A program made the position numbers and the translations under genes. A DNA stretch of 64,000 nt from Solibacteraceae bacterium (GTDB taxonomy: Bacteria > Acidobacteriota > Terriglobia > Bryobacterales > Bryobacteraceae), in the NCBI GenBank assembly GCA_021324015.1, contig JAJPJX010000042.1:1-64000 (forward strand), in the 5' to 3' direction. Positions 1 to 64,000 of this stretch are shown piece after piece (positions within the stretch are counted from its first letter, which is position 1; every line of letters begins with the position of its first letter). Below the pieces are notes generated by a model. The model saw only the letters and a program-made list of their open reading frames with translations. It searched no databases and was not told the origin of the DNA.

Positions 1-485
1 CCCGTGAGTTTCGCGCGCGGGTTGAGGAACGTCAATTCGATCACCGCACCCACGCCGCTGACCGTTCCGCCCACCTGCTCCACCAGGCGCGCGACCGCCG
101 CGGCGGTTCCACCGGTGGCCAGCAGGTCATCCACGATCAGCACGCGCTGTCCCGGCTGGATGGCATCGCGATGCATCTCCAGCGTGTCGGTGCCGTACTC
201 CAGATCGTAGGTCACGCGGACGCATTCCGCGGGCAGTTTCTTCGGCTTGCGTACCGGCACGAATCCCGCGCCCAGCGCGTACGCCAGGGCCGGAGCGAAG
301 ATGAAGCCGCGGGCTTCCACGCCCAGCACCACGTCTACGGCCGCGTCGCGGTAGTGATCGCTCAAGCCATCAATGACGCCGCGCAATCCTTCCTTGTCTT
401 TGAGCAGAGTCGTGATGTCGTAAAAGAGGATGCCCGGCTTGGGGAAGTCCGGGACCTCCCGGATCAGCGATTTGAGATGGTTCAT
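1..485 (-). CDS. apt: adenine phosphoribosyltransferase, 3' end cut by window edge
   Basis: The enzyme salvages adenine in the cytoplasm by joining it to PRPP to make AMP. I read 161 codons on the minus strand, starting at the ATG at 485. The PRPP-binding loop [13 protein letters not shown] is intact, and the N-terminal [14 protein letters not shown] and the VEARGFIF stretch are typical of Apt. The family is usually 170-185 residues, so only the last 10-20 are missing beyond base 1. The start codon overlaps the stop of the upstream acyP by one base (TGATG), so the two genes are probably translationally coupled. The product call is secure. Confidence 0.95.
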
Positions 486-769
486 CAGCCCTCGATCTGG
501 AAAGACCCGTATTGTTGCACGGCGCCGTCCTGCTCTTCAACCGCACGCACATCGGCCAGGCGCGGCCCCTTCCGCAGCAACCCCGCTAACCGCGAAAGCT
601 GCTCGGAAGTGCCCACGGCATAGACTTCCACCCGGCCGTCATCCAGGTTCCGCGCATAGCCCGTGACGCCTATCTGTTCGGCGCAGTACTGGGCGAAAAA
701 GCGGTAGCCCACCCCTTGCACGCGGCCGCGGATCCAGAAGAACCTGGCGATCTTCTCCTGCCGAGCCAT
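485..769 (-). CDS. acyP: acylphosphatase
   Basis: This 94-residue cytoplasmic protein should hydrolyse acyl phosphates such as carbamoyl or acetyl phosphate. The family signature GRVQGVGYR places the phosphate-binding arginine at residue 23, and [12 protein letters not shown] places the catalytic asparagine at residue 41, the same numbering as characterised acylphosphatases. Length is normal for the family. It is followed by apt with a one-base overlap. Upstream, on the same strand, is an outer-membrane gene separated by a strong hairpin, so acyP-apt is probably a two-gene transcript. Confidence 0.95.
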
Positions 770-785
770 GGGAAAACTGAGGATA

Positions 786-812
786 GCACGGTTCCTCCCC
801 GGAGAACCGTGC
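786..812 (-). terminator. hairpin after the outer-membrane protein gene
   Basis: A perfect 9-bp stem (GCACGGTTC / GAACCGTGC) with a 9-base loop lies 25 bases beyond the stop codon of the gene at 838-1473 and 16 bases before the acyP start. No clear T-run follows on the minus strand, so it may be an imperfect intrinsic terminator or an RNA-stabilising hairpin. Confidence 0.5.
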
Positions 813-837
813 CGTGAACGTCAGGATCGGTGGCGGT

Positions 838-1473
838 TCAGAACGTAAAGCCGACCATGAATTCCGCCTGGTTCAGGTCGGAATGCAGCAACCCATTCAC
901 ATCCCGGAACTGCTGGTTGGTCCAGCGCGTGTAGCGCACTTCCGGAGACACGTGCAAAAACAACGCGTGGATGTCCAGGCCTGCCCCGAGCACCAATCCC
1001 ATCGTGTTGGTTTCGTTGAGTTGCGCCGGATTCGTCGTGCTGGTCGTGGTCGTGCGACTGGGAAACACCGTGTTGGTGATCGTTTGATTGAGTCCGGTGA
1101 GCGTGTTGAAGGCCACCCCGCCGTCTACGAAAGGCTTCACCAGCGGGGTTGGGAAACGGTATTTCAGCAGAATTGGAAACTCCCAGGAGCCGGCCGTGGT
1201 GCTCTGGGAGGTGAGGGTATCTACTCCGGAGGTTGTTCCCTGGTAGCTGAAGTGCCGGTATAAGGCATCCACCTCCAGTCCCAGTCCCGCGGGAAGATGT
1301 AGTTCCGCCGTGGGTCCAACGAGGTAACGGTTGGTCACCGTACTGAAGTTCACCCGCCCGCTGCTGGCAGTGTCTAAGAAGTCCGTGAAGGGGAGACCTG
1401 CCTTAACGCCAAACGAGATAATTTGCGGCCAGGCAGAGGCCGCGGCCAGAAACAATAGCAACAGTGCTCTCAT
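838..1473 (-). CDS. outer-membrane beta-barrel protein
   Basis: The 211-residue product begins with a clear signal peptide (MRALLLLFLAAASAWPQ) and continues with alternating short strands rich in glycine and aromatic residues. It ends in MVGFTF, a terminal phenylalanine as expected for a protein inserted by the BAM machinery. It resembles the small OmpA-like or 'outer membrane protein beta-barrel' families of 8-10 strands. The residue 33-75 region and the 'LGAGLDIHALFLHVSPEVRYTRW' type strands support this. No enzymatic motif is visible. A GAGGT sequence lies just before the ATG. The substrate or role is unknown. Confidence 0.7.
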   Translation of the reverse strand: MRALLLLFLAAASAWPQIISFGVKAGLPFTDFLDTASSGRVNFSTVTNRYLVGPTAELHLPAGLGLEVDALYRHFSYQGTTSGVDTLTSQSTTAGSWEFPILLKYRFPTPLVKPFVDGGVAFNTLTGLNQTITNTVFPSRTTTTSTTNPAQLNETNTMGLVLGAGLDIHALFLHVSPEVRYTRWTNQQFRDVNGLLHSDLNQAEFMVGFTF

Positions 1474-1506
1474 ACCTCATTGTGATGAAAACACGCCATT
1501 TCCGGT

Positions 1507-1536
1507 TTCGCTCGCGCGGTACCGCTTTGGTATGAT
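1507..1536 (+). promoter_or_regulatory. candidate extended -10 promoter
   Basis: TGG-TATGAT at 1528-1536 is an extended -10 element with 5 of 6 matches. A weak -35 (TTCGCT, 1507-1512) lies 18 bases upstream. It is placed 22 bases before the GGAGGTG ribosome-binding site of the small ORF at 1559, which is a consistent layout. Confidence 0.4.
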
Positions 1537-1558
1537 TTCTCTCCACCGGAGGTGGGCC

Positions 1559-1729
1559 GTGAAACGCCTGTTACTGGTTGCCGTGTTCGCCGCGCTGCTG
1601 ATGTATGCCGACCTTCCCACGCGCCTGCCCTTTCCCGGATACGCGTGTGTGAAATTGCTGATCCGCACGGAAAGCGGCGGCCCGCGGGCGTGCGGCTCCG
1701 CGTTACCAACACGGCCGGCTATAGAGTGA
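1559..1729 (+). pseudogene. 5' end of an exported protein gene, truncated
   Basis: A GTG at 1559 is preceded by a strong Shine-Dalgarno (GGAGGTG, 1550-1556 region) and by a promoter-like element. The 56-codon frame starts with a good signal peptide or membrane anchor (VKRLLLVAVFAALLMYADLP) and then a mature start containing CVKLLIRTESGG. After about codon 41 the sequence becomes proline/arginine-rich with no protein character, and it stops at 1729. I read this as a real gene start whose remainder was lost, probably when the restriction cassette downstream arrived. It could instead be a genuine small exported peptide. The parent family is not recognisable. Confidence 0.4.
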
Positions 1730-1837
1730 TGGGGTCTGCGTCCCTGGCAAGTGCCAGTTGGCCGGTGGAGCTGGGTTCGCGGGTGAGCCGTCCTGAATTT
1801 GTTTGGATGGGTGCATTCGGAGATTCTCGACAACACA

Positions 1838-3316
1838 ATGACCGACTGTCTGCAGCCTGTGTTAGAGATCATCCACGCCGGTTCTGGCGAGTCCTGGAAT
1901 GAGCGAAACAAGCGCGCCTTCGAAGAGTTGTTCGGGGCTCCCGTCGGGCGGTATCGGAGAGATGCGAAGGACACAGTGGCACTTCGCGCCCCGGAAATCA
2001 GCAGCGACACCGGCGTGCCATTTGCCGCCTACATCCATCCATCGAACCCGACATCCGGGCCGTATGGCGGCATGTCCTTCGTCATTTTTCCGGTGCCAGG
2101 AGAACCGTGCTTGGTCGCCATGGTCGTCGGTACGCAGGGCCTCTCACCTGACGAGGCGATTCTGGGGCGTCCAGGGCATGCCCGCAAGATCCAGGCGATC
2201 TGCGCCTGGCTTAACAAGCAGTACGGACACGGGCGACAGATCGCGTGGGCCAAACAGGACCCCACCCGCGTGGACCTCGATATTCCAGATCCCATCAAGC
2301 GGCTCTGGTCCGGTTACCAGAAAGTATTCGAGCGTTACGGCAAGGTTATCTACGCCGCATTCACTCCAACAGCGGAACGAGAGGGGACTGCGGCGGCGGT
2401 GACCGCGCTGCTGGACGTGATGTTCGAGGATCGAGGCCAGATGCCGTTGGCTCAATTCACCGAACAATCAGAAGGGGTCCTGGCGGCGTGGTTCGAGCAC
2501 TTGATGGCGTCCACGACGCGCCAACAGGTGACCGGGCTGCTGGACCGGCGGCGGTATGTTATCCTCCAAGGCCCGCCGGGCACAGGTAAGACCCTCATGG
2601 CCGGCCGGATTCTCCGCGACGAGTACGCCTCGGTCGGCCGCTCGATCCAGTTTCATCCCAACACCACCTACGAGAACTTCATCGGCGGCCTCGCGCCGGT
2701 GGCGGGTGATGGTTCGATCGGATTCCGGTTTGCTCCGGCGCCGGGGTTCTTAATGGAGGCAGCCGCCGCGGCGCTGAAGGACCCATCGAAGAACTACCTG
2801 CTCCATATCGATGAGATCAACCGGGCCGACCTGGGAAAGATCCTCGGCGAAGCAATTTACCTCCTCGAGCCCGAACCCGGATTTGAGCGGAGGATCGACC
2901 TGCCGTACGACTTCGGAAAACCGTTCCACCGGACGTTCTTCCTCCCACCGAATCTGCACATTCTGGGAACCATGAACAGCGCCGATCGGAGCATTGCCAT
3001 CGTGGATGTCGCGGTGCGGCGCCGGTTCGCCTTCGTACCGCTCTGGCCGAGCATGCAGGTGGTGGAACAGTACGGATGCCCGCTTACTCAGAAGGCGTTT
3101 CGGGACTTGCTCTCGATCTTTGTGGAGCATGCCTCCGATGACGCGCTGTCGCTGGTTCCGGGCCATTCCTACTTCCTGGCTGAAGACGAAGCGACCGCGC
3201 GATCCAACCTGAGGACCAATCTCGCTCCGTTGTTGACGGAATACCTGGCGCAGGGCTACGTCACGGGCTTTGCCGAGAGCATCCGGAGTTACCTCCAATG
3301 GCTCGACAGCCTCTGA
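1838..3316 (+). CDS. McrB-like AAA+ NTPase of a type IV restriction system
   Basis: This is the motor subunit of a McrBC-like system, expected to bind modified DNA through its N-terminal domain and to translocate with an McrC-type nuclease. From the ATG at 1838 the protein has 492 residues. Walker A GPPGTGKT is at 245-252, Walker B HIDEIN at 323-328, and the sensor stretch GTMNSADRS at 377-385 is followed by VRRRF; this MNxxDRS pattern is characteristic of McrB. Residues 1-180 contain no domain I can name; they look globular and could be the DNA-recognition module. The start is uncertain: a TTG at 1799 gives 13 more residues and neither has a good ribosome-binding site. The nuclease gene overlaps its 3' end by 19 bases. 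Confidence 0.8.
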   Translation: MTDCLQPVLEIIHAGSGESWNERNKRAFEELFGAPVGRYRRDAKDTVALRAPEISSDTGVPFAAYIHPSNPTSGPYGGMSFVIFPVPGEPCLVAMVVGTQGLSPDEAILGRPGHARKIQAICAWLNKQYGHGRQIAWAKQDPTRVDLDIPDPIKRLWSGYQKVFERYGKVIYAAFTPTAEREGTAAAVTALLDVMFEDRGQMPLAQFTEQSEGVLAAWFEHLMASTTRQQVTGLLDRRRYVILQGPPGTGKTLMAGRILRDEYASVGRSIQFHPNTTYENFIGGLAPVAGDGSIGFRFAPAPGFLMEAAAAALKDPSKNYLLHIDEINRADLGKILGEAIYLLEPEPGFERRIDLPYDFGKPFHRTFFLPPNLHILGTMNSADRSIAIVDVAVRRRFAFVPLWPSMQVVEQYGCPLTQKAFRDLLSIFVEHASDDALSLVPGHSYFLAEDEATARSNLRTNLAPLLTEYLAQGYVTGFAESIRSYLQWLDSL

Positions 3317-4827
3317 CCGCGCGATCCAGCTCGCGCGGCCGGCACCCTCATCGGCAGTCTCGCCGCGCTCCCCTGGCCGGCCTGAAGCCTTCAAAGGACA
3401 TCTGCCTGGAGTTGGAGGACCACAGCTCGCTCGAGAAGTCTGCTGTTCAGTTTTTTGGGACCAAAGGGGCAGTGGACCCCCAATCGCAGGCGGCGCGGCT
3501 GGCCGATCAGTTCATCTCCCAGAATCGTCCATTACTGGAGCTACTTGAGGTATCGGTCAGGCGGGACTACGACGGCACCGATGTTCGCTTGCTGATCGAG
3601 TCCAATAGTGCGGTTGGAGCCGTTCCCCTGGTGTCTCCATTTACGGCGAAACCGGACTACGGTCTGGTGGTGCAGCCCCGATTCCCTTGGCCCGGTATCG
3701 GACCGATGCTGGCGGAAATGGGTTGGCTGGTCAGCCCGACGCCGCTCCGCCTTCCTCTGCTGAAGCGGTCCGAGCGCAGAGTGCCGCCCTGGGTTCTCTC
3801 TTTCATGGTTCTGGCGAGGCTTAGGTCCTTGCTCGACCGGCTGGAACGCCGCTTTGAGTTCACCGCGCAAGAGCGGTTGGCGCCCAAGGGCACGGTGTTC
3901 TGGCAGCAATACGCCACCCGCAACCTCCCGCGGGGACAGTTTCTGGCCGTTCCGTGCGCGTTCCCTGACCTCCGCGATGATCGCCACCTCAAAGGGGCGA
4001 TCCGCTTCACCATCGAGCGCCAGCTTCAATCGCTCGAGACGCAGCGAGAGCAGGGAGCCTTCGTGCACAGGTTGATTGCGCTAGCCGAATCGTTGCTGTT
4101 CAAAGTGCGGGCGGTGCCGGCCCGCCGTCCGTCGCCGCGCGACATCGATGTGTGGCTGCGCCGGCCGCTCCGAAGCGACGTTCTCTTCGAGGGCCTTCAG
4201 GCCATTGACTGGACCATCGAGGAGCGGGGCCTTGCCGGCCTGAGCGACTTGGAGGGGATTCCGTGGACCATGCCTATGGAACTCTTCTTCGAAGCATGGG
4301 TGGAGACTGTGCTTCGCGGGGTCGCGATGCGGACAGGTGGCCGGCTGAGGGCCGGAAGGAAACGAGAGACGATGTCGCCGCTGGCTTGGGAGCCTCCCTA
4401 TTCCGGATCGCAGCGGTCTCTGGTTCCCGACCTGATGTTAGAACTGGACGGGTGCACACTCGTTATCGATGCCAAGTACAAGCGGCATTGGGAAGAGCTT
4501 CAGCAGGGGCGATGGGCGGCTAAAGAGGACACCCTGCGAGAGGAACACCGCCAGGACCTGCTGCAAATCCTCGCGTATGCAAACCTGGCCGAGGCTGCGC
4601 TGGTGGTCTGCTGCCTCGTATACCCGTGTTCGGCCTCCACATGGGAATCCCTTCGGGAACGGCGCCGCCTCTTCCATAAGGCCGAGATGTCGGTACGGTC
4701 TCGCCGAATCCTCATCTGGCTCACGGCCGTACCGATGTGCGCCGCCGTGGACCAGATTGCCGGCCCGCTCGCCGATGAGATTCGAGACACGGTCTTTCCG
4801 AATTACAACTCCGCGATGCGCCCGTAG
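3298..4827 (+). CDS. McrC-like PD-(D/E)XK nuclease subunit
   Basis: The 509-residue partner of the McrB-like NTPase. The C-terminal third carries a PD-(D/E)XK nuclease core: VPDLML with D378, then VIDAKYK with D391 and K393, followed by an arginine/glutamine-rich helix ending RQDLLQILAYA, as in McrC and related restriction subunits. The N-terminal two thirds lack recognisable motifs and probably contact the NTPase or DNA. A GGAG sequence lies 9 bases before the ATG, which is inside the 3' end of the NTPase gene, so the two are coupled. The last 25 bases overlap, tail to tail, with the end of the xylulokinase gene on the other strand, so the cassette is packed tightly against its neighbour. 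Confidence 0.8.
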   Translation: MARQPLTARSSSRGRHPHRQSRRAPLAGLKPSKDICLELEDHSSLEKSAVQFFGTKGAVDPQSQAARLADQFISQNRPLLELLEVSVRRDYDGTDVRLLIESNSAVGAVPLVSPFTAKPDYGLVVQPRFPWPGIGPMLAEMGWLVSPTPLRLPLLKRSERRVPPWVLSFMVLARLRSLLDRLERRFEFTAQERLAPKGTVFWQQYATRNLPRGQFLAVPCAFPDLRDDRHLKGAIRFTIERQLQSLETQREQGAFVHRLIALAESLLFKVRAVPARRPSPRDIDVWLRRPLRSDVLFEGLQAIDWTIEERGLAGLSDLEGIPWTMPMELFFEAWVETVLRGVAMRTGGRLRAGRKRETMSPLAWEPPYSGSQRSLVPDLMLELDGCTLVIDAKYKRHWEELQQGRWAAKEDTLREEHRQDLLQILAYANLAEAALVVCCLVYPCSASTWESLRERRRLFHKAEMSVRSRRILIWLTAVPMCAAVDQIAGPLADEIRDTVFPNYNSAMRP

Positions 4828-6293
4828 ATCGGCTGCAACGCCGGATAGAGCGCGCGGTATACACCATACGCCGCGACGTAGGCCCGCGCCTCGGCCGCGC
4901 GCGGAGCCACCGATCCCGTCTCGCGGATAGCTGCGCGGCACACCTCGGGCACGCTGCCGTATTCGCCCGTCCCCACCAGCGCCAGCAGCGCGGCGCCGTA
5001 CGCCGACCCCTCCTGCGTCTCCAGCGTGACCACGCGCTTGTTCAGAATATCGGCGAGCACCTGGCGCCAGAAGGAACTGCGTGCTCCGCCGCCGGAGGCG
5101 CGCACGGAACTCACCGCCACGCCTAGCTGCTCGATGATCTCCAGGCAGTCCCGCTGGCTGTAGGAGACGCCTTCGATGACCGCGCGCACCAGGTCCGCGC
5201 GCTGGTGCTTAGCCGTGAGACCGATCCAGCCGCCGCGCGCCGCGGCATCCAGGTGAGGGGTGCGCTCGCCCATCAGGTAGGGCAGCCAAAAGAGCCCCTG
5301 GGCGCCGGCCGGCGCCTGGGCTGCTTCCGCCGTGAGCGCGTCGTAATCCGCCCCGGGCGCCAACTGGTTGCGGAACCATTGCAGGCTCAATCCCGCGCCC
5401 TGCGTCACCCCCATCACGTGCCAGCGGTCCCGCACGGCATGGCAGAAGGTGTGCACGCGGCCCTGCGGATCGTAGGCGACTTTTTCCATGTGCGCGAACA
5501 CCACGCCCGAGGTGCCCAACGTGCATGAAACGATGCCTGGCTCCACGATGCCATTGCCCACGGCGCTGGACGCCTGGTCGCCGCCCCCGCCCAGCACCGG
5601 GGTGCCCGCGGCGAGCCCGGTAACGTCCGCGACCGCCGCCGTCACCGTACCCGTAACATCGCTCGATTCATGGCATGCCGGTAAGATCGCCCGGTCCAAC
5701 CCCAGCCCGTCCATCATCTCGAAGGACCATCTCCGGTTCACCACATCGAACACGGCCGTGCCGGATGCGTCCGAGACCTCCGAGGCGTACTCCCCCGTCA
5801 GCCGGAAGCGCACGTAGTCCTTGGGCAGGAGCATACGCCGCACGCGTTCGAAATTCCGCGGTTCGTTATCCCGCACCCACAGCAGCTTCGGCAAAGTAAA
5901 GCCCGTGAGCACGGGATTGGCGATGGCGCGCAGCACGTTTTCCCGGCCCATGGTCTGGTTGATCCAGTCCACCTGCGCCTGGCTGCGCTGGTCGCACCAG
6001 ATCAGGGAGGGGCGGATCACCTGGTCGGCCGCATCCAGGATGACCAGGCCGTGCATCTGGCCGGAAAGGCCGATGCCGCGCACCTGCTGGCCCGAGGCGC
6101 CGGCTGCCGCCAGCACGCCGCGGATCGCCGCCACCGCCGCGTCCCACCAGTTCTCCGGGCGCTGCTCGGCCCACATGGGCCGCTCCATGCGCATGTCCTC
6201 ATGCGCGGCCGTAAATCCCGCGCGCACGCTACCGCGCTCATCCACCAGAAGCGCGCGCGTCCCGCCCGTGCCGATATCGATTCCCATCCACAT
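4803..6293 (-). CDS. xylB: xylulokinase (FGGY family)
   Basis: It phosphorylates D-xylulose with ATP to feed the pentose phosphate pathway. I choose the ATG at 6293 (MWMGIDIGTGG, 496 residues) because the FGGY phosphate loop then starts at residue 4 and an AAGG lies 9 bases upstream; 17 extra upstream codons are open but would overlap the preceding gene. D6 and D239 (in GGGGDQASS) match the two catalytic-site aspartates of XylB, and GLSGQMHG at 75-82 is typical of xylulokinases rather than glycerol kinases. It follows the ROK kinase gene by 20 bases on the same strand, so the two sugar kinases form an operon. Confidence 0.9.
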   Translation of the reverse strand: MWMGIDIGTGGTRALLVDERGSVRAGFTAAHEDMRMERPMWAEQRPENWWDAAVAAIRGVLAAAGASGQQVRGIGLSGQMHGLVILDAADQVIRPSLIWCDQRSQAQVDWINQTMGRENVLRAIANPVLTGFTLPKLLWVRDNEPRNFERVRRMLLPKDYVRFRLTGEYASEVSDASGTAVFDVVNRRWSFEMMDGLGLDRAILPACHESSDVTGTVTAAVADVTGLAAGTPVLGGGGDQASSAVGNGIVEPGIVSCTLGTSGVVFAHMEKVAYDPQGRVHTFCHAVRDRWHVMGVTQGAGLSLQWFRNQLAPGADYDALTAEAAQAPAGAQGLFWLPYLMGERTPHLDAAARGGWIGLTAKHQRADLVRAVIEGVSYSQRDCLEIIEQLGVAVSSVRASGGGARSSFWRQVLADILNKRVVTLETQEGSAYGAALLALVGTGEYGSVPEVCRAAIRETGSVAPRAAEARAYVAAYGVYRALYPALQPIYGRIAEL

Positions 6294-6313
6294 GGCGATT
6301 GACCTTGTCCGTG

Positions 6314-7243
6314 TCAGTGTACGCGGCCCGGCGACTCGATCCACGGCAGATACGCCGCGCCGTACAAGCCGGCCTCATCCCCCAGTGTGGCCTTCTCGAT
6401 GCGCGTATGGGTGGTGCGGAACGTGAACGAGCGCCGGCGAGTCTCCGCCAGCATAGCCGGCGCGAACAGGTCCCAAGCGCCCAGCACGCCACCGCTGAGC
6501 AGGTACAACGGAAAATTGAACGTGTTCACCAGCATGGCCAGCGCCACGCCGAGCGATTGTCCGAAGATCTCCCAGATCCGCCGCGCGCTCTCGTTGCCCG
6601 CCGTGGCCATCTCATAGATGTCTTTGGACGTCAATCCTTCGCCCAGGCTCATCACGCGCGCCATGGCGGCCACTGCTGTCGCCGAGGCGTGCTTCTCCAG
6701 GCAACCCTGGTTGCCGCAGCCGCAGGGGTTGCCGGTCGGCACGACGGTGAGGTGCCCCAGTTCGCCGGCCATGCCCAGGTACCCGCGGAGCACCCTGCCG
6801 CCGGAGATGATGCCTCCACCCACTCCGGTGCCCAAGGTCAGCAGTACCAGGTCCTCCACTTCCTTCCCTGCGCCCATCCACTTTTCCCCCAGCGCCGCTG
6901 CGTTGGCGTCGTTCTCCAGGATCACCCGCGCGCCCAGGCGCCGCTCCAGTTCGTCGCGTATGGGAAGGTTCTCGAAGAACGGCAGGTTGTTGGAATTCTT
7001 GATGATGCCTTCCTTCAGCAGAATGAAGCCGGGAACCCCCACGCCGATGCCCGCCAGCCCGCCGGCGCCCCACTTCTTCCGTAGCTTCTGGATCACGCTG
7101 ACCATGTCTTCGAGCACGGCCTCGCGCCCCTCCGACATATTCGTTGCGCCCGCTATCTTTTCCAGTAGCACGCCAGAGCGGTCCACCGCCGCCGCGCGCA
7201 GGTTCGTGCCCCCCAGGTCCAGTCCGATCGCGTATTCGGCCAT
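6314..7243 (-). CDS. ROK-family sugar kinase (glucokinase-like)
   Basis: A 309-residue cytoplasmic kinase that should phosphorylate glucose or a related hexose. It has the ATP phosphate loop LDLGGTNLR near the N-terminus, the catalytic ENDANAAALGE segment, and the ROK zinc site (GHLTV followed by CGCGNQGCLE). There is no N-terminal helix-turn-helix, so it is a kinase and not a NagC/XylR-type repressor. The ATG at 7243 puts the P-loop at residues 9-14; a longer open frame upstream lacks protein character. It is first in a two-gene unit with xylB. Exact sugar specificity cannot be told from sequence. Confidence 0.85.
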   Translation of the reverse strand: MAEYAIGLDLGGTNLRAAAVDRSGVLLEKIAGATNMSEGREAVLEDMVSVIQKLRKKWGAGGLAGIGVGVPGFILLKEGIIKNSNNLPFFENLPIRDELERRLGARVILENDANAAALGEKWMGAGKEVEDLVLLTLGTGVGGGIISGGRVLRGYLGMAGELGHLTVVPTGNPCGCGNQGCLEKHASATAVAAMARVMSLGEGLTSKDIYEMATAGNESARRIWEIFGQSLGVALAMLVNTFNFPLYLLSGGVLGAWDLFAPAMLAETRRRSFTFRTTHTRIEKATLGDEAGLYGAAYLPWIESPGRVH

Positions 7244-7448
7244 GAAGCCGCATGATAACAGACCCGCGCGGAGCCGGTCTGTGAGGTTTTCCGCGCCGCT
7301 GGCAGCAGCCCTCGTCGAGTGCTGCGTAATCAATAGGGTACGGCTATAACCCCGATCACATCTTTCTTGTGTAACGCCTTGAGATGATGTGCTACATAAT
7401 GAAACAGAATTGTTTGTGCGGCACGTCTAATGGGTAGGTGAGAGGAAA

Positions 7449-8054
7449 ATGAGGGACGATCCGAAGTACATCCGGATCCCGGGCCACAAGACTCACGAGC
7501 TTCCTCCCCTGCTGGTGCATTCGCTCCCGGAGAGGACCGCGAACGAGACCGTGGATCTGGACAGCGTGATCCTCGAAGTCGAAGAGATGCTCCCCGACGT
7601 GGATGCCGACGCGAGCGTGATCGAACAGCGCAAGTTCGATTTGGCCACCAGCCTGGCTGAGCAATATCGCGGATTGATTGCGCGCTGGCAATGGGGCGAC
7701 TCGATCCTGGACTGGATTCGCCAGTGCGAGATCACCTTTGAATCCGAGTCCGCCCTGCGCCACCTGCTGCATCCCGACCTGTGGCCGCACGCCAGTCGCA
7801 GCAGCTTTGTCACGCTGCTGGTGGACAAGGACGTTCCGGTGCCTGCCCCCGGGCCCGAGCAAGCCGTGGGCCTGCGCCTCACCTTCCGGCAGCCACCGCC
7901 CATCCGCTGCTGCTCGAACGACTTTTTGTTCTACCTGAGCCCTTCGGTAGCGGATTCCGCGTATCATACCTGGGCGCACCTGAGCACGGAAGATGCCGCG
8001 CTGCTGCCGCCCGACCGGTTCCATTTCGAAGTCCTCGACCTGGACCGCGCGTGA
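7449..8054 (+). CDS. conserved-looking hypothetical protein, soluble
   Basis: The 201-residue product is preceded by GAGAGGAAA directly before the ATG, a good ribosome-binding site. It has no signal peptide or membrane segment and is acidic in its first third (LDSVILEVEEMLPDVDADAS). It is rich in tryptophan, histidine and proline towards the C-terminus (ITFESESALRHLLHPDLW, FHFEVLDLDRA). I do not recognise the family. It lies 14 bases before the Tat-exported amidohydrolase gene and could be co-transcribed with it. The 205 bases between this gene and the divergent ROK kinase contain no convincing promoter pair. Confidence 0.55.
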   Translation: MRDDPKYIRIPGHKTHELPPLLVHSLPERTANETVDLDSVILEVEEMLPDVDADASVIEQRKFDLATSLAEQYRGLIARWQWGDSILDWIRQCEITFESESALRHLLHPDLWPHASRSSFVTLLVDKDVPVPAPGPEQAVGLRLTFRQPPPIRCCSNDFLFYLSPSVADSAYHTWAHLSTEDAALLPPDRFHFEVLDLDRA

Positions 8055-8068
8055 TATGCTGCTGTCCT

Positions 8069-9301
8069 GTGAAATCTTCCCATTCTCGCAGGCAGTTCCT
8101 GGCTTATAGCCTGGCGTCACAGACCGCCGGCGCCGCGGCGAAATATGATCTGCTGATCCGTGGCGGCCGGGTGGTCGATCCCTCCCAGGGCCTTTCGACG
8201 GAACGGGATGTCGCCATCTCCGGCCGCCGCATTGCGCTGCTGGCCGAGCGCATCCCCGAATCCGAGGCCCGGCAGGTAGTGGACGCCCGCGGCAAGATTG
8301 TCACCCCCGGACTAATCGATATCCACGTGCATGTCTACGACGGCGTGGCGCCGCTGGGCATTCCGGCGGACCCCAATTGCATCGCCAAGGGAGTCACCAC
8401 GGCCATCGACGCCGGTTCGGCCGGTGCGCACACCTTCCCGGGCCTGCGCAAGTTCATCATCAACCTGGCCGACACGCGCATCTACGCATTGTTGAACATC
8501 TCCGTAGTGGGCCAATCCACGCTCTCCACCGACAATCCCTGGGGAGAACTGCTGGAACTGCGATACGCCAACCCCAAGCTCGCCATCCGCACCATCGAGC
8601 AAAACCGCGACGTCATTCTGGGCGTCAAGATCCGTCTGACCCGCAACATCGCCGGAGACCACGACCTCAAGGCCCTGGGTCTGGCCCGCGAAGCCGCCGA
8701 CGCCGTGCGCCTGCCGCTGATGGTGCACATCGGGGGTTCCTACTCGCCTCTGCCCGCGATCCTGGCCATGATGAAGAAGGGCGATATCATCACGCACAGT
8801 TTCCGCGGAGGCGACGGCGGCATCCTGGACGCCAAAGGCCGCGTGCTGCCGGAGGTCCGGGCTGCCATCGCCCGCGGGGTTCACATGGACATCGGCCACG
8901 GCGCCGGCAGCTTTTCCTTCGACACCGCCGAAAAGACGCTCCGGCAGGGGGTGTTGCCCGGAACCATCTCGAGCGATGTGCACCAGTTCAACGTCAATGG
9001 CCCGGTCTTCGACCTGGCTACGACGCTTTCCAAGTTCCTGCACCTGGGCCTGACCCTCGAACAGGTCATCGAGCGCGCCACCACCAACGCCGCCAACGCC
9101 TTCGGATTCGCCGGCGGACTTGGCAGCCTGAAGCCGGGAGCCGAAGCCGATGCGGCGGTGTTCGACTTGCAGGAAGGCAACTTCGAATTCACCGACTCGC
9201 TCGGCGCCAAGCGCACCGGTCACCAAAAGCTGGCGCCGCTGGCCACCGTGAAAGGCGGGAAGATCTACGGCTCGGCGTCAATCCCGGTCGTCACGCTGTA
9301 G
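8069..9301 (+). CDS. Tat-exported amidohydrolase / deacetylase-family metallohydrolase
   Basis: A 410-residue protein, taken from the GTG at 8069, begins with a twin-arginine signal (SRRQFL) followed by a short hydrophobic stretch. The mature part is an amidohydrolase-superfamily TIM barrel: the beta-sandwich start LLIRGGRVVDPS, the metal-binding IDIHVHVYD, a lysine in VKIRL that could be the carbamylated bridge, then HIGGSY, THSFRG and SSDVHQ. This motif order fits the dihydroorotase/adenine-deaminase-like 'amidohydrolase/deacetylase metallohydrolases'. Substrate unknown. The start is not certain, since an in-frame GTG lies 18 bases upstream. Its 3' end overlaps the opposite-strand CehA-like gene by 24 bases. 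Confidence 0.75.
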   Translation: MKSSHSRRQFLAYSLASQTAGAAAKYDLLIRGGRVVDPSQGLSTERDVAISGRRIALLAERIPESEARQVVDARGKIVTPGLIDIHVHVYDGVAPLGIPADPNCIAKGVTTAIDAGSAGAHTFPGLRKFIINLADTRIYALLNISVVGQSTLSTDNPWGELLELRYANPKLAIRTIEQNRDVILGVKIRLTRNIAGDHDLKALGLAREAADAVRLPLMVHIGGSYSPLPAILAMMKKGDIITHSFRGGDGGILDAKGRVLPEVRAAIARGVHMDIGHGAGSFSFDTAEKTLRQGVLPGTISSDVHQFNVNGPVFDLATTLSKFLHLGLTLEQVIERATTNAANAFGFAGGLGSLKPGAEADAAVFDLQEGNFEFTDSLGAKRTGHQKLAPLATVKGGKIYGSASIPVVTL

Positions 9302-10840
9302 CCGGCGCAGCGCGCGCTCGGCATCGGCAAAAAACTGGTTGCGCTGCGCCTCGGAAGCGAAGATCAGACCCGCGTTTCTGTACCAGTCCACCTCCGCCTG
9401 CCAGCGCGCGGCCAGCCTCTCGCGGTCCTCCCGCACCGAGACTGGCTTGCCGTCCTTCAACACGTAGACCGGGTTGGTGTGTGCCTGGATCTCGGGTTCC
9501 CCCGCCTCCTTCCGCGCCGCCGTCCGCGCTGCCACCCAGCAGCTTTCCTGCGGATCGATTTTGGCGGAAAGCGTTAGGCTCGTGCGCCGGCCGTCGCCCG
9601 GAACCGCCGCCACCACCTGCCCGTTGCGGACGATCTCCAACTTCTCGAGCGGCCGGAAGAAACTGGCCGTCGCCGTAGCCGTGCCGTCCTCCGCCCGCAC
9701 CTCCACCAGCGGTCCGTTGCTGACCACCACATTGCCCTGGTGCACGCCTTCGGCCCAAGTTTCGTAGGGCGACCCGTTGGCGCGCGCCTTCACCAGGGTG
9801 CGCTCCGGCCCCAGCAGCGGGATATATCGCGGCCAGGACGTCTGGCGGGTGAAGCCCGCCGGAAAATCGCTGCCCGCAATCCCGGTCACCCGGAAGCCGG
9901 CGTTCAGCAGTTCGTACCAGGGTCCGGTCTTCAGCACCCCGAACTGGAATACCTCGACGAAGTCGATCTTGCCCAGGGCCAGGTCCATCAGCAGCGTCGA
10001 GTGGGGCATGGATCCGTTGAAGTGCGCGTAGCCTACCGTGGCGCCCAGCGCCCGCCCGCGCTCGAACAGGACCCCGGGATACGGATACGCCTCCGGCGAA
10101 TTCGCGTACATGCTGCCCACGCTCAGCGGACGCACCATCTCACGCCCGCCCAGCAGGTTCACGTGCCCGTAAAACTGGCTGCGCGACTCGTGCCCCGGCC
10201 GGATGGAGTAGCCCGGCCGCCAGGCTTCTCCCGCCCGCCCGAAGGCGTACTGCACGGCAGCGTCCATCTGCCGTTGCAGTTGCAGGAAATTGCCCACGGA
10301 GAGATCTTCGGCTTCGAGCCACTTCAGGTAAACGTCGTTGTCTTCTTTCGAACGCGTGAGGTGGATGTGGTCGTCGCCGGAAAGCCACTCGCCGCGCGCG
10401 GCGCCGGCCCAGTTGCGCAGCCGCAGGGCCACGCGGCGCGTCTCGCCGGCCTTCAGGTCGAACTCCTCGGCCGCCGGCACGAAGAACAGCCCGCGGTACG
10501 CTTCCACCCGGTAGTGTCCCGCCGGCAGATCAAAGGCCGCGCGGCCCTTCAGCAGCAGGAAGTGCGATTGGTCGTTACAGGTGACTTCCAGAACCGCCGG
10601 ATCGGCGCTGTTGCGCCACAACCGCTCGCGATAGAACAAGTCCACGCGCAGCGGCAGCATGGCCTGGACCGGGCTGAACCGGAACGGCTTGCCTTCCTTG
10701 AACAGGTAGACGCGGGCGGGCATCAGCGGCTCGATCGCAAGTTCCAGGTGGGAAGACAGGCGGGCGTCGCCCGATTCCCGGAACTGCGCCCACGCCAGCG
10801 CCAGGGCGAATAACGATAGCGCTACGCTTCGAATACCCAC
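9278..10840 (-). CDS. exported CehA/McbA-family metallohydrolase
   Basis: The 520-residue product starts at a GTG with a signal peptide (residues 1-18, ending in AWAQ). After a beta-rich N-terminal part, a PHP-like metallohydrolase domain begins at GEWLSGDDHIHLTRS, where the DHIH pair is the expected metal site; GYAHFNG and GIAGSDFPAG supply further likely ligands. This layout is typical of the CehA/McbA family, whose founding members hydrolyse carbaryl-type esters, but most members have unknown substrates. Its first 19 bases overlap the end of the upstream Tat-amidohydrolase gene, so the two are one transcript and probably act on related periplasmic substrates. Confidence 0.75.
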   Translation of the reverse strand: MGIRSVALSLFALALAWAQFRESGDARLSSHLELAIEPLMPARVYLFKEGKPFRFSPVQAMLPLRVDLFYRERLWRNSADPAVLEVTCNDQSHFLLLKGRAAFDLPAGHYRVEAYRGLFFVPAAEEFDLKAGETRRVALRLRNWAGAARGEWLSGDDHIHLTRSKEDNDVYLKWLEAEDLSVGNFLQLQRQMDAAVQYAFGRAGEAWRPGYSIRPGHESRSQFYGHVNLLGGREMVRPLSVGSMYANSPEAYPYPGVLFERGRALGATVGYAHFNGSMPHSTLLMDLALGKIDFVEVFQFGVLKTGPWYELLNAGFRVTGIAGSDFPAGFTRQTSWPRYIPLLGPERTLVKARANGSPYETWAEGVHQGNVVVSNGPLVEVRAEDGTATATASFFRPLEKLEIVRNGQVVAAVPGDGRRTSLTLSAKIDPQESCWVAARTAARKEAGEPEIQAHTNPVYVLKDGKPVSVREDRERLAARWQAEVDWYRNAGLIFASEAQRNQFFADAERALRRLQRDDRD

Positions 10841-12462
10841 CGGCCCCCCACCATGGTGCGTTCCACCGGAATACGGATCAGCGACTGCGGGTCCTCGCGC
10901 GTGGGATCGCGACCCAGCACCACCAGGTCCGCCAGTTTGCCCGGCTCGATCGACCCCTTGCGGTCTTCCTCAAATGAGGCATAGGCGCCGTGCAGAGTGG
11001 CCACGCGCAGGAACTCCTCCACGCCAATGCGCTGCCGCGGTCCCCAAACATTCCCCTTCATGTCTGTGCGAGTGACGCACGACTGCATGGCCATCATGGG
11101 TTCGAACGGACCGGGCGGATAGTCCGAGGCCAGCGTGGGCCTTATGCCCGCATCCAGAAAACTACGCATGGCGAACATGGAGTTGAGCCGCTGGGCGCCA
11201 TACTCACGCATCTTCTCGCCGTGATAGTAGACGTAGGTGCAGAAGGGCGTCGGAATCGCCCCCAGCGCCTTGATGCGCCGCAGCAGGCTCTCATTGATAA
11301 GGGTGCAGTGCTCCACCCGGAAGCGCGGATCGCGCCGCGGAGATTCGCGTTGCAGGCGCTCGTAGACGCGCAGCGTGATGTCGATCCCGACATCGCCGTT
11401 CGAGTGGATGCCGATCTGCCATCCGGCCTCGTGCGCTTTGCGGCCATAGGCATAAAGCTCCTCCTCGGGCATTACCAGGATCCCGTAATCGCCCGGACGG
11501 CCGGCATAGGGTTGCGAGAGCCGCGCCGTGCGCTCCGAAATCGACCCGTCGCAGGTCATCTTCATGGCGCCCACGCGCACCCATTCGTCTCCCAGCCCCG
11601 TACGCACCCCGGCCGCCAGCATGCGGTCGATTGCCGTGTAGCCGATCAAGCAGTAGACCCGGACGGAAAGTTCGCCCGCCTCGCGCGCGTCCTGGTACGC
11701 CCGCAGATCCTCGGGAGTGCCGTAGGCGTCGTGCACCGAGGTGATGCCGGTTTTTACCAGCATCTGCGAGATCAGCTTGACGCCTTCGCGATAGTCCGCC
11801 CGGCTGAAGTACGAAGGGATCACCTTGTGGAACGGCTCTGTGGCCCTCTCGCGCAGCCCGCCCGTGAGGCGTCCCGCGGCATCCCGGTCGAATTTGCCTC
11901 CGGGCGGATCGGCCACCGTCTCCGGAACCCCGGCCGCGCGGAAAGCCAGCGAATTCACATAGGCTGTATGCCCGCCGCGGTGTTGGATGAACACTGGGTG
12001 CTGCGTCGTGGAGGCATCCAGGTCTTCCCGCGTCAGCTTCCTGCCCTCTTCCGTCTTGGTGTCGTCGTATTTGAACCCCAGGACCCACTGCCCCGCGGGT
12101 GTCTTTGCCGCTCGTCGCCGGATGGCCTCCTGAATGGCGCGGATGGATCGCAGATCGCAATCCACTTCGCGCAGGTGGGCTCGTCCCGCGCTGGCCGGAT
12201 GCGAATGCGCGTCAACGAATCCCGGCACTACGGTCTTGCCCTCCAGGTCGATCTGGCGTGTGCCGGGCTTCGCCAGCGCGCGGATATCCACATTCGACCC
12301 CGCTGCCAGAAAGCGTCCTCCGGCGATCGCCACTGCTTCCGCCCGCGGTTGGCGCGGGTCTACGGTGAAGATGTTGGCGTGATGGAGGATGGTTTCGGGT
12401 TCCGCTTTCCGCAGGGACACGGCCGCGGTCGAGAGAAATTCGCGGCGCGATAGCGCAGGCAT
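10822..12462 (-). CDS. Tat-exported amidohydrolase (YtcJ / Amidohydro_3 type)
   Basis: The 546-residue protein opens with a twin-arginine signal (LSRREFLSTAAVS). The catalytic part begins TILHHANIFTVDP and carries the metal motif VVPGFVDAHSHP, the QHRGGHTAYVNS segment seen in the YtcJ branch, FRVEHCT, and a late aspartate in LASDYPPG. This branch acts on exocyclic C-N bonds, and members include N-substituted formamide deformylases, so an amide or imidate hydrolase role is likely but the substrate is unknown. It is the first gene of a two-gene unit with the CehA-like gene. The ATG at 12462 is well supported by the position of the Tat motif. Confidence 0.8.
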   Translation of the reverse strand: MPALSRREFLSTAAVSLRKAEPETILHHANIFTVDPRQPRAEAVAIAGGRFLAAGSNVDIRALAKPGTRQIDLEGKTVVPGFVDAHSHPASAGRAHLREVDCDLRSIRAIQEAIRRRAAKTPAGQWVLGFKYDDTKTEEGRKLTREDLDASTTQHPVFIQHRGGHTAYVNSLAFRAAGVPETVADPPGGKFDRDAAGRLTGGLRERATEPFHKVIPSYFSRADYREGVKLISQMLVKTGITSVHDAYGTPEDLRAYQDAREAGELSVRVYCLIGYTAIDRMLAAGVRTGLGDEWVRVGAMKMTCDGSISERTARLSQPYAGRPGDYGILVMPEEELYAYGRKAHEAGWQIGIHSNGDVGIDITLRVYERLQRESPRRDPRFRVEHCTLINESLLRRIKALGAIPTPFCTYVYYHGEKMREYGAQRLNSMFAMRSFLDAGIRPTLASDYPPGPFEPMMAMQSCVTRTDMKGNVWGPRQRIGVEEFLRVATLHGAYASFEEDRKGSIEPGKLADLVVLGRDPTREDPQSLIRIPVERTMVGGRWVFEA

Positions 12463-12517
12463 GCGCTAAATCATATGGCCCCCCGCCCCGCCGGCGCAAC
12501 GGGCCGTCTCGAAACGC

Positions 12518-12547
12518 CGCCGGCCCAGTTCACTTCCTGGGCCGGCG
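12518..12547 (-). terminator. hairpin terminator after the TonB-dependent receptor gene
   Basis: A perfect 11-bp GC-rich stem (CGCCGGCCCAG / CTGGGCCGGCG) with an 8-base loop starts 5 bases beyond the stop codon of the receptor gene. A short TTTC follows on the minus strand, so it is a plausible but weak intrinsic terminator separating the receptor from the amidohydrolase gene downstream. Confidence 0.6.
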
Positions 12548-12552
12548 TCTGC

Positions 12553-15500
12553 TCAAAATTCGAACTTCAGCCCGAACTGCAGGTCGCGATTATCCGAGTT
12601 GGTCGTAGTGATCTGCCCCACGGTGCGCGATCCGATGTTGGCGTCCGGGAAGCCGAAGTACGGGCTGTTGGTCAGATTGAAGGAATCCAGGCGGAACTGG
12701 ACGTTGAAGCGCTCGCCGATGCGGTTGTTCTTGACAAAGGAAACGTCGAAGCCCACCTGGCCCGGCGAATACAGCACGCCTCGCGCCGAATTTCCGTAGG
12801 TGTTGGGCGGGGGCGCCGCGAAGTCGTTCGGGTTGAACCAGAGTTGGCGGTCCGCGTTCGAGAGTGTGCCGGGGCCAATCCGGTTCGGCCAACTGGGCGC
12901 GCCGTTGTTGACGCCCTGGGCGAGGTACACCGTGAACGGGCGGCCCGTGGAGAGAGTGGTGATGCCGCTCAAGGCCCATCCGCCGACGATCCACCTTGCC
13001 GGCCCGCTGTTGACCCAGCGCTGGCCTTTTCCGAACGGAAGTTCGTAGAGGTAGCTGGCCACGAACCGGTGCTTCACGTCGAAGCCCGAGGGGCCGCGCC
13101 CGGCGCGGAGATTGGTGATGGTCTGCGGGTTGCCGACGGCGCCGCCGCCGCTGGCCGCTGACCCTGCGTAGTCCAGGTTCTTCGCGTAGGTGTAAGCCAC
13201 CAGGAACTGCAGGCCCGAGGAGAACCGCTTTTCGAGCTTGGTGGAAAGGCCGTGGTAGCTGGAGGAGTTCATCGGGTCAAAGACGCTGATACTGGACACG
13301 TTGGCGATGGGCTGCAACAGGCGGCGGGATTGCTGCGAGCCGATGCCGGGCTGGATCTCGTTGGGGTTGTAACCGAACAGCAGGTGCGTGCTGTGGCTGC
13401 CGGCATAGGCAACCTCGGCCACCATGCTTTGGTTGATCTGCCGCTCGATGTTGAAATTCCAGGTCATCATCGAAGGGGTTTCGTTGCGGAACGAATGGCC
13501 CAGCACGCCGACGGGGTTGGCATTCAGTTCCGCCGCCGTCCGCGGTTTCACGGTCTGGATGGCCGGGAACGGATGATCGATGGTGGGAATGACCGCCCAA
13601 TTGGTCGGGTTGACCGGGATGTTACCGTAAGGTGTCTGCGAAACGACATAGGGTACCTGCTCGCCGATCAGGTTCGAGCCGGAAGGCATCTCCGGGAAGT
13701 AGCTGATGGCGTAGCCGGACCGGATGACGGTCTTGCCGTCCCCACTGACGTCGTAGGCCAAGCCGACGCGCGGGCCGACATTGCCGTAGCGGGTCTGCTT
13801 GTTGGCCGTGTCGGAGACGCCGTTCTCCCCGGCGTACACCAGTTGCAGGAGGCTCCGGTCGAAGTTCACCAGGCGGTTGCGGATCTCCCTGTCGGGAATG
13901 AAGATGTCGTATCTTACGCCCAGGTTCAGGGTGAGCCGCCGGGAGGCCTTCCAATCATCCTGGAAATACCAACTGTGATCCTGGTTGGTCGTGTAATACG
14001 GCTCCAGCAGGATGCTGCGCCCGCTGCCGCCGCTGATGTAGCCCAGTAGCAGGGTGGCCATACCCGTTCCCTGGGTGTTGGTGACCGGATCATTGGTGAA
14101 ATTCCGGCCGAAGAGCATATTGCCGCGGGGACCGCCACCCGGAGGTCCAGTGTAAGGCGAGGTCATGCGCCGCACGTAGCGGTAACCGAACTTGGTCTGA
14201 TGCCGGCCTAGAGTCCACGAGACGCCGTCTTCCAACTGCCAGTGGGTCTCCCGCGGATTGGCAGGCAGGAAGCCCGGCCCGCCGCTTAGCCCGGTGAAAT
14301 CGTTGACATCAATACCCGGAATCCCGGAACTGTATTGGGAGATGTTCACGCCCTGAATACCCAACGAGGTCGCCGCATTGTGGCCCATATCGGATTGCCG
14401 GGTAAACGGGTTGGTGCGGGCGAAGCCGCCGCGGAACTCGTTGATCAGGTTGGCGCGGAAAACGTGCGTTTCGTTGATTGCCAGACCCTGCGTTGTGAGG
14501 TCGGTAACTTGCAGACCGGCCACGTACGGGCCTAAATCGTATTTTTGACCGGCCGCGGCGGGTGTCGGGAGGCAGCAGTTGGCCTGCCCCTGCGGCGCGC
14601 TGAGCCGGTAGGTCTCGTAGCTGTAGCGGGTGAAGAACGAGTCGCTATTCGAAATCTGGTGATCCACGCGCACGTTGAAGCCGTCGTCGTTGACGGCCCG
14701 CGGCACGCTGCTGGTGTAGTTATTGAAATTGCCCGGACCGTTCGGCATCGGGTAGATGCTGGCCACGTTCAGCCCCACCGCGTTGATCCGGCTGGAGGGG
14801 ATCACGTTTCCGGCGAACAGATCGCGCAGGTATTGCGGGTTGCTGGCGGTGACCGGCTTGGTGGAATCGAAATTCGGGTTGAGCCTGGTGGTCAGCGGGT
14901 CGTAAATCCGGATCAGATTGCCGCTCTGATCCGTGAACCGGCTGAAGTCGCCTGCGCGCGTATTGGAGTCCGGAACCGTATTCACAAAGGTCAGGCCCTT
15001 CCTCTCACGGGTGCCGAAGTAGTCCATGAAGAAGAAGGTCTTGTTCTTCCCGTTGTAGAGTTTGGGCAAAATGACCGGTCCCCCGCCCGCTGCCCCGAAT
15101 TGGTTGCGGCGGTAGGGCGGCTTTGCCTGCGGCACGGCGTTGAAGTAGTTCCGGGCATCCAGCAGATCGTTGCGCAAAAACTCGAAGGCATTGCCGTGAA
15201 AGTCGTTGCTGCCGGATTTGGTCGATACCGAGACCACCCCCGCTCCGCGTCCGAACTCGGCGGAGAAAGTGCCGGTGAGCACCTTGAACTCCCGCACCGA
15301 TTCGATCGAGGGTTGCACGATCACGGTGTTAAAGCTGTACTCGTTGTTGTCGATGCCGTCCACCAGCCAGGCGTTCACGTTGGCCTGGCTACCCAGCGCG
15401 TTGAAGTTGGACGCCGCGCGGGGGTTGAACGAACTCTGCCCCGAGAGGTTCTCGCCCTGCTGCCCGGGCGTCACGTTAGGCGCGAGGTAGACGAGCTGCG

Positions 15501-15960
15501 CGAAATTGCGCCCGTTCAGCGGCAGTTCGCGAACCGCTCTCTCGGTCACCACCTGGCCGAGTTCGGCGGTCTCGGACTTGACGAGCGGAGCCGCCGCGGT
15601 CACCACCACCGACTCGGTCACCTGCCCGACTTCCAGGCTGAAGTCCACCCTGGCCTTCTGATCCACCTGCAACTCGAACGGCTTGCTGGCTTCCTTGCGA
15701 AAGCCTTCTTTTTCGACGGTGACCTCGTATGTTCCGGGAATCAGGAACGGCGCATAGTACGCTCCGTTCTCATCGGATTGAAAGTTTTGCACCGTCCCCT
15801 TGGAAATTTCCCGTATGCTGATAGCCGCTCCGGTGACTACCGCACCGGATGTGTCGCGCACGTTTCCAAGGATGGTGCCGGTCGTGACCTGCGCCATCAT
15901 GGCTGCACTGCCGCAAGCCAGAAAGAGCAGGACGAGACCAATCGCTGAGGATCGTTTCAT
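12553..15960 (-). CDS. TonB-dependent receptor with carboxypeptidase-regulatory-like N-terminus (Oar-like)
   Basis: A 1135-residue outer-membrane protein. A signal peptide (residues 1-23, ending MMAQ) is followed by a carboxypeptidase-regulatory-like beta-sandwich (about 25-110; GTILGNVRDTSGAVV and GTYEVTVEKEGF). A plug-type region comes next (about 115-250; LPLNGRNFAQLVYLAPN, WLVDGIDNNEYS, EFGRGAGVVSVSTKSGSNDFHG), then a large beta-barrel ending LQFGLKFEF. This is the expanded Oar/CarboxypepD_reg family of Acidobacteriota, thought to import oligosaccharides or peptides. GGAGA lies 8 bases before the ATG and a promoter candidate is upstream. No SusD partner is adjacent, so the substrate is unknown. 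Confidence 0.9.
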   Translation of the reverse strand: MKRSSAIGLVLLFLACGSAAMMAQVTTGTILGNVRDTSGAVVTGAAISIREISKGTVQNFQSDENGAYYAPFLIPGTYEVTVEKEGFRKEASKPFELQVDQKARVDFSLEVGQVTESVVVTAAAPLVKSETAELGQVVTERAVRELPLNGRNFAQLVYLAPNVTPGQQGENLSGQSSFNPRAASNFNALGSQANVNAWLVDGIDNNEYSFNTVIVQPSIESVREFKVLTGTFSAEFGRGAGVVSVSTKSGSNDFHGNAFEFLRNDLLDARNYFNAVPQAKPPYRRNQFGAAGGGPVILPKLYNGKNKTFFFMDYFGTRERKGLTFVNTVPDSNTRAGDFSRFTDQSGNLIRIYDPLTTRLNPNFDSTKPVTASNPQYLRDLFAGNVIPSSRINAVGLNVASIYPMPNGPGNFNNYTSSVPRAVNDDGFNVRVDHQISNSDSFFTRYSYETYRLSAPQGQANCCLPTPAAAGQKYDLGPYVAGLQVTDLTTQGLAINETHVFRANLINEFRGGFARTNPFTRQSDMGHNAATSLGIQGVNISQYSSGIPGIDVNDFTGLSGGPGFLPANPRETHWQLEDGVSWTLGRHQTKFGYRYVRRMTSPYTGPPGGGPRGNMLFGRNFTNDPVTNTQGTGMATLLLGYISGGSGRSILLEPYYTTNQDHSWYFQDDWKASRRLTLNLGVRYDIFIPDREIRNRLVNFDRSLLQLVYAGENGVSDTANKQTRYGNVGPRVGLAYDVSGDGKTVIRSGYAISYFPEMPSGSNLIGEQVPYVVSQTPYGNIPVNPTNWAVIPTIDHPFPAIQTVKPRTAAELNANPVGVLGHSFRNETPSMMTWNFNIERQINQSMVAEVAYAGSHSTHLLFGYNPNEIQPGIGSQQSRRLLQPIANVSSISVFDPMNSSSYHGLSTKLEKRFSSGLQFLVAYTYAKNLDYAGSAASGGGAVGNPQTITNLRAGRGPSGFDVKHRFVASYLYELPFGKGQRWVNSGPARWIVGGWALSGITTLSTGRPFTVYLAQGVNNGAPSWPNRIGPGTLSNADRQLWFNPNDFAAPPPNTYGNSARGVLYSPGQVGFDVSFVKNNRIGERFNVQFRLDSFNLTNSPYFGFPDANIGSRTVGQITTTNSDNRDLQFGLKFEF

Positions 15961-16039
15961 GGTCTATCTCCGTACGCTTGACCCGTTGTGCCTGGCCCTA
16001 AAGCAAACTTCTCAAGCTGTATTCAGTTAAGCGGATCTG

Positions 16040-16069
16040 ATTATATTAGTCAAGGGGTAAGTGTCTGAA
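16040..16069 (-). promoter_or_regulatory. candidate promoter of the TonB-dependent receptor gene
   Basis: On the minus strand a perfect TATAAT (16045-16040) is preceded by TTCAGA (16069-16064) with an 18-base spacer. It would give a 5' leader of about 70 bases before the ATG at 15960. A TTGACT also lies in the spacer but has no good -10 of its own. Confidence 0.45.
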
Positions 16070-16102
16070 TCCACAGATCGTCCAGGCGGGGAGCGTGGCC
16101 CG

Positions 16103-16927
16103 TTATTTGACTTGTTCCAGGCGCCGGTAGACCTCGCGCTTGGATAGGCCGCGGCGTCGGGCCACCGCTTTGATGGCGTCCATCCGGGGGATGCCCTGGC
16201 GCACGCAGTTCTCCACGGCGTCCTCGATCGGCTCGTTTTCCTGGACGGTTGCGGCGCTCCTGCCGATGAGCAACGTGATCTCGCCTTTGACCGAGGCACG
16301 AGCTGCCAGATCGGCGCGTATCTCCTCCGCCGTGCCGCGCAGGAACTCTTCGTGGACCTTGGTAAGTTCCCGGGCCACCACCACTGGCCGGGGGCCCAGC
16401 ACGCGCTGGATGTCGGCCAGGACTTCGAGGATGCGGTGCGGAGCCTCGTAGAACACCAAGGTGACGCTCTCGTCGCGGAGCGCCTCCAGCACGCGCTCGC
16501 GCTGGCCGGAGCGGGCGGGAAGGAAACCGCCGAAACGGAAAGCGTCGGTGGGCAGGCCGGAAGCGGCCAGGGCGGCGATCAGGGCCACCGGTCCGGGCAC
16601 CGGTTCCACCGGAATACCGGCTTCGATGGCGGCGCGCACCAGCCGATAGCCCGGATCGGAGACCAGCGGCATTCCGGCATCCGAGACCAGGGCGATGCTA
16701 GCCCCTTCAGACAGGCGCCCGGCCAGTTCGGCCGCGCGGGCTGCTTCGTTATGCTCGTGATAACTCGCCATGGGCCGGTCGATGCCATAGTGCTGGAGCA
16801 GCTTGCGAGTCTGCCGGGTGTCCTCGCAGGCGATCAAGGAAACTTCACGCAAAACGCGCACGGCGCGGTAGGTGATGTCCTCCAGGTTGCCGATGGGCGT
16901 GGCCACCAGATACAGAGTGCCCGGCAC
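16103..16927 (-). CDS. rsmI: 16S rRNA (cytidine(1402)-2'-O)-methyltransferase RsmI
   Basis: The enzyme methylates the ribose of C1402 of 16S rRNA using S-adenosylmethionine. From the GTG at 16927 the protein has 274 residues and begins PGTLYLVATPIGNLEDIT, the canonical RsmI start. ACEDTRQTRKLL, SDAGMPLVSDPG and VPGPVA(L) are the tetrapyrrole-methylase-fold SAM motifs. The C-terminus (RRRGLSKREVYRRLEQ) is the usual small helix-turn-helix-like tail. An ATG at 17023 is in frame, but its extra 32 residues have no family match. A TATACT just upstream of the GTG would leave almost no leader, so leaderless translation is possible. It stands alone next to a decayed region. Confidence 0.9.
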   Translation of the reverse strand: MPGTLYLVATPIGNLEDITYRAVRVLREVSLIACEDTRQTRKLLQHYGIDRPMASYHEHNEAARAAELAGRLSEGASIALVSDAGMPLVSDPGYRLVRAAIEAGIPVEPVPGPVALIAALAASGLPTDAFRFGGFLPARSGQRERVLEALRDESVTLVFYEAPHRILEVLADIQRVLGPRPVVVARELTKVHEEFLRGTAEEIRADLAARASVKGEITLLIGRSAATVQENEPIEDAVENCVRQGIPRMDAIKAVARRRGLSKREVYRRLEQVK

Positions 16928-17004
16928 CCTTTGAGTATAAAGGCGTGTGCTACGAAGGCGTGCAAGATGACGCGCCAGACGACACCGGCGAATAGTTGCA
17001 CAAT

Positions 17005-17166
17005 TTGAAGCTCCCCGAGGCACGGGCCGACGCGGTGGTCGACGCGCTGATCACCAGGCACCGCATCGCTGCCGGACGCCTGAAGAATTCGGGTGTCGGC
17101 CCTCTCGCTCCGGTCGCCTCCAACCAGACGGAGGAGGGCCGGGCGAAGAACCGCCGCGTTGAGCGC
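17005..17166 (+). pseudogene. OmpA C-terminal domain fragment
   Basis: About 54 codons in one frame read LPEARADAVVDALI, then GVGPLAPVASN and TEEGRAKNRRVE. These are unmistakably the end of a peptidoglycan-binding OmpA/MotB domain, including the NRRVE terminus. No start codon, signal peptide or N-terminal half of the domain precedes it; the sequence runs directly into the rsmI promoter region. After NRRVER it loses protein character. It is a remnant of an OmpA-family gene whose 5' part was deleted. Confidence 0.7.
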
Positions 17167-17326
17167 CCCTTCCCTACAGCGGGCGGGGGAGCGCGTGGGG
17201 AATCGGTGGAAACCACCCCTGAAATAGTCAGCCGGCTCCGAATTCTTTCTGAGTGGTCTTGGCCATCGCCAAACACTACGGCCGCCCTGGCGCTCCCGCT
17301 CGCGTGTTGGCGGTACCAGTTCGCCC

Positions 17327-17884
17327 CTACTGCCGAGCGGCCTCACGCACGCCCTGGTCCGCCGCCGGTCGCCGCGGCGACAGCCATCCCCGCCACCACA
17401 GCACGAGGTACACGGCAGCCAGGGCCGCGTACGTGGTGATCCAGAACCACGGTGTCCACCAGGCCACGCCATCGACCCTGAAGCCGGAGATGGGCCACAG
17501 GAACCGGGTCGCGTAGAATCTGAGGCTGTGCGTGGGGATGTCGATCAGGATGTGGAGTAGCCATCCGAACAGCTCCACCACGACGCGGCGCGCCACGAGC
17601 GTGGTTACGGCCAAGACCAACAGGAACACGATCAGACTATGCGCCGCAGGGTACAGCGGGAGGCCGAGGTGGACATGCGGCAGGACGTGACCGCCAGCCG
17701 CTCCCGCTGTGGGGCCAGCCGCAAGCCGCAGCCACAGACCAGCGGCGAGCGATGGCCCGAACGCCAGCACATCGGGGAATACTCCCCACCAGGCCGTCCC
17801 GCCCACGCTGACGCTGGTTTTAATCGATCTCTTTGCTGCGATCCCTGCCGCAGCGGCCCACAGGCAATGTGCAACGATGTCCAT
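17327..17884 (-). CDS. inner-membrane protein, YdjM-like metal-dependent hydrolase family
   Basis: A 185-residue membrane protein from the ATG at 17884, which has AAGG 9 bases upstream; another ATG 6 bases earlier is also possible. It begins MDIVAHCLWAAAAG and has about four hydrophobic segments. Histidines and acidic residues are spread as in the YdjM/LexA-binding membrane hydrolase family (DIVAHC, GVFPDVLAFGP, HVHLGLPLY, HILIDIPTHS). That family is predicted to be metal-dependent hydrolases, with no firmly known role. It lies between two pseudogenes and looks intact. The region between its 3' end and the OmpA fragment (17167-17326) holds nothing I can identify. Confidence 0.6.
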   Translation of the reverse strand: MDIVAHCLWAAAAGIAAKRSIKTSVSVGGTAWWGVFPDVLAFGPSLAAGLWLRLAAGPTAGAAGGHVLPHVHLGLPLYPAAHSLIVFLLVLAVTTLVARRVVVELFGWLLHILIDIPTHSLRFYATRFLWPISGFRVDGVAWWTPWFWITTYAALAAVYLVLWWRGWLSPRRPAADQGVREAARQ

Positions 17885-18018
17885 GTCCATCCTTCGCCGT
17901 AGCGTTGCTCCACACCGTGGTAGCGCACGGCGGTCGAAAGCGCAATGGCTGGCTGTTATCCGCATCCCCGCCGCCCGCGCGACAGCGGCTGTTCGCTGCC
18001 AGCGCCGGTCAGGCAAAC

Positions 18019-18576
18019 GTGAAGCGACTCATCTACAGGATGAACGGTCAGATCATCCTGCGTCCCACGACGGTGCGGTACGGGTGATCACTCCCGGCGC
18101 CTACGGCAACAAGTCGATCAAGTGGGTCCAGCGCATCGTCCTGACCAACGACTACAAGGCGAATGACTCTGACGCGGAGCTGAACAATGACACAGAGAGC
18201 CCGCTGAAGACCCGCGCCCGGTTCTTGAATGCACCAAAGGAACTCCCGCCGGACACGCCCGCCCCACTGACAGGCATGGCGCAAGTCGGCGTATTGGGGG
18301 CTCGCCAAAGTCCAGTACTTCATCCATTCCCAGGTATACCCGTGGCCAGAGGACAACCCGTACTGGAGCAAGGCCGCCTGGAGGGATGCCGCGATCCTGC
18401 CGCCGCCCGGCGACTGGGGTGGAGGGCTGCCTGGGGGCAAGTTGCCGACCAACACCGGCCAGATCGATCCGGTCAAGGGTGCGCCGTTCCATTGGCCCAT
18501 GCAGCCCATGCCGCGGACACTGCCGGGAACTGGCTTCAACGCCATCCACCGCGCCACCGTGGTGGTGAAGGCGTGA
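18019..18576 (+). pseudogene. sulfite-oxidase-family molybdoenzyme, C-terminal part, frameshifted
   Basis: Three frames together read like the C-terminal half of a molybdopterin-dependent oxidoreductase with a Mo-co dimerisation domain. Frame one gives VKRLIYRMNGQ (18019 on). A second frame from about 18066 gives GAVRVITPGAYGNKSIKW and later TPAPLTGMAQVGV. A third frame from 18298 gives GLAKVQYFIHSQVYPWPEDN, DWGGGLPGGKLP and a stop at 18574. The second shift lies in a run of five G at 18296-18300. Near the end FHWPM joins directly to QPMPR, where family members have about 25-30 more residues, so there is also an internal deletion. The N-terminal molybdopterin-binding core is absent. Not functional. 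Confidence 0.75.
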
Positions 18577-18788
18577 GTCGGGTTGTCAGGCGGGCGCCTT
18601 CGCACCAGCGGAACGTTGGCCTCCCCCAAGATTGACGGGCGGAAGAGCTCTTATCGCGCGCTCGCCTGGAACCAGCCGGTCTTCGCAAACCCACACGGGA
18701 CGTCACGCCTGGCTGTACACTGGAGTCCGGAATTGGAATAGGTGATCAAGACACAATATTCTTATGGCTTGAAAGGACCACAGCACAA

Positions 18789-19877
18789 ATGGCGCAATTC
18801 ACTCGCCGCTCATGGGTTAAGACTAATGCAGCGATGGCCGCTGCCGCTCGAACGGCTTCGTTTGTGCCCGAACGGGCGTATGCGACACGACAAGGGAAGA
18901 TTATCATGTCGCACGTACTCAGCTTGGATCAACGTAATCGCCAGAAGCTCTGCCTTCAGATGGGTGTCACCCATGTGGTCTCCACTCCGTCCTTGGCAGG
19001 CATCGGTCCCGATCAATATGCCGCAGCGATGCGGAAACACAAAGAGGCTTGGGCCGAGGCGGGCTTCAAGGTTGCCGTGTATGAAACCATGACGCCAGTC
19101 CCTGCGGACAACATCAAGCGGGGTACACCTGGCCGGGATCAAGAACTCAGGAATTGGATTGCCGTTATTGAGGCCATGGGCAAGGTGGGCATCCCGGTGT
19201 TGTGTTATAACCTAGGCCAAGGGGGCAGGCGAACAGGTAACGTTATTGTGCGTGGCGGAGCCATATCGACCGAGCATGATTATGAGGCATCCAAGAAACT
19301 CCCTCCTGCGAAGGAAATCTATACGGAAGATCAACTGTGGGAAGCGTTAACGTGGCTGATAGAGCGGATTATTCCTGTATGCGAGAAGGCAAATGTCAGG
19401 ATGGGATACCATCCTAATGACCCGGCAGTCTCCCCATATCTCGGCTCTGCCCAGATCATGATCAGCCCAGCAGCTTACCGGCGTCTGTTTTCAATTGCCG
19501 ACAGCCCATGCAATGGCGTTACGTTCTGTCAGGGCAACTTCCGATCGATGAAGTACGCTCCGGGTGAAAGCATCTATTCGGTGGCCACGGAGTTCGCGGA
19601 AAGGCGCAAGATCCAATTCGTTCACTTCCGTGATGTTGATGGCACGGCGGACACGCGCTACTACGAGACATTTCATGACGACGGGCCGACGGATATGGCG
19701 AGGATGCTGCAATGCTACGTTCGGGGCGGATTTGTTGGCCCCTTGCGTACCGACCATGCGCCGGCCATGGAGGGCGAGGACGCACAGAAGAATCCCGGCT
19801 ATGGCATGTTAGGGCACATTTTTGCCATCGGGTATACGAAGGGTCTGATGCAGGCATTGAACATAGCGTATGAATAG
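18789..19877 (+). CDS. uxuA: mannonate dehydratase (UxuA family)
   Basis: The family dehydrates D-mannonate to 2-keto-3-deoxygluconate in hexuronate breakdown. From the ATG at 18789 the protein has 362 residues; the first 35 (FTRRSWVKTNAAMAAAAR) resemble a degenerate twin-arginine leader. An internal ATG at 18906 (MSHVLSLDQRN) has a better ribosome-binding site (GGGAAG, 7 bases) and would give 323 residues. Family motifs include NLGQGG, MGYHPNDP, VTFCQGNF, HFRDVDG and RTDHAP. Sampled lines are 45-48% GC by eye against more than 60% in neighbours, so it looks acquired. Its stop overlaps the start of the next gene by 8 bases. About 210 bases upstream (18577-18788) hold nothing identifiable. Confidence 0.8.
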   Translation: MAQFTRRSWVKTNAAMAAAARTASFVPERAYATRQGKIIMSHVLSLDQRNRQKLCLQMGVTHVVSTPSLAGIGPDQYAAAMRKHKEAWAEAGFKVAVYETMTPVPADNIKRGTPGRDQELRNWIAVIEAMGKVGIPVLCYNLGQGGRRTGNVIVRGGAISTEHDYEASKKLPPAKEIYTEDQLWEALTWLIERIIPVCEKANVRMGYHPNDPAVSPYLGSAQIMISPAAYRRLFSIADSPCNGVTFCQGNFRSMKYAPGESIYSVATEFAERRKIQFVHFRDVDGTADTRYYETFHDDGPTDMARMLQCYVRGGFVGPLRTDHAPAMEGEDAQKNPGYGMLGHIFAIGYTKGLMQALNIAYE

Positions 19878-20862
19878 ACTCATGATTGCCAGGCTCCTCT
19901 TGCTGCTGGCCAGCGCGGCGGCGCTCCAGGCGCAGCACACCGTGTATCTGATTTCGCAGAAGGCTGCGAGTTCCATCGCCTTTTACACTCCGGCCGGTGA
20001 GAAACTGGCGGCCGTGCCGGTGGGCCGGAACCCGCACGAGATGGTGCTTTCCTCCGACGGGCGGTACCTCTACACGACCGATAACGGCACCATGCGCATC
20101 GAGCAGCCCGGTACGGGAGGCAACACGGTCTCCATCGTGGATGTCGCCGCGCGCAAGAAGGTGGGCGAGATCTCCCTGGGCAACTTCCGCCGCCCGCACG
20201 GCATCGACCTGGACCCTAAGACTGGCCGCCTGGTGGTGACCACGGAACTGCCGGACCAGTTGCTGCTGATCGATCCCGCCGCCCGCAAGGTGCTACGCAC
20301 ATACCCGACCAAGGGAAAAACTTCCCACATGGTGAAACTGGCGGCCGAAGCCAACTATGCCTACGTGAGCAACAGCAATTCCGCGAACGTCTCCGCCATC
20401 AACCTGGCGAACGGCGACGTCACGTTGATCCCCACCGGCGACCGTCCGGAGGGTGGCGTGGTATCGCACGACGGCCGGTATTTCTACGTGGGCAACCGGG
20501 ACGGCAACACGATCTCCATCATCGACACACGGACACAGAAACTGGTGGGCGAGATTCACACCGGCAAAGGCTCGGTCCGCATGGCCGTGACCCCCGATGG
20601 ACGACGGCTGGTCTATGCGTTGTATCACGAAAACTGCCTCGAGGTGGCCGATCCGCGAGCGCGTCGCGTCGTGGCGCGGATCGACCTGCCGGAGCACGTG
20701 GTGTCGCTGAACCTGTCGCGGAACGGCAAGCTGGCCTTCGCCTCGGCCGAGGAAAAGGATACCGTCTTCGTGGTGTCCCTGCCGGAACAGAAGGTGGTGC
20801 AAACGATTCACACCGCGCCGGGAAGCGGACCGGATCCGGTGATGGAGGTCGTCGTCCGCTGA
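19870..20862 (+). CDS. exported YVTN/beta-propeller repeat protein
   Basis: A 330-residue protein with a signal peptide (residues 1-22, MNRLMIARLLLLLASAAALQAQ). The rest is a seven-bladed type propeller built of about 40-residue repeats with the pattern SxDGRYLYTTD, NTVSIVDVAxxKxVGEI, SHDGRYFYVGNRDGNTISIID. Such proteins are periplasmic or surface-attached and usually lack known activity. The ATG at 19870 overlaps the end of uxuA; a second ATG 12 bases later is equally possible. Its GC content returns to the local average, so the overlap with uxuA joins genes of different composition. Confidence 0.75.
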   Translation: MNRLMIARLLLLLASAAALQAQHTVYLISQKAASSIAFYTPAGEKLAAVPVGRNPHEMVLSSDGRYLYTTDNGTMRIEQPGTGGNTVSIVDVAARKKVGEISLGNFRRPHGIDLDPKTGRLVVTTELPDQLLLIDPAARKVLRTYPTKGKTSHMVKLAAEANYAYVSNSNSANVSAINLANGDVTLIPTGDRPEGGVVSHDGRYFYVGNRDGNTISIIDTRTQKLVGEIHTGKGSVRMAVTPDGRRLVYALYHENCLEVADPRARRVVARIDLPEHVVSLNLSRNGKLAFASAEEKDTVFVVSLPEQKVVQTIHTAPGSGPDPVMEVVVR

Positions 20863-20880
20863 AGCGCCGGCCCGGCCGCC

Positions 20881-21705
20881 TCACAGATCCCGGTAGCACA
20901 CCAGTTCGATGGCGTTTTCTCGCAGGGCCTGCCTCACTTCGGGGGCGGTCAGGGCGGCGAGTTCCTCTGCGCGGCTCTGTTTGAGGCGGGTGCGCGCCCG
21001 CCGCAGGTCCGTGCCCAGATGGCCGGGATGGCACATGAACTCCGTGACCCCCACGGGCAGATGGCGCAGCAACCGCACCAGTTCGGCAGCGCGGAAACGG
21101 CCCGTCATCTGGAAGCCCGCGAAGTGCTCGGTAGTGCGGCAGTGGTGGCGCTCGAGAATGTCGTGAAACCGCCGCCGCAGCAGCCCAAGGCCCCGGCTGG
21201 CCGCCCGCCTCGTCCAGGGAACGGATGCGGCTACTCCGCCCGTGAGCGGAAAATCGAACGGGCGGCGCACCCAGGGTATGCGGAAAGTCTCGGAGACCCG
21301 CGCAAGGGCTTCTAGCACGGGCGGCGCCAAATGGGTGTGCTTGTGGGTGTCGAGATGCGTGGGTTGAATGCCGGCGTCCAGAATGCGGCGCACCTGCGCC
21401 GCCATCTCGTCATACACGCGCCGCCGGCCGAGCGCCAGGGCCGCCAGCAACTCCCCCACTGTGGAGGGCAGCGCACGCTCCGGCTCCATCACCGAGCATC
21501 CGCTGATCAGCACGATGTGGCAGCCGATGTCCAGCGTGGGCGTCGCGCGCGCCAGCCGGATGGCATCGTCGAACGCTTCGCCGTTGGCCATCAGCGTGGT
21601 CGCGGTTAAAATTCCCCGGGTGTGTGCCTCCACAATCCCGGCGTTCACATCGGGCGTGAACCCGAAATCGTCGGCATTCACCACCAATTGCCTGCGGCAG
21701 GTCAA
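20881..21705 (-). CDS. hpnK: ChbG/HpnK-family deacetylase, HpnK-like
   Basis: The 274-residue YdjC-fold protein should remove an acetyl group from a sugar or a hopanoid-linked glucosamine. Metal and catalytic motifs are visible: VVNADDFGFTPDVN with the DD pair, then THLDTHKHTHLAP and the late EFMCHPGH. RPFDFPLTGG and the overall layout match the hopanoid-associated HpnK better than chitooligosaccharide deacetylases, but this is a judgement by eye. The start is a TTG whose TTGA overlaps the stop of mlaD, so it is the last gene of the mlaE-mlaF-mlaD unit. That suggests deacylation or deacetylation of a lipid handled by the Mla transporter. Confidence 0.7.
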   Translation of the reverse strand: MTCRRQLVVNADDFGFTPDVNAGIVEAHTRGILTATTLMANGEAFDDAIRLARATPTLDIGCHIVLISGCSVMEPERALPSTVGELLAALALGRRRVYDEMAAQVRRILDAGIQPTHLDTHKHTHLAPPVLEALARVSETFRIPWVRRPFDFPLTGGVAASVPWTRRAASRGLGLLRRRFHDILERHHCRTTEHFAGFQMTGRFRAAELVRLLRHLPVGVTEFMCHPGHLGTDLRRARTRLKQSRAEELAALTAPEVRQALRENAIELVCYRDL

Positions 21706-22775
21706 AAGATCGCCAGCTTGATGCGCAGGAATTTCTTGGGATTCGCCCGCATGTCTTTGGCCAGACCTTGAAATTCATGCATCGCGCCGTTGAGCGATTC
21801 GTACAACTGCGGGTTGACCACGAGTTGCCCCAGGGTGCCTTGGCCGGAGTTGATCTTGTCCATCGTGGTGTCCAGGCGGGCGACCAGGTCGTTCATCTGC
21901 TTGTAAAGGGCATCGTCCTTGAGCAGTTTGCCCGCGGTGCCCTTGCCGGAGTTCACATCCGTGACCAGGCGGCGGATCTCGGCCATGGAATTCCGGGCGT
22001 CCTCGTAGAGTTGCGGATCGTGCAGCAGCTTACCGGCCGTGCCCTGCCCCTGCTGCATTTCGGCCAGGATGGCGTCGATGCGCTTGAGCGGCGCGCGGAT
22101 TTCCTGATAGAGCGAATCATCGTAGATCAGCCGGCTGATGGTGCCTTTGCCCTGGCGGATATCGGTGAGCAACTGCTGGCTCTCGTTGGCGATGGCGTTC
22201 AGGCGGCTGTAGAGTTCCTCGTCCTTGAGCAGTTTGCCCAGGTTGCCCTTCCCGTTCTGAATGCCGCTCAGCATGCTGTCGGCGCGGTTGGAGATGTTCT
22301 GCAGTGTCTGCAGGAGGTTGGCGCTGGCCGCCATCAGTTCCGGAATGTCTTTCGCCTCCACGCTGGGCAGCTCCCCGCCAGGCTGCACGTGGACCGGGCT
22401 TTTGCCCTTGGTGATGTTGAGGAACTTGTCGCCCAGCAGGTTGGAAGCGCTGATCTCGGTCTTGGAATCCACTGGAATCTGCGGAAGGTATTCCTGGTTG
22501 ATCTCCATGCGGAACTCTACCGCGCGCACCGGGTCGCTCGATCCGGAAAGCCGGATTTTGTCGAGATTGCCGATGGTGATGCCGTTCAGGCGGACCGGCG
22601 TGCCTTCGGTCATGCCGGAGGCGTCGTCCATGTAAGTTCGCAGGATCACATAACGCTGGAAGATGCCGCCCGTGGACGTGAGCAGCAGGATCAGCGCCGC
22701 CAGAATCACCAAGGCCGTGATGGCCAGGACTCCCACCCGCAGTTGCGACCACTTTACTTTGCTAGCGCCAGCCAT
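21702..22775 (-). CDS. mlaD: MCE/MlaD-family lipid transport protein with C-terminal 34-residue repeats
   Basis: The substrate-binding, inner-membrane-anchored part of a phospholipid ABC transporter. It has 357 residues: one membrane helix (about 12-34), an MCE domain (about 42-125; GTPVRLNGITIGNL, LGDKFLNIT), then an extension. From residue 175 to the end the extension is five repeats of exactly 34 residues starting at G175, G209, G243, G277 and G311, each opening G(K/Q)GT-xGKLLxDxxLY and continuing as a predicted amphipathic helix. E. coli MlaD (183 residues) lacks these repeats, which could form a periplasmic stalk or tunnel. It starts 3 bases after mlaF. Confidence 0.85.
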   Translation of the reverse strand: MAGASKVKWSQLRVGVLAITALVILAALILLLTSTGGIFQRYVILRTYMDDASGMTEGTPVRLNGITIGNLDKIRLSGSSDPVRAVEFRMEINQEYLPQIPVDSKTEISASNLLGDKFLNITKGKSPVHVQPGGELPSVEAKDIPELMAASANLLQTLQNISNRADSMLSGIQNGKGNLGKLLKDEELYSRLNAIANESQQLLTDIRQGKGTISRLIYDDSLYQEIRAPLKRIDAILAEMQQGQGTAGKLLHDPQLYEDARNSMAEIRRLVTDVNSGKGTAGKLLKDDALYKQMNDLVARLDTTMDKINSGQGTLGQLVVNPQLYESLNGAMHEFQGLAKDMRANPKKFLRIKLAIF

Positions 22776-22778
22776 AGC

Positions 22779-23606
22779 TCATTTCTGATGCTTCACGAAC
22801 TTGGATACATACGGGTCCCGGGTCGCCTCTAACTCGTCCTGATTACCCTCAAACACCAGTTGCCCTTCGCGCATGACCAGGAAGCGGGTGCGCAAGTGCG
22901 ACTTCTCCCGGCCGTTTTGGGCGGGAATCAACCGGCCATCTTCCGGATTGTAGCGAAAATTGGCCACCAGGTTTCCGTCTTGATAGCGCTGCGTAACCAG
23001 CAGGGTGGTGGCATGGGAGACATCCCGCTCCTTGACGATCAGGGCCACGATGGTGTTGGCCGTGATCGGATCCAGACCCGCGGTGGGCGAATCGTACAGC
23101 AGCAGGGGCGGCTCGGTCACCACGGCGCGGGCGATGGCCGCGCGGCGGCGCATGCCCCCGGAGAGTTCGCTCGGGAACTTTTCGAGTGTCTGTTCGAGTT
23201 CCACGAATCGGAGCGCCTGCTCCACCCTGGGCCGTACCTCAGACGGCGGGCAATGGATGCACGCCTGGTTGACCAGAGGATAAGCCACGTTTTCCTCAAT
23301 GGTGAGGGAATCGAACAGCGCGCTCTCCTGAAACAGCATCCCGATCTTGCTGCGGATCTCGAACAATTCCTGCTCGCGCAGTTGCGAAATGTCGCGCCCG
23401 AAAACCTGCACGGATCCGCTCTCCGGCCGCAACAAGCCAAGAGCCGTTTTCAACAGCACCGTTTTGCCACTCCCGGCAGCGCCCAGAATCACCAGGGTCT
23501 CCTCCGGAAAAGCCCGGAAGGAGACCTCGCAAATGGCCGGCTGGCCCTCGAAGGCGACGGTCACCCGATCGAAGCGTAGAACGGGATTCGAGGCGTCTTC
23601 CGGCAT
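22779..23606 (-). CDS. mlaF: Mla-type ABC transporter ATP-binding protein
   Basis: This 275-residue cytoplasmic ATPase powers lipid transport with MlaE and MlaD. Walker A GAAGSGKT is at 42-49, the signature is ELSGGMRRR, Walker B and D-loop are LLLYDSPTAGLDP, and the H-loop position is a threonine/glutamine (LLVTQRYQDG) instead of the usual histidine, a departure worth noting. The aspartate-glutamate of Walker B is also altered (YDSPT where DEPT is usual); this YDxPTxGLDP form occurs in MlaF-like ATPases. The ATG at 23606 overlaps the mlaE stop (TGATG); a longer open frame upstream lies inside mlaE and is rejected. Confidence 0.85.
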   Translation of the reverse strand: MPEDASNPVLRFDRVTVAFEGQPAICEVSFRAFPEETLVILGAAGSGKTVLLKTALGLLRPESGSVQVFGRDISQLREQELFEIRSKIGMLFQESALFDSLTIEENVAYPLVNQACIHCPPSEVRPRVEQALRFVELEQTLEKFPSELSGGMRRRAAIARAVVTEPPLLLYDSPTAGLDPITANTIVALIVKERDVSHATTLLVTQRYQDGNLVANFRYNPEDGRLIPAQNGREKSHLRTRFLVMREGQLVFEGNQDELEATRDPYVSKFVKHQK

Positions 23607-24370
23607 CACGTCCCGGCCAGCCACACGAAGATCTTGGTCAGGAAGAAGGTCAGGACGAAAATCAGCACCGACGCCGCCACCACCGCTTGCGTCGTGGCGC
23701 GGCCCACGCCCTGGGTGCCGCCGGTGGTGCGCAGCCCGTAATAGCAGCCGATCAGCGAGATGATGAACGCGAAGACGAACGGTTTCAACAGGCCCTGCGC
23801 CACATCGTTCCACACCAGCGCCCGCCAGACCGTGCTCCAGTACTGCGTGGTCATCAACTTCAGGTAGAAGTACGCGATCACGTAACCGCCGAACATCCCC
23901 ACGAAGTCGGAAATAATCGTGAGCAGCGGCAGCATCACCGCCGTGGCGATGAGTCGGGGGGTGACCAGCTTCTGGATGGGGTCGGTGCCCAGGGCGCGCA
24001 TGGCATCGATCTGCTCGGTGACCTTCATGGAGCCCAGCTCGCTGGCGATGCCGGAGGAATTGCGCCCGGCCACCACCAACGCCGTCAGCACGGGGCCGAG
24101 TTCGCGCACCAGGGTAATGGAGACCAGCGTGCCGGTCTTGCCCACCTGGCCGTACTGCGCCAGCGCCCGGGACATCTGCAACGCCATCACAGCGCCGCTG
24201 AAGAATCCTGTCATGACCACAATCGGCAGGCTGCCAACTCCGATAGTGTCCATCTGTAAGAATACGTCGTCCCAGTAATGCGGCCGCCGGGCAATATTTT
24301 GCAGGGCCCGGCCGGTCAGTTGAAAGAACTCCTGGGCGGCGCTGACCGGTCCTTTCAAGAAGTCCAGCAA
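23606..24370 (-). CDS. mlaE: Mla-type ABC transporter permease
   Basis: A 254-residue inner-membrane protein with about five membrane helices. MlaE-family stretches are clear: GFFSGAVMALQ, LVRELGPVLTALVVAGR, ASELGSMKVTEQIDAM and LGTDPIQKLVTPR. It starts at a TTG (24370), preceded by GGGGAT; the first ATG in frame would remove about 40 residues that other MlaE proteins have, so the TTG is preferred. It is the first gene of mlaE-mlaF-mlaD-hpnK. I see no mlaB or mlaC here. Confidence 0.85.
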   Translation of the reverse strand: MLDFLKGPVSAAQEFFQLTGRALQNIARRPHYWDDVFLQMDTIGVGSLPIVVMTGFFSGAVMALQMSRALAQYGQVGKTGTLVSITLVRELGPVLTALVVAGRNSSGIASELGSMKVTEQIDAMRALGTDPIQKLVTPRLIATAVMLPLLTIISDFVGMFGGYVIAYFYLKLMTTQYWSTVWRALVWNDVAQGLLKPFVFAFIISLIGCYYGLRTTGGTQGVGRATTQAVVAASVLIFVLTFFLTKIFVWLAGT

Positions 24371-24431
24371 GCAGGATCCCCGTATTTTGATGCTATCAGA
24401 ATCTGAGCGTACGCCTCGTGTTCAGTCCGAG

Positions 24432-24453
24432 CCGCCGCCGGAGAAAGCGGCGG
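24432..24453 (-). terminator. GC-rich hairpin between ridA and mlaE
   Basis: A perfect 7-bp stem (CCGCCGC / GCGGCGG) with an 8-base loop begins 17 bases beyond the stop codon of the ridA gene on the minus strand. There is no T-run. It probably marks the end of the trxB-ridA transcript before the mla operon. Confidence 0.45.
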
Positions 24454-24470
24454 GCGCCCGCCCCTCCGCT

Positions 24471-24854
24471 TTACTTCGGCTTATAGGCGATGGCGTCGAT
24501 CTCGACTTTCATCTGCGGGTTGGCGAACTTGGCCTCCACGGTCGTGCGCGCTGGCTTGGCCTCGCCGAAGAACTCCGCGTACACCTCGTTCATGGCCGCA
24601 AAGTCCTTGCCGTCCGCCAGAAACACCGAGCATTTCACGACGTCGGCCATGGTGGCGCCGCAGCCCTCCAGGATCTTCTGGATGTTCGACAGCACGAGGC
24701 GGGTTTCGTGCCGGATATCGCCATAAGACATTTGCTGGGTCGCCGGGTCGATGGGACCCTGGCCCGCCACGTAGATGAAACCGCCGGCGCGGACCGCCGG
24801 GCTGTAAGGCCCGCGCGGGGTGGGAACGCCGGGCGGACTGATTCTCTCGATCAT
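24471..24854 (-). CDS. RidA-family enamine/imine deaminase
   Basis: A 127-residue trimeric-type protein expected to hydrolyse reactive enamines and imines, such as 2-aminoacrylate from PLP enzymes. It shows the family pattern PRGPYSPAVRAGGFIYVAGQG, an arginine in KPARTTVEAKF and the E-I-D-A-I-A end strand. The ATG at 24854 has AAGGAG at ideal spacing; an ATG two codons earlier sits directly on the Shine-Dalgarno and is less likely. It starts 15 bases after the trxB stop, so the two are one transcript. Confidence 0.85.
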   Translation of the reverse strand: MIERISPPGVPTPRGPYSPAVRAGGFIYVAGQGPIDPATQQMSYGDIRHETRLVLSNIQKILEGCGATMADVVKCSVFLADGKDFAAMNEVYAEFFGEAKPARTTVEAKFANPQMKVEIDAIAYKPK

Positions 24855-24868
24855 GCGCATCTCCTTGG

Positions 24869-25792
24869 TTAGTGTCCTTCCGCTTCCAGAAACCGTTCTG
24901 CTTCCATGGCTGCCATGCAGCCCGCCCCGGCGGCCGTGATAGCCTGCCGGTAGACACGGTCCTGCACGTCGCCGGCATGAAAGACACCCGGGATATTGGT
25001 CCGCGCTCCGCCCTTGGAAATGATGTAGCCATCCGCGTCGGTCTCGATCTGCCCGCGGAACACGGCGGTGTTGGGAATGTGTCCGATCGCCACGAAGAAG
25101 CCGTCCACTTCCTGCTCCCAAACCGCGCCAGTCGCCAGGTTGCGCAGCCGCACACCGGTGACAAGCTGCCTTCCGATGTCCTGCACTTCCTCCACCACCG
25201 TGCTGGTCAGGAACTTGATCTTAGGGTTGCTGCGGGCGCGCTCCAGCATGATCTTGGAGGCGCGGAACTGGTCGCGCCGGTGCACCAGGGTGACCTCCGA
25301 GCCGAAGCGTGAGAGAAAGTTCGCCTCCTCCATGGCCGAATCACCGCCGCCGATGACCATGATCTTCTTCCCGCGGTAGAAAAACCCGTCGCACGTGGCG
25401 CAGGAACTGACGCCGTGGCCGATGAGCTTCTGCTCGGAATCCAGACCCAGCCAGCGTGCCGAGGCGCCGGAGGCGATGATCAGTGTGCGGGTTTCGATCC
25501 ACTCGCCTTCCACGTTCACGCGGAACGGGCGCTTCGAGAGATCGGCTTCAATGACCGCGCCGTGCATGTACTCGGCGCCGAAATTCTCAGCCTGTTTCTT
25601 GATGGCGGCCACCAGGTCCGGCCCGTTGACGCCCTCCGGAAAGCCCGGGAAATTCTCCACCAGGGTGGTCAGGGATAACTGCCCGCCGGCCTCGTGCCCG
25701 CTGACCACCAGGGGGCTGAGATTCGCGCGGGCGGTGTAGATCGCAGCCGTATTTCCCGCACACCCGGAGCCTACAATCACGACATTGCGCAT
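24869..25792 (-). CDS. trxB: thioredoxin-disulfide reductase
   Basis: A 307-residue FAD/NADPH enzyme that reduces thioredoxin. The redox pair CATC is at 131-134, the NADPH motif GGGDSAMEEANFLSRF follows, HRRD and the C-terminal GDVQDRVYRQAITAAGAGCMAA close the FAD site. The N-terminal FAD motif is GSGCAGNTAAIY where GSGPAGLTAA is normal, so C11 replaces a conserved proline. It is downstream of the iron operon on the same strand, 100 bases after the ATPase-DtxR gene and separated from it by a hairpin. Thioredoxin-like proteins accompany the related P19 iron systems, so the neighbourhood may be functional. Confidence 0.9.
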   Translation of the reverse strand: MRNVVIVGSGCAGNTAAIYTARANLSPLVVSGHEAGGQLSLTTLVENFPGFPEGVNGPDLVAAIKKQAENFGAEYMHGAVIEADLSKRPFRVNVEGEWIETRTLIIASGASARWLGLDSEQKLIGHGVSSCATCDGFFYRGKKIMVIGGGDSAMEEANFLSRFGSEVTLVHRRDQFRASKIMLERARSNPKIKFLTSTVVEEVQDIGRQLVTGVRLRNLATGAVWEQEVDGFFVAIGHIPNTAVFRGQIETDADGYIISKGGARTNIPGVFHAGDVQDRVYRQAITAAGAGCMAAMEAERFLEAEGH

Positions 25793-25856
25793 CGCGAAAC
25801 CTTAACCAATGGAAAGAGACAGAGTTTCAATGTAACACAGCATTTCGTGAGCCGAG

Positions 25857-25872
25857 CCGCCGGGAGCGGCGG
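25857..25872 (-). terminator. short GC hairpin after the iron operon
   Basis: CCGCCG-GGAG-CGGCGG forms a 6-bp stem with a tetraloop, 20 bases past the stop codon of the ATPase-DtxR gene on the minus strand and 65 bases before trxB. There is no following T-run. It may end the iron operon or allow partial read-through into trxB. Confidence 0.4.
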
Positions 25873-25892
25873 GAGTTAAGCCAGTGCCCGGC

Positions 25893-27029
25893 TCATCTCC
25901 GTTCCAGATGCGCCAGGCATCCTGGAAGATCCAACCCTGCCGATGCCCGTCCCTCGCGGCAGCAAACGCCCGCGGGAATGGGGCTCCCGTGCGGGCACTC
26001 CGTGGGGTGCCCCAAAAAGGTGCAGATGCGATCCGTGACTTCCGGGCTCAGAATATGCTCAAACGTGCAGGCGTTGGACTCCACCGAGGTTTCGTCCCGG
26101 ATCGCCAGCACGTCCATGAACAGGCGCTCGGCCAGGCGGTGCCGCCGGATCACGCTGCGCGCCCGTTCTTCCCCCGGCGGGGTAAAGCCGACGCGCTGGC
26201 CGTCGAGAACCACCAGGCCAATCCGCGCCATCTGTGCGAGCAGCTTCCGGTGCTGCGCCTCGGTAAAGTGCGCGGACTCGATGTGCTGCGCGGCCTCGCG
26301 CGCGATCCACAATTGCTCCAGCACCTCGTCGAAATCCTGGTTCTGCTCGAAGCTGAAGACCGTGGTCTCCACGATTCGCCCATGCTCAAGATCCACCCGC
26401 ACGTCGGCGCAGCGGCCCACCTGGTCGTCGTGGGTGACCATCAGGATGGTGCGGCCTTGCGCGTGGAGGTCGGTGAGCAGGTTGAGCACGATCTGCTCGT
26501 TGGGCGCATCCAGGTTGCCGGTGGGCTCGTCCGCCAGGATGATCTTGGGATCGTTGACCAGGGCGCGGGCAATCGAGACGCGCTGCTGCTCGCCTCCGGA
26601 GAGCTGGGAAGGCAGGTGTCCGGCGCGTTCGGCGAGCCCCACGCGCTCCAGGGCGCCGCGCGCCTCGGCTTCGTCGGTCATGCTGTGGAAGTACTGCGCC
26701 AGCATGACGTTCTCCAGTGCCGTGAGATGCGGCACCAGGTGAAACTGCTGGAAGACGAACCCCACGGTCTCCGTCCGGAAGCGGGCCAGTTCCGCGCGGC
26801 TGAGCGCCGAGGTCTCGACCTGGTTGATGCGCACCGCGCCGCTCGAAGGCTGATCCAGGCAGCCGAGAAGATTCAGCAGGGTGGTCTTGCCGGAGCCCGA
26901 GGGGCCCATGATGGCAATCCACTCGCCGGCCTCCACGCGCAGCGAGACTTCGTCCAGGGCCTTTACCGGCCGCCCGCCCGAGCCGTCGTACAGCTTGCTC
27001 ACCTTTTCCAGTTCGACGAAGGACGGCAT
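25893..27029 (-). CDS. ABC transporter ATPase fused to a DtxR-type metalloregulator domain
   Basis: A 378-residue two-part protein. Residues 1-225 are a LolD/MacB-type ATPase: Walker A GPSGSGKT (42-49), signature LSGGEQQR (143-150), Walker B ILADEPTGNLD (164-174), H-loop H200. Residues 232-285 look like a winged helix (DEVLEQL to RIGLVVLDGQRVGFTPPGEE). The rest matches the metal-binding and dimerisation domain of DtxR/IdeR: RRHRLAERL gives H297 and E301, NACTFEH gives C321, E324 and H325, and ECPHGSPIP (344-352) is the family hallmark; E317 stands where DtxR has H98. The frame is continuous. It ends the operon FTR1-permease-permease-ATPase, 7 bases after the second permease. The fusion suggests that iron directly gates transport or that the ATPase binds DNA. 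Confidence 0.85.
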   Translation of the reverse strand: MPSFVELEKVSKLYDGSGGRPVKALDEVSLRVEAGEWIAIMGPSGSGKTTLLNLLGCLDQPSSGAVRINQVETSALSRAELARFRTETVGFVFQQFHLVPHLTALENVMLAQYFHSMTDEAEARGALERVGLAERAGHLPSQLSGGEQQRVSIARALVNDPKIILADEPTGNLDAPNEQIVLNLLTDLHAQGRTILMVTHDDQVGRCADVRVDLEHGRIVETTVFSFEQNQDFDEVLEQLWIAREAAQHIESAHFTEAQHRKLLAQMARIGLVVLDGQRVGFTPPGEERARSVIRRHRLAERLFMDVLAIRDETSVESNACTFEHILSPEVTDRICTFLGHPTECPHGSPIPAGVCCREGRASAGLDLPGCLAHLERR

Positions 27030-27036
27030 CGTGCGT

Positions 27037-28113
27037 TCATTCTCCTCGCAGGATAATGGCCGGCCGGATGCGCCAGATGCGCGACGCCGCCAGAAGCGTA
27101 GCCGCGGCGGCCACCGCCAGGGTCACGGCCAGCACCGGCAGGAACACCGCAAAGTTTACCCCTACGGCCGCGCCGGAAAAAATCTCCCGGCCGATCCACC
27201 ACGCCACCAGCAATCCGGCTGCGTACCCGGCGATGGCGGAGCCGCAGGCCAGCAGCAGCGATTCGCACAGGAACAGCGCGCCGATCTGCCGTTCGCCGGC
27301 GCCGATGGCCTTCAGGATACCGATCTCCCGGCTGCGCTCCAGCACCAGGGCGCCGAAGTTGCTGGTGACGCAGAGCGTGGTGACGGCCAGGACCAGAGCC
27401 GTGAGCCAGAACAGCACTCCGCGGACTTGCAGCACCACGCTGGCTTCTGTCTCGGCCACGGCGTGCAGTTCGCGGACATCCGCCCCAGGGAGCGCGCGAG
27501 CGAGAGCTTCGCGCACCTGATCGAGACGCCGCCCGTCAGCGCGCACCTGAATCAGGCTCGCGCGCTCCTGAAACCCGCCCAGGCTCGCCGCGGCGGCAAA
27601 CGGCAGCAGCAGTTGGGCGTCCTCTGCTCCGCCCGTCTCCACGATGCCCCGCACCACACAGGGCGCTCCCTCCAGGGCGGCGCGGCTGCCCAGCGACAAC
27701 CGGAAGTGGGCTGCCGCGGCGGTCCCCGCGAGGCATTCCGCGGCTCCCGCCTGGCGCGCGCCCTGGACCCGCCAGTAGCCCGTGAGCCGCGCGGCGCGCG
27801 AAAAGTCCACGCCGGCCACTACCACCGGCTCGGCGTTCAGCCGGCCCACGGTGTATAGGAACGGCGCGGCAGCCGCGCCCAGGCGCTCCGCCGCGGCCAC
27901 ACCCGCCAGCGAAACCGTCTGCGCGCTGCCCTCCGGGGCGATCAGCAGATTGGCGCCGAGCCCGCGAAACTCGGCGCGCATTTTTCGTTCGATGTCCGAG
28001 TACACGCTGAACAGCGCCGTCGCCAGCGTGGCGGCCACCGCCAGGGCGGAGAAGGCCAGCAGCAGCCGGCCCCGGCGCAGCCGCACCGCTCCCCAGATGA
28101 ACCGCCAGAACAT
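27037..28113 (-). CDS. FtsX/MacB-type ABC permease, second of two
   Basis: The 358-residue inner-membrane protein has one N-terminal helix, a periplasmic domain of about 200 residues and three C-terminal helices. The FtsX-like signature LVLERSREIGILKAIGA and the end segment PAIILRGE are clear. With the ATPase and the companion permease it forms a type VII ABC transporter, which usually does mechanical work across the periplasm and does not import directly. The ATG at 28113 overlaps the stop of the upstream permease (TGATG) and has GGGAGGGGG before it; a much longer open frame upstream lies antisense-like in the other permease and is rejected. Confidence 0.85.
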   Translation of the reverse strand: MFWRFIWGAVRLRRGRLLLAFSALAVAATLATALFSVYSDIERKMRAEFRGLGANLLIAPEGSAQTVSLAGVAAAERLGAAAAPFLYTVGRLNAEPVVVAGVDFSRAARLTGYWRVQGARQAGAAECLAGTAAAAHFRLSLGSRAALEGAPCVVRGIVETGGAEDAQLLLPFAAAASLGGFQERASLIQVRADGRRLDQVREALARALPGADVRELHAVAETEASVVLQVRGVLFWLTALVLAVTTLCVTSNFGALVLERSREIGILKAIGAGERQIGALFLCESLLLACGSAIAGYAAGLLVAWWIGREIFSGAAVGVNFAVFLPVLAVTLAVAAAATLLAASRIWRIRPAIILRGE

Positions 28114-29384
28114 CAGGCCCCCTCCCGCAGCGTGACCGCCGGATCCAGGGCCAGGGAGCGGCGCAAGGGCTGTGCCGCGCCGGTCAGCGCTACCGTGATC
28201 GCCACCAGCACGGCGAGCGGCGCCAGCAGGGACGGCATTCCCGCGGAAACGTGGAAAACCGCGCGGCCCACCCAACGGGCCAGCGCCCCTCCGGCCAGCG
28301 CGCCTAGCAATCCGCCGGCGGCCCCCTCGACGCTCACCTCCGCCGCGAACAACGCCGCCACCAGCCAGTCCGGTGCGCCCACAGCCTGCATGATGCCTAT
28401 CTCCGTGCGCCGCTCCAGCACGGTCGCGGCCATCACGCTCCACACCGTTAACCCGGCTGAAGCCAGCGCCGCCAGGGCGATCAGCCACATCAGCCCGCGG
28501 ACCTTTTCCAGCACCCGGCCTTCGCTATCGGCCACGCGCCACACGGGTTTGGCCACGGCCATGGGCAGCGCCTCCTCGATCTGGTGCGCGATGGAGCTCA
28601 CATACGGGGTGCAATACCAGCGGTCGTACTCGGCGGGCGTCATCCGCGCCGGATCCTTGCGGGCGAATTCGTCCTCCGGCTTGGTGAGCGCGCCCACCTG
28701 CACGGCATCCACCTGCCCGAGGCGCCCGGTGAGCCGCTGCAGCACCTCCAGGCGCACGTAGAGCCGATCTTCCTCTTCGCCGCCGGTGGAAACGATCCCC
28801 GCCACCGTGAAGGGCTCGCCGAACAGCGTCACCACCGAGCCGGGCGAGAGAGCCAGGCGCCGCGCCAGGGCCGCGCCGGCCAGGCACTCGCGCGCCTGGT
28901 CGTTGCGTTCGCGGTCCTCCACCCAGTGGCCGCGGATGTGCCAGGCGGGATTCAGCGCCCGCAGCCCGGTCTCCTGCGCGGAGCCGTCCGGGGCGCGATA
29001 CCGGCGCGCGAACCAGACTCCGTCCACCGGTACGCGCCGGCCTTCGATCGTGGCTGCGGCGTGCAGGGCGGGCGCAAATCCGGTGATGTTCAGTTGCCAG
29101 AAGGTCGCCTTGATTTTTGGCACCTGTGCCTCGGGAATGTAATTCTCCCGGGTCACCGGGCGGTAGTCGATGCCCCCGATCTGTACCGGCAAAGAAGTGC
29201 TTCGCGGCGTGACCACCAGGTTAGCGCCCAGGCTGCGAAGTTCACGGTTGACACGGTCGCCCACCTCCAGCATGGCGCCGAGCATGGCGGTGGCCACGGC
29301 GGTCCCCAGGGCCACGGCCGCCACCGTCATGGCCTTGCGCCGCGGCGAGCGCCGGATGGACTGGCTCACGAAACGCAGGAACAT
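28113..29384 (-). CDS. FtsX/MacB-type ABC permease, first of two
   Basis: A 423-residue permease with an N-terminal helix (about 18-38), a large periplasmic domain (to about 290) and three C-terminal helices. The FtsX signature is TVLERRTEIGIMQAVGA and the C-terminus is PAVTLREG. The periplasmic part contains DEFARKDPARMTPAEYDRW and is longer than in the partner, so the pair should form a heterodimer. Its ATG follows the FTR1 stop with no gap (TAAATG). The gene pair corresponds in position to Cj1661/Cj1662 of the Campylobacter P19 iron locus. Confidence 0.85.
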   Translation of the reverse strand: MFLRFVSQSIRRSPRRKAMTVAAVALGTAVATAMLGAMLEVGDRVNRELRSLGANLVVTPRSTSLPVQIGGIDYRPVTRENYIPEAQVPKIKATFWQLNITGFAPALHAAATIEGRRVPVDGVWFARRYRAPDGSAQETGLRALNPAWHIRGHWVEDRERNDQARECLAGAALARRLALSPGSVVTLFGEPFTVAGIVSTGGEEEDRLYVRLEVLQRLTGRLGQVDAVQVGALTKPEDEFARKDPARMTPAEYDRWYCTPYVSSIAHQIEEALPMAVAKPVWRVADSEGRVLEKVRGLMWLIALAALASAGLTVWSVMAATVLERRTEIGIMQAVGAPDWLVAALFAAEVSVEGAAGGLLGALAGGALARWVGRAVFHVSAGMPSLLAPLAVLVAITVALTGAAQPLRRSLALDPAVTLREGA

Positions 29385-30647
29385 TTACGGGCCCGGCGCG
29401 CGGAAGTAGCGGGTCCCGGCCAGCAGCTTGTCCGCCGGCACCACCAGTTGATCACCCTCCACCCGGGATTCCAGGGGAATCGGATTACATCCGCCCGCTT
29501 GCCCCACCGAGGGAATGAAAATAGCCGAGGCGCAGTTCTTGCAGATGACGTTGGGGCCCTTCTGATAGTAGCCCTGGTTGCCGCAGATCTGGCAGGCGTC
29601 AAAGGCGGCCACCAGCGTCTGGTCCGGTTTGCGCAGCACGATGATGCGCACCGTCGCGCCATCCGCCTCCACGGCGAAGCGGTGCAGGTTGCCGTCGTTC
29701 ACCTGGGCCACGGGAATACGCACGGCCCCGGAAACCACCGAAACCGGCACGGCGGCGGAAAGCGCGGTGGCCGACTGCGCGTAAATAAACTCCGCCGTGA
29801 TCGCCAGAATGAAAAGCGCGGTGGCCGAGCAGGAGGCCATCATCCACAACCTCTCGCGCCGCGCCGTCCAGCGGGCTTTGCGCAGAGCGGGGCCTTCCAG
29901 GCCCGCGATGGACAGAACCCGGCGGCGCCGCCACTCCATCAGCAGCATGGCGCCGGCCAGGGACAAAATCGCCACGAAAAAGAACACGTCGTTGCGCACG
30001 ATAGGCCCGATGAGCGCCATCTCTTCCCGGCTGCTGGGCAGCACCTGGCTTTCCGAGAGCTCGTGTAGCCCGGTAAGCAGCAGTTGCGCCACCACCACCA
30101 TGAGGATCACCGTGGTGATGCGGAAAAACTGGCCCAGATCGACCCGGATGGTGCCCCGCACGAAGCTCACGCCGAACAGGACCGCCAGCCCCAGTCCCGC
30201 CGCCGCCCCGAACAGTTCCATCAGGCCGGAGGTGTCGAAACGCACCGCGGCGAGCATGAGGACCGTTTCCACGCCTTCGCGGAAAATCATCAGGAAGACG
30301 AATAGAAATACTCCCCAGGCGGCCGCGGAGGAACCGGCTTCTTTTTGCAACTTGCTTTCAATTTCGGCTTTCACCCCGCGCGCGTGGCGGTTCATCCACA
30401 GCACCATGGAAAGCACGAAAGCGGCGCTGGCCACCAGCACCCATCCCTCGTAGGCGTCCTCCCCTACCTGCAACTTGGCAAACAGCCAAGCCACTGCAAA
30501 GCTCGCAATTACAGCCGCCAGGAAGGCCCTGTGTACCGAGCCCAGAAGGTCCCGCCGGCCGGTTTTTCGGAGGTAGGCGATGGTAATGGCGACCACCAGG
30601 GCAGCCTCCACCCCCTCGCGCAGGGTGATGACGAGTGTCTGCAACAT
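29385..30647 (-). CDS. FTR1-family iron permease fused to a DUF2318 cysteine domain
   Basis: A 420-residue membrane protein, first in the iron operon. Residues 1-240 are an FTR1/EfeU-type permease with about seven helices and both iron-binding REGxE motifs (REGVE at 10-14 and 123-127). After a linker and one more helix (about 268-290) comes a DUF2318-type domain with C352-x2-C355, C369-x2-C372 and C387 within QICGNQGYYQKG and NPIPLESR. In Campylobacter these are two separate proteins (Cj1658 and Cj1660). The cysteine domain could bind or reduce iron before it enters the permease. A palindrome covers its start codon. Confidence 0.9.
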   Translation of the reverse strand: MLQTLVITLREGVEAALVVAITIAYLRKTGRRDLLGSVHRAFLAAVIASFAVAWLFAKLQVGEDAYEGWVLVASAAFVLSMVLWMNRHARGVKAEIESKLQKEAGSSAAAWGVFLFVFLMIFREGVETVLMLAAVRFDTSGLMELFGAAAGLGLAVLFGVSFVRGTIRVDLGQFFRITTVILMVVVAQLLLTGLHELSESQVLPSSREEMALIGPIVRNDVFFFVAILSLAGAMLLMEWRRRRVLSIAGLEGPALRKARWTARRERLWMMASCSATALFILAITAEFIYAQSATALSAAVPVSVVSGAVRIPVAQVNDGNLHRFAVEADGATVRIIVLRKPDQTLVAAFDACQICGNQGYYQKGPNVICKNCASAIFIPSVGQAGGCNPIPLESRVEGDQLVVPADKLLAGTRYFRAPGP

Positions 30648-30654
30648 GGTTGCA
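30640..30654. promoter_or_regulatory. perfect inverted repeat over the FTR1 start codon, candidate operator
   Basis: TGCAAC-ATG-GTTGCA is a perfect 6-bp inverted repeat with a 3-base centre, and that centre is the start codon of the FTR1 gene read on either strand (CAT/ATG). It lies just downstream of a TTGACA promoter element. The position fits a repressor site or an RNA structure that hides the start codon. It does not match the classical DtxR box. Confidence 0.45.
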
Positions 30655-30660
30655 ACTAGC

Positions 30661-30690
30661 TTTTTATTGTACTCGATGTCCTTTTGTCAA
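30661..30690 (-). promoter_or_regulatory. candidate promoter of the iron operon
   Basis: A perfect -35 hexamer TTGACA (30690-30685) abuts a dispersed repeat. The -10 is unclear: TAAAAA at 18-base spacing or TACAAT at 13 bases. The predicted transcript would start only a few bases before the FTR1 ATG, placing the palindrome at the transcription start. Confidence 0.45.
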
Positions 30691-30721
30691 TGGAACCGAG
30701 CCGCGACCGTCAGGGAGCGGT
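30690..30721 (+). repeat. dispersed intergenic repeat, copy 1
   Basis: A 32-bp element with core GGAACCGAGCCGCGACC and an end GTCAGGGAGCGGT. It recurs at 49909 (one difference) and, more diverged, at 45776. CCGC...GCGG within it could form a small hairpin. It borders the TTGACA of the iron operon and supplies the stop codon of the HEAT-repeat gene on the minus strand. Confidence 0.75.
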
Positions 30722-31684
30722 TGTTCCGAGCCTTCCCCGGGCTTCTTTACCGCCCAGCCGCCGCTGGACACGCAGCAGCGTATGCAAGGCGCTGTCGGCC
30801 GCCCGCTCCTCGGCGGGCAGATGCATGCGTTGCCGCACCTGGTCGTCCACCAGCTTGCGCGCTGCGCCTTCCAACAGCATCAGGCAGGTCTCGATATCAT
30901 CCTGCAGGAACCAGCCCGCGGCGTAAAGCACTTCCAGCAACCGGCGCGCGAGCAGGAAGCGTTCGCCGGGAGCGGCGAAGGGCGCCACCAGCCTCACGGC
31001 GCCCACCACCAGTTCGGGGTCGGCCGAGTCCGCCAGCGGCCGCAGCGCCGGCGCGTCTTCGGCGGCGATCCCCATCTCGGCCAGCAGCGTCAGCACGCTG
31101 CGGCGGCGCCGCAAGCTGGAGGTGCTCTCTGCCACGGCGTTGGGCAGCGGCGTCACCGCGGAAAGCACCAGCGCTGGCCGCGCCGCCGGGCCCAGCCGGC
31201 GCAGCGCCTGCTCCGCCGCGGACCGGTAATAATCGTCCTCCAGCGCGCGGTCGAAAACCGGGATGGCCTCGGTCCGGCGGAACTCCCCGAGCGCCTCGAT
31301 CAACCCCACGCGGAAACGCTCGTGGGCCAGGTCCAGCAACAGCCGGAACACCGATTCGGTCCGCCAGGCGGCCAGTTCGCGCGCCGCGGCGCTCTCCACG
31401 GCCTCTTCGCCGAAGCGCGCCACTGGGTCGGCGATCTGCCGCGGCGTCAAAAGATACTCCACCAGCACATGCCAAGCACCCAGGCCTGCCAGCGCTTCCA
31501 CGGCCCAGCGCCGCGGCTCGTAGACGCTGCTGGGCCGCCCCTGTAGCAGGAATTCCCGCAACGGCTCGATGGCCGGCTCCCCGCAGCCAATCAGCCGCGC
31601 CACGGTTTGCTCGCCGTGGCACAGGGAATGCAAGTCGCCGATCAGGCGTGTGATACTCCCCTCAACCGGAAGCCCTGGCTTCAT
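30710..31684 (-). CDS. HEAT-repeat-like helical protein
   Basis: The 324-residue protein is almost entirely helical with repeated pairs such as EPLREFLLQG, AVEALAGLGAWHVLVEYLL, LIEALGEFRRTEAIPVFDRALEDDYYRSAAEQALRRLG. These are HEAT/PBS-lyase-type repeats used as a protein-binding scaffold. There is no signal peptide or catalytic motif. Its last codons (about RLGTTAP) and stop lie in a dispersed repeat, so the natural C-terminus may have been altered by that element. The ATG at 31684 is followed 54 bases upstream by the RND gene end, so it may be read with that operon. Confidence 0.6.
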   Translation of the reverse strand: MKPGLPVEGSITRLIGDLHSLCHGEQTVARLIGCGEPAIEPLREFLLQGRPSSVYEPRRWAVEALAGLGAWHVLVEYLLTPRQIADPVARFGEEAVESAAARELAAWRTESVFRLLLDLAHERFRVGLIEALGEFRRTEAIPVFDRALEDDYYRSAAEQALRRLGPAARPALVLSAVTPLPNAVAESTSSLRRRRSVLTLLAEMGIAAEDAPALRPLADSADPELVVGAVRLVAPFAAPGERFLLARRLLEVLYAAGWFLQDDIETCLMLLEGAARKLVDDQVRQRMHLPAEERAADSALHTLLRVQRRLGGKEARGRLGTTAP

Positions 31685-31738
31685 CGTTCCGCTTCCACCC
31701 TACGCTTTCGCGCTGCCCGGCGCAACATCGGCGAATGT

Positions 31739-34700
31739 TTACAGCCCTTTCTCCCGCAGAGCGTAGAACAGCACCGGCGTGATCAGCAGCGACAGCACCA
31801 TGGACACTGAAACGCCGCCGATCACGGCGATGGCCAGCGGCTGCAAAAGCTGCGAGCCGGATCCGATGCCCAGGGCCAGCGGCAGCATGCCGCAGATGGT
31901 CGCGAGCGCCGTCATGACGATGGGCCGCAGCCGGCGCCGTCCCGCATGGAAAATGGCTTCGCGGAGCGGATAGCCCCGCGCCGTGAAATACTTCTCGGCA
32001 TCCAGCATCAGAATGCCGTTCTTGTGCACGATGCCGACCACCATGATGGCCCCCATGAACGACGCCACGTTCAGCGTGGAGCGCGTGATCCACAGAGCCA
32101 GCAGGGCGCCGAAACCGCACAGAATCGTCGCCACCAGGATGGCGATGGGGTGCGAGAAGGATTGGAATTCGAAAACCAGAATGATGAAGATCAGCAGGAT
32201 GGAACCCAGCAAAACCTGCGTCAGCGCCAGGAAAGATTCGCGCTGCAGTTGATAGAGCCCGCCGAACTCGATCTCGGTGCCGGGCGGAATGTTTACCTCC
32301 TTAAACAGCCGCTCCTGGATCTCGCTCATCGCCGAGCCCAAGTCGCGGTTCGAAAGCCGCCCGGAAACCGACGTCATGTCGCGCAGGTTGTCCCGGTGGA
32401 TCTCGGTCTGCCCCTCTTCCACCTCCAGGTCGGCGATGCTCGAGAGCGGCACGCTCTGGCCAGTGGGAGAAGTCAGCAGGAGGGTCTTCAGGCGATCCGT
32501 CGAGGAACGGTATTCCAGCGGATATCGTACCCGGATGCCCACCAGGCGGTCGCCGCGGATCATCTGCGAGGCCACCTCGCCGTCCAGGATGGCGGATTCG
32601 ATGTCCGCCACGTCCTTGGTGCCGAAGCCGGCCCGCTCGGCCTTCCCCAGGTCCACGCGAAAATTGACCGCCGGGCCGATCACCACCGTGCGGTTCACCA
32701 CGTCCACCACGCCCTTCACCTTGGGCAGCCAGTCGGTGATGCGCCGCGCCACGTCCTTGAAAATCGTGTCGCTGGGGTTGAATATCTTGATTTCAATCGG
32801 CTCGGGAGACCAGGAGAGATCGCCGATCAGGTCCTCCAGAATGTGCGGGAACTCGATGTCGATCACCGGCTCGGCCTTCGTGATGCGCTGGCGCAGATCG
32901 TCGATCACGTCATCGGCCGAGCGCTCCCGTTCGCGCTTGAGCTTGATTAGAAAGTCGCCCGTGTTGGGTTCGCCCACGAACAAGCCGAGCTGCGTTCCCG
33001 TGCGCCGGGAGTAGCTCTCCACCTCGGGGGTCTGGCTCAGCATCTGCTCGATGTGGCGTAAAACGCGGTCGGTCTCCTGAAGAGAAGTACCCGAAGGCAT
33101 GATGTAGTCCAGCACGAACGCGCCTTCGTCCATCTCCGGAAGAAACCCGCTGCCCAACTGGTTGTAGAGGACCACCGAGCCGATCAGCAGCGCCGCCGCT
33201 GTTCCCAGCACGGCGGCGCGATGCAGCAAGGCCCAGTGCAGGGCGGTCTCGTAACGCGCCGTGAACCAGCGCAGGACGCGGCCTTCGCCCGCCTGCTCTG
33301 CGGCTTCCAGTTCGGCTACTTCCGAGTTGCCTGGCTGGGGAGCCGGACCGGCGGCGCGCCCCCGCAGAAACATGCGGGCCAGCACCGGCGTGAAAAAGAT
33401 AGCCAGAAACAGCGAGGCCAGCAGTGCGGTTACCAGGGTCATCGCGAGCGCGCGGAAGAACACCGCCGTGATGCCGCCCAGGAACACCAGCGGCACGAAG
33501 ACCACGATGGGCGTCAGCGTTGAGCCGATCAGCGCCGGGGTGAGTTCCTGGATGGCGCTGCGCGCCGCCTCCCGCGGCGCTTGCCCCAGCGACATGTGCA
33601 CCACGATGTTCTCCACCATCACGATGGCGTCGTCGATCACCACGCCGATCGAGGCCGCCAGTCCGCCCAGCGTCATCAGGTTGAAGCTCATGTGGAAGAG
33701 CTGCATGAAAACTACCGCCACCAGCGTGGCCACCGGAATCACCAGGGCCGCCACCACCGTGGTGCGCCAGCTCTTCAAAAAGAGCAGCAGCACCAGGATC
33801 GAGAGGGCCAGCCCGATCAGGATGCTGTCCCGCACGCTCTTGATCGAATCGCGCACCAGGATGGACTGGTCGTAAAAGATCGAAAGCTGGATGTCCTTGG
33901 GCAGGGTCTTGCGAATCTCCACCAGCTCCCGGTTGACCGCGTCGGCGATCTCCACCGCGTTGCCGTCTGGCTGCTGGAGCACGTTCACCAGCACGGCGGG
34001 CCGCCCGTTGGCTGTGACGATCTGGTAGACCGGCTGCTCCCCGGGCGCCACGTTCGCCAGGTCTTTCACTCGCACCGGGGTGCCCTTGATGACGTCCACC
34101 ACGGTGTTCTCCACCTGTTCCCGCTGCCGCATCAGGCCCGTGACCGTAGTCAAGTACAGGTGGTAGTTCTCCTGCACCATCCCCGCGCTCTGAATCACGT
34201 TGTTATTGCGGATGGCGTCCACCACCTTGGTGAGCGGCAGGCCGTAGCTGTTCAGCTTCAGTGGATCGACCAGCACGTGATATTCCGGCGGGCGCCCGCC
34301 TACGATCCTGGCCTCGGAAACGCCCGGCAGGCGATACAGCCGCGGCCCGATCTCGTAGTACGCCAGGTCCCACAGCTCCGACGTGGATCGCCTGGGCGAG
34401 GTCATGCTGAAGCCGATCATGGGGAACACCGAGAAGGTCAGCCGGTTGATGTAGAAGCGCGTATCCGCGGGCAAGGAGGGCAGGATCTGCGAAATGCGCC
34501 CCTGCACCAGGTTGAGCGCGTTCTGCATGTCCACGTCCCACCGGAAGTAGATGTTCACCTCGGTGGCGCCGCGGGCGGTCACCGAACGCAGATCCGTAAT
34601 GCCGGGCACCAGGCGGACCGCCTGCTCCAGCGGCCTTGTGACCGTCAGCATCTGCACATCCACCGGCTGGATGCCGTTATCCACCAGGATCACGATGCGC

Positions 34701-34834
34701 GGGAAGTCCGTCTGCGGGAAGATCGCGATGGGCAGCCGGAAGAGAAACACCAGGCCCGCCAGCCCGAAACTCAGCACGATGATGACCAGCGCGCGCCCCT
34801 GGTTTTGGACGAATTCGCCGAGCCGCGTGGTCAC
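31739..34834 (-). CDS. RND-family efflux pump, inner-membrane subunit
   Basis: A 1031-residue proton-driven pump with the usual 12-helix plan and two large periplasmic loops. Conserved segments are FPQTDFPRI after the first helix, the helix-4 motif GVVIDDAIVMVENI, and GIVHKNGILMLDAE in the second half. The paired IDDAIVMVEN aspartates resemble HAE/multidrug-type pumps more than metal pumps (which have VDGAV), yet the adjoining kinase resembles heavy-metal sensors, so the substrate is open. It begins at a GTG whose GTGA overlaps the adaptor stop by 4 bases. It is last in the regulator-kinase-TolC-adaptor-pump set. Confidence 0.9.
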   Translation of the reverse strand: MTTRLGEFVQNQGRALVIIVLSFGLAGLVFLFRLPIAIFPQTDFPRIVILVDNGIQPVDVQMLTVTRPLEQAVRLVPGITDLRSVTARGATEVNIYFRWDVDMQNALNLVQGRISQILPSLPADTRFYINRLTFSVFPMIGFSMTSPRRSTSELWDLAYYEIGPRLYRLPGVSEARIVGGRPPEYHVLVDPLKLNSYGLPLTKVVDAIRNNNVIQSAGMVQENYHLYLTTVTGLMRQREQVENTVVDVIKGTPVRVKDLANVAPGEQPVYQIVTANGRPAVLVNVLQQPDGNAVEIADAVNRELVEIRKTLPKDIQLSIFYDQSILVRDSIKSVRDSILIGLALSILVLLLFLKSWRTTVVAALVIPVATLVAVVFMQLFHMSFNLMTLGGLAASIGVVIDDAIVMVENIVVHMSLGQAPREAARSAIQELTPALIGSTLTPIVVFVPLVFLGGITAVFFRALAMTLVTALLASLFLAIFFTPVLARMFLRGRAAGPAPQPGNSEVAELEAAEQAGEGRVLRWFTARYETALHWALLHRAAVLGTAAALLIGSVVLYNQLGSGFLPEMDEGAFVLDYIMPSGTSLQETDRVLRHIEQMLSQTPEVESYSRRTGTQLGLFVGEPNTGDFLIKLKRERERSADDVIDDLRQRITKAEPVIDIEFPHILEDLIGDLSWSPEPIEIKIFNPSDTIFKDVARRITDWLPKVKGVVDVVNRTVVIGPAVNFRVDLGKAERAGFGTKDVADIESAILDGEVASQMIRGDRLVGIRVRYPLEYRSSTDRLKTLLLTSPTGQSVPLSSIADLEVEEGQTEIHRDNLRDMTSVSGRLSNRDLGSAMSEIQERLFKEVNIPPGTEIEFGGLYQLQRESFLALTQVLLGSILLIFIILVFEFQSFSHPIAILVATILCGFGALLALWITRSTLNVASFMGAIMVVGIVHKNGILMLDAEKYFTARGYPLREAIFHAGRRRLRPIVMTALATICGMLPLALGIGSGSQLLQPLAIAVIGGVSVSMVLSLLITPVLFYALREKGL

Positions 34835-36081
34835 TTGCCGTCCTCCGCCAACTTCACCTCGGTTCCGTCAGGCAGGCCGTAGCCTCCCTGGACCACCACC
34901 GTATCCCCGGGTTTGACGCCGGACTTGATCTGCACCTGGCCGCCCTGCTTCTCGCCGGTCTCCACGTCGCGCGAATGCGCCACGTTCTTCTCCACCACCA
35001 GCACCGTTCCGTTCAGCGTGCCTTCCGAGAATTGCACCGCGGCCAGCGGTACCATCACGCTGTCCGGCAGGCTGCCCGTCGCCACCGTTACGTCGCCGAA
35101 CAGATTGCCGCGCAACTTGTGCTCCGGATTCGGGATCTGGCACCACACCTCTACGGTCCGCCGGGCCGGGTCCACGGCCTTGTTGATCACTGTGATTTTG
35201 CCGGGGAACGCCTCCGAGCTCGCGTCCACGGGGCGGAATTCACACGTTTGGCCCGTGCGCACAGGGCCGACTTGGCTTTCCGGAACCTGGGCGCGCGCAA
35301 TCACCGTGTCCAGGTCCATGACGGTAAAGGTAGGGGTAGTCGGGGAGGCCATGTCGCCGGGGAACTGCGACTGGTCGGTGATCGTGCCGGCGAAGGGGCT
35401 GCGCAGTTCAGTGTATTGGAGTTGCACGTTCACCTGGCTCAGGCGCGCCCGGGCCTGCTCCACGCGGCTGCGCGCCATGGCGATATCCCGCTCGCTCGAT
35501 TGCTGCTGCAACAGCTCCAGCGATCGCCGGGAGACTTCGAAGTTGGTTTTGGCCTGTGCGAGTTCGGTCTGGCTCTGGAGCAGGTCGCGCTGCGGGATGG
35601 CGCCCAGCTTGAACAGGTCGGCGCGCCGCTTGTAGACCTCTTGCGCGAGGTTCAGAGCGGCCTCCGCGGTGGCCACCTGGCCGCGGGCGCGCTCGATATC
35701 GGCGGGCAGCGTGCCCGCCATGGTCTTTTGCAGGTTGGCCTCCGCGTCCGCGACGGCCGCCGTGGCTTCTTCCCGCTGCGCGCGCACGTCGCGGTCTTCG
35801 AGCACGGCCAGCACCGCTCCCGCCACAACGTTGTCGCCCTTGCGCGCTCGCAGTTCCCGGATGGGAGCCGTGATGCGCGCCGCCACGCTGGCCTGCTCGC
35901 GCGGCCACAGGGTCGCCGGCGCCGTCACGGTAAGGTGGACCGTCTGCACCTCTGCCTTGGCCACTTTGACCGAGACGAGTGGCTTGGGCGCGGCCTCTTC
36001 CTGCTTCCCGCAGCCCGCCAATGCGATCGCCGGCAAAACCAGCCAGCACAGGCGGCTGTTGCGTTTCGTGTGGTTTCTCAT
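34831..36081 (-). CDS. RND efflux periplasmic adaptor lipoprotein
   Basis: A 416-residue membrane-fusion protein. It has a lipoprotein signal (CWLVLPAIALAGC, lipid on the cysteine at about residue 24), a lipoyl half-motif (PIRELRARKGDNVVAGAVLAVLE), a long alpha-hairpin (about 105-215, AEANLQKT... QSQTELAQAKTN), and the second lipoyl/barrel part (LRSPFAGTITDQ). The ATG at 36081 overlaps the tolC stop by 4 bases (ATGA). An open frame continues far upstream in this phase but is only a shadow of tolC. Confidence 0.9.
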   Translation of the reverse strand: MRNHTKRNSRLCWLVLPAIALAGCGKQEEAAPKPLVSVKVAKAEVQTVHLTVTAPATLWPREQASVAARITAPIRELRARKGDNVVAGAVLAVLEDRDVRAQREEATAAVADAEANLQKTMAGTLPADIERARGQVATAEAALNLAQEVYKRRADLFKLGAIPQRDLLQSQTELAQAKTNFEVSRRSLELLQQQSSERDIAMARSRVEQARARLSQVNVQLQYTELRSPFAGTITDQSQFPGDMASPTTPTFTVMDLDTVIARAQVPESQVGPVRTGQTCEFRPVDASSEAFPGKITVINKAVDPARRTVEVWCQIPNPEHKLRGNLFGDVTVATGSLPDSVMVPLAAVQFSEGTLNGTVLVVEKNVAHSRDVETGEKQGGQVQIKSGVKPGDTVVVQGGYGLPDGTEVKLAEDGK

Positions 36082-37385
36082 CTGCCGGACGCGACCTCCA
36101 GATCCGCCCGCGCATTCAGGTAATTCGCCTTGGCGGTGAAAAAATTGGCCCGCGCCTGTGCCAACTGGCTCTGCGCCGCGACCACGTCCAGGGCCAGTCC
36201 TTCGCCGCCCTCGTAGCGCACGCGGCTCAGCTTCAGGTTGTCTTCGGACAGCTTTACTTGCGACTCCGTGATCGCGATCTGCGCGTAGACCTGCGCGACG
36301 CGCGCCAGGGCGTCGCGATAGTCGCGCGAAAAGGTGCGCCGCGTGATGCGGCTGGTTGTCTCTACCTGCCGGGCCTGCAAATCGAACTGCCGGGCGGCGC
36401 TGCGCGTGCGGAACCAGTCGAAGATCGGGATGCGCAGGTTGAAAAACGTGGCATAGCCGCGATAGCTGAAGCTGTAGCGCGGCGCGTCGATTCCGTACTG
36501 CGTGATCAGGCTCAACTGCGGATACAGATCCGCGCGCGTCCGCCGGGCGTCCGCCTGGAAACCGCGCAACTGCGCGTCGAACAGCCGGAATTCCAGTCGC
36601 CGGGTGAAAGGTTCCGCGTCGGCCGGCGGTGGAGGTTCCGGCGGCGGCGCGGGCTGGTCCAGCACATCCGCCAGGGCCAGTTCTTTGTCCACCTCCGTAG
36701 TCCAGTAAGACGCCAGGTCGTGGTTGGCCACGCTGGCATCCAGGCGCGCGGCGTTCAGCGACTGCTCCAGGAACGCCACCTCCGCCGACGCTTTTACCAC
36801 GTCCGCCTGGGCGGCTTCGCCCTTCTCCGCCAGCAGCCGCGTGCGTCTCTCGAAACTCTGCGCCTCGCCCAGTGAATCGCTGGTCGTCTGCACGATATGC
36901 CTTGCCAGAAGCACCCGGTAGTAGGCCGCTGCGACGGCCCGTTTCAGGTCGCGCTGGGCAAGTCCCTGACCCGCCGCGGCGGCGTCCTGGTCTGCTCGGG
37001 CGCGCGCCAGCGCAGCGCGCAAACGCCCGGAGGTATCCAATTCCAGTACCGCATTGCCCTGCGTGACGTACTCGCGGACGGCGTTCAAGCTGATGAAGCT
37101 GAATTCCTCGGCCCGCAGCGGACTGTTGTAGGTGTAGATCCCGCCGGCGAAGATCTGCGGCAGGAATCCGGCCCGCGCCTGTACCACGCCGTAGCCGGCG
37201 ATGTCGCTTTGCAGCCGCGCCAGGCTCACAGCGGACTCCACCGAAGAAGCCAGCTTGATGCAGTCCTCGAGCGTCAGGGGGTTCGCCTGGCTGAACCCGG
37301 GACAAACCAGAGCCGCCGACAGGATAAGCACTCGGAGTGGGGTACGCACGCGTGGACCTCGGAAGGTGCCCGATGAAAGGTTCAT
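36078..37385 (-). CDS. TolC-like outer-membrane efflux protein
   Basis: A 435-residue outer-membrane channel with a signal peptide ending CPGFSQA and two repeats of coiled-coil helices (LEDCIKLA, ALARARADQDAAAAGQGLAQRDLKRAVAAAYYRVLLA; YRDALARVAQVYAQIAITESQVK). A proline-rich linker (PAPPPEPPPPAD) splits the halves. The ATG at 37385 overlaps the kinase stop by 4 bases. However, a promoter-like element ends at that ATG, and a GTG at 37349 (VRTPLRVLILSAALV) with GAGG 7 bases upstream gives a cleaner signal peptide; this may be the start used from the internal promoter. Confidence 0.85.
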   Translation of the reverse strand: MNLSSGTFRGPRVRTPLRVLILSAALVCPGFSQANPLTLEDCIKLASSVESAVSLARLQSDIAGYGVVQARAGFLPQIFAGGIYTYNSPLRAEEFSFISLNAVREYVTQGNAVLELDTSGRLRAALARARADQDAAAAGQGLAQRDLKRAVAAAYYRVLLARHIVQTTSDSLGEAQSFERRTRLLAEKGEAAQADVVKASAEVAFLEQSLNAARLDASVANHDLASYWTTEVDKELALADVLDQPAPPPEPPPPADAEPFTRRLEFRLFDAQLRGFQADARRTRADLYPQLSLITQYGIDAPRYSFSYRGYATFFNLRIPIFDWFRTRSAARQFDLQARQVETTSRITRRTFSRDYRDALARVAQVYAQIAITESQVKLSEDNLKLSRVRYEGGEGLALDVVAAQSQLAQARANFFTAKANYLNARADLEVASGR

Positions 37386-38803
37386 TGTATGGAATCCAAG
37401 ATGAATCGGGGATGAATACGGGCGCCCGACAGCGGCAGCCGCACCGTGAACGTGCTGCCCGCCCCCGGAGCGCTCTCCGCGTGGGCGCTGCCCTGGTGAG
37501 ACTCGGCAATCCATTTCACGATCGCCAGCCCCAGGCCGAATCCCCCCACGGCCCGGGAGCGCGCCTTGTCCACCCGGTAGAACCGCTCGAAGATACGTTC
37601 CAGCGAATCGGGCGGGATACCGATTCCCGTGTCGGATACCCTGATGCGCGCCAGGCCGCCCTCGGTGTCGAGGTTCAACTCCACGCGGCCCCCGGCAGGC
37701 GTGTAGCGGATGGCGTTATCCAGCAGGTTCATCGTCATGCGCCGCAGCAGTTCCTGGTCGCCGTGGAACGGCACATCTTCCCCGTAGGACCACGCCAGTT
37801 GGATGGACTTCTGGCGCGCCAGAGGCTGGACCGCGCGGCAGCAGTCCTCCAGCAGGTCGTTCAGGTAGAAGTCCTCCAGGTGGAGCGGGCGGTGGCCGGC
37901 ATCGGCTTGCGCCAGGCTCAGGAGGTCGTCCACCAGGCGCGACAGCCGCCGGGCTTCGTCCTGGATAATGGCCAGCGATTCCCGATATTCGGCCGGCCGG
38001 CGGTCTTGCGACAGCGCCACGTCGGCCTCCCCGCGGATGATCGACAGAGGCGTGCGCAGTTCGTGGGAGGCGTCCGCTACAAACTCCCGCATGCTGGCGA
38101 AAGAGCGTTCCAGCCGCGAGAGCAGTTCGTTGAAGGCGGCGGCCAGCCGCCCCAATTCGGCGCTGGCGCGGCGCACCTCCAGGCGGCGGTCCAGGTTCCG
38201 GGCGGTAATCCCTTCGGCCTGCTTCGCCATGGCGGCTACTGGCGCCAGGCTCTTGGCAGCCAGCAGATACCCGCCCGCCCCCGCCAGCACCAGCGCCAGG
38301 GGCAGTCCCAGGTAAAACACCTCCCGCAGGGCGGCCAGTTGCTCCGCCATCGAATCGAGCGGCTCCAGGGCCGCCAGGTGGCACGCGGCCGAGCCCGCGC
38401 GGAATGGCAGCACCAGCACCCTCGCTCCGTGACGTCCAGGCTCCGGCCAGGTGCGATACACGCGGCCGGACCCCAAAAGCAGGCTTACCCGCTGGCCGGG
38501 AAAATCCGCCGGGCGATTCGCCGCCAGCATCTTTCCCCCGGCAAAAATGGCCAGCGAAGCGGCCGGCAGCCGCAGCTCATCCAGCGCCTCCACAGCCGCC
38601 GGCACCAGGGCGCCGGAGTGCTCGCCCAACTCCGCCCGGAACAGCCCCGCCGCCGTCACCGCCTCGTCGGCCAAAGAGGCATCCAGGCGTTCCCGCAGGT
38701 TCCGCGCCAGCAGGGCGTACAGGAAACCGCTAAAGCATCCCAGCAACAAGAGGAAACAACCGAGATACCAGGCGGTGAGTTGTAGGCGGAAGCTCTTAAA
38801 CAT
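37382..38803 (-). CDS. sensor histidine kinase (heavy-metal/CusS-like)
   Basis: A 473-residue membrane kinase: helix one (about 8-33), a periplasmic sensor of about 130 residues, helix two (163-184), HAMP (185-237), the phospho-acceptor box FVADASHELRTPLS with H247, N box MNLLDNAIRYTP, and G boxes DTGIGIP and GGFGLGLAIVKWIAE. The layout is that of EnvZ/CusS-type kinases. The sensor has few cysteine or histidine residues, so metal sensing is not proven. Its start overlaps the response-regulator gene by 8 bases and its end overlaps tolC by 4. Confidence 0.9.
   Translation of the reverse strand: MFKSFRLQLTAWYLGCFLLLLGCFSGFLYALLARNLRERLDASLADEAVTAAGLFRAELGEHSGALVPAAVEALDELRLPAASLAIFAGGKMLAANRPADFPGQRVSLLLGSGRVYRTWPEPGRHGARVLVLPFRAGSAACHLAALEPLDSMAEQLAALREVFYLGLPLALVLAGAGGYLLAAKSLAPVAAMAKQAEGITARNLDRRLEVRRASAELGRLAAAFNELLSRLERSFASMREFVADASHELRTPLSIIRGEADVALSQDRRPAEYRESLAIIQDEARRLSRLVDDLLSLAQADAGHRPLHLEDFYLNDLLEDCCRAVQPLARQKSIQLAWSYGEDVPFHGDQELLRRMTMNLLDNAIRYTPAGGRVELNLDTEGGLARIRVSDTGIGIPPDSLERIFERFYRVDKARSRAVGGFGLGLAIVKWIAESHQGSAHAESAPGAGSTFTVRLPLSGARIHPRFILDSIQ
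37384..37417 (-). promoter_or_regulatory. response-regulator-type direct repeat and -10, in front of tolC
   Basis: On the minus strand: TTCATC-N5-TTCATC (37416-37400), then 10 bases, then TACAAT (37389-37384). The repeat period is 11 bp, as for OmpR/PhoB-family sites, and the -10 follows at the spacing expected for an activator that replaces the -35. The site lies in the last codons of the kinase gene. An identical layout lies upstream of the response-regulator gene. Confidence 0.65.
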
Positions 38804-39485
38804 CGCCGCCTTCCGGGCCGGCGGAGAGGAAATAGCCCTCCCCCCGGCGCGTGTGGATCAGCGGCGGCGCAAACCCCGCATCGATCTTTGCGCGCAGCCG
38901 CCGTACATAGACATCGATAATGTTGGAAAGGGGATCGAAGGATTCATCCCACACGTGCTCCGCGATCTGCTCGCGGTTTACCACCCGATTCTGCCGCAGC
39001 AGCAGAAACTCCAGCAGTGCATACTCCTTGGCGGTGAGTTCGATGCGCTGCCCGCCGCGGGTCACCCGGTGGCTGGCCGTGTTCAGCACCAAATCCGATA
39101 TTTGTAGTAATTGTGGCCGAAGCTCCTGCGGCCTTCGTAGTAGAGCCCGGATGCGTGCCAGCAACTCCCGAAATTCAAATGGCTTGGCTAGATAATCATC
39201 GGCTCCGGCATCCAGCCCCCGGACGCGGTCGTCCACGGCGTCCCGCGCCGTGAGCATCAGGATCGGGTGGCGGAAGCCCCGGCCGCGAAGCTCCCGGCAG
39301 ACCGCGTAGCCGTCCTTGCGCGGCAGCATCACATCCAGAATCAGCAAATCGTATTCGGTCTCGCCGGCGCGATACAGGGCGTCCTCGCCGTCGGGGGAGA
39401 TGTCCACGGCGTAGCACTGTTCCCGGAGGCCCTTGGCGATGAATCCAGCCACCCGGGGCTCGTCTTCCACCAGCAGCAACCGCAT
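38796..39485 (-). CDS. OmpR-family response regulator
   Basis: A 229-residue transcription factor. The receiver domain has E7/D8, phospho-acceptor D51 (LILDVMLP), T79 and K101 (KPFEFRELL). The C-terminal winged helix carries LTAKEYALLEFLL, VVNREQIAEHVWD and YVRRLRAKID. The ATG at 39485 puts LLLVEDEP at the N-terminus; upstream codons in phase are not part of the domain. It heads the operon and has a candidate self-binding promoter at 39504-39537 and a second site before tolC. Confidence 0.95.
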   Translation of the reverse strand: MRLLLVEDEPRVAGFIAKGLREQCYAVDISPDGEDALYRAGETEYDLLILDVMLPRKDGYAVCRELRGRGFRHPILMLTARDAVDDRVRGLDAGADDYLAKPFEFRELLARIRALLRRPQELRPQLLQISDLVLNTASHRVTRGGQRIELTAKEYALLEFLLLRQNRVVNREQIAEHVWDESFDPLSNIIDVYVRRLRAKIDAGFAPPLIHTRRGEGYFLSAGPEGGDV

Positions 39486-39503
39486 GGGGGACCTGTCGAA
39501 CCA

Positions 39504-39537
39504 ATTGTAAGCGCAGCGAGATGAACCAGGGATGAAC
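39504..39537 (-). promoter_or_regulatory. response-regulator-type direct repeat and -10, in front of the regulator gene
   Basis: On the minus strand: TTCATC-N5-TTCATC (39536-39520), 10 bases, then TACAAT (39509-39504), giving a short leader before the ATG at 39485. The architecture is identical to the site before tolC, including the N10 spacing, and the bases CC or CCC next to the half-sites are also shared. It predicts positive autoregulation by the OmpR-family regulator. Confidence 0.65.
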
Positions 39538-39550
39538 GCGGACCCGTGGC

Positions 39551-39556
39551 TATAAT
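39551..39556 (+). promoter_or_regulatory. candidate -10 of the mod operon
   Basis: A perfect TATAAT lies 17 bases before the modB start. There is no good -35, and the response-regulator direct repeat sits 14 bases upstream, so the regulator could also touch this promoter. Confidence 0.35.
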
Positions 39557-39573
39557 TAAGAGTCCCGGAGCGT

Positions 39574-40242
39574 ATGCAAATCGACTGGTTTCCGATGTGG
39601 CTGAGCCTCCGTGTAGCCGGCCTGGCCACCCTGTTCTCGCTGGTTTCGGGCCTGCTGCTGGCCTACCTGCTGGCCAACCGCACGTTTCGCGGGAAAGAAG
39701 CGGTGGATGCCTTGGCCACCCTGCCGCTGGTGTTGCCGCCCACTGTTTTGGGCTACTACCTGCTGGTCGTGTTGGGCCGCATGAGCCCCCTGGGGCGCGT
39801 CTATGAAGACCTCGTGGGACAGCCGCTGGTCTTCACGTGGCAGGCGGCGGTGGTGGCTTCCTCGGTGCACGCCTTTCCGTTGCTGGTCAAAACTGCCCGG
39901 GCGGCGCTGGAAAGCGTGGACCGCAGCTATGAGAAGGCCGCGCGCAACCTGGGCGCTTCGGAATGGCGCGTGTTCCTGAGCGTGACCCTGCCGCTGGCGC
40001 GGCGCTCCATTTTCGCGGCTACTGTGCTGGCGTTCGCCCGCTCGCTGGGCGATTTCGGCGCCACCCTGATGGTCGCCGGCAACATCCCCGGCAGGACGCA
40101 GACAGCCGCGGTGGCCATCTACGATGCCGTCGAGTCCGGCAATACGCTGCTGGCGCGTACCCTGGTGCTGGTGCTTTCGGTCCTGGCGATGGGCATCGTC
40201 TACGCCGCTAACCGTCTGGAGCACCGGCAGGTGCGTGCATGA
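39574..40242 (+). CDS. modB: molybdate ABC transporter permease
   Basis: A 222-residue inner-membrane permease with about five helices. The cytoplasmic EAA loop (SYEKAARNLGASEWRVFLSVTLPLA) and the motif SLGDFGATLMVAGNIPGRTQT are typical of ModB. It overlaps modC by 4 bases (ATGA). No modA (periplasmic binding protein) is present: the gene upstream is the divergent response regulator. The binding protein must be encoded elsewhere, or the system has been rearranged. Confidence 0.9.
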   Translation: MQIDWFPMWLSLRVAGLATLFSLVSGLLLAYLLANRTFRGKEAVDALATLPLVLPPTVLGYYLLVVLGRMSPLGRVYEDLVGQPLVFTWQAAVVASSVHAFPLLVKTARAALESVDRSYEKAARNLGASEWRVFLSVTLPLARRSIFAATVLAFARSLGDFGATLMVAGNIPGRTQTAAVAIYDAVESGNTLLARTLVLVLSVLAMGIVYAANRLEHRQVRA

Positions 40243-41312
40243 TCCACGCGCGCATCGCCAAGCGCTTTCCGGCGGGCGCCGAATCCGCGGCCTTCTCGCT
40301 GGAGGTCGAGTTCAAGGCGGCTGCGGGAGTGACCGTGCTGTTCGGCCCCAGCGGAGCCGGCAAGACCCTCACGCTGGATTCCATAGCCGGCTTCATCCGG
40401 CCCGACAGCGGGCGCATCCTCCTGGACGACGAGATCCTGTTCGATGCGGCCGCCGGCGTAAACCTGCCGCCCCGGCGGCGTAACTGCGGCTACGTTTTTC
40501 AGAACTACGCCCTGTTTCCCCACATGACCCTGCGGCAGAACCTGATGTTCGCGGCGGAGCGCCGCCCGCGCCTGGAAAGGCACCGCAAAGTCAACGAAAT
40601 GCTGGAGCGCTTCCACCTGGCGGAGGTGGCTGGACGTCGTCCCCACGAAGTCTCCGGCGGGCAGAAACAGCGCTGCTCCATCGCCCGGGCGCTGATCGGC
40701 GGGCCGAAACTGCTGCTGCTAGACGAGCCCGCGCGCGGGCTGGATATCCCCCTGCGGAATGAGCTTTACGAGGTGCTGCGGCAGGTCCGCGCGGATTACG
40801 GCGTGCCGGCGCTGCTCGTGACGCACGACCTGGACGAGTGCTTCGCCCTGGGCGACGAGATGCTGGTGCTGCGCGAAGGGCGCATCGTGCAGAGCGGCGC
40901 GCCCCGCAAAGTGCTGGACCAGCCCGCCAGCGTCGAGGTGGCCCGCCTGCTGGGCATCCCCAATCTCTTCCAGGCGGAAATCACCGGCCTGGACCCTGGC
41001 CGCAATACTAGCCGCGTGCGGCTGGGCGCCTTCGAACTCACCGGGCCCTATTTCCCCGGAAGGCTCAAGGGCGACCGCGTGTGGCTGTGCGTGCGCGCCG
41101 AGGAGTTGCGCGCCAAGGCGCCCAACGGCGCCGCCCGGCAACCCAATCAGGTGCCCGCGCGGCTGCTGCGCGTCTCCGAGCGCTCGCAGTCCGTCCGGCT
41201 GGAGTTTTCCGGCGAGATTGTGGTGGAAGTCCCGCCCGACGAGTACCAGCGGCAGAAAGATAATAAAGAATGGCTGGTGGAATTTCCGCCGGACTCTCTG
41301 AGGGTCCTGTAA
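40239..41312 (+). CDS. modC: molybdate ABC transporter ATP-binding protein
   Basis: The 357-residue ATPase has Walker A GPSGAGKT (36-43), signature VSGGQKQR, Walker B LLLLDEPARGLD and H-loop VTHDLDE. A C-terminal MOP/TOBE domain follows (about 290-357; VPARLLRVSERSQSVRLEF), which in ModC binds oxyanion for trans-inhibition. It is preceded by modB with a 4-base overlap and followed with no gap by fmdE. Tungstate import is possible too, since sequence does not separate the two oxyanions here. Confidence 0.9.
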   Translation: MIHARIAKRFPAGAESAAFSLEVEFKAAAGVTVLFGPSGAGKTLTLDSIAGFIRPDSGRILLDDEILFDAAAGVNLPPRRRNCGYVFQNYALFPHMTLRQNLMFAAERRPRLERHRKVNEMLERFHLAEVAGRRPHEVSGGQKQRCSIARALIGGPKLLLLDEPARGLDIPLRNELYEVLRQVRADYGVPALLVTHDLDECFALGDEMLVLREGRIVQSGAPRKVLDQPASVEVARLLGIPNLFQAEITGLDPGRNTSRVRLGAFELTGPYFPGRLKGDRVWLCVRAEELRAKAPNGAARQPNQVPARLLRVSERSQSVRLEFSGEIVVEVPPDEYQRQKDNKEWLVEFPPDSLRVL

Positions 41313-41900
41313 ATGCCGCTGAGGGATTTTGAGGAGTATGTCGCGCTGGCCGAACAGGCCCACGGCCACATCTGCGCCGGGCAGATTCTGGGCCTGCGCA
41401 TGGCCCTCTACGGACTGAAGCTGCTGGGCCTGGACGATCCGGAGGGAAAAGACCGCAAGCGCCTCGTGACTGTGGTGGAAATCGACCGCTGCGTCACCGA
41501 CGCCATCCCCGTAGTGACCGGCTGCCGGCTGGGCAAGCGGGCCCTCAAGTTCCGCGATTTCGGCAAAGTGGCCGCCACCTTCTGCGATCTCCAGGCGGGC
41601 AAGGCCGTCCGCCTGGCCGCGCGGGAAAGCGCCAGGCAGCGGGCCCGGGAGCTGCACCCGGAAATCGCCGGAAGAAACGAGCAGCAGATGCGCGCCTACC
41701 GGGAGATGCCGGACGAGGAATTGTTCGATCTGCGGTGGGTGCGCGTGACCCTGCCTCCCGAGGAATTGCCCGGCTATAAGGCCGAGCGCGCAGTCTGCGC
41801 GGAGTGCGGCGAGGGCATCAATTTCCGCCGCCAGGTGGAGCGCGGCGGCCGCGTGCTCTGCCGCGCCTGCGCCGGCGAGAGCTACTACCGGCCGCTCTGA
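41313..41900 (+). CDS. FmdE-family protein with C-terminal zinc ribbon
   Basis: A 195-residue soluble protein related to FmdE, named after the molybdenum formylmethanofuran dehydrogenase operon of methanogens. The N-terminal part has [19 protein letters not shown] and [23 protein letters not shown] with conserved histidine and cysteines. The C-terminus is a zinc ribbon (CAECG...CRACAG). It starts directly after the modC stop. The location supports a role in molybdenum handling or cofactor delivery, but the biochemical function of FmdE-type proteins in bacteria is not established. Confidence 0.8.
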
Positions 41901-42472
41901 TGCTGCGGTATTACATCACCGACCGCAAACCGCTGGGAGGCCTGGGGCCGCTGCTCGAGGCCATAGAACGAGCGCTTCGCGAGGGCATCGAGCGCATTCA
42001 GATTCGCGAAAAAGACCTCGGAACCCGCGAGTTGCTGGAACTGACCCGCGCTGTGCTGGCGCTGCCGAATCCCCACGCTACCCGCATCCTGGTAAACGGC
42101 CGTACGGACGTGGCGCTGGCCGCCGGGGCGCATGGTGTCCACCTGCCCTCGAATTCGCCGCCGCCGCGCGAACTGCGGCGCATCGTGCCCGCCGGCTTCC
42201 TGTTCGGGGTCTCTTGCCACGCCGTCGCCGAGGTGCGGCAGGCGGAGGCCGAGGGCGCCGATTTCGCGGTCTTCGGCCCGGTTTTTTTCACGCCGTCGAA
42301 AGCCGCTTATGGCGCGCCGCTGGGCCTGGCGCTCCTGCGCGAGGCCGCTGCGGCGGTGCGCTTGCCGGTGCTGGCGCTGGGCGGCGTGAACCGCCGGAAT
42401 GCCGCCGAGTGCCTGGCCGCCGGCGCGGCCGGCATCGCGGGCATCTCCCTCTTCCAGAGCCCCCCGAAGTGA
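41900..42472 (+). CDS. thiamine-phosphate synthase family (ThiE/TenI)
   Basis: A 190-residue TIM-barrel protein starting at an ATG that overlaps the fmdE stop (TGATG). ThiE-like motifs are [48 protein letters not shown] and [28 protein letters not shown]. It is shorter than many ThiE proteins. ThiE (thiazole-HMP coupling) and TenI (thiazole tautomerase) cannot be separated with confidence. Its coupling to molybdate genes is unusual; no other thiamine gene is near. Confidence 0.75.
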
Positions 42473-42494
42473 TACGATAATCAGGGCTGGAGGG

Positions 42495-44456
42495 ATGCTG
42501 AAAAAGGCGAGACTCACCCTGCCTTTTCTCTTCGCGGCAGTGGTGTGCGGGCAGTCGCCCGCGAACTTCAATCGAACCTTGTTCCCCATTCTCGAAAAAG
42601 CCCAGTGCCGCATGTGCCACAACGATAACGGCGTGGCCTCCCGCACCCGGCTGCAATTCCCGCCCGAGAAAGCCTCCCCCGAGGACATCACCGCCTTCGG
42701 CCTGCGCCTCTCCATCCTGGTGGACCGCGAGCATCCGGACCAATCCCTGCTGTTCCGCAAACCCACCAACCGGCTGCAACACACCGGCGGAGAACGCATT
42801 CATCCCGGCAGCCCGGAAGAGACCGTGTTGCGGCAATGGATCGCCTACTTGGCCAGCCTACCGGAGGATCGGCTGGCGGCGGCCATGGGCAAACGCGGCG
42901 TAGCGGCCGCCGAACCCGCAGTAGTGCGGCGTCTCACGCACAGCCAGTACAACCAGACCGTGGCCGACCTCTTGGGTGACGAAACGCGCCCCGCCGACCA
43001 GTTCCCCCAGGAAGACTACATCAACGGCTTCACCAACCAGGCTGCCGGCCAGAGCATCGCGCCGGTGCAGGAGGAGGCTTACAACCGCGCGGCGGAGAAA
43101 CTGGCGCGCAACGCTTTTCGCGGCGACCTGCGCCGCCTGGTTCCGTGCACGCCTTCCGGACCCGCCGACGGTGCCTGCCGGCAGCAGTTCATCCGGGAGT
43201 TCGGCCGCAGGGCCTTCCGGCGGCCCTTGACTGCCTCCGAAACCGCTCGCTACGAAAAGCTGTTTCTGGTGGACGCGGCCTCGTCCCGGGACTTCCTCCA
43301 GGGCGCCCAAATCGTGGTCGAGGCCATGCTCCAGTCGCCCAACTTTCTGTTCCACCTGGAGGGCGGCCCGAACGGCGAGTACCCGCAATACCGTACGGCC
43401 AGCCGGCTCTCCTATTTCCTGTGGAACACCATGCCGGATGAGAACCTGTTCCGCGCGGCCAGGGACGGCGAACTGGACACCGAAGAGCAGATCGAACGGA
43501 CCGCGCGGCACATGCTCGACGACCCCCGCGCCCAGCGTTCGATGGATGTGTTCCTGGAGCAATGGCTGCGTTTCGACCGGCTCAAGAACGCCATCCGGGA
43601 CCGGCGGCTGTACCCGGATTTCAGCACCGAACTGACGGCCGGCATGATGGAAGAGACCCGCCAGCTTTACCGCCATCTGGTGTGGGACAACGGCAACTTC
43701 ATGCAGTTCTTCACCGCCAACTATGCCTACCTGAACAACGACCTGGCGCAGTTGTACGGCTTGCCGGCGCCCCAGCGGGAATTTGCGCGCGTGGATTTTC
43801 CCCCGAACGAAAAGCGTGCCGGCATTCTCGGGGAGGCCGCCTTTCTGGCCCTGACCAGTAAGCCGGCCGATACATCGCCCACCGAGCGCGGGCTGTTCGT
43901 CCGGGAGCACTTCCTGTGCCAGATCGTGCCGCCTCCACCCCCGGGGGTGAACACCACCCTGCCGCCGCCCACCGACGAGAAGCCGCTGACCAACCGGGAG
44001 CGCCTCCAGGTTCATCTCTCTAATAAGACCTGCGCGGCGTGCCACGGACTGGTGGATTCGATCGGGTTCGGCTTCGAGCACTATGACGGGATCGGGCGGT
44101 ACCGCGAGCAGCAGGTGATCACCATCTATCCCACCTTCGATGAAATGCAGCACCACCTCAAGATGAAACCCACCGAGCACCGGCTCACCCTGGACACCAC
44201 CGCCTACGTGCGGGGCATTCCGCATTCCGACTTCGGCAGCCCCCGCGACCTGGGACAGATCCTGGCGAATGAACCAGCCTGCCAGAAATGCGTGGTGAAG
44301 CAGTTATTCCGCTACGCGGTAGGACGGGCGGAGACGGCGGCGGACCAGCCGGTCATCGAAGAGGCCCTGCAAAGATTCCGCCAGTCGCGGTTTCAGTTTC
44401 AGAATCTGATAATCTCAATCATCACCTCTAAGCCGTTCCTGGGAGGAGGGAGTTAG
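42495..44456 (+). CDS. DUF1592/DUF1588/DUF1585 'planctomycete cytochrome' protein
   Basis: A 653-residue exported protein with signal peptide (residues 1-20, ending VVCGQ). A cytochrome c-like site CRMCH (C38, C41, H42) is near the N-terminus, and a second CAACHG lies in the DUF1588/1585 part. Further hallmarks are [18 protein letters not shown] (DUF1587), [37 protein letters not shown] and [13 protein letters not shown]. These proteins are common in Planctomycetes and Acidobacteriota with unproven function, possibly redox steps in polymer breakdown. GGAGG is unusually close (1 base) to the ATG, so the start is not certain. It is 1 base from the DUF1552 gene. Confidence 0.85.
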
Positions 44457-44457
44457 G

Positions 44458-45768
44458 ATGGCTGCCAAGACCGCGCTTTCGCGGCGCACGTTTCTGCGGG
44501 GCATGGGATTGTCCGGCGCGATGGTCCGCGTCGGCGTGCCCGCCCTGGAGGCCATGTTCAATCCCAACGGGACCGCGTATGCGGCGCCCAACCGGTTGGG
44601 GGAAAAGGCGATCGAAACTCGCTTCGTGTTCTGGTTCAACGGCAACGGCATTCCCGAAAAGTACTGGGTGCCGCGCGAGACCGGACCAGATTTCCAGTTC
44701 ACCCCCTGCCTGAACCCGCTGGCGCCTTTCCGCAACGACATCCATGTGATCACCGGGCTGGATAGCCCCGCCGCGCGCCTGCCGGGTCCGGGCAACAGCC
44801 ACTATCCCTCGATGAGCGCCCTGGTTTCCGGCCAGGTCTTTACCGGACGCGGAGCGGGCGGGCCGTCGCTCGACCAGGTGATTGCGCGCAACATCGGGCA
44901 GGATTCGCGTTTCCGTTCGCTGCAAGTCGGCGTGTGCCAGGAGTCGTTCGGAGAAAGCATCCAGCGGAATCTGAGCTGGGCGGACCGCGACCGGCCGCTG
45001 CCGCCGGAGATGATCCCCCACCGTCTGTTCGACCGGCTGTTCGGCTCCAAGGAGGCGCATTGGATCAACCGCGAAAGCAGCATTCTGGACACGGTGCAGG
45101 AGGATGCGGCGGCCTTGAAAGCGCGGCTGGGGAGCCAGGACAAGGCCCGCCTGGATGAATACCTGACCTCCGTGCGGGAGTTGGAGCGGTCCATCGCCAG
45201 CCTGCCGCCGGAATACAAGCAGGTGGTGGAACGGCCGCCGGACGGCGGCGATCTGAAGGATTGGCCGCGCATCGCCAAGCTGCAAAGCGACCTGCTGGTG
45301 CACGCGCTGGCCTCGCGCCAGACGCGCGTGGCGTCCTACATGCTCACCAAGTGCCAGGGGCTCTCCCGGTTCCCCTGGCTGGGCCACACCGCCCAACGGC
45401 ACCACGAGTACACCCACGGCGACGTCGAAACGCCGCGCGGCATGCGCATTCTGCGCGACATCTGCCGCTGGCACGTCGAGGAGTTCGCCTACCTGGTGGG
45501 CAAAATGAAAGCCACGCCGGAAGGCGACGGCACCCTGCTGGATCACACCTGCCTGCTCTTCGTGCACGAGCATGCGGAGGCGAACATCCACAAGAATAAT
45601 GGCTTGTCGCTGATCCTGGCGGGCCACGCCGGCAACCTCCAAACCGGCCTGCACAGCCGCATGACGGGTACGCTGGGCGATCTCTACGTGACGCTCGCCG
45701 ACGAAGCCCTGCAGGCGCGCCTGGGCAAATTCCCCACCTTCGAAAACAAGCTCACCGGCCTGGTCTAG
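44458..45768 (+). CDS. Tat-exported DUF1552 protein
   Basis: A 436-residue protein with a twin-arginine signal ([15 protein letters not shown]). The family hallmark residues include [40 protein letters not shown], and [11 protein letters not shown]1552 genes nearly always follow DUF1592 genes, as here with a 1-base gap and a strong GGAGGG site. The fold is related to sulfatase/alkaline phosphatase-like (DUF1501) enzymes, but no activity has been shown. Expected location is the periplasm, working with the cytochrome-like partner. Confidence 0.85.
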
Positions 45769-45775
45769 ACAAGCT

Positions 45776-45803
45776 GAACCGAGCCACGACCAAAGGGAGC
45801 GGT
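45776..45803 (+). repeat. dispersed intergenic repeat, copy 2 (diverged)
   Basis: GAACCGAGCCACGACC followed by AAAGGGAGCGGT. It matches copies 1 and 3 at the two ends but differs in the middle by substitutions and a 1-base deletion. It lies 8 bases after the DUF1552 stop in the 123-base gap before the TonB-dependent receptor gene. Confidence 0.65.
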
Positions 45804-45891
45804 CTTCCCGACAATCGGGCCACCAAGTCATCAATCTGTCAACAGCCCGGAGGTATACTATCCGGTCAAGAGGTTACTTGCGAGGAAAGCT

Positions 45892-48800
45892 ATGCAGAAG
45901 CCAGTAGTGTTTGGTGCCATCATCGCCATGCTGTGCGGACCGTCTGCGTGGGCGCAGTCCGTGGCAGGGCTAGGGGCCATCTCCGGAACCGTCCGCGACG
46001 CCACCGGCGCCGCCGTCCCGGATGCCCAGGTCGTGGTCTCCAACGACTCCAAAGGCATCCACCGCACCTTGCGCACGACCGAGGCGGGTGTGTTTACCGC
46101 GCCTTCTCTGGTGCCTGCGGCGGGCTACACCGTGACCGTCACCAAGCAGGGATTCGCCGAATACGAGGTGAAGGACATCCAGGTGCTGGTAGGCCAGAAC
46201 GTCAGCCTGGAAGTGGTCCTGAACGTGGCAGGCACGGCCACCCAAGTGGACGTGGAAGCGGCGGCCCCGCTGGTGGATTCCACCAAGACGGACGTTTCGC
46301 AGGTGGTCAACAGCACGCAGATTCAGGACCTGCCCATCAACGGACGGCGGGTGGACTCGTTTGTCCTGCTCTCGCCGGCCGTGGTTCCGGATGGAACCTT
46401 CGGGCTGATTTCCTTCCGCGGAGTGGCGGGCGGGAACTCGTTCCTCACGGATGGCAACGACACCACCGAGCAGTTCTATAACGAAAACGCCGGCCGCACG
46501 CGCATCTCCTCGCAGATCTCGCAGGATGCCGTGCAGGAGTTCCAGGTGGTTTCCAACAACTACTCCGCCGAGTTCGGGCATGCCATGGGCGGCGTGGTGA
46601 ACACCGTGACCCGCAGCGGCAGCAACGATTTTCACGGCACGGGCTACTGGTTTTTCCGCAATCAGGATTTCAACGCCAAAGACACCTTCGCCAGCATCAA
46701 CCCGAAAGAAACGCGCAACCAGATCGGCGCCAGCGCCGGCGGCAAAATCATCAAGGACAAGCTGTTCTACTTTTTCAACTACGAAGCCATGCGGCGCGAC
46801 TTTCCGCTGATCGCGTCGATCACCGCGCCCGGCAATCCCCTGTTCGATTCCTCCGGCAAGTTCATCGGAACTTGCGGCGCGCCGGCCACCCCGGCCCAGT
46901 GCGACGCCGCCATCCACTTCCTGGACCGGCAGTTTCAAACCATCAACCGGACGGCCAACCAGGACTTGGGCTTCGGCAAGATCGACTGGCGTCCGACCGA
47001 TCGCAATGCCTTCAGCATCAGCTTGAACCTGCTGCGCTGGGTATCGCCCAACGGCCTGCAAACCCAGGCCGTGCTGAACAACGGCAACGGCGTGGGCAAC
47101 AACGTGAATTCCTCGGTGCGCTCCAAGTACGGCCGTTTCACCTGGACCGCCATCCCGACCACCAGCATGGTCAACGAATTCCGCTTCGGCTGGTTCAAGG
47201 ACAAGCAGTTCGACTATCCCAACGACGCGCTGGCGATCCCGGGCATCGGCTTCCTGGGAATCAGCATTACCGGGCAAAGCTATCTCGGTACGGCCACCGA
47301 CTATCCGCGCACGAATCCCAGCGAAAATCGCTTCGAGTATTCCGACACCCTCACCTGGACCAAGGGCCGGCACACGCTCAAGTTGGGCGCCGACATCATG
47401 CGGACCGAAGACTATACGAACCTGCTATTCAACCGAACCGGCACCTACTTGTTCCCCAGTTTCACGGCGTTGGCGCTGGACCTGACCGGCAACACAGCGG
47501 GGAATAAGGACTGGTCCACGTACACCCAGACCATCGGCAACCCGGAAGTGGACTTGTACATGACCGATTACAGCTTCTTTGTGCAGGATCAGTACAAAGT
47601 GACGCCCCGGCTGACGCTGAACCTGGGGATGCGGTATGACTACACCTCTCTGCCGCAGCCGACCCTGACTAATCCGGATTATCCGGCCACCGGACGCATC
47701 CCGACTTACAACAAGGATTTCGCCCCGCGCGTCGGGGTGGCGTATGCCCTGGACGATCAGAGCAAGACGGTGATTCGCGCCGGATACGGCATCTTCTACG
47801 CGCGCTATCCGGGCGGCCTGATCAACACGTTCTTCCTGGGCAACGGGCTGTATCAGAAGTCCATCACGTTGAATTCCGCGAGCGCCAGCGACAAGGCGGG
47901 CGGCCCGGTGTTCCCCAACCGGCTGCCGAATACCGGCAACTACAATCCGCCGGTGGGCTCGGTCAACCTGAACATCGCCTCGAAGGACTTCCGTGCTCCG
48001 TACACCCAGCAGGGCGATATCGCTATCGAGCGGGAATTGACCCGCACCCTGGCGCTGACGGCTTCTTACATCTGGAGCCGCGGCTTGCACCTCACGTCGG
48101 TCAACGACATCAACATCGGGGCGCCTGGGCCGACCATCACCTACCGCATCAACGACGCTGGTGGGAACCAGGTGGGCTCTTACTCCACGCCGGTATATGT
48201 CCGCCAGAACCGCGTGGACCCCAGGTACGCCCGCATCAACATCATCGACGCCGGCCTGAACAGTTGGTACAACGGCCTGGCCTTGCAGTTGAACAAGCGC
48301 CTCTCGCACGGCTTGCAGGGCTCGATGGCTTACACCTGGTCGCACGCCATAGATGACGGTCAGGGGTACGCGGGGACTCCCAACATCTTCGCCAGCGGCG
48401 GGCCCCAGAGCTACCTTCCCGGCGACTACCGCGCGGAAAAAGGAAGTTCCGCCCTGGATGTGCGCCACCGGCTGGTGCTCAACGGCGTGTGGGCGCCGAC
48501 CTTCACCGAGAGCAAGAACCCCTGGGCCACTTACCTGGTGAACAACTGGCAGCTTTCCCTGTTGGGCACGTTCTCCTCGGCGCCGCCCGCGACTCCGACC
48601 GTGCAGATCTCCTCCGCCCCTGCTCCCGCTCCCTACAGCGCGGCCTTTACGGGCACCCTGAACGGCTACACCAGCGGCGGGTTGGGCAATCGCGTTCCTT
48701 TCCTGCCGATCGGCAGCCTGAACATCGACCAAGTGTCCCGCATTGATGCGCGCCTCACCAAGATGTTCCCCATCACCGAGCGCTATAAGGCGATGTTCAC

Positions 48801-48993
48801 CTTCGACGCCTTCAACGTTTTCAACCACCGCTACTTCACCTCTGTCTCCACACGGGCCTACGTCGCCTCGGTGGTGGGCGGCGTCCCCGTGCTCAATCCC
48901 GCCTCCGGCTTCGGAGCGGGCACGGCGTCGCAGGGATTCCCGGACGGCACCGACGCGCGCCGGCTGCAACTCGGCCTGCGCTTTGTCTGGTAG
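45892..48993 (+). CDS. TonB-dependent receptor with carboxypeptidase-regulatory-like N-terminus (Oar-like)
   Basis: A 1033-residue outer-membrane transporter. A signal peptide (to about residue 23, SAWAQS) is followed by the regulatory-like sandwich (GAISGTVRDATGAAVPDAQV, GYTVTVTKQGFAEYE). A plug region comes next (LPINGRRVDSFVLLSPAV, DAVQEFQVVSNNYSAEFGHAMGG, TRSGSNDFHGTGYWFFRNQ), then a barrel ending LQLGLRFVW. GAGGAAAG precedes the ATG. It sits downstream of the DUF1592/DUF1552 pair on the same strand, across a 123-base gap with a repeat and a TATACT, so it probably has its own promoter but may serve the same substrate. Confidence 0.9.
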   Translation: MQKPVVFGAIIAMLCGPSAWAQSVAGLGAISGTVRDATGAAVPDAQVVVSNDSKGIHRTLRTTEAGVFTAPSLVPAAGYTVTVTKQGFAEYEVKDIQVLVGQNVSLEVVLNVAGTATQVDVEAAAPLVDSTKTDVSQVVNSTQIQDLPINGRRVDSFVLLSPAVVPDGTFGLISFRGVAGGNSFLTDGNDTTEQFYNENAGRTRISSQISQDAVQEFQVVSNNYSAEFGHAMGGVVNTVTRSGSNDFHGTGYWFFRNQDFNAKDTFASINPKETRNQIGASAGGKIIKDKLFYFFNYEAMRRDFPLIASITAPGNPLFDSSGKFIGTCGAPATPAQCDAAIHFLDRQFQTINRTANQDLGFGKIDWRPTDRNAFSISLNLLRWVSPNGLQTQAVLNNGNGVGNNVNSSVRSKYGRFTWTAIPTTSMVNEFRFGWFKDKQFDYPNDALAIPGIGFLGISITGQSYLGTATDYPRTNPSENRFEYSDTLTWTKGRHTLKLGADIMRTEDYTNLLFNRTGTYLFPSFTALALDLTGNTAGNKDWSTYTQTIGNPEVDLYMTDYSFFVQDQYKVTPRLTLNLGMRYDYTSLPQPTLTNPDYPATGRIPTYNKDFAPRVGVAYALDDQSKTVIRAGYGIFYARYPGGLINTFFLGNGLYQKSITLNSASASDKAGGPVFPNRLPNTGNYNPPVGSVNLNIASKDFRAPYTQQGDIAIERELTRTLALTASYIWSRGLHLTSVNDINIGAPGPTITYRINDAGGNQVGSYSTPVYVRQNRVDPRYARINIIDAGLNSWYNGLALQLNKRLSHGLQGSMAYTWSHAIDDGQGYAGTPNIFASGGPQSYLPGDYRAEKGSSALDVRHRLVLNGVWAPTFTESKNPWATYLVNNWQLSLLGTFSSAPPATPTVQISSAPAPAPYSAAFTGTLNGYTSGGLGNRVPFLPIGSLNIDQVSRIDARLTKMFPITERYKAMFTFDAFNVFNHRYFTSVSTRAYVASVVGGVPVLNPASGFGAGTASQGFPDGTDARRLQLGLRFVW

Positions 48994-49011
48994 AATCCTC
49001 GCAGTCCCCAC

Positions 49012-49893
49012 ATGAGGCTGGCCACAATCGAAAGAAATGGGTGTCCCTCCCCGGGCATCGTAAAAGAACAGGGCGGCGCCAGAAGCCTGGAGTTGTTTTC
49101 CGGCGGCGAAGATCTGCGTGCACGGATCGCCAGAGGCGGCATCTCCAGCCTGCCCCGCGGCGAAACCGTGGAACTGCCCGACGAGGCGCTGCTGCCGCCT
49201 ATCGGCAATCCCGGCAAGCTGCTCTGCCTGGCGGGAAATTACGCAGCGCACATCGAAGAAGGCGGGATGGAACGCCCGAAGGCGGCCGACATCATCACCC
49301 CGCAGTTCTTTCTGAAGCCGCCGACCACCCTCACCGGCGCCGCTGTGGATATCCCGATCGGTCCGCAGAACGTGGCCGTGGGCTGGGAAGCGGAACTGTG
49401 TGTCGTGATAGGCAAGCGCGGGCGGCACATCGCCGCCGCGGATGCCATGAACTACGTGTTCGGCTACACCGTCATCAACGATGTTTCCGAACGGCAGCTC
49501 AACGCGAAGCTCGCCGGCCGGCGCGTGCGCGAGTACGACAAGTTCTTCGACTGGCTGGGGGGCAAGTGGTTCGACGGCTTCGCCCCCTGCGGCCCGTGGA
49601 TTGTGACGGCCGACGAAATCGCCGACCCGCATAATCTGACCATCCGCCTGTGGGTGAACGGAGACCTGCGGCAGGAAGGCAGCACCGCGGACATGCTCTT
49701 CCGCATTCCCGAGGCCATCGCCTATATCTCGTCCATCACCACGCTGGAACCCGGCGATCTGATCGCCACCGGCACGCCCGCCGGAGCGGGTCTCGGTTCC
49801 GGCCGGAGCGTGCTCGGCGACGGAGACGAAGTCGTCTGCGAGGTCAGCAAAATCGGCGCCCTGCGCAACCGCGTCCGCGCCTCCACGAAATAG
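49012..49893 (+). CDS. fumarylacetoacetate hydrolase family protein
   Basis: A 293-residue cytoplasmic enzyme of the FAH family, which hydrolyses or decarboxylates beta-diketo acids, or acts as an oxaloacetate tautomerase/acylpyruvase. Core motifs are KLLCLAGNYAAHIEE, GWEAELCVVIGK with the metal-binding glutamates, VFGYTVINDVSERQ, GKWFDGFAPCGPWIV and LEPGDLIATGTPAGAG. The N-terminal 70 residues are the usual lid region. It starts 18 bases after the receptor stop and is followed by dispersed repeat copy 3. The substrate cannot be fixed from sequence. Confidence 0.85.
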   Translation: MRLATIERNGCPSPGIVKEQGGARSLELFSGGEDLRARIARGGISSLPRGETVELPDEALLPPIGNPGKLLCLAGNYAAHIEEGGMERPKAADIITPQFFLKPPTTLTGAAVDIPIGPQNVAVGWEAELCVVIGKRGRHIAAADAMNYVFGYTVINDVSERQLNAKLAGRRVREYDKFFDWLGGKWFDGFAPCGPWIVTADEIADPHNLTIRLWVNGDLRQEGSTADMLFRIPEAIAYISSITTLEPGDLIATGTPAGAGLGSGRSVLGDGDEVVCEVSKIGALRNRVRASTK

Positions 49894-49908
49894 TTCCCAG
49901 CTTTTCCG

Positions 49909-49940
49909 ATGGAACCGAGCCGCGACTGTCAGGGAGCGGT
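49909..49940 (+). repeat. dispersed intergenic repeat, copy 3
   Basis: Same 32-bp element as copy 1 with a single C-to-T change (CGCGACTGTC). The bases upstream (CTTTT then a few more, then ATGGAACC) are also shared with copy 1, so the element may be about 40 bp. It lies 16 bases after the stop of the FAH-family gene. Confidence 0.75.
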
Positions 49941-50070
49941 GGGAGACAAGGGCGCGGTTGCAACGCTGGGCCACAGCGGCTATTCTTCGCTGGAGGGGAC
50001 TGTATGTCGCATTCCAGGATCTTTCTGCTATTGGTGTAAGCCATGCAGTCCTTCGCGGCAGAGCGAGTTG

Positions 50071-50090
50071 CCGAGGCCATGACGCCTCGG
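50071..50090. repeat. short inverted repeat upstream of the adenosine deaminase gene
   Basis: CCGAGGC-CATGAC-GCCTCGG forms a perfect 7-bp stem with a 6-base loop, 50 bases before the add start. The rest of the 246-base gap (49894-50139) holds repeat copy 3 and no gene. The hairpin could be a terminator for upstream reading or an operator. Confidence 0.4.
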
Positions 50091-50139
50091 TCACGAACCC
50101 GCTGTGGAGGAACTCTTCCGACGCCGTTATCATCGACGA

Positions 50140-51144
50140 ATGGATATCCGGGCCCTCCCAAAGATCGAGCTACACCTGCACCTCGATTGCTCGCTCAGCT
50201 ACCAGGCGGTATCGACACTTGACCCCCGTGTGACGCGCGAAGAGTATGAACGAGACTACATAGCGCCGCGGCGATGCACCAACCTGGCTGAATTCTTGAC
50301 GCGCGCACCCAAGGGCTTTCAACTCATGCAGACGGAGGATTCCCTCCGGCTAGTCGTAGAAGACCTGTTTTCACAGCTTGTGCAGGACGGTGTCATCTAT
50401 GCCGAGATCCGGTTTGCACCTCTCCTTCACACGGATCGGGGCCTGACCTCCGAGCGCGTGGTGCAGATCGTGGAAGCCGCAACCAGCAACATGATTCGCA
50501 ACAGCGGCATCGAAGCCCGTCTGATCCTTTGTACCTTGCGGCACTTCACAGAGCAACAGAGCATGGAGGTGGTGGGGTTGGTCGAGAAGTTCCGGGGCAG
50601 CCACGTGGTGGCGCTTGATCTTGCCGGCGACGAAGCTGGTTTTCCCATAGACGCGCACCTGGGCGCGTACCGTCACGCCAGAGACAACGGCTTGTGTCGC
50701 ACAGCGCATGCCGGCGAGGCCCGTGGCCCGGATAGTGTCTGGGAGACAATCCAGTTGTTGCAGCCCACACGAATCGGCCACGGCACCCGAAGCATCGAAG
50801 ATCCCCGATTGCTTGAGAAACTGAAGCGCGAGGGCATACATCTGGAAATCTGTCCATCTGCCAACGTGCAGATTATCCCCTCGATCGCTGGCTGGGAGCA
50901 TCACCCGATTGACCGGCTGTACCGCGCAGGCGTTGCCTTGAACGTCAACACCGATACGCGCATGCTGACCCCGGTTACCCTGACGAGCGAGTACGAAGCC
51001 CTGGAACAGATCTTCAGTTGGGGGGGCGAAGAGCTTCTGCGAACGAATCTCATGGGAGTTGATGCGGCATTCGCTGGCGAAGCCGTCAAGCAGCACCTCA
51101 AGACCAAGCTACTGCAGGGCTATACCGTCGCAACCCGCGCTTGA
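50140..51144 (+). CDS. add: adenosine deaminase family protein
   Basis: A 334-residue zinc enzyme expected to deaminate adenosine or a related purine. Metal histidines are in IELHLHLD (H12, H14), the catalytic pair is HAGEA (H190, E193), and the late aspartate is D272 in VNTDTRML. Bacterial relatives have NTDN; the threonine at 273 is a mild departure. It starts at the ATG at 50140 so that the HxH lies near the N-terminus; 12 more codons are open upstream. Sampled GC is about 55% by eye, lower than in flanking genes, and the 5' and 3' neighbours are remnants, so it may be an acquired gene. Confidence 0.8.
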   Translation: MDIRALPKIELHLHLDCSLSYQAVSTLDPRVTREEYERDYIAPRRCTNLAEFLTRAPKGFQLMQTEDSLRLVVEDLFSQLVQDGVIYAEIRFAPLLHTDRGLTSERVVQIVEAATSNMIRNSGIEARLILCTLRHFTEQQSMEVVGLVEKFRGSHVVALDLAGDEAGFPIDAHLGAYRHARDNGLCRTAHAGEARGPDSVWETIQLLQPTRIGHGTRSIEDPRLLEKLKREGIHLEICPSANVQIIPSIAGWEHHPIDRLYRAGVALNVNTDTRMLTPVTLTSEYEALEQIFSWGGEELLRTNLMGVDAAFAGEAVKQHLKTKLLQGYTVATRA

Positions 51145-51149
51145 GAGCC

Positions 51150-51285
51150 CGAATCCAGCCAGTCGCCAATCCGCGGACCCGTTGGCCGAGATTACGTCGG
51201 GGTGCATGCTCCCCAGAACACTCTCCACGTCGCGAGCATTGAACCGCTCGTAAGGACGCTCAAGCATTTCCACGCCATGCAACAT
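51150..51285 (-). pseudogene. SnoaL/NTF2-like N-terminal fragment
   Basis: About 35 codons on the minus strand read ERPYERFNARDVESVLGSM then HPDVISANG. This is the conserved N-terminal helix and strand of SnoaL-like (nuclear transport factor 2 fold) proteins. The frame runs out of similarity at the adenosine deaminase 3' end, and about 100 residues expected for the family are missing. I take it as a truncated remnant. The rest of 51145-51323 shows nothing else. Confidence 0.5.
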
Positions 51286-51323
51286 TCGAGTCTCGATTCC
51301 GCCGTATCTGTTTACGATTGCGA

Positions 51324-51881
51324 TTATCGCGCGTGTGGTCCGTCCGCTCCAGGCGACCGGCGCGTTAGTGGCGGGTCGGATAAGGCGCTTTCCTGTGCTG
51401 CGGATATACGCCGATCTTGCAGAATAATCCGGAAGACGAGACCATGCGTGATCAGCAGAAGGGGTACCACGCAGGTCGGAATGAAGTAGGTGGCCCCTAA
51501 CTGCCCCGCCATGAGGCCGGCGTGACCGGCCTGGTAGAAAGCGTTGAGGAGATCGGCTGAGCCCCACAGGCTAAAGATCCATGCGATGACAACGCCAGCC
51601 GCGCTGGGCAGCGACATCAGCGAGAGCAAGGCGAGGACTGCCGCAATGATATCCCCATAGGCCGCCGCGTGCGCGAACGCTGGAGGTAGGTCGGGCGACA
51701 CGACGCCGGGCACCAGGAATGCCAAACCGATAAAGCGGAAGCTGTGCAGGATGAGCATTGGCCGCAACGCTGCGTCTCTTTGCCGGACGCGGAGTGCGGG
51801 CCAGATGTATCGGGTGCCGATCACTCCCCATACCATAAGACTGAATGCAATGCTCACGAAAAAGCAGAGTTGCTGCGACAT
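51324..51881 (-). CDS. small integral membrane protein, unknown
   Basis: A 185-residue protein from the ATG at 51881, which has AAGGAG at 7 bases, an excellent ribosome-binding site. It has about four hydrophobic helices (SQQLCFFVSIAFSLMVWGVIG; LHSFRFIGLAFLVPGVV; DIIAAVLALLSLMSLPSAAGVVIAW; QLGATYFIPTCVVPLLLITHGL) and a polar C-terminal tail. HSFRFIGLAFL is the most distinctive stretch. I do not know the family. It follows the first NmrA-type gene by 25 bases on the same strand and is probably part of that operon. Confidence 0.65.
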   Translation of the reverse strand: MSQQLCFFVSIAFSLMVWGVIGTRYIWPALRVRQRDAALRPMLILHSFRFIGLAFLVPGVVSPDLPPAFAHAAAYGDIIAAVLALLSLMSLPSAAGVVIAWIFSLWGSADLLNAFYQAGHAGLMAGQLGATYFIPTCVVPLLLITHGLVFRIILQDRRISAAQESALSDPPLTRRSPGADGPHAR

Positions 51882-51906
51882 GGACGTTCTCCTTACGAAT
51901 AGACGG

Positions 51907-53028
51907 TCAGGCCGGCACGCGGCCGTTGGCGGCGCGCCGGGCGCTGTCGGGGCCCAGTGGCGCCGCATTGGCGGCAGCGGCGACGGTGTGCTCGCGCCGC
52001 CAGACTCTTGAGTCAGTCGCGAACTGGGGCTCCGAGGGAAACGGGCGGCGCAGTTCGCGATCGTAACGATCCAAGTTGAAGCCAGGGCTGAGCGGGGTGA
52101 TTAGGAACTGAGCGACCCCGCGAAGCCAATTGCTGACAGTCCGCCGGTTGCGAGGCAACCCTGCATAACGGCGAGCGATCCTCTCGAAGTCCTCCGGCGG
52201 CCGGCCGGTTACATCGAGCACGTCGCTGGTTGGCGCGCCCAGTTCAAAGGCGCCATGCTTCTGATCTTCGATGTAGTAACGCACGTTGCTCATGAGCTCG
52301 ATCGGCATGCCGGCCGTCCGGGCGGTCTTCATGAACAGCCAGATGGGCGTCGGTACGACACGAACCGGCCTCCCAACGGCTCGGCCGATCGCCCTCGCCA
52401 TATCCTCTGCGCCCAGGAGTTCCGGCCCGGTTGGGCGATAGCTCTTCCCGGCGTGTCGCGCCGGGTCCTCGAGGACCGCGACCGCAACTCTGGCGATATC
52501 CTCGTTCGAGGGCGGCGCGTCACGGCTATCGCCGTACATCCAGGGAAACATCCCGAAATGCGCGGCCAGACCAATTGTCGTCAGATAGGTGTCGGCAAAG
52601 AAGCCCGGGTTGACGATCGTATGCGCGACGCCGGGCGTCATCGAGAACAACCGATCGACGAGCCAGTTCTGACGTGTCGAGAGCGAGGGATGCGACGGGC
52701 TCGCCAGCCATTGGCTGAGGCCAACGATCTGTTCTAACCGCGCTTCCCTGGCTGCGACCGCGAAGGCGACCGCGCCGTGGAGCATGTACGGATCGTAAGG
52801 CGGACAAAAATAGGCGCGCTGAACGTCCTTCAACGCGTCGGCGATGCGCTCAACATCGCTCATATCAGAGACCCGAACCTCCGCCCCTTGTGCTTTCAGC
52901 CGCGCGCTGCGGCCATCTTCCCGGTGCACGATGGCGCGGACGGGATAACCGGCATTGAGCAGTTCGGTAAGGACAAGGCTACCCGTCTTCCCGGTAGCGC
53001 CGGTCACGATGATTCTCGGCTTGATCAT
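51907..53028 (-). CDS. NmrA-like NAD(P)-binding protein, long form
   Basis: A 373-residue Rossmann-fold protein of the atypical short-chain dehydrogenase (NmrA/HSCARG) type. The dinucleotide loop is VTGATGKTGSLVLTELL at the N-terminus, and the second segment is AEVRVSDMSDVERIADAL. It has no SDR catalytic Tyr-x3-Lys at the usual place. It is about 80 residues longer than most NmrA proteins: the C-terminus (from about 285) has RRYAGLPRNRRTVSNW and FNLDRYDREL, possibly substrate-specific. AAGGAGA precedes the ATG. It lies 13 bases downstream of a second NmrA-like gene; a TetR gene is divergent from the pair. Confidence 0.8.
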   Translation of the reverse strand: MIKPRIIVTGATGKTGSLVLTELLNAGYPVRAIVHREDGRSARLKAQGAEVRVSDMSDVERIADALKDVQRAYFCPPYDPYMLHGAVAFAVAAREARLEQIVGLSQWLASPSHPSLSTRQNWLVDRLFSMTPGVAHTIVNPGFFADTYLTTIGLAAHFGMFPWMYGDSRDAPPSNEDIARVAVAVLEDPARHAGKSYRPTGPELLGAEDMARAIGRAVGRPVRVVPTPIWLFMKTARTAGMPIELMSNVRYYIEDQKHGAFELGAPTSDVLDVTGRPPEDFERIARRYAGLPRNRRTVSNWLRGVAQFLITPLSPGFNLDRYDRELRRPFPSEPQFATDSRVWRREHTVAAAANAAPLGPDSARRAANGRVPA

Positions 53029-53041
53029 GGTCGTCTCCTTC

Positions 53042-54016
53042 TTAAGAATTCGTCAGGGCTACCCCTCGATAGCCGAGGGACTCGCTCGCTGATTGATGGC
53101 CACCGCCGATCGCCTTGGCATTTGTTCTGAAAAAGTCTTCTAATGTCAGGGGATCCCGGCCGGTGACCACGCGGATGGCATCGGTAGCGTGAAAGGTTCT
53201 CTCCCCTCTCCGGAAGTATTGCCAAAGATGTGTCAGATGATCGAGCGCGTGAGGGTTGATCCACTCCTTCACTGCATTGGCCCACTGCTCGTCCGTGATG
53301 GCCACGTATCGAACCGGCCGTCCGGTGGCCCTTCCCAGAGCTTCCGTTATCTCTTTCACCGTTGGAGTTGCGCTGACCAGCGCGTACACGCTTCGAGAGG
53401 GCGCACCAGGATTCGCCAGCAGGGTAGCGGCTACACGGGATACGTATTCCGCGCCGGCAAGCGGGATGACCGTCGTCTCGTCACCCCAGGGCAGGAAGAC
53501 GGTGCTTTGCTCGGCGACGCTCTGGCTGACCAGAGCGCGCACGTTTTCATAGTAGGGCGGCGCCTGGAGATGAACGGCTCCAACCTGCGCCCAGTCGAAG
53601 ATGCGATCGGCCAGCCGATGCTGAAGATTGCGGAAGCTGGTGGCGTCTTGTAGATCCCGAAAAGCGGGATCGTCAGGCGTGCCTTGAAATTGCGAATTGT
53701 TCACCACAAGCTCGAGGCCCGCATCGCGAGCGGCCGCGGCGAAAATTGCGGCCGACTCAAGCAGCCCGTCGGCCACCGGGTAGGTGAAGTACGCGCGCTT
53801 GACATTCCGCATGGCGGCCTTTACCGAGGCTGGGTTCAAGAGGTCGCCTTCAACCAGCTCCGCATCTTGTTTGCGGAGATCATCGGATCTGGAATCGAGC
53901 TGATGAACGAAGGCGCGAACCGGAGTGCCGTGTTCCATCAAGAGGTTTGCGACCTGCCGCCCGGTTGAGCCTTGCATTCCGCCGGCAGCGCCTGTGACCA
54001 AAATTGGATGAACCAT
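53042..54016 (-). CDS. NmrA-like NAD(P)-binding protein
   Basis: A 324-residue Rossmann protein starting at 54016 with AAAGGAG 7 bases upstream. The nucleotide motif is ILVTGAAGGMQGSTGRQVANLL, a slightly extended loop. HGTPVRAFVHQLD and AELVEGDLLNPASVKAAM follow. Such proteins sense NADP(H) redox state or reduce quinone-like substrates. With the divergently read TetR regulator (intergenic 100 bases) it makes a typical repressor-plus-oxidoreductase detoxification cassette. First gene of the unit 53042-51324. Confidence 0.85.
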   Translation of the reverse strand: MVHPILVTGAAGGMQGSTGRQVANLLMEHGTPVRAFVHQLDSRSDDLRKQDAELVEGDLLNPASVKAAMRNVKRAYFTYPVADGLLESAAIFAAAARDAGLELVVNNSQFQGTPDDPAFRDLQDATSFRNLQHRLADRIFDWAQVGAVHLQAPPYYENVRALVSQSVAEQSTVFLPWGDETTVIPLAGAEYVSRVAATLLANPGAPSRSVYALVSATPTVKEITEALGRATGRPVRYVAITDEQWANAVKEWINPHALDHLTHLWQYFRRGERTFHATDAIRVVTGRDPLTLEDFFRTNAKAIGGGHQSASESLGYRGVALTNS

Positions 54017-54050
54017 GAGAAATCTCCTTTCCCGCTTTTGGGATGATGTA

Positions 54051-54066
54051 TATAATCCTATAGATT
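54051..54066. promoter_or_regulatory. TATAAT and inverted repeat between the divergent TetR and NmrA genes
   Basis: TATAAT (54051-54056) overlaps AATC-CTATA-GATT (54054-54066), a short imperfect inverted repeat. The position in the divergent gap fits a TetR operator covering the -10 of one or both genes. The half-sites are only 4 bp, so this is tentative. Confidence 0.35.
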
Positions 54067-54116
54067 CCGATTTTTTTCGCGCCCTTGGTACTGTAACGGC
54101 CGGGTTGCATCTTGGG

Positions 54117-54716
54117 ATGATTCGCAGCATCCTAATAGTTGTGCGTTACCGGCCGCAGCATAAAGCGGAGATCCGTCAAAAGATTGTGAAAGATGCTGCC
54201 GAGCGTGTTCGTGCCGAAGGCTTGCATGGCGCCGCGGTTGCAGCTGTGATGCGGGATACGGGCCTGACTCATGGAGGCTTCTACAAGCATTTCGAGAACA
54301 AGGACGACCTACTCGCGGAATCGCTGCGTGAGGCATTCCGGGAGGTCGCCGAAGCCTTAGTTCGTGCCGCTGAACAGTCTCCCCCTGGTGAGGCGTGGAA
54401 GGCGGTTGTGAGGGCCTACCTGACCCCGGAGCACTGCCAACACCCCGAGCACGGATGCCCCCTGGCGGCGCTAGCACCCGAATTGGCGCGGGCCAACAAG
54501 ACGATGAAATCAAAAATCGTTGAGGAACTCGCGAACTATAAAGGCCGAATGCTTCCGCTCATGCCTGGCAGCCGGACCGCGGATCGAGAGCGCGCTTTCT
54601 TTGCGATTTTCTCAGCGATTATCGGGGCGGTTGAGATTGCTCGATTACTGCCGGATCGCGCCACGCGAGAGCGAGTGCTGGCGAGCACAAGAGACTTTCT
54701 CTTGCGCAGCTTCTGA
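54117..54716 (+). CDS. TetR-family transcriptional repressor
   Basis: About 199 residues from the ATG at 54117. The N-terminal helix-turn-helix is clear: IVKDAAERVRAEGLHGAAVAAVMRDTGLTHGGFYKHFENKDDLL, with the GFYKHF recognition-helix end of TetR/AcrR proteins. The C-terminal ligand domain has EHCQHPEHGCPLAALAPELA, seen in regulators next to NmrA- or glutathione-type detoxification genes. The start is not certain: a GTG at 54141 is also possible and upstream codons from 54015 are open. It should repress the divergent NmrA-like operon and itself. Confidence 0.85.
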   Translation: MIRSILIVVRYRPQHKAEIRQKIVKDAAERVRAEGLHGAAVAAVMRDTGLTHGGFYKHFENKDDLLAESLREAFREVAEALVRAAEQSPPGEAWKAVVRAYLTPEHCQHPEHGCPLAALAPELARANKTMKSKIVEELANYKGRMLPLMPGSRTADRERAFFAIFSAIIGAVEIARLLPDRATRERVLASTRDFLLRSF

Positions 54717-54768
54717 GGGTTCCGAACAATAATTCTGCGAATTCCTCGTTGATGGACGTGAATGGCTT

Positions 54769-55284
54769 ATGCTGCGGGATATGCTACTTCGGCCAGCGGA
54801 ACCAAATGATGCAGTGGCCGTTGCGCGCGTGCATGTGCGCTCGTGGCAGGCCGCCTACCGCACACTGCTGCCCGACGATTATCTCGATCAGCTTCGCCCC
54901 GAGGATCGCGCGCAAAAATACAATTTCAGCAGCCTCGACCCGCTTCAACCACAGACGATCGTTGTGGCCGAAGCGGGGGTGATCCATGGATTTGCCACCA
55001 CAGCGCCTGCGCGCGAACCGGATATGCCAGGCTTTGGAGAGTTGTGTGCACTGTACGTTGATCCCGATCAGTGGAGCCGCGGCATTGGCGTTGCACTTGT
55101 GGCGGCGGCCCGTTCCCGCCTTCTCGATCTCGGATTCCGGCGTGCCGTTCTATGGGTACTTGTGGGCAACGTTCGCGCAGAACGGTTTTACCGGATCGAT
55201 CGGTGGTCGCCTGATGGCCAGCGCCGCACAGAATCGGTGTGGGGTGTGATGGTCGACGAAATTCGCTACCAGCGTACCCTTTGA
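54769..55284 (+). CDS. GNAT-family N-acetyltransferase
   Basis: A 171-residue acetyltransferase. It starts LLRPAEPNDAVAVARVHVRSW, has the core LYVDPDQWSRGIGVALVAAA with the acetyl-CoA pyrophosphate loop (R/Q-x-x-G-x-G/A in SRGIGVAL), and WVLVGNVRAERFYRIDRW as the following helix-strand. The DGQRRTESVWG end resembles amino-group acetylases. An ATG at 54781 (MLLRPAEP) is an alternative start. It lies 52 bases after the TetR gene. The substrate is unknown. Confidence 0.8.
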   Translation: MLRDMLLRPAEPNDAVAVARVHVRSWQAAYRTLLPDDYLDQLRPEDRAQKYNFSSLDPLQPQTIVVAEAGVIHGFATTAPAREPDMPGFGELCALYVDPDQWSRGIGVALVAAARSRLLDLGFRRAVLWVLVGNVRAERFYRIDRWSPDGQRRTESVWGVMVDEIRYQRTL

Positions 55285-55376
55285 GCCGCCATAAGGCCTT
55301 CCCAAGCTGAGTAGGTAAGGTCGTGGCGCTTCAGCCACATGCGCGGTTGCCCTTACGAAGGCTGATGGACGACGGC

Positions 55377-55536
55377 TCAATGAATTGCGTCCTTCGCGAA
55401 CCGGCGGTGGTGAATCTCCAACCAGAAGTCGGCGAACTCCGCAAATCGATCTCTGCAAAAGCCGCGGATAGCGTCATGACCTGGGATCTTCCACTGCCTG
55501 CATGCGGGCCGCCGCCCGACCGCGAGGCTGCGTCGC
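55377..55536 (-). other. unassigned open stretch, possible gene remnant
   Basis: In the 300-base gap between the GNAT and phosphodiesterase genes, one minus-strand frame is open for about 52 codons and ends at a stop at 55377. Its composition looks protein-like (CRDRFAEFADFWLEIHH, RRFAKDAIH) but there is no start codon and I know no family for it. It may be the tail of a lost gene. Nothing else is visible in 55285-55585. Confidence 0.25.
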
Positions 55537-55585
55537 CTGACTCATCCGTTGAGCTCCATCCCGCGAATTGATTCCCGTGGCTACA

Positions 55586-56767
55586 CTAAACGTACAGCCA
55601 CCGCGCCAGATCCAGATTGTGCTGGAAATACGATTCCGCCGGAGCGCCCGGGGCATTGTGCACCACCAGCGGCACCGCTGTGTCCGATAGCCCGCCGTGG
55701 CTGCGATATGCGGGCGGCAGCGCCTCGCTTTCCGTATCGAGTTCGCCGAAGACGGTGTCGCGGTCGCCGGTCACCATCAGTTCTCCGATACGCTCCGGCA
55801 TCAGGTGGAACCGCCCGGCGGCTTCCGGGCGGCTGAGCACCGATTCCACGCCCGGCAGACGCTCGATCATCGCGGCGGCCCGCTCCGCATCGCCTGGGCG
55901 GTTCAGGTACACCCAAGCCGTGCCGCCGAACCCGCGATGGTGCACCAGGTACTTGTCGCGCTCGGCGGAAATCGCGGCGCGCAGCGGAAGGCCGCGGTTG
56001 CGGCAGGCTTTCTCCAGGTCCCAACAGCGGCTTTTGTGGTGCAGGCCGTGATCCGCGGTCAGCAGGAAGGCGGCGCCGGGAGCGGCGGCCTCGGCTTCCG
56101 CCAAAAGCGCGTCCAGCCGCGCCAGGTGCTCCCGGGATTCCAGCGCTTCCGGTGGCCAGGTGTGCATGGGGTAATCCGTAGTGTGGACGTAAAGACAGCC
56201 GAGATCCGGCCGCGTCTTCAGCAAATGGATTGCCGCGCGGAGCAGCCAGTAGTTGATTTCCCGGCTGTAAATGCCCGGCGCTGGGCCGAGAAGCCGCACC
56301 CATTCCGCCGGCGGCGCTTCCGGAGTGAGCGCGAATTCCGTGCCGCGCGGCAGCAGGGTCGTGGTTTTGCGCTTGCTCGAAAGCAGCGCGGACTTCACGC
56401 CGTGGCGCGCCGCCCGTTCAAACAGCGTGGGCGCTAGAAGCAGCGCCGCGCTCTCCATGTATTCCTCGCGCCCGGCGCGCTCGTCCCAATAGGAGTTGCC
56501 GGTGATACCGTGCACCGCGGGCCAGACCCCGCAGCAGATGGAGGCGTTGTTGGCGTTGGTGACCGAGGGCATCACGCCGCGCACGGTTTTGCGGATGCCG
56601 TCCTTCCCCCAGCGCGCCAGCGTGGGCATGCGGCTGGCGTCCAGGTACTCCGGGCCGAAGCCGTCGCACATCAGCACCACCACGCGCGGCGGCCCGGAGC
56701 GGGCCAGCCACGCGGGCGCCCCCAGGAACGCCCGGCGGGAGAGTTGCGGATCAGAGACTTCCGCCAT
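55586..56767 (-). CDS. Tat-exported alkaline-phosphatase-superfamily phosphodiesterase, phosphonoacetate-hydrolase-like
   Basis: A 393-residue protein with twin-arginine signal (LSRRAFLGAPAW). Metal and nucleophile motifs of the NPP/phosphonoacetate hydrolase branch are present: VLMCDGFGPEYLD (D35), PSVTNANNAS with T70 as probable nucleophile, AVHGITGNSYWD, HTTDYPMHTWPP and LLTADHGLHHKS. The TN-NN-S pattern and GITGN resemble PhnA-type phosphonoacetate hydrolases, but nucleotide or other phosphodiester substrates are possible. Its start overlaps the end of the upstream LRR gene by 17 bases, so it is the third gene of an LRR-LRR-phosphodiesterase operon. Confidence 0.75.
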   Translation of the reverse strand: MAEVSDPQLSRRAFLGAPAWLARSGPPRVVVLMCDGFGPEYLDASRMPTLARWGKDGIRKTVRGVMPSVTNANNASICCGVWPAVHGITGNSYWDERAGREEYMESAALLLAPTLFERAARHGVKSALLSSKRKTTTLLPRGTEFALTPEAPPAEWVRLLGPAPGIYSREINYWLLRAAIHLLKTRPDLGCLYVHTTDYPMHTWPPEALESREHLARLDALLAEAEAAAPGAAFLLTADHGLHHKSRCWDLEKACRNRGLPLRAAISAERDKYLVHHRGFGGTAWVYLNRPGDAERAAAMIERLPGVESVLSRPEAAGRFHLMPERIGELMVTGDRDTVFGELDTESEALPPAYRSHGGLSDTAVPLVVHNAPGAPAESYFQHNLDLARWLYV

Positions 56768-57800
56768 CCAGCCTCAGAGACCGGCGCTCCTCACGCAGCC
56801 GGCCAAGGCCCGGCTCCGTGATGCCCGTCCCGGCCACGTACAGCGTCTGGAGCTGCTTGAGCGCCAGCAGGCGCGGCACCGCCCCGTCATCGATATTGCG
56901 CGCCAGCCCCAGCCGCAGTTCGCGCAGCTTGGGCAGCGCGGCCAGGACCGCGAGCGCGTCGTCGGATACCGGGGTATTGCTCAGATCCAGCACGCGCAGG
57001 TTCACCAGCCGCGCCAGCTTCGAAAGGTCGCGCAGCTCGCTGCGGATCGCCTGCGGTTGCCCCGGACGGTCCGTGCCGCGGTCGGAGAGGTTCGCGCCGC
57101 TCAGGTCCAGCTCCTCGATCTGGCTCAAATCCGCCAGGCGTTGCAGGTTGTAATCCGTCAGCGCCAGGCCCCACAGGCCCGAATCCACGCGCTGCATACC
57201 TCCCACATCCAGGCGGCGCAGTGAGGCGAGCGGCTTTAACAGCGGAAGACAGGCTCCGGTCAGGCGGTTCCCGCCGATAGCCAGGTCCTCCAGTCGAGGC
57301 AGTGCCGAGAGCTCTTCAAAGCCCTCGTCATCGATCTGCGTATACGCCAGGTCGAGCGATCGCTGCGCCCTCAGCCGCGCCAGGTGATCGAATACCTTGC
57401 TGGTCACCTTGGTGCCGCGCAGGTTCAAGCGTTCCAGGCGGCTCCAGCCCATTAAGTGCGCGATGCCGTCCTCGGTGATGTACTCGGCATAGTACAAACT
57501 CAGGTCGGTTACCTCGCGCAAAGGCTTCAACTGCTCCATGCCCACGTCGGTGATCTTGGTGTGCGCCAGGTCGAGCTTGCGCAAGTGCTCCAGGCGCCCG
57601 ATGCGCGCCAGGTCGGCGTCGGTGATCCACGTTGACGTCAGATCTACGGCCACCACGTGCCCGGAGGCGTCCCGTTCCGCGCGGCCTCCCTGTGCCGCAA
57701 TCCACTGCGCCACCCCGGACTCCGTCTCGCCCGCCAGCGCCGTGCCGGCGAACAGCGCGGCGGCCAGAACCCCCCAGCGGAAGGGAGCATGCTGCGGCAT
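56751..57800 (-). CDS. exported leucine-rich-repeat protein, short
   Basis: A 349-residue protein with a signal peptide (to about residue 23, AGTALAGE). An N-cap module follows (ESGVAQWIAAQGG, VVAVDLTSTWITDADL), then about ten leucine-rich repeats of 24 residues of the cysteine-free RNI-like type (LEHLRKLDLAHTKITDVGMEQL). The ATG at 57800 overlaps the stop of the larger LRR gene (TGATG). The open frame continues upstream in phase but that part is a shadow of the neighbour. Probably an extracytoplasmic binding scaffold; the ligand is unknown. Confidence 0.75.
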   Translation of the reverse strand: MPQHAPFRWGVLAAALFAGTALAGETESGVAQWIAAQGGRAERDASGHVVAVDLTSTWITDADLARIGRLEHLRKLDLAHTKITDVGMEQLKPLREVTDLSLYYAEYITEDGIAHLMGWSRLERLNLRGTKVTSKVFDHLARLRAQRSLDLAYTQIDDEGFEELSALPRLEDLAIGGNRLTGACLPLLKPLASLRRLDVGGMQRVDSGLWGLALTDYNLQRLADLSQIEELDLSGANLSDRGTDRPGQPQAIRSELRDLSKLARLVNLRVLDLSNTPVSDDALAVLAALPKLRELRLGLARNIDDGAVPRLLALKQLQTLYVAGTGITEPGLGRLREERRSLRLDGGSL

Positions 57801-59782
57801 CAGCTTCTCCTCCTGTTTGGCAGGCTGGATTCGGCGTCGAAAACAATGCGGCAGTTGGGGAGCGCGGTCCGCACCTCCTGCATGCCTTTGACCGTGACCA
57901 GCGTGTGGTACAGATCCAGGCGCGTCAGGCCGGCGAAAGCCTTCACCTGCCCCAGGCCTTTGTCGGTGACGTGCGTGCTGTCGAGACTCAGGGCAATCAG
58001 CTTGCCCAGCCGGGCGAGCGCCGCCAGGCCCTTGTCGGTCACTTCCGTGTAGTTCAGATTCAGGCTCGCCAGCGCTGTCAACTGCCCCACGGCCGCCATA
58101 CCCGCGTCGCTGATATGCGTGCGCATCAGGTCCAGCTCGCGCAGGTTCGCCAAGCCGGCCAGGTGCTTCAGACCTTCGTCGGTGAGGCGCGTATCGCGCA
58201 GCAGCAGGACGGTCAAGCCCCTCATCCCCGCCAGGTGGGCAAGACCTGCGTCGCCGATATCGGTGGCCGTAAGATCCAGCTCGGAGAGGGCGCCGAGTGC
58301 GGAGATCGCCGCCAGGCCGGCGTCGGTCACATCCGTATCCGCCAGCGCCAGGCGGCGCAGTGAGGTCAGCTTCCCCAACGCCGCCATCCCTGCGTCCTTG
58401 ACCGGAGAGCCCAGCAGGCTCAATTGCTCCAGTTCGTGCAGATTCTCCAGGCGCGCCAGCCCCTCGCCTTCGATGTAGGTGTTGTTCAGGCTCAGGCAGC
58501 GCAGCCGCCGCAGGCCGCTGAGGGATGCCAGGCCGGCGTCGGAGACCGACGTGCTGTTCAGGCTCAGGTCGGTCAGGCCGGCGAGCGAGGTCAGGTGCCG
58601 CACGCCCAGGTCGCCGACCTCGGTGGCCTCCAGGTCCAGGCGGCGCAGGTGCGCTAAGCCGGCCAGGTTCGCGAGCAGCCCGTCCGTGACCGGGGTGGCG
58701 GCGAGCGAAATCTCCACCAGCCGGCCGCCTTCCATCCGCGCGCTGCCGCCCAGCGAACGGACCCACCGGGCCACCTCCGCATCCCCCTTGCCCGCGACGT
58801 TCTGGTCCGCGCCCGGCGGTAGTGCGGCGTGCGCGGAGTTGTCCAGAAAGATCAGCCGGGCTGCGGGAAGCGCCCGGTGCAGTTCGTTGACGCCCGCTTG
58901 CGTCGCGCGCGTGTAGCGCAGATCCACCTGTTGCAGGGCGGCCAGCCGCCGCAAGCGATCCAGGCCCGCGTTCGTCACCCGCGTGCGGTACAGGTTCAGC
59001 TCTTCCAGGCCTTTCAGGGCGGCAAGCTGCTCCAGACCGCTGTCGCTCACGCCGGTGCCCATCAGGTCCAGCTTCCGCAATCCCGTTAGATGGCTCAGGA
59101 ACACCAGGCCGGCGTCGGAAATCTGCGTGCCGTGCAGGTCCAGGTCTTCCAGTTCGCGAAGCCCGCTTAGGGCCTCCAGGCCGCGGTCGGTGATCAGCGT
59201 GTCCCCGGCCCACAGCCTCCGCAGCTTCGGCATCTCCCGCACATTGCGCAGGCCTTCATCGTCCACCTGGGTCAGGGTGACATCCAGCGCGCGCAGTTCG
59301 TGAAACGGTCCCAGCGTGTGCCCCTTGACGCCCGCCTGGCGTAGCACCAGTTCCCGCAGGTTGGTGAGGTCGCGGATCTCTTCGAGGCCGGCGTCGTGGA
59401 AGCGAATCCGGTCCAGAAAGTGATAGCTGAAGGTCAGTCGCTCGAGCGTGGGAATCGTGGCCAGGAAACGCAAGTCCCGGCTGCCATCGCGGTTACCATC
59501 CGCATTGCGATTCCAGATCGGCCCCGGTAGGTGCAGCTCTTTCAGGTGCTTGAGCCCGCTCAGCCGCTCCAGGTCCGGCGGATCCACATTCATGCCGACC
59601 CAGTCGACAATCTCCACCTGAATGTCCCCCGCGGGCAACTGCGTGATGTCGCGTACCAGGCCGGACGCACCCTTTAAGCCCACGGCGCCGCCCATAAACA
59701 GGGTCCATTCGGCCACCTGGCGGTCGGATGCACGGGCCAGGGAGAGCAGCACCAGCGCGGCCGGCAGCATCCGGGAAACCAT
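57800..59782 (-). CDS. exported leucine-rich-repeat protein, two LRR arrays
   Basis: A 660-residue protein with signal peptide (to about residue 18, LARAS). It has two LRR arrays (about 60-320 and 345-640), each preceded by a capping module of the form VAxW-x5-GG (QVAEWTLFMGG at the N-terminus; EVARWVRSLGG at about 335). Repeats follow LxxLxxLDLxxTxVTDxGLxxL. The adjacent smaller LRR protein opens with the same module (GVAQWIAAQGG), so three array-plus-cap units occur in two genes. First gene of the LRR-LRR-phosphodiesterase unit. Confidence 0.75.
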   Translation of the reverse strand: MVSRMLPAALVLLSLARASDRQVAEWTLFMGGAVGLKGASGLVRDITQLPAGDIQVEIVDWVGMNVDPPDLERLSGLKHLKELHLPGPIWNRNADGNRDGSRDLRFLATIPTLERLTFSYHFLDRIRFHDAGLEEIRDLTNLRELVLRQAGVKGHTLGPFHELRALDVTLTQVDDEGLRNVREMPKLRRLWAGDTLITDRGLEALSGLRELEDLDLHGTQISDAGLVFLSHLTGLRKLDLMGTGVSDSGLEQLAALKGLEELNLYRTRVTNAGLDRLRRLAALQQVDLRYTRATQAGVNELHRALPAARLIFLDNSAHAALPPGADQNVAGKGDAEVARWVRSLGGSARMEGGRLVEISLAATPVTDGLLANLAGLAHLRRLDLEATEVGDLGVRHLTSLAGLTDLSLNSTSVSDAGLASLSGLRRLRCLSLNNTYIEGEGLARLENLHELEQLSLLGSPVKDAGMAALGKLTSLRRLALADTDVTDAGLAAISALGALSELDLTATDIGDAGLAHLAGMRGLTVLLLRDTRLTDEGLKHLAGLANLRELDLMRTHISDAGMAAVGQLTALASLNLNYTEVTDKGLAALARLGKLIALSLDSTHVTDKGLGQVKAFAGLTRLDLYHTLVTVKGMQEVRTALPNCRIVFDAESSLPNRRRS

Positions 59783-59823
59783 GCCGGGATTGTATCAGAA
59801 GCCCCTGCCGGCCGCGGCGCCGG

Positions 59824-60657
59824 CTACTTGCCGTCGCCGGTCGGACGGGACCCATCGCCCAGCAGTTTGCGAAGCAATTCCGGGTGCCGGCCCGACCAGC
59901 TCAAGGCGAAGACGGCCAGTTCCCGGTAGAGCCGCTCCCGCTCGGGATCCGCCTTGCGCAGCGCCTCCACCTCGCGCAGCACGCTGTCCTCGTCCCCCCA
60001 GGCCAGCGGACCGGTCCAGCTCTTCCGGCCGGCATGCAGATAGGCCCGCAGCCAGCGCTGGTACAGGCCCTCGGCGATGCGTACGGCGCGCGGCGTGCTC
60101 CCGCAAGCCGCGGCGATCGAATCCACGCAGGCGGCCACCAGGGGGATGAACAGTTCGGATCCGAACGAATGGCCGGCCAGGTAAAGGGCCATTTTGTCGC
60201 TGCTCAGTTCGATCGCCTGCCCGCTCAAATCGCGCACCAGGTGCTTGGCTTCCCGCACGGCCGTCCGGTCGCCTTCCACGATGAACTGGGAACGCAGCCC
60301 TTCCAGAGGGTTCAGCGAGGCAACCGCCGCGCCGTGCCGCCGAATGGGCTCCAGCGCATGGCTGTCCTCGCCGGAATCGCAGAGCAGTACGCTCTTGCCC
60401 GTCCAGCGAACCGGTGCCTCCGCCAGTTGCGAGACCGCCTTGGCCAGGGTCTTATCCGGCACGCAGACCAGGACCACCCGGCAGATCTGAAACTCCGCCA
60501 GTTCCTTCACCGCGTGCCCGGCTCGCATGGAATTCACGATGCGGCTGGCCAGCCGGAATGACGGCGCGCCTACCGGCCCGAGCCGCGCAGGCAGCCAGGG
60601 AACCCGGCTGAGAAACGATTTGGCCACGGCGCCGGCGCCGAACAGGGCAAGCGGCAT
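59824..60657 (-). CDS. Rossmann-like / DUF2520-type oxidoreductase-like protein
   Basis: A 277-residue cytoplasmic protein. The N-terminus LALFGAGAVAKSFLSR is a GxGxxx dinucleotide loop, followed by RVVLVCVPDKTLAKAVSQLA, as in the 'Rossmann-like domain' of DUF2520 proteins. The C-terminal helical part (LSSDKMALYLAGHSFGSELFIPLVAACVDSIAAACG) matches the dimerisation domain of that family, which is related to pyrroline-5-carboxylate and ketopantoate reductases. DUF2520 proteins are often near pantothenate genes, but here it follows uvrB by 3 bases. Activity unknown. Confidence 0.65.
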   Translation of the reverse strand: MPLALFGAGAVAKSFLSRVPWLPARLGPVGAPSFRLASRIVNSMRAGHAVKELAEFQICRVVLVCVPDKTLAKAVSQLAEAPVRWTGKSVLLCDSGEDSHALEPIRRHGAAVASLNPLEGLRSQFIVEGDRTAVREAKHLVRDLSGQAIELSSDKMALYLAGHSFGSELFIPLVAACVDSIAAACGSTPRAVRIAEGLYQRWLRAYLHAGRKSWTGPLAWGDEDSVLREVEALRKADPERERLYRELAVFALSWSGRHPELLRKLLGDGSRPTGDGK

Positions 60658-60660
60658 CGG

Positions 60661-62661
<2,001 letters not shown>

Positions 62662-62705
62662 AGCTTCAGTATACGGGCAGACCGGCGGGTCTCCGGGGGC
62701 TGTTG

Positions 62706-62711
62706 TATAAT
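62706..62711 (+). promoter_or_regulatory. candidate -10 of the DUF1549/DUF1553 gene
   Basis: TATAAT lies 33 bases before the GTG at 62744, in the 82-base gap between uvrB and this gene. No good -35 is seen, so the call is weak. Confidence 0.3.
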
Positions 62712-62743
62712 GCAACCAACGCATTCATTCTGAAGGAGGGGAA

Positions 62744-64000
62744 GTGCGTTTTCCCTTAGTTTTGTCGGGGCTCGCAGCGGCTTCAATTCTACTCGCCGCG
62801 GAGGCAGTCGCGCCCCTGGGCACGTACCGTCCCATGGAGCGGCGCCACTGGGCCTTCCAGAAGCGCGCCCACCCGGCGATTCCTACGTTCAGCGACCCGG
62901 CCGACCAGGCCTGGGCAAAGAATCCGATTGACGCATTTATCCTGGCGCGGCTCCAGAAAGAGGGGCTTCATCCGGCTGCGCAGGCCGACCGGCGCACGCT
63001 CATCCGGCGCCTGTACTTCGACCTGACGGGATTGCCGCCCTCCCCCCAGGAAGTGGACGCCTTCGTCGCGGACCGCTCCAAAGACGCCTATCCCAAGCTG
63101 GTGGACCGCCTGCTAGCCAGCCCGCACTACGGCGAGAAGTGGGGTCAGCACTGGCTGGATGTCGTGCGTTTCGCCGAAAGCGACGGGTTCGAATATGACA
63201 CCCACCGGCCCGACGCCTGGCGCTACCGGGATTACGTCATCCGCGCCCTCAACAACGACAAGCCTTACGACCGCTTCGTCGAAGAGCAGTTGGCCGGTGA
63301 CGAAATCAGCCCCAAGGAAGATGAGACCATCATCGCGGCCGGCTTCAATCGCCTGGCGCCATTGCGCAAGAATGCGGGCAACCAGGAAGTGGCCAGCAGC
63401 CGGAATGAAGTGCTGACCGAGATGACCAACATCGTCGGCCAGGCGTTTCTGGGCGTCACGCTGCACTGCGCGCGCTGCCACGATCACAAGTTCGATCCCA
63501 TCCGGCAGAGCGACTACTACCGCATCGAGGCCTATTTCAGCGCCACCGAACCGCTGGACCTCTCCAAGGCTACTCCGGCCGAGCAAACCGCCTGGAAGGC
63601 CAAGGCCGAGCCGGTCCAGGAGCAGATGAAGCAGGTGAAGATGCGCATGAAAGGCAGCTCGCCGGACCAGCGCGCCGTGCTCGAGAAGAAACTGGAGGAT
63701 CTCCAGGAGGAATTGCCGCCGCCGCTGCCGGCCATCTTCACGGTGAGCGACGACGAGGCTAAGCGCACCGACGTGCACGTGCTGATCCGCGGCGCCTACA
63801 ACGCCAAGGGCGGCCATGTGGGCATGCGGCCGCTGGGCGTCCTGCTGCCCGACGGTGCCCCCGAAATGCCGCAGGACACCCCCAAACCCCGGCTGCAGCT
63901 CGCCGAATGGATCGTTTCGCCGAATAACCCGCTCACCGCGCGCGTGATGGTGAACCGCATCTGGCAGTATCATTTCGGGCGCGGTATCGTAGGCACCCCC
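62744..64000 (+). CDS. DUF1549/DUF1553 'planctomycete cytochrome' protein, 3' end cut by window edge
   Basis: The start is a GTG with AAGGAGGGG 3-9 bases upstream. It opens with a signal peptide (VRFPLVLSGLAAASILLAAEA), then the DUF1549 part (NPIDAFILARLQKEGLHPA, RRLYFDLTGLPP, HYGEKWGQHWLDVVRFAES). A heme-binding-type motif HCARCHDHKFDPI follows, a coiled-coil stretch (KAEPVQEQMKQVKMRMKG) and the start of DUF1553 (ARVMVNRIWQYHFGRGIV). About 419 codons are visible and the gene is open at base 64000. The family is paired with DUF1501 proteins in Planctomycetes and Acidobacteriota, with unknown function; the partner would lie beyond the window. Confidence 0.85.
   Translation, partial: MRFPLVLSGLAAASILLAAEAVAPLGTYRPMERRHWAFQKRAHPAIPTFSDPADQAWAKNPIDAFILARLQKEGLHPAAQADRRTLIRRLYFDLTGLPPSPQEVDAFVADRSKDAYPKLVDRLLASPHYGEKWGQHWLDVVRFAESDGFEYDTHRPDAWRYRDYVIRALNNDKPYDRFVEEQLAGDEISPKEDETIIAAGFNRLAPLRKNAGNQEVASSRNEVLTEMTNIVGQAFLGVTLHCARCHDHKFDPIRQSDYYRIEAYFSATEPLDLSKATPAEQTAWKAKAEPVQEQMKQVKMRMKGSSPDQRAVLEKKLEDLQEELPPPLPAIFTVSDDEAKRTDVHVLIRGAYNAKGGHVGMRPLGVLLPDGAPEMPQDTPKPRLQLAEWIVSPNNPLTARVMVNRIWQYHFGRGIVGTP

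What the first reader, a model, noticed from the sequence alone, without database searches (positions are those of the whole stretch)
25893..27029. ABC ATPase fused to a complete DtxR-type metalloregulator
One continuous frame carries a LolD/MacB-type ATPase and then a winged helix plus the DtxR/IdeR metal-binding domain, with H297, E301, C321, E324, H325 and the CPHG-x-PIP motif all in place (seen). DtxR proteins are normally free repressors (known). Fusing one to the motor of the transporter it might regulate suggests a protein that senses intracellular iron and directly gates ATP hydrolysis, or that leaves the membrane to bind DNA, or a regulator tethered at the transporter (inference). E317 replaces the ancillary-site histidine, so metal choice may differ from DtxR.
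Basis: partly seen in the sequence, partly recalled or inferred. Interest (0 to 1): 0.85.

Follow-up and report, generated by a model that had tools for sequence, protein, structure and literature searches.

The report
Iron sensor fused to transporter ATPase
In soil Acidobacteria the ATP-burning motor of an iron-uptake machine carries a built-in iron-sensor domain descended from a gene repressor that seems to have lost its DNA-reading part, so it probably senses cell iron and switches the transporter rather than a gene.

Summary
The fusion is real: one 378-aa frame on the MINUS strand (25893-27029), a LolD/MacB-type ABC ATPase (1-224) joined to a DtxR-fold domain (225-357). It recurs in 81 other full-length ORFs from the best 80 of 210 database hits plus near genomes. 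FTR1-FtrD and two MacB/FtsX permeases precede it in 68 of 81; the 13 misses have under 2.7 kb upstream. "Complete DtxR" is wrong: the Pfam HTH model matches 6 of 56 fused copies, weakly, against 21 of 22 ordinary DtxR proteins; helix2-turn-helix3 identity is 0.15 against 0.33 at matched metal-domain identity, while helix 1 and the metal ligands are kept. The nearest relatives are free proteins (sensor + FeoA domain) directly downstream of feoB (35 of 38) with the same erosion; fused copies form one clade nested among them. Transcription looks like Fur's job elsewhere in the family. Best reading: an iron sensor that lost DNA reading, first paired with FeoB, then grafted onto an ABC ATPase to gate it, as in MetN/ModC. 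Gating is inferred, not shown.

The parts
25893..27029 (-). 378-aa fusion protein: ABC ATPase + DtxR-fold metal-sensor domain
26358..27029 (-). ATPase (residues 1-224), LolD/MacB/FtsE type; Walker A GPSGSGKTT, LSGGEQQR, ILADEPTGNLD and H200 present, catalytic columns invariant or nearly so in 49 aligned copies
   Evidence: fold match MacB NBD 5lj9 Z 33.2
26295..26351 (-). helix 1 of the DtxR fold (residues 227-245), two residues after the last ATPase strand (218-224); carries E235 (DtxR M10 / MntR D8 position) and E238 (MntR E11 position)
26214..26294 (-). eroded helix-turn-helix (residues 246-272), shortened, unmatched by PF01325
25974..26183 (-). metal-binding/dimerisation domain (Fe_dep_repr_C, residues 283-352) with H297, E301, E317, C321, E324, H325, C336, C345
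25959..25964 (-). C356-C357 of the P-x-G-x-CC motif, invariant in the fused (56) and FeoB-linked (38) copies compared, absent from the 21 ordinary DtxR proteins compared
27037..28113 (-). second MacB/FtsX permease (the listed ORF runs to 28488; the start near 28113 is inferred from domain position)
28113..29384 (-). first MacB/FtsX permease
29385..30647 (-). FTR1 iron permease fused to FtrD-like domain
30639..30655 (.). inverted repeat TTGCAAC-CAT-GTTGCAG over the FTR1 start codon; the only place in the genome with <=1 mismatch to TTGCAACNNNGTTGCAA, but the reversed control pattern also has one place; candidate operator, reader not identified

Best explanation
The C-terminal domain is a cytosolic iron sensor of DtxR descent that no longer reads DNA and instead regulates the transporter to which it is attached. 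Shown by sequence: the ATPase, helix 1 and the metal sites are kept, the DNA-reading helices are eroded, the module is related to a FeoB-linked protein, and it sits in an FTR1 operon. Inferred: when Fe(II) is plentiful it binds between helix 1 (E235, E238) and the core (H297, E301, E317, C321, E324, H325); the resulting movement of helix 1, which begins two residues after the last strand of the ATPase, together with dimerisation of the two sensor domains of the ATPase pair, holds the ATPases in an unproductive arrangement. This stops the MacB/LolCDE-type machine that energises FTR1-FtrD iron uptake. Fur-family repressors handle transcription of the operon. The sign (inhibition at high iron rather than activation at low iron) is by analogy with MetN and ModC.
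For: Operon: 68 of 81 fusion loci have FTR1, two permeases and the fusion in order; the 13 misses have under 2.7 kb upstream. HTH loss: PF01325 at E <= 1 in 6 of 56 fused (best 0.013), 9 of 38 FeoB-linked (best 6.5e-4), 21 of 22 ordinary DtxR (best 1.9e-21), while PF02742 matches all. At metal-domain identity 0.50-0.65, helix2-helix3 identity is 0.15 (bootstrap 0.13-0.17) fused, 0.15 (0.13-0.17) FeoB-linked, 0.33 (0.30-0.36) ordinary; helix 1 is alike, 0.47-0.52. Ligands in 56 fused copies: C321 56, E301 56, E324 55, H325 55, H297 50, E235 49 E + 5 H + 2 D, E238 52. Fold: the C-terminal model (pLDDT 88) matches DtxR at Z 17.9, rmsd 1.7 over 125. Origin: fused copies are one clade (SH-aLRT 97) nested in FeoB-linked ones, which have feoB directly upstream in 35 of 38, a FeoA domain in 38 of 38, and no separate FeoA found in the fetched loci. 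Fur control in relatives. Precedents, passages seen: MetN C2 and ModC trans-inhibition (PMC10710835); FeoA contacts the FeoB G domain and stabilises its GTP state (PMC8980893); fetB, fetC and fetD, the matching ABC transporter of C. jejuni, are needed for growth at low iron (PMC10783030).
Against: No biochemistry. The relative placement of ATPase and sensor is not resolved (full model pTM 0.60), and no dimer could be modelled. The eroded HTH is not random (0.15 against 0.045 shuffled), and among closer fused copies it is conserved (0.47 at metal identity 0.7-0.8). VIA-align superposes 125 of the model's residues on DtxR 3-139, so the backbone still roughly follows the HTH although helix 2 is not assigned (pLDDT about 69 there). 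One genus (g34) runs the same operon without the domain, so it is dispensable. H297 is Gln in 5 of 56 fused copies. The operator in the window itself is not the Fur box seen in relatives, and its reader is unknown.
Confidence: 0.6

Rival explanations
1. It is a YtgCR-like tethered or cleaved autoregulator: the C-terminal part still binds DNA (perhaps after proteolysis) and represses its own operon when iron is high.
For: Permease-DtxR fusions exist in Chlamydia and are reported in 11 phyla, with cleavage and iron-dependent repression (PMC5599777 passages). The window's inverted repeat over the FTR1 start is the only such place in its genome, which would suit a one-operon autoregulator (the reversed control also has one place). 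HTH residues are conserved among closer fused copies. In genus g34 both the domain and the family's usual operator are gone.
Against: HTH matched in only 6 of 56 fused copies, weakly; helix 2 not assigned in the models. The operator follows a Fur paralogue rather than the domain: G360 has operator and this Fur but no sensor domain, and the operator also precedes the fur gene in G124 and G296. In other classes a fur gene directly precedes FTR1 in 12 of 18 regions (three of the 12 confirmed by Pfam). In G249 the window-type operator precedes the same gene pair that carries the other operator type in G113.
Confidence: 0.13
2. The domain is an iron (or Fe-S/zinc) relay or chaperone: it receives the imported iron on its many Cys/His/Glu ligands, or passes electrons, rather than switching the ATPase.
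For: Four cysteines beyond the DtxR site, C336, C345, C356, C357, are invariant in 56 of 56 fused copies and in 38, 36, 38, 38 of 38 FeoB-linked ones; many relatives add a His/Cys-rich insert in the wing. Both partners, FeoB and the FTR1 system, import iron.
Against: Retention of helix 1 with its two ligands and of the dimerisation fold is what a metal-driven switch needs and a chaperone does not; FeoB-linked copies carry a FeoA domain, described in one study as a modulator of FeoB's G domain.
Confidence: 0.17
3. The domain is only a structural dimerisation tail that stabilises the ATPase pair; its metal site is structural.
For: DtxR C-terminal domains dimerise (established knowledge); the domain can be lost without loss of the operon (7 unfused ATPases read).
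Against: A structural metal site does not explain why the module's relatives are free proteins beside feoB, nor the kept helix-1 ligands.
Confidence: 0.08

Closest known systems
DtxR/IdeR/MntR iron and manganese repressors (e.g. PDB 2qq9, 7b24)
   Same: Fold (Z 17.9, rmsd 1.7, 125 aligned); primary and ancillary metal ligands; DtxR-type Cys at position 102; CPHG-x-PIP.
   Different: HTH eroded; E at the M10 position plus an MntR-like E11 (E235, E238); E instead of H98; extra invariant C336, C345, C356, C357; no SH3 domain; fused to an ATPase.
Chlamydia YtgCR (ABC permease-DtxR fusion)
   Same: A DtxR-type domain at the C-terminus of a metal ABC transporter subunit in an iron uptake operon (passages of PMC5599777).
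   Different: Here fused to the ATPase, not the permease; different ABC class (MacB/LolCDE type beside FTR1); DNA-binding part degenerate, whereas YtgR binds DNA.
MetN C2 and ModC C-terminal regulatory domains (trans-inhibited ABC importers)
   Same: Substrate-sensing domain C-terminal to the ATPase, bridging or restraining the two ATPases (passages of PMC10710835).
   Different: Different fold; here the sensor binds metal and the ABC part probably energises a neighbouring permease; regulation not shown.
Campylobacter jejuni fetMP-fetABCDEF
   Same: FTR1-family permease, DUF2318 protein (recalled to be the Pfam FtrD-like family), two ABC permeases and an ATPase, iron-regulated (passages of PMC6083913 and PMC10783030).
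   Different: FTR1 and FtrD are one protein in the window; no P19/FetP or thioredoxin was searched for or noticed; the ATPase carries the sensor.
FeoA-FeoB fusion of Bacteroides fragilis
   Same: A small cytosolic module affects the nucleotide hydrolysis of an iron importer (passages of PMC8980893); FeoB-linked relatives of our domain carry FeoA.
   Different: No metal-sensor domain; [quoted passage not shown]

Membership tests
DtxR family of metal-dependent repressors | Fe_dep_repr_C metal-binding/dimerisation domain | tested here: met
   PF02742 E 4.5e-26; 56 of 56 fused copies
DtxR family of metal-dependent repressors | N-terminal winged-HTH DNA-binding domain (PF01325) | tested here: not met
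   No match at E <= 10 in residues 225-361; 6 of 56 fused copies at E <= 1, against 21 of 22 controls. The fold as a whole still superposes on DtxR 3-139
DtxR family of metal-dependent repressors | Metal-dependent binding to an operator | not testable with these tools
   No binding assay; indirect evidence points to Fur
YtgCR-type transporter-repressor fusions | DtxR domain fused to the permease subunit | tested here: not met
   Fused to the ATPase
YtgCR-type transporter-repressor fusions | Proteolytic release of the repressor | not testable with these tools
   No experiment; only two residues between the last ATPase strand and helix 1 in the model
ABC ATPase of the LolD/MacB/FtsE group | Intact Walker A, signature, Walker B, H-loop | tested here: met
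   Invariant columns K48, S144, G146, D167, E168, H200 in 49 copies
fetMP-fetABCDEF-type iron system | FTR1 permease, FtrD-like domain, two MacB/FtsX permeases and an ATPase in one gene row | tested here: met
fetMP-fetABCDEF-type iron system | P19 periplasmic iron-binding protein and thioredoxins in the cluster | not tested
   No P19 or thioredoxin profile was run; six window proteins were scanned and none is either
Trans-inhibited ABC importers (MetN C2 / ModC kind) | C-terminal domain on the ATPase that binds the transported substrate | tested here: inconclusive
   Domain and conserved metal ligands present; binding not measured
Trans-inhibited ABC importers (MetN C2 / ModC kind) | Substrate binding lowers transport/ATPase | not testable with these tools
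   Needs biochemistry

The most novel reading that the evidence does not exclude
A metalloregulator gave up reading DNA and became an iron-responsive gate of membrane iron importers: first as a partner of the FeoB GTPase (sensor plus FeoA docking domain), then, by one fusion in Acidobacteriota, as a domain of an ABC ATPase that powers FTR1 iron uptake. It would be a shared iron brake for a GTPase and an ATPase machine, possibly with a second Cys site (C336, C345, C356, C357) that reads Fe-S or redox state as well as Fe(II).
Probability: 0.48. Interest if true: 0.85.

Novelty: new variant of a known kind. Interest (0 to 1): 0.7.

Why it matters
How bacteria stop iron import quickly, before repression and protein turnover take effect, is poorly known; a review of transporter switching that I searched for passages describes MetN and ModC for ABC importers and does not contain the word DtxR. 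Here one sensor module appears with two unrelated iron importers, so its role can be tested twice, and a genus that lost the module is a natural control. It also suggests that some genes annotated 'metal-dependent transcriptional regulator' next to feoB (e.g. Pelobacter propionicus) may not be DNA-binding regulators.

Tried and rejected
Assembly artefact or frameshift: rejected, since the fusion recurs in 81 other full-length ORFs from many assemblies. The sensor as a plain DtxR repressor: rejected on the HTH tests. A DtxR or MntR box before FTR1: none above shuffles (DtxR 0 of 58 at >=13 of 19 against 1.0 expected; MntR 23 of 58 against 24.5). E. coli-type Fur box in the window's own promoter: not found (9 of 19).

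The first control for the Fur-box count (letter shuffles, 1.1 expected) was too weak; with permuted palindromes the mean is 2.9 of 58 and 5 of 200 permutations reach 38, so the count alone does not identify Fur; the fur-linked sites carry that point. My first idea, that loss of the operator in genus g34 together with the domain shows the domain to be its reader, was tested and not upheld: G360 keeps operator and Fur without the domain, and the Fur orthologue is not among the g34 Fur hits compared (two weak Fur hits, L271 and L279, were not compared). A longer version of the window operator gave no site in the genome; the shorter one gave one place, as did its reversed control. My first script to pick Fur proteins chose wrong frames and was redone. 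The full-length model's fold searches were filled by ATPases, so the C-terminal part was modelled alone. Distribution outside Acidobacteriota was only probed in plasmids: 35 records, one of the FeoB-linked kind followed up, Pelobacter. Paper searches, all in the open PMC library. No title or abstract start in those listings shows an ATPase-DtxR fusion; that is no proof of absence from print. Papers: passages only were seen of PMC6083913, PMC5599777, PMC8980893, PMC10710835, PMC10783030; the rest only as listings.

Full report
OBSERVATION. The frame 25893-27029 lies on the minus strand and codes 378 residues without a stop. Pfam finds ABC_tran at 25-170 and Fe_dep_repr_C at 283-352; NCBIfam ranks MacB, LolD and FtsE models first for the ATPase, all below their curated cut-offs. 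Upstream on the same strand are FTR1 fused to an FtrD-like domain (29385-30647) and two MacB/FtsX permeases (28113-29384; 27037 to about 28113). The nearest named relatives are Bryobacterales and other Acidobacteriota assemblies, so the genome is probably of that order (inference).

IT IS A FAMILY. One scan of genome contigs gave 210 relatives, of which the best 80 were kept; their titles name Acidobacteriota groups. From these and the near genomes 83 full-length ORFs were extracted (two being the window's own copy) and aligned with the query. Of the 81 others, 68 have FTR1 and two separate permease stretches upstream on the same strand; all 13 without FTR1 have less than 2.7 kb of upstream DNA. 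A profile of the C-terminal 137 residues was run on 396 Acidobacteriota genomes; the 30 loci it returned hold 22 fused proteins (own included) and 8 free ones.

THE DNA-READING PART IS ERODED. Three sets were compared: 56 fused, 38 free FeoA-bearing ('FeoB-linked'), and 22 ordinary DtxR proteins, the last drawn from weaker hits of the same profile plus the genome's own free DtxR (L002). The Pfam HTH model matches 6 of 56, 9 of 38 and 21 of 22 at E <= 1, with best E-values 0.013, 6.5e-4 and 1.9e-21; the metal-domain model matches all. For pairs with metal-domain identity 0.50-0.65, identity over helix2-turn-helix3 is 0.15, 0.15 and 0.33, with bootstrap ranges 0.13-0.17, 0.13-0.17 and 0.30-0.36; helix 1 is alike in all (0.52, 0.47, 0.49); leaving out the fused copies with an insert in the wing gives 0.14. 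Shuffled segments give 0.045, so some constraint remains, and closer fused copies share the segment (0.47 at metal identity 0.7-0.8). Mean net charge of the segment falls from +1.1 (ordinary) to -0.7 (fused) and -2.5 (FeoB-linked). AlphaFold models (full length pLDDT 83, pTM 0.60; C-terminal part pLDDT 88, pTM 0.83) show helix 1, then a loop at 246-256 where helix 2 of DtxR would be, then the remaining helices and the wing strands. The C-terminal model still superposes on DtxR 3-139 (Z 17.9, rmsd 1.7, 125 aligned), so the fold is DtxR's; what is lost is the HTH sequence and the assigned helix 2.

THE SENSOR PART IS KEPT. In the 56 fused sequences: E301 56, C321 56, E324 55, H325 55, H297 50, E317 46, E235 49 (+5 His, 2 Asp), E238 52. 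By the alignment and the start points of the structural superpositions (model 4 on DtxR 3; model 5 on MntR 2), E235 sits at the place of DtxR Met10 and MntR Asp8, and E238 at MntR Glu11 (ligand names recalled). Thus helix 1, which begins two residues after the last ATPase strand, keeps two ligands. Four further cysteines, C336, C345, C356 and C357, are invariant in fused copies (56 of 56) and occur in 38, 36, 38 and 38 of 38 FeoB-linked ones, but in 1, 2, 0 and few or none of 21 ordinary ones; they may form a second metal or cluster site (inference). Many relatives carry an insert with the pattern HxHK...NPCHD in the wing.

WHERE IT CAME FROM. The free relatives carry a FeoA domain (38 of 38) and lie directly downstream of feoB on its strand, within 260 bp, in 35 of 38; L150 and L151 do not, and L212 ends at a contig end. 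One of the 35 is on a Pelobacter propionicus plasmid, outside the phylum, annotated 'metal-dependent transcriptional regulator'. No separate FeoA was found in these loci with a profile that recognises 18 of 23 ordinary DtxR FeoA domains, so a divergent one could be missed. In the window's own genome feoB is preceded by a FeoA-like frame, read by eye. In a tree of 115 rows (147 columns, quick method, rooted on the ordinary set) the fused copies are one clade (SH-aLRT 97) nested among FeoB-linked ones; many other forks are unresolved. Genomes G172 and G416 hold both forms. So one fusion event, with loss of the FeoA domain, is the simplest history.

WHO CONTROLS TRANSCRIPTION. In 58 upstream regions of FTR1, 38 have a palindrome close to a Fur box, 30 of these beginning 31-60 bp before the start (limits of that count under Tried and rejected). 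In six genomes of family f4 with the fusion the site occurs at one to three places, and one precedes FTR1 in each; in G124 and G296 another lies 118 and 126 bp before the match of a fur gene. That Fur is 62-81% identical among these six genomes and G360; the best identity to it among the g34 Fur hits compared is 34%, and in the seven g34 genomes searched the site is absent. G360 has site and Fur but no sensor-domain hit, which separates the two. In other classes a frame with the Fur C-terminal motif directly precedes FTR1 in 12 of 18 regions, 10 of the 15 with the fusion; three of the 12 were scanned and match Pfam FUR (E 1.8e-20 or better). In the window the corresponding element is TTGCAAC-CAT-GTTGCAG at 30639-30655; near relatives have TTGCAAC with a second half-site at the same place. 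It is the only place in the genome within one mismatch, but the reversed pattern has one place too, so rarity proves nothing. In G249 this type of site precedes a gene pair that carries the other operator type in G113. Its reader in the window is not known; a Fur-family protein is likely (two in the genome).

NATURAL LOSS. Of 52 FTR1-FtrD matches (E <= 2.8e-57) among the 396 genomes, 22 have the fused domain close by. Seven others were read and have an ATPase that ends after the ATPase domain (six of genus g34 at 59-63% identity to ours, and G330); G239 has a remote, decayed version of the domain; G360 has no ATPase next to the permeases; six end at contig ends; fifteen g34 genomes were not read but have no profile hit of the fused kind.

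MECHANISM. Shown by sequence: intact ATPase, kept metal ligands, eroded DNA reader, descent from a FeoB-linked protein, iron operon, Fur-type control in many relatives. From passages of papers: C-terminal domains of MetN and ModC sense substrate and block transport (PMC10710835); FeoA binds the FeoB G domain and stabilises the GTP state (PMC8980893); the corresponding fetBCD genes of C. jejuni are needed for growth at low iron although the transporter's substrate is unclear (PMC10783030; PMC6083913). Inferred: iron binding moves helix 1 and/or the sensor dimer and thereby slows the ATPase, a fast brake beside Fur's slow one. The sign and the dimer geometry are not shown.

COMPARISON. Transporter-DtxR fusions as such are known: YtgCR in Chlamydia, with orthologous permease-repressor fusions reported in 11 phyla (passages of PMC5599777). 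Those are permease fusions with a working repressor. An ATPase fusion with a degenerate DNA-binding part and FeoB-linked relatives did not appear in my paper searches (listed under Tried and rejected), which cover open-access papers only. I therefore call it a new variant of a known kind.

Noticed in passing
window 24869-25792 (-): Thioredoxin-reductase-like flavoprotein gene (Pfam Pyr_redox_2) about 100 bp downstream of the fusion gene; a relative is found in 15 of 81 fusion loci. It might feed electrons to the FtrD-like domain.
   Followed up: partly
L021-L082, wing of the sensor domain in many copies: Insert of about 30 residues rich in His and Cys (HxHK...NPCHD) in the wing, absent from the window's group; possible extra metal site.
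   Followed up: no
L171 (genome G239): ATPase with a remote, decayed version of the domain: CPHG kept, the usual Cys/Glu/His site apparently lost.
   Followed up: no
L225-L242 and L244, upstream of FTR1 in genus g34: Where the sensor domain is lost, promoters share a different palindrome of the form GACnAATTTAGTC (8 of 19 by a strict pattern), resembling Rrf2/IscR-type sites (recalled); the operon may have changed its regulator.
   Followed up: partly
L248 and L300: An outer-membrane-like protein plus cytochrome c gene pair (read by eye) has the FTR1 operator types upstream in G113 and G249; a possible co-regulated unit.
   Followed up: partly
window 21702-24370 (-): Mla-type lipid transport cluster: MlaE permease (E 4.2e-79), ABC ATPase, MlaD protein (E 4.5e-16).
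   Followed up: partly
L166 (genome G330): Unfused ATPase of the same operon type with a short Cys/His tail (DACPNCGMNLFKKHEHQQ) instead of the sensor domain.
   Followed up: no
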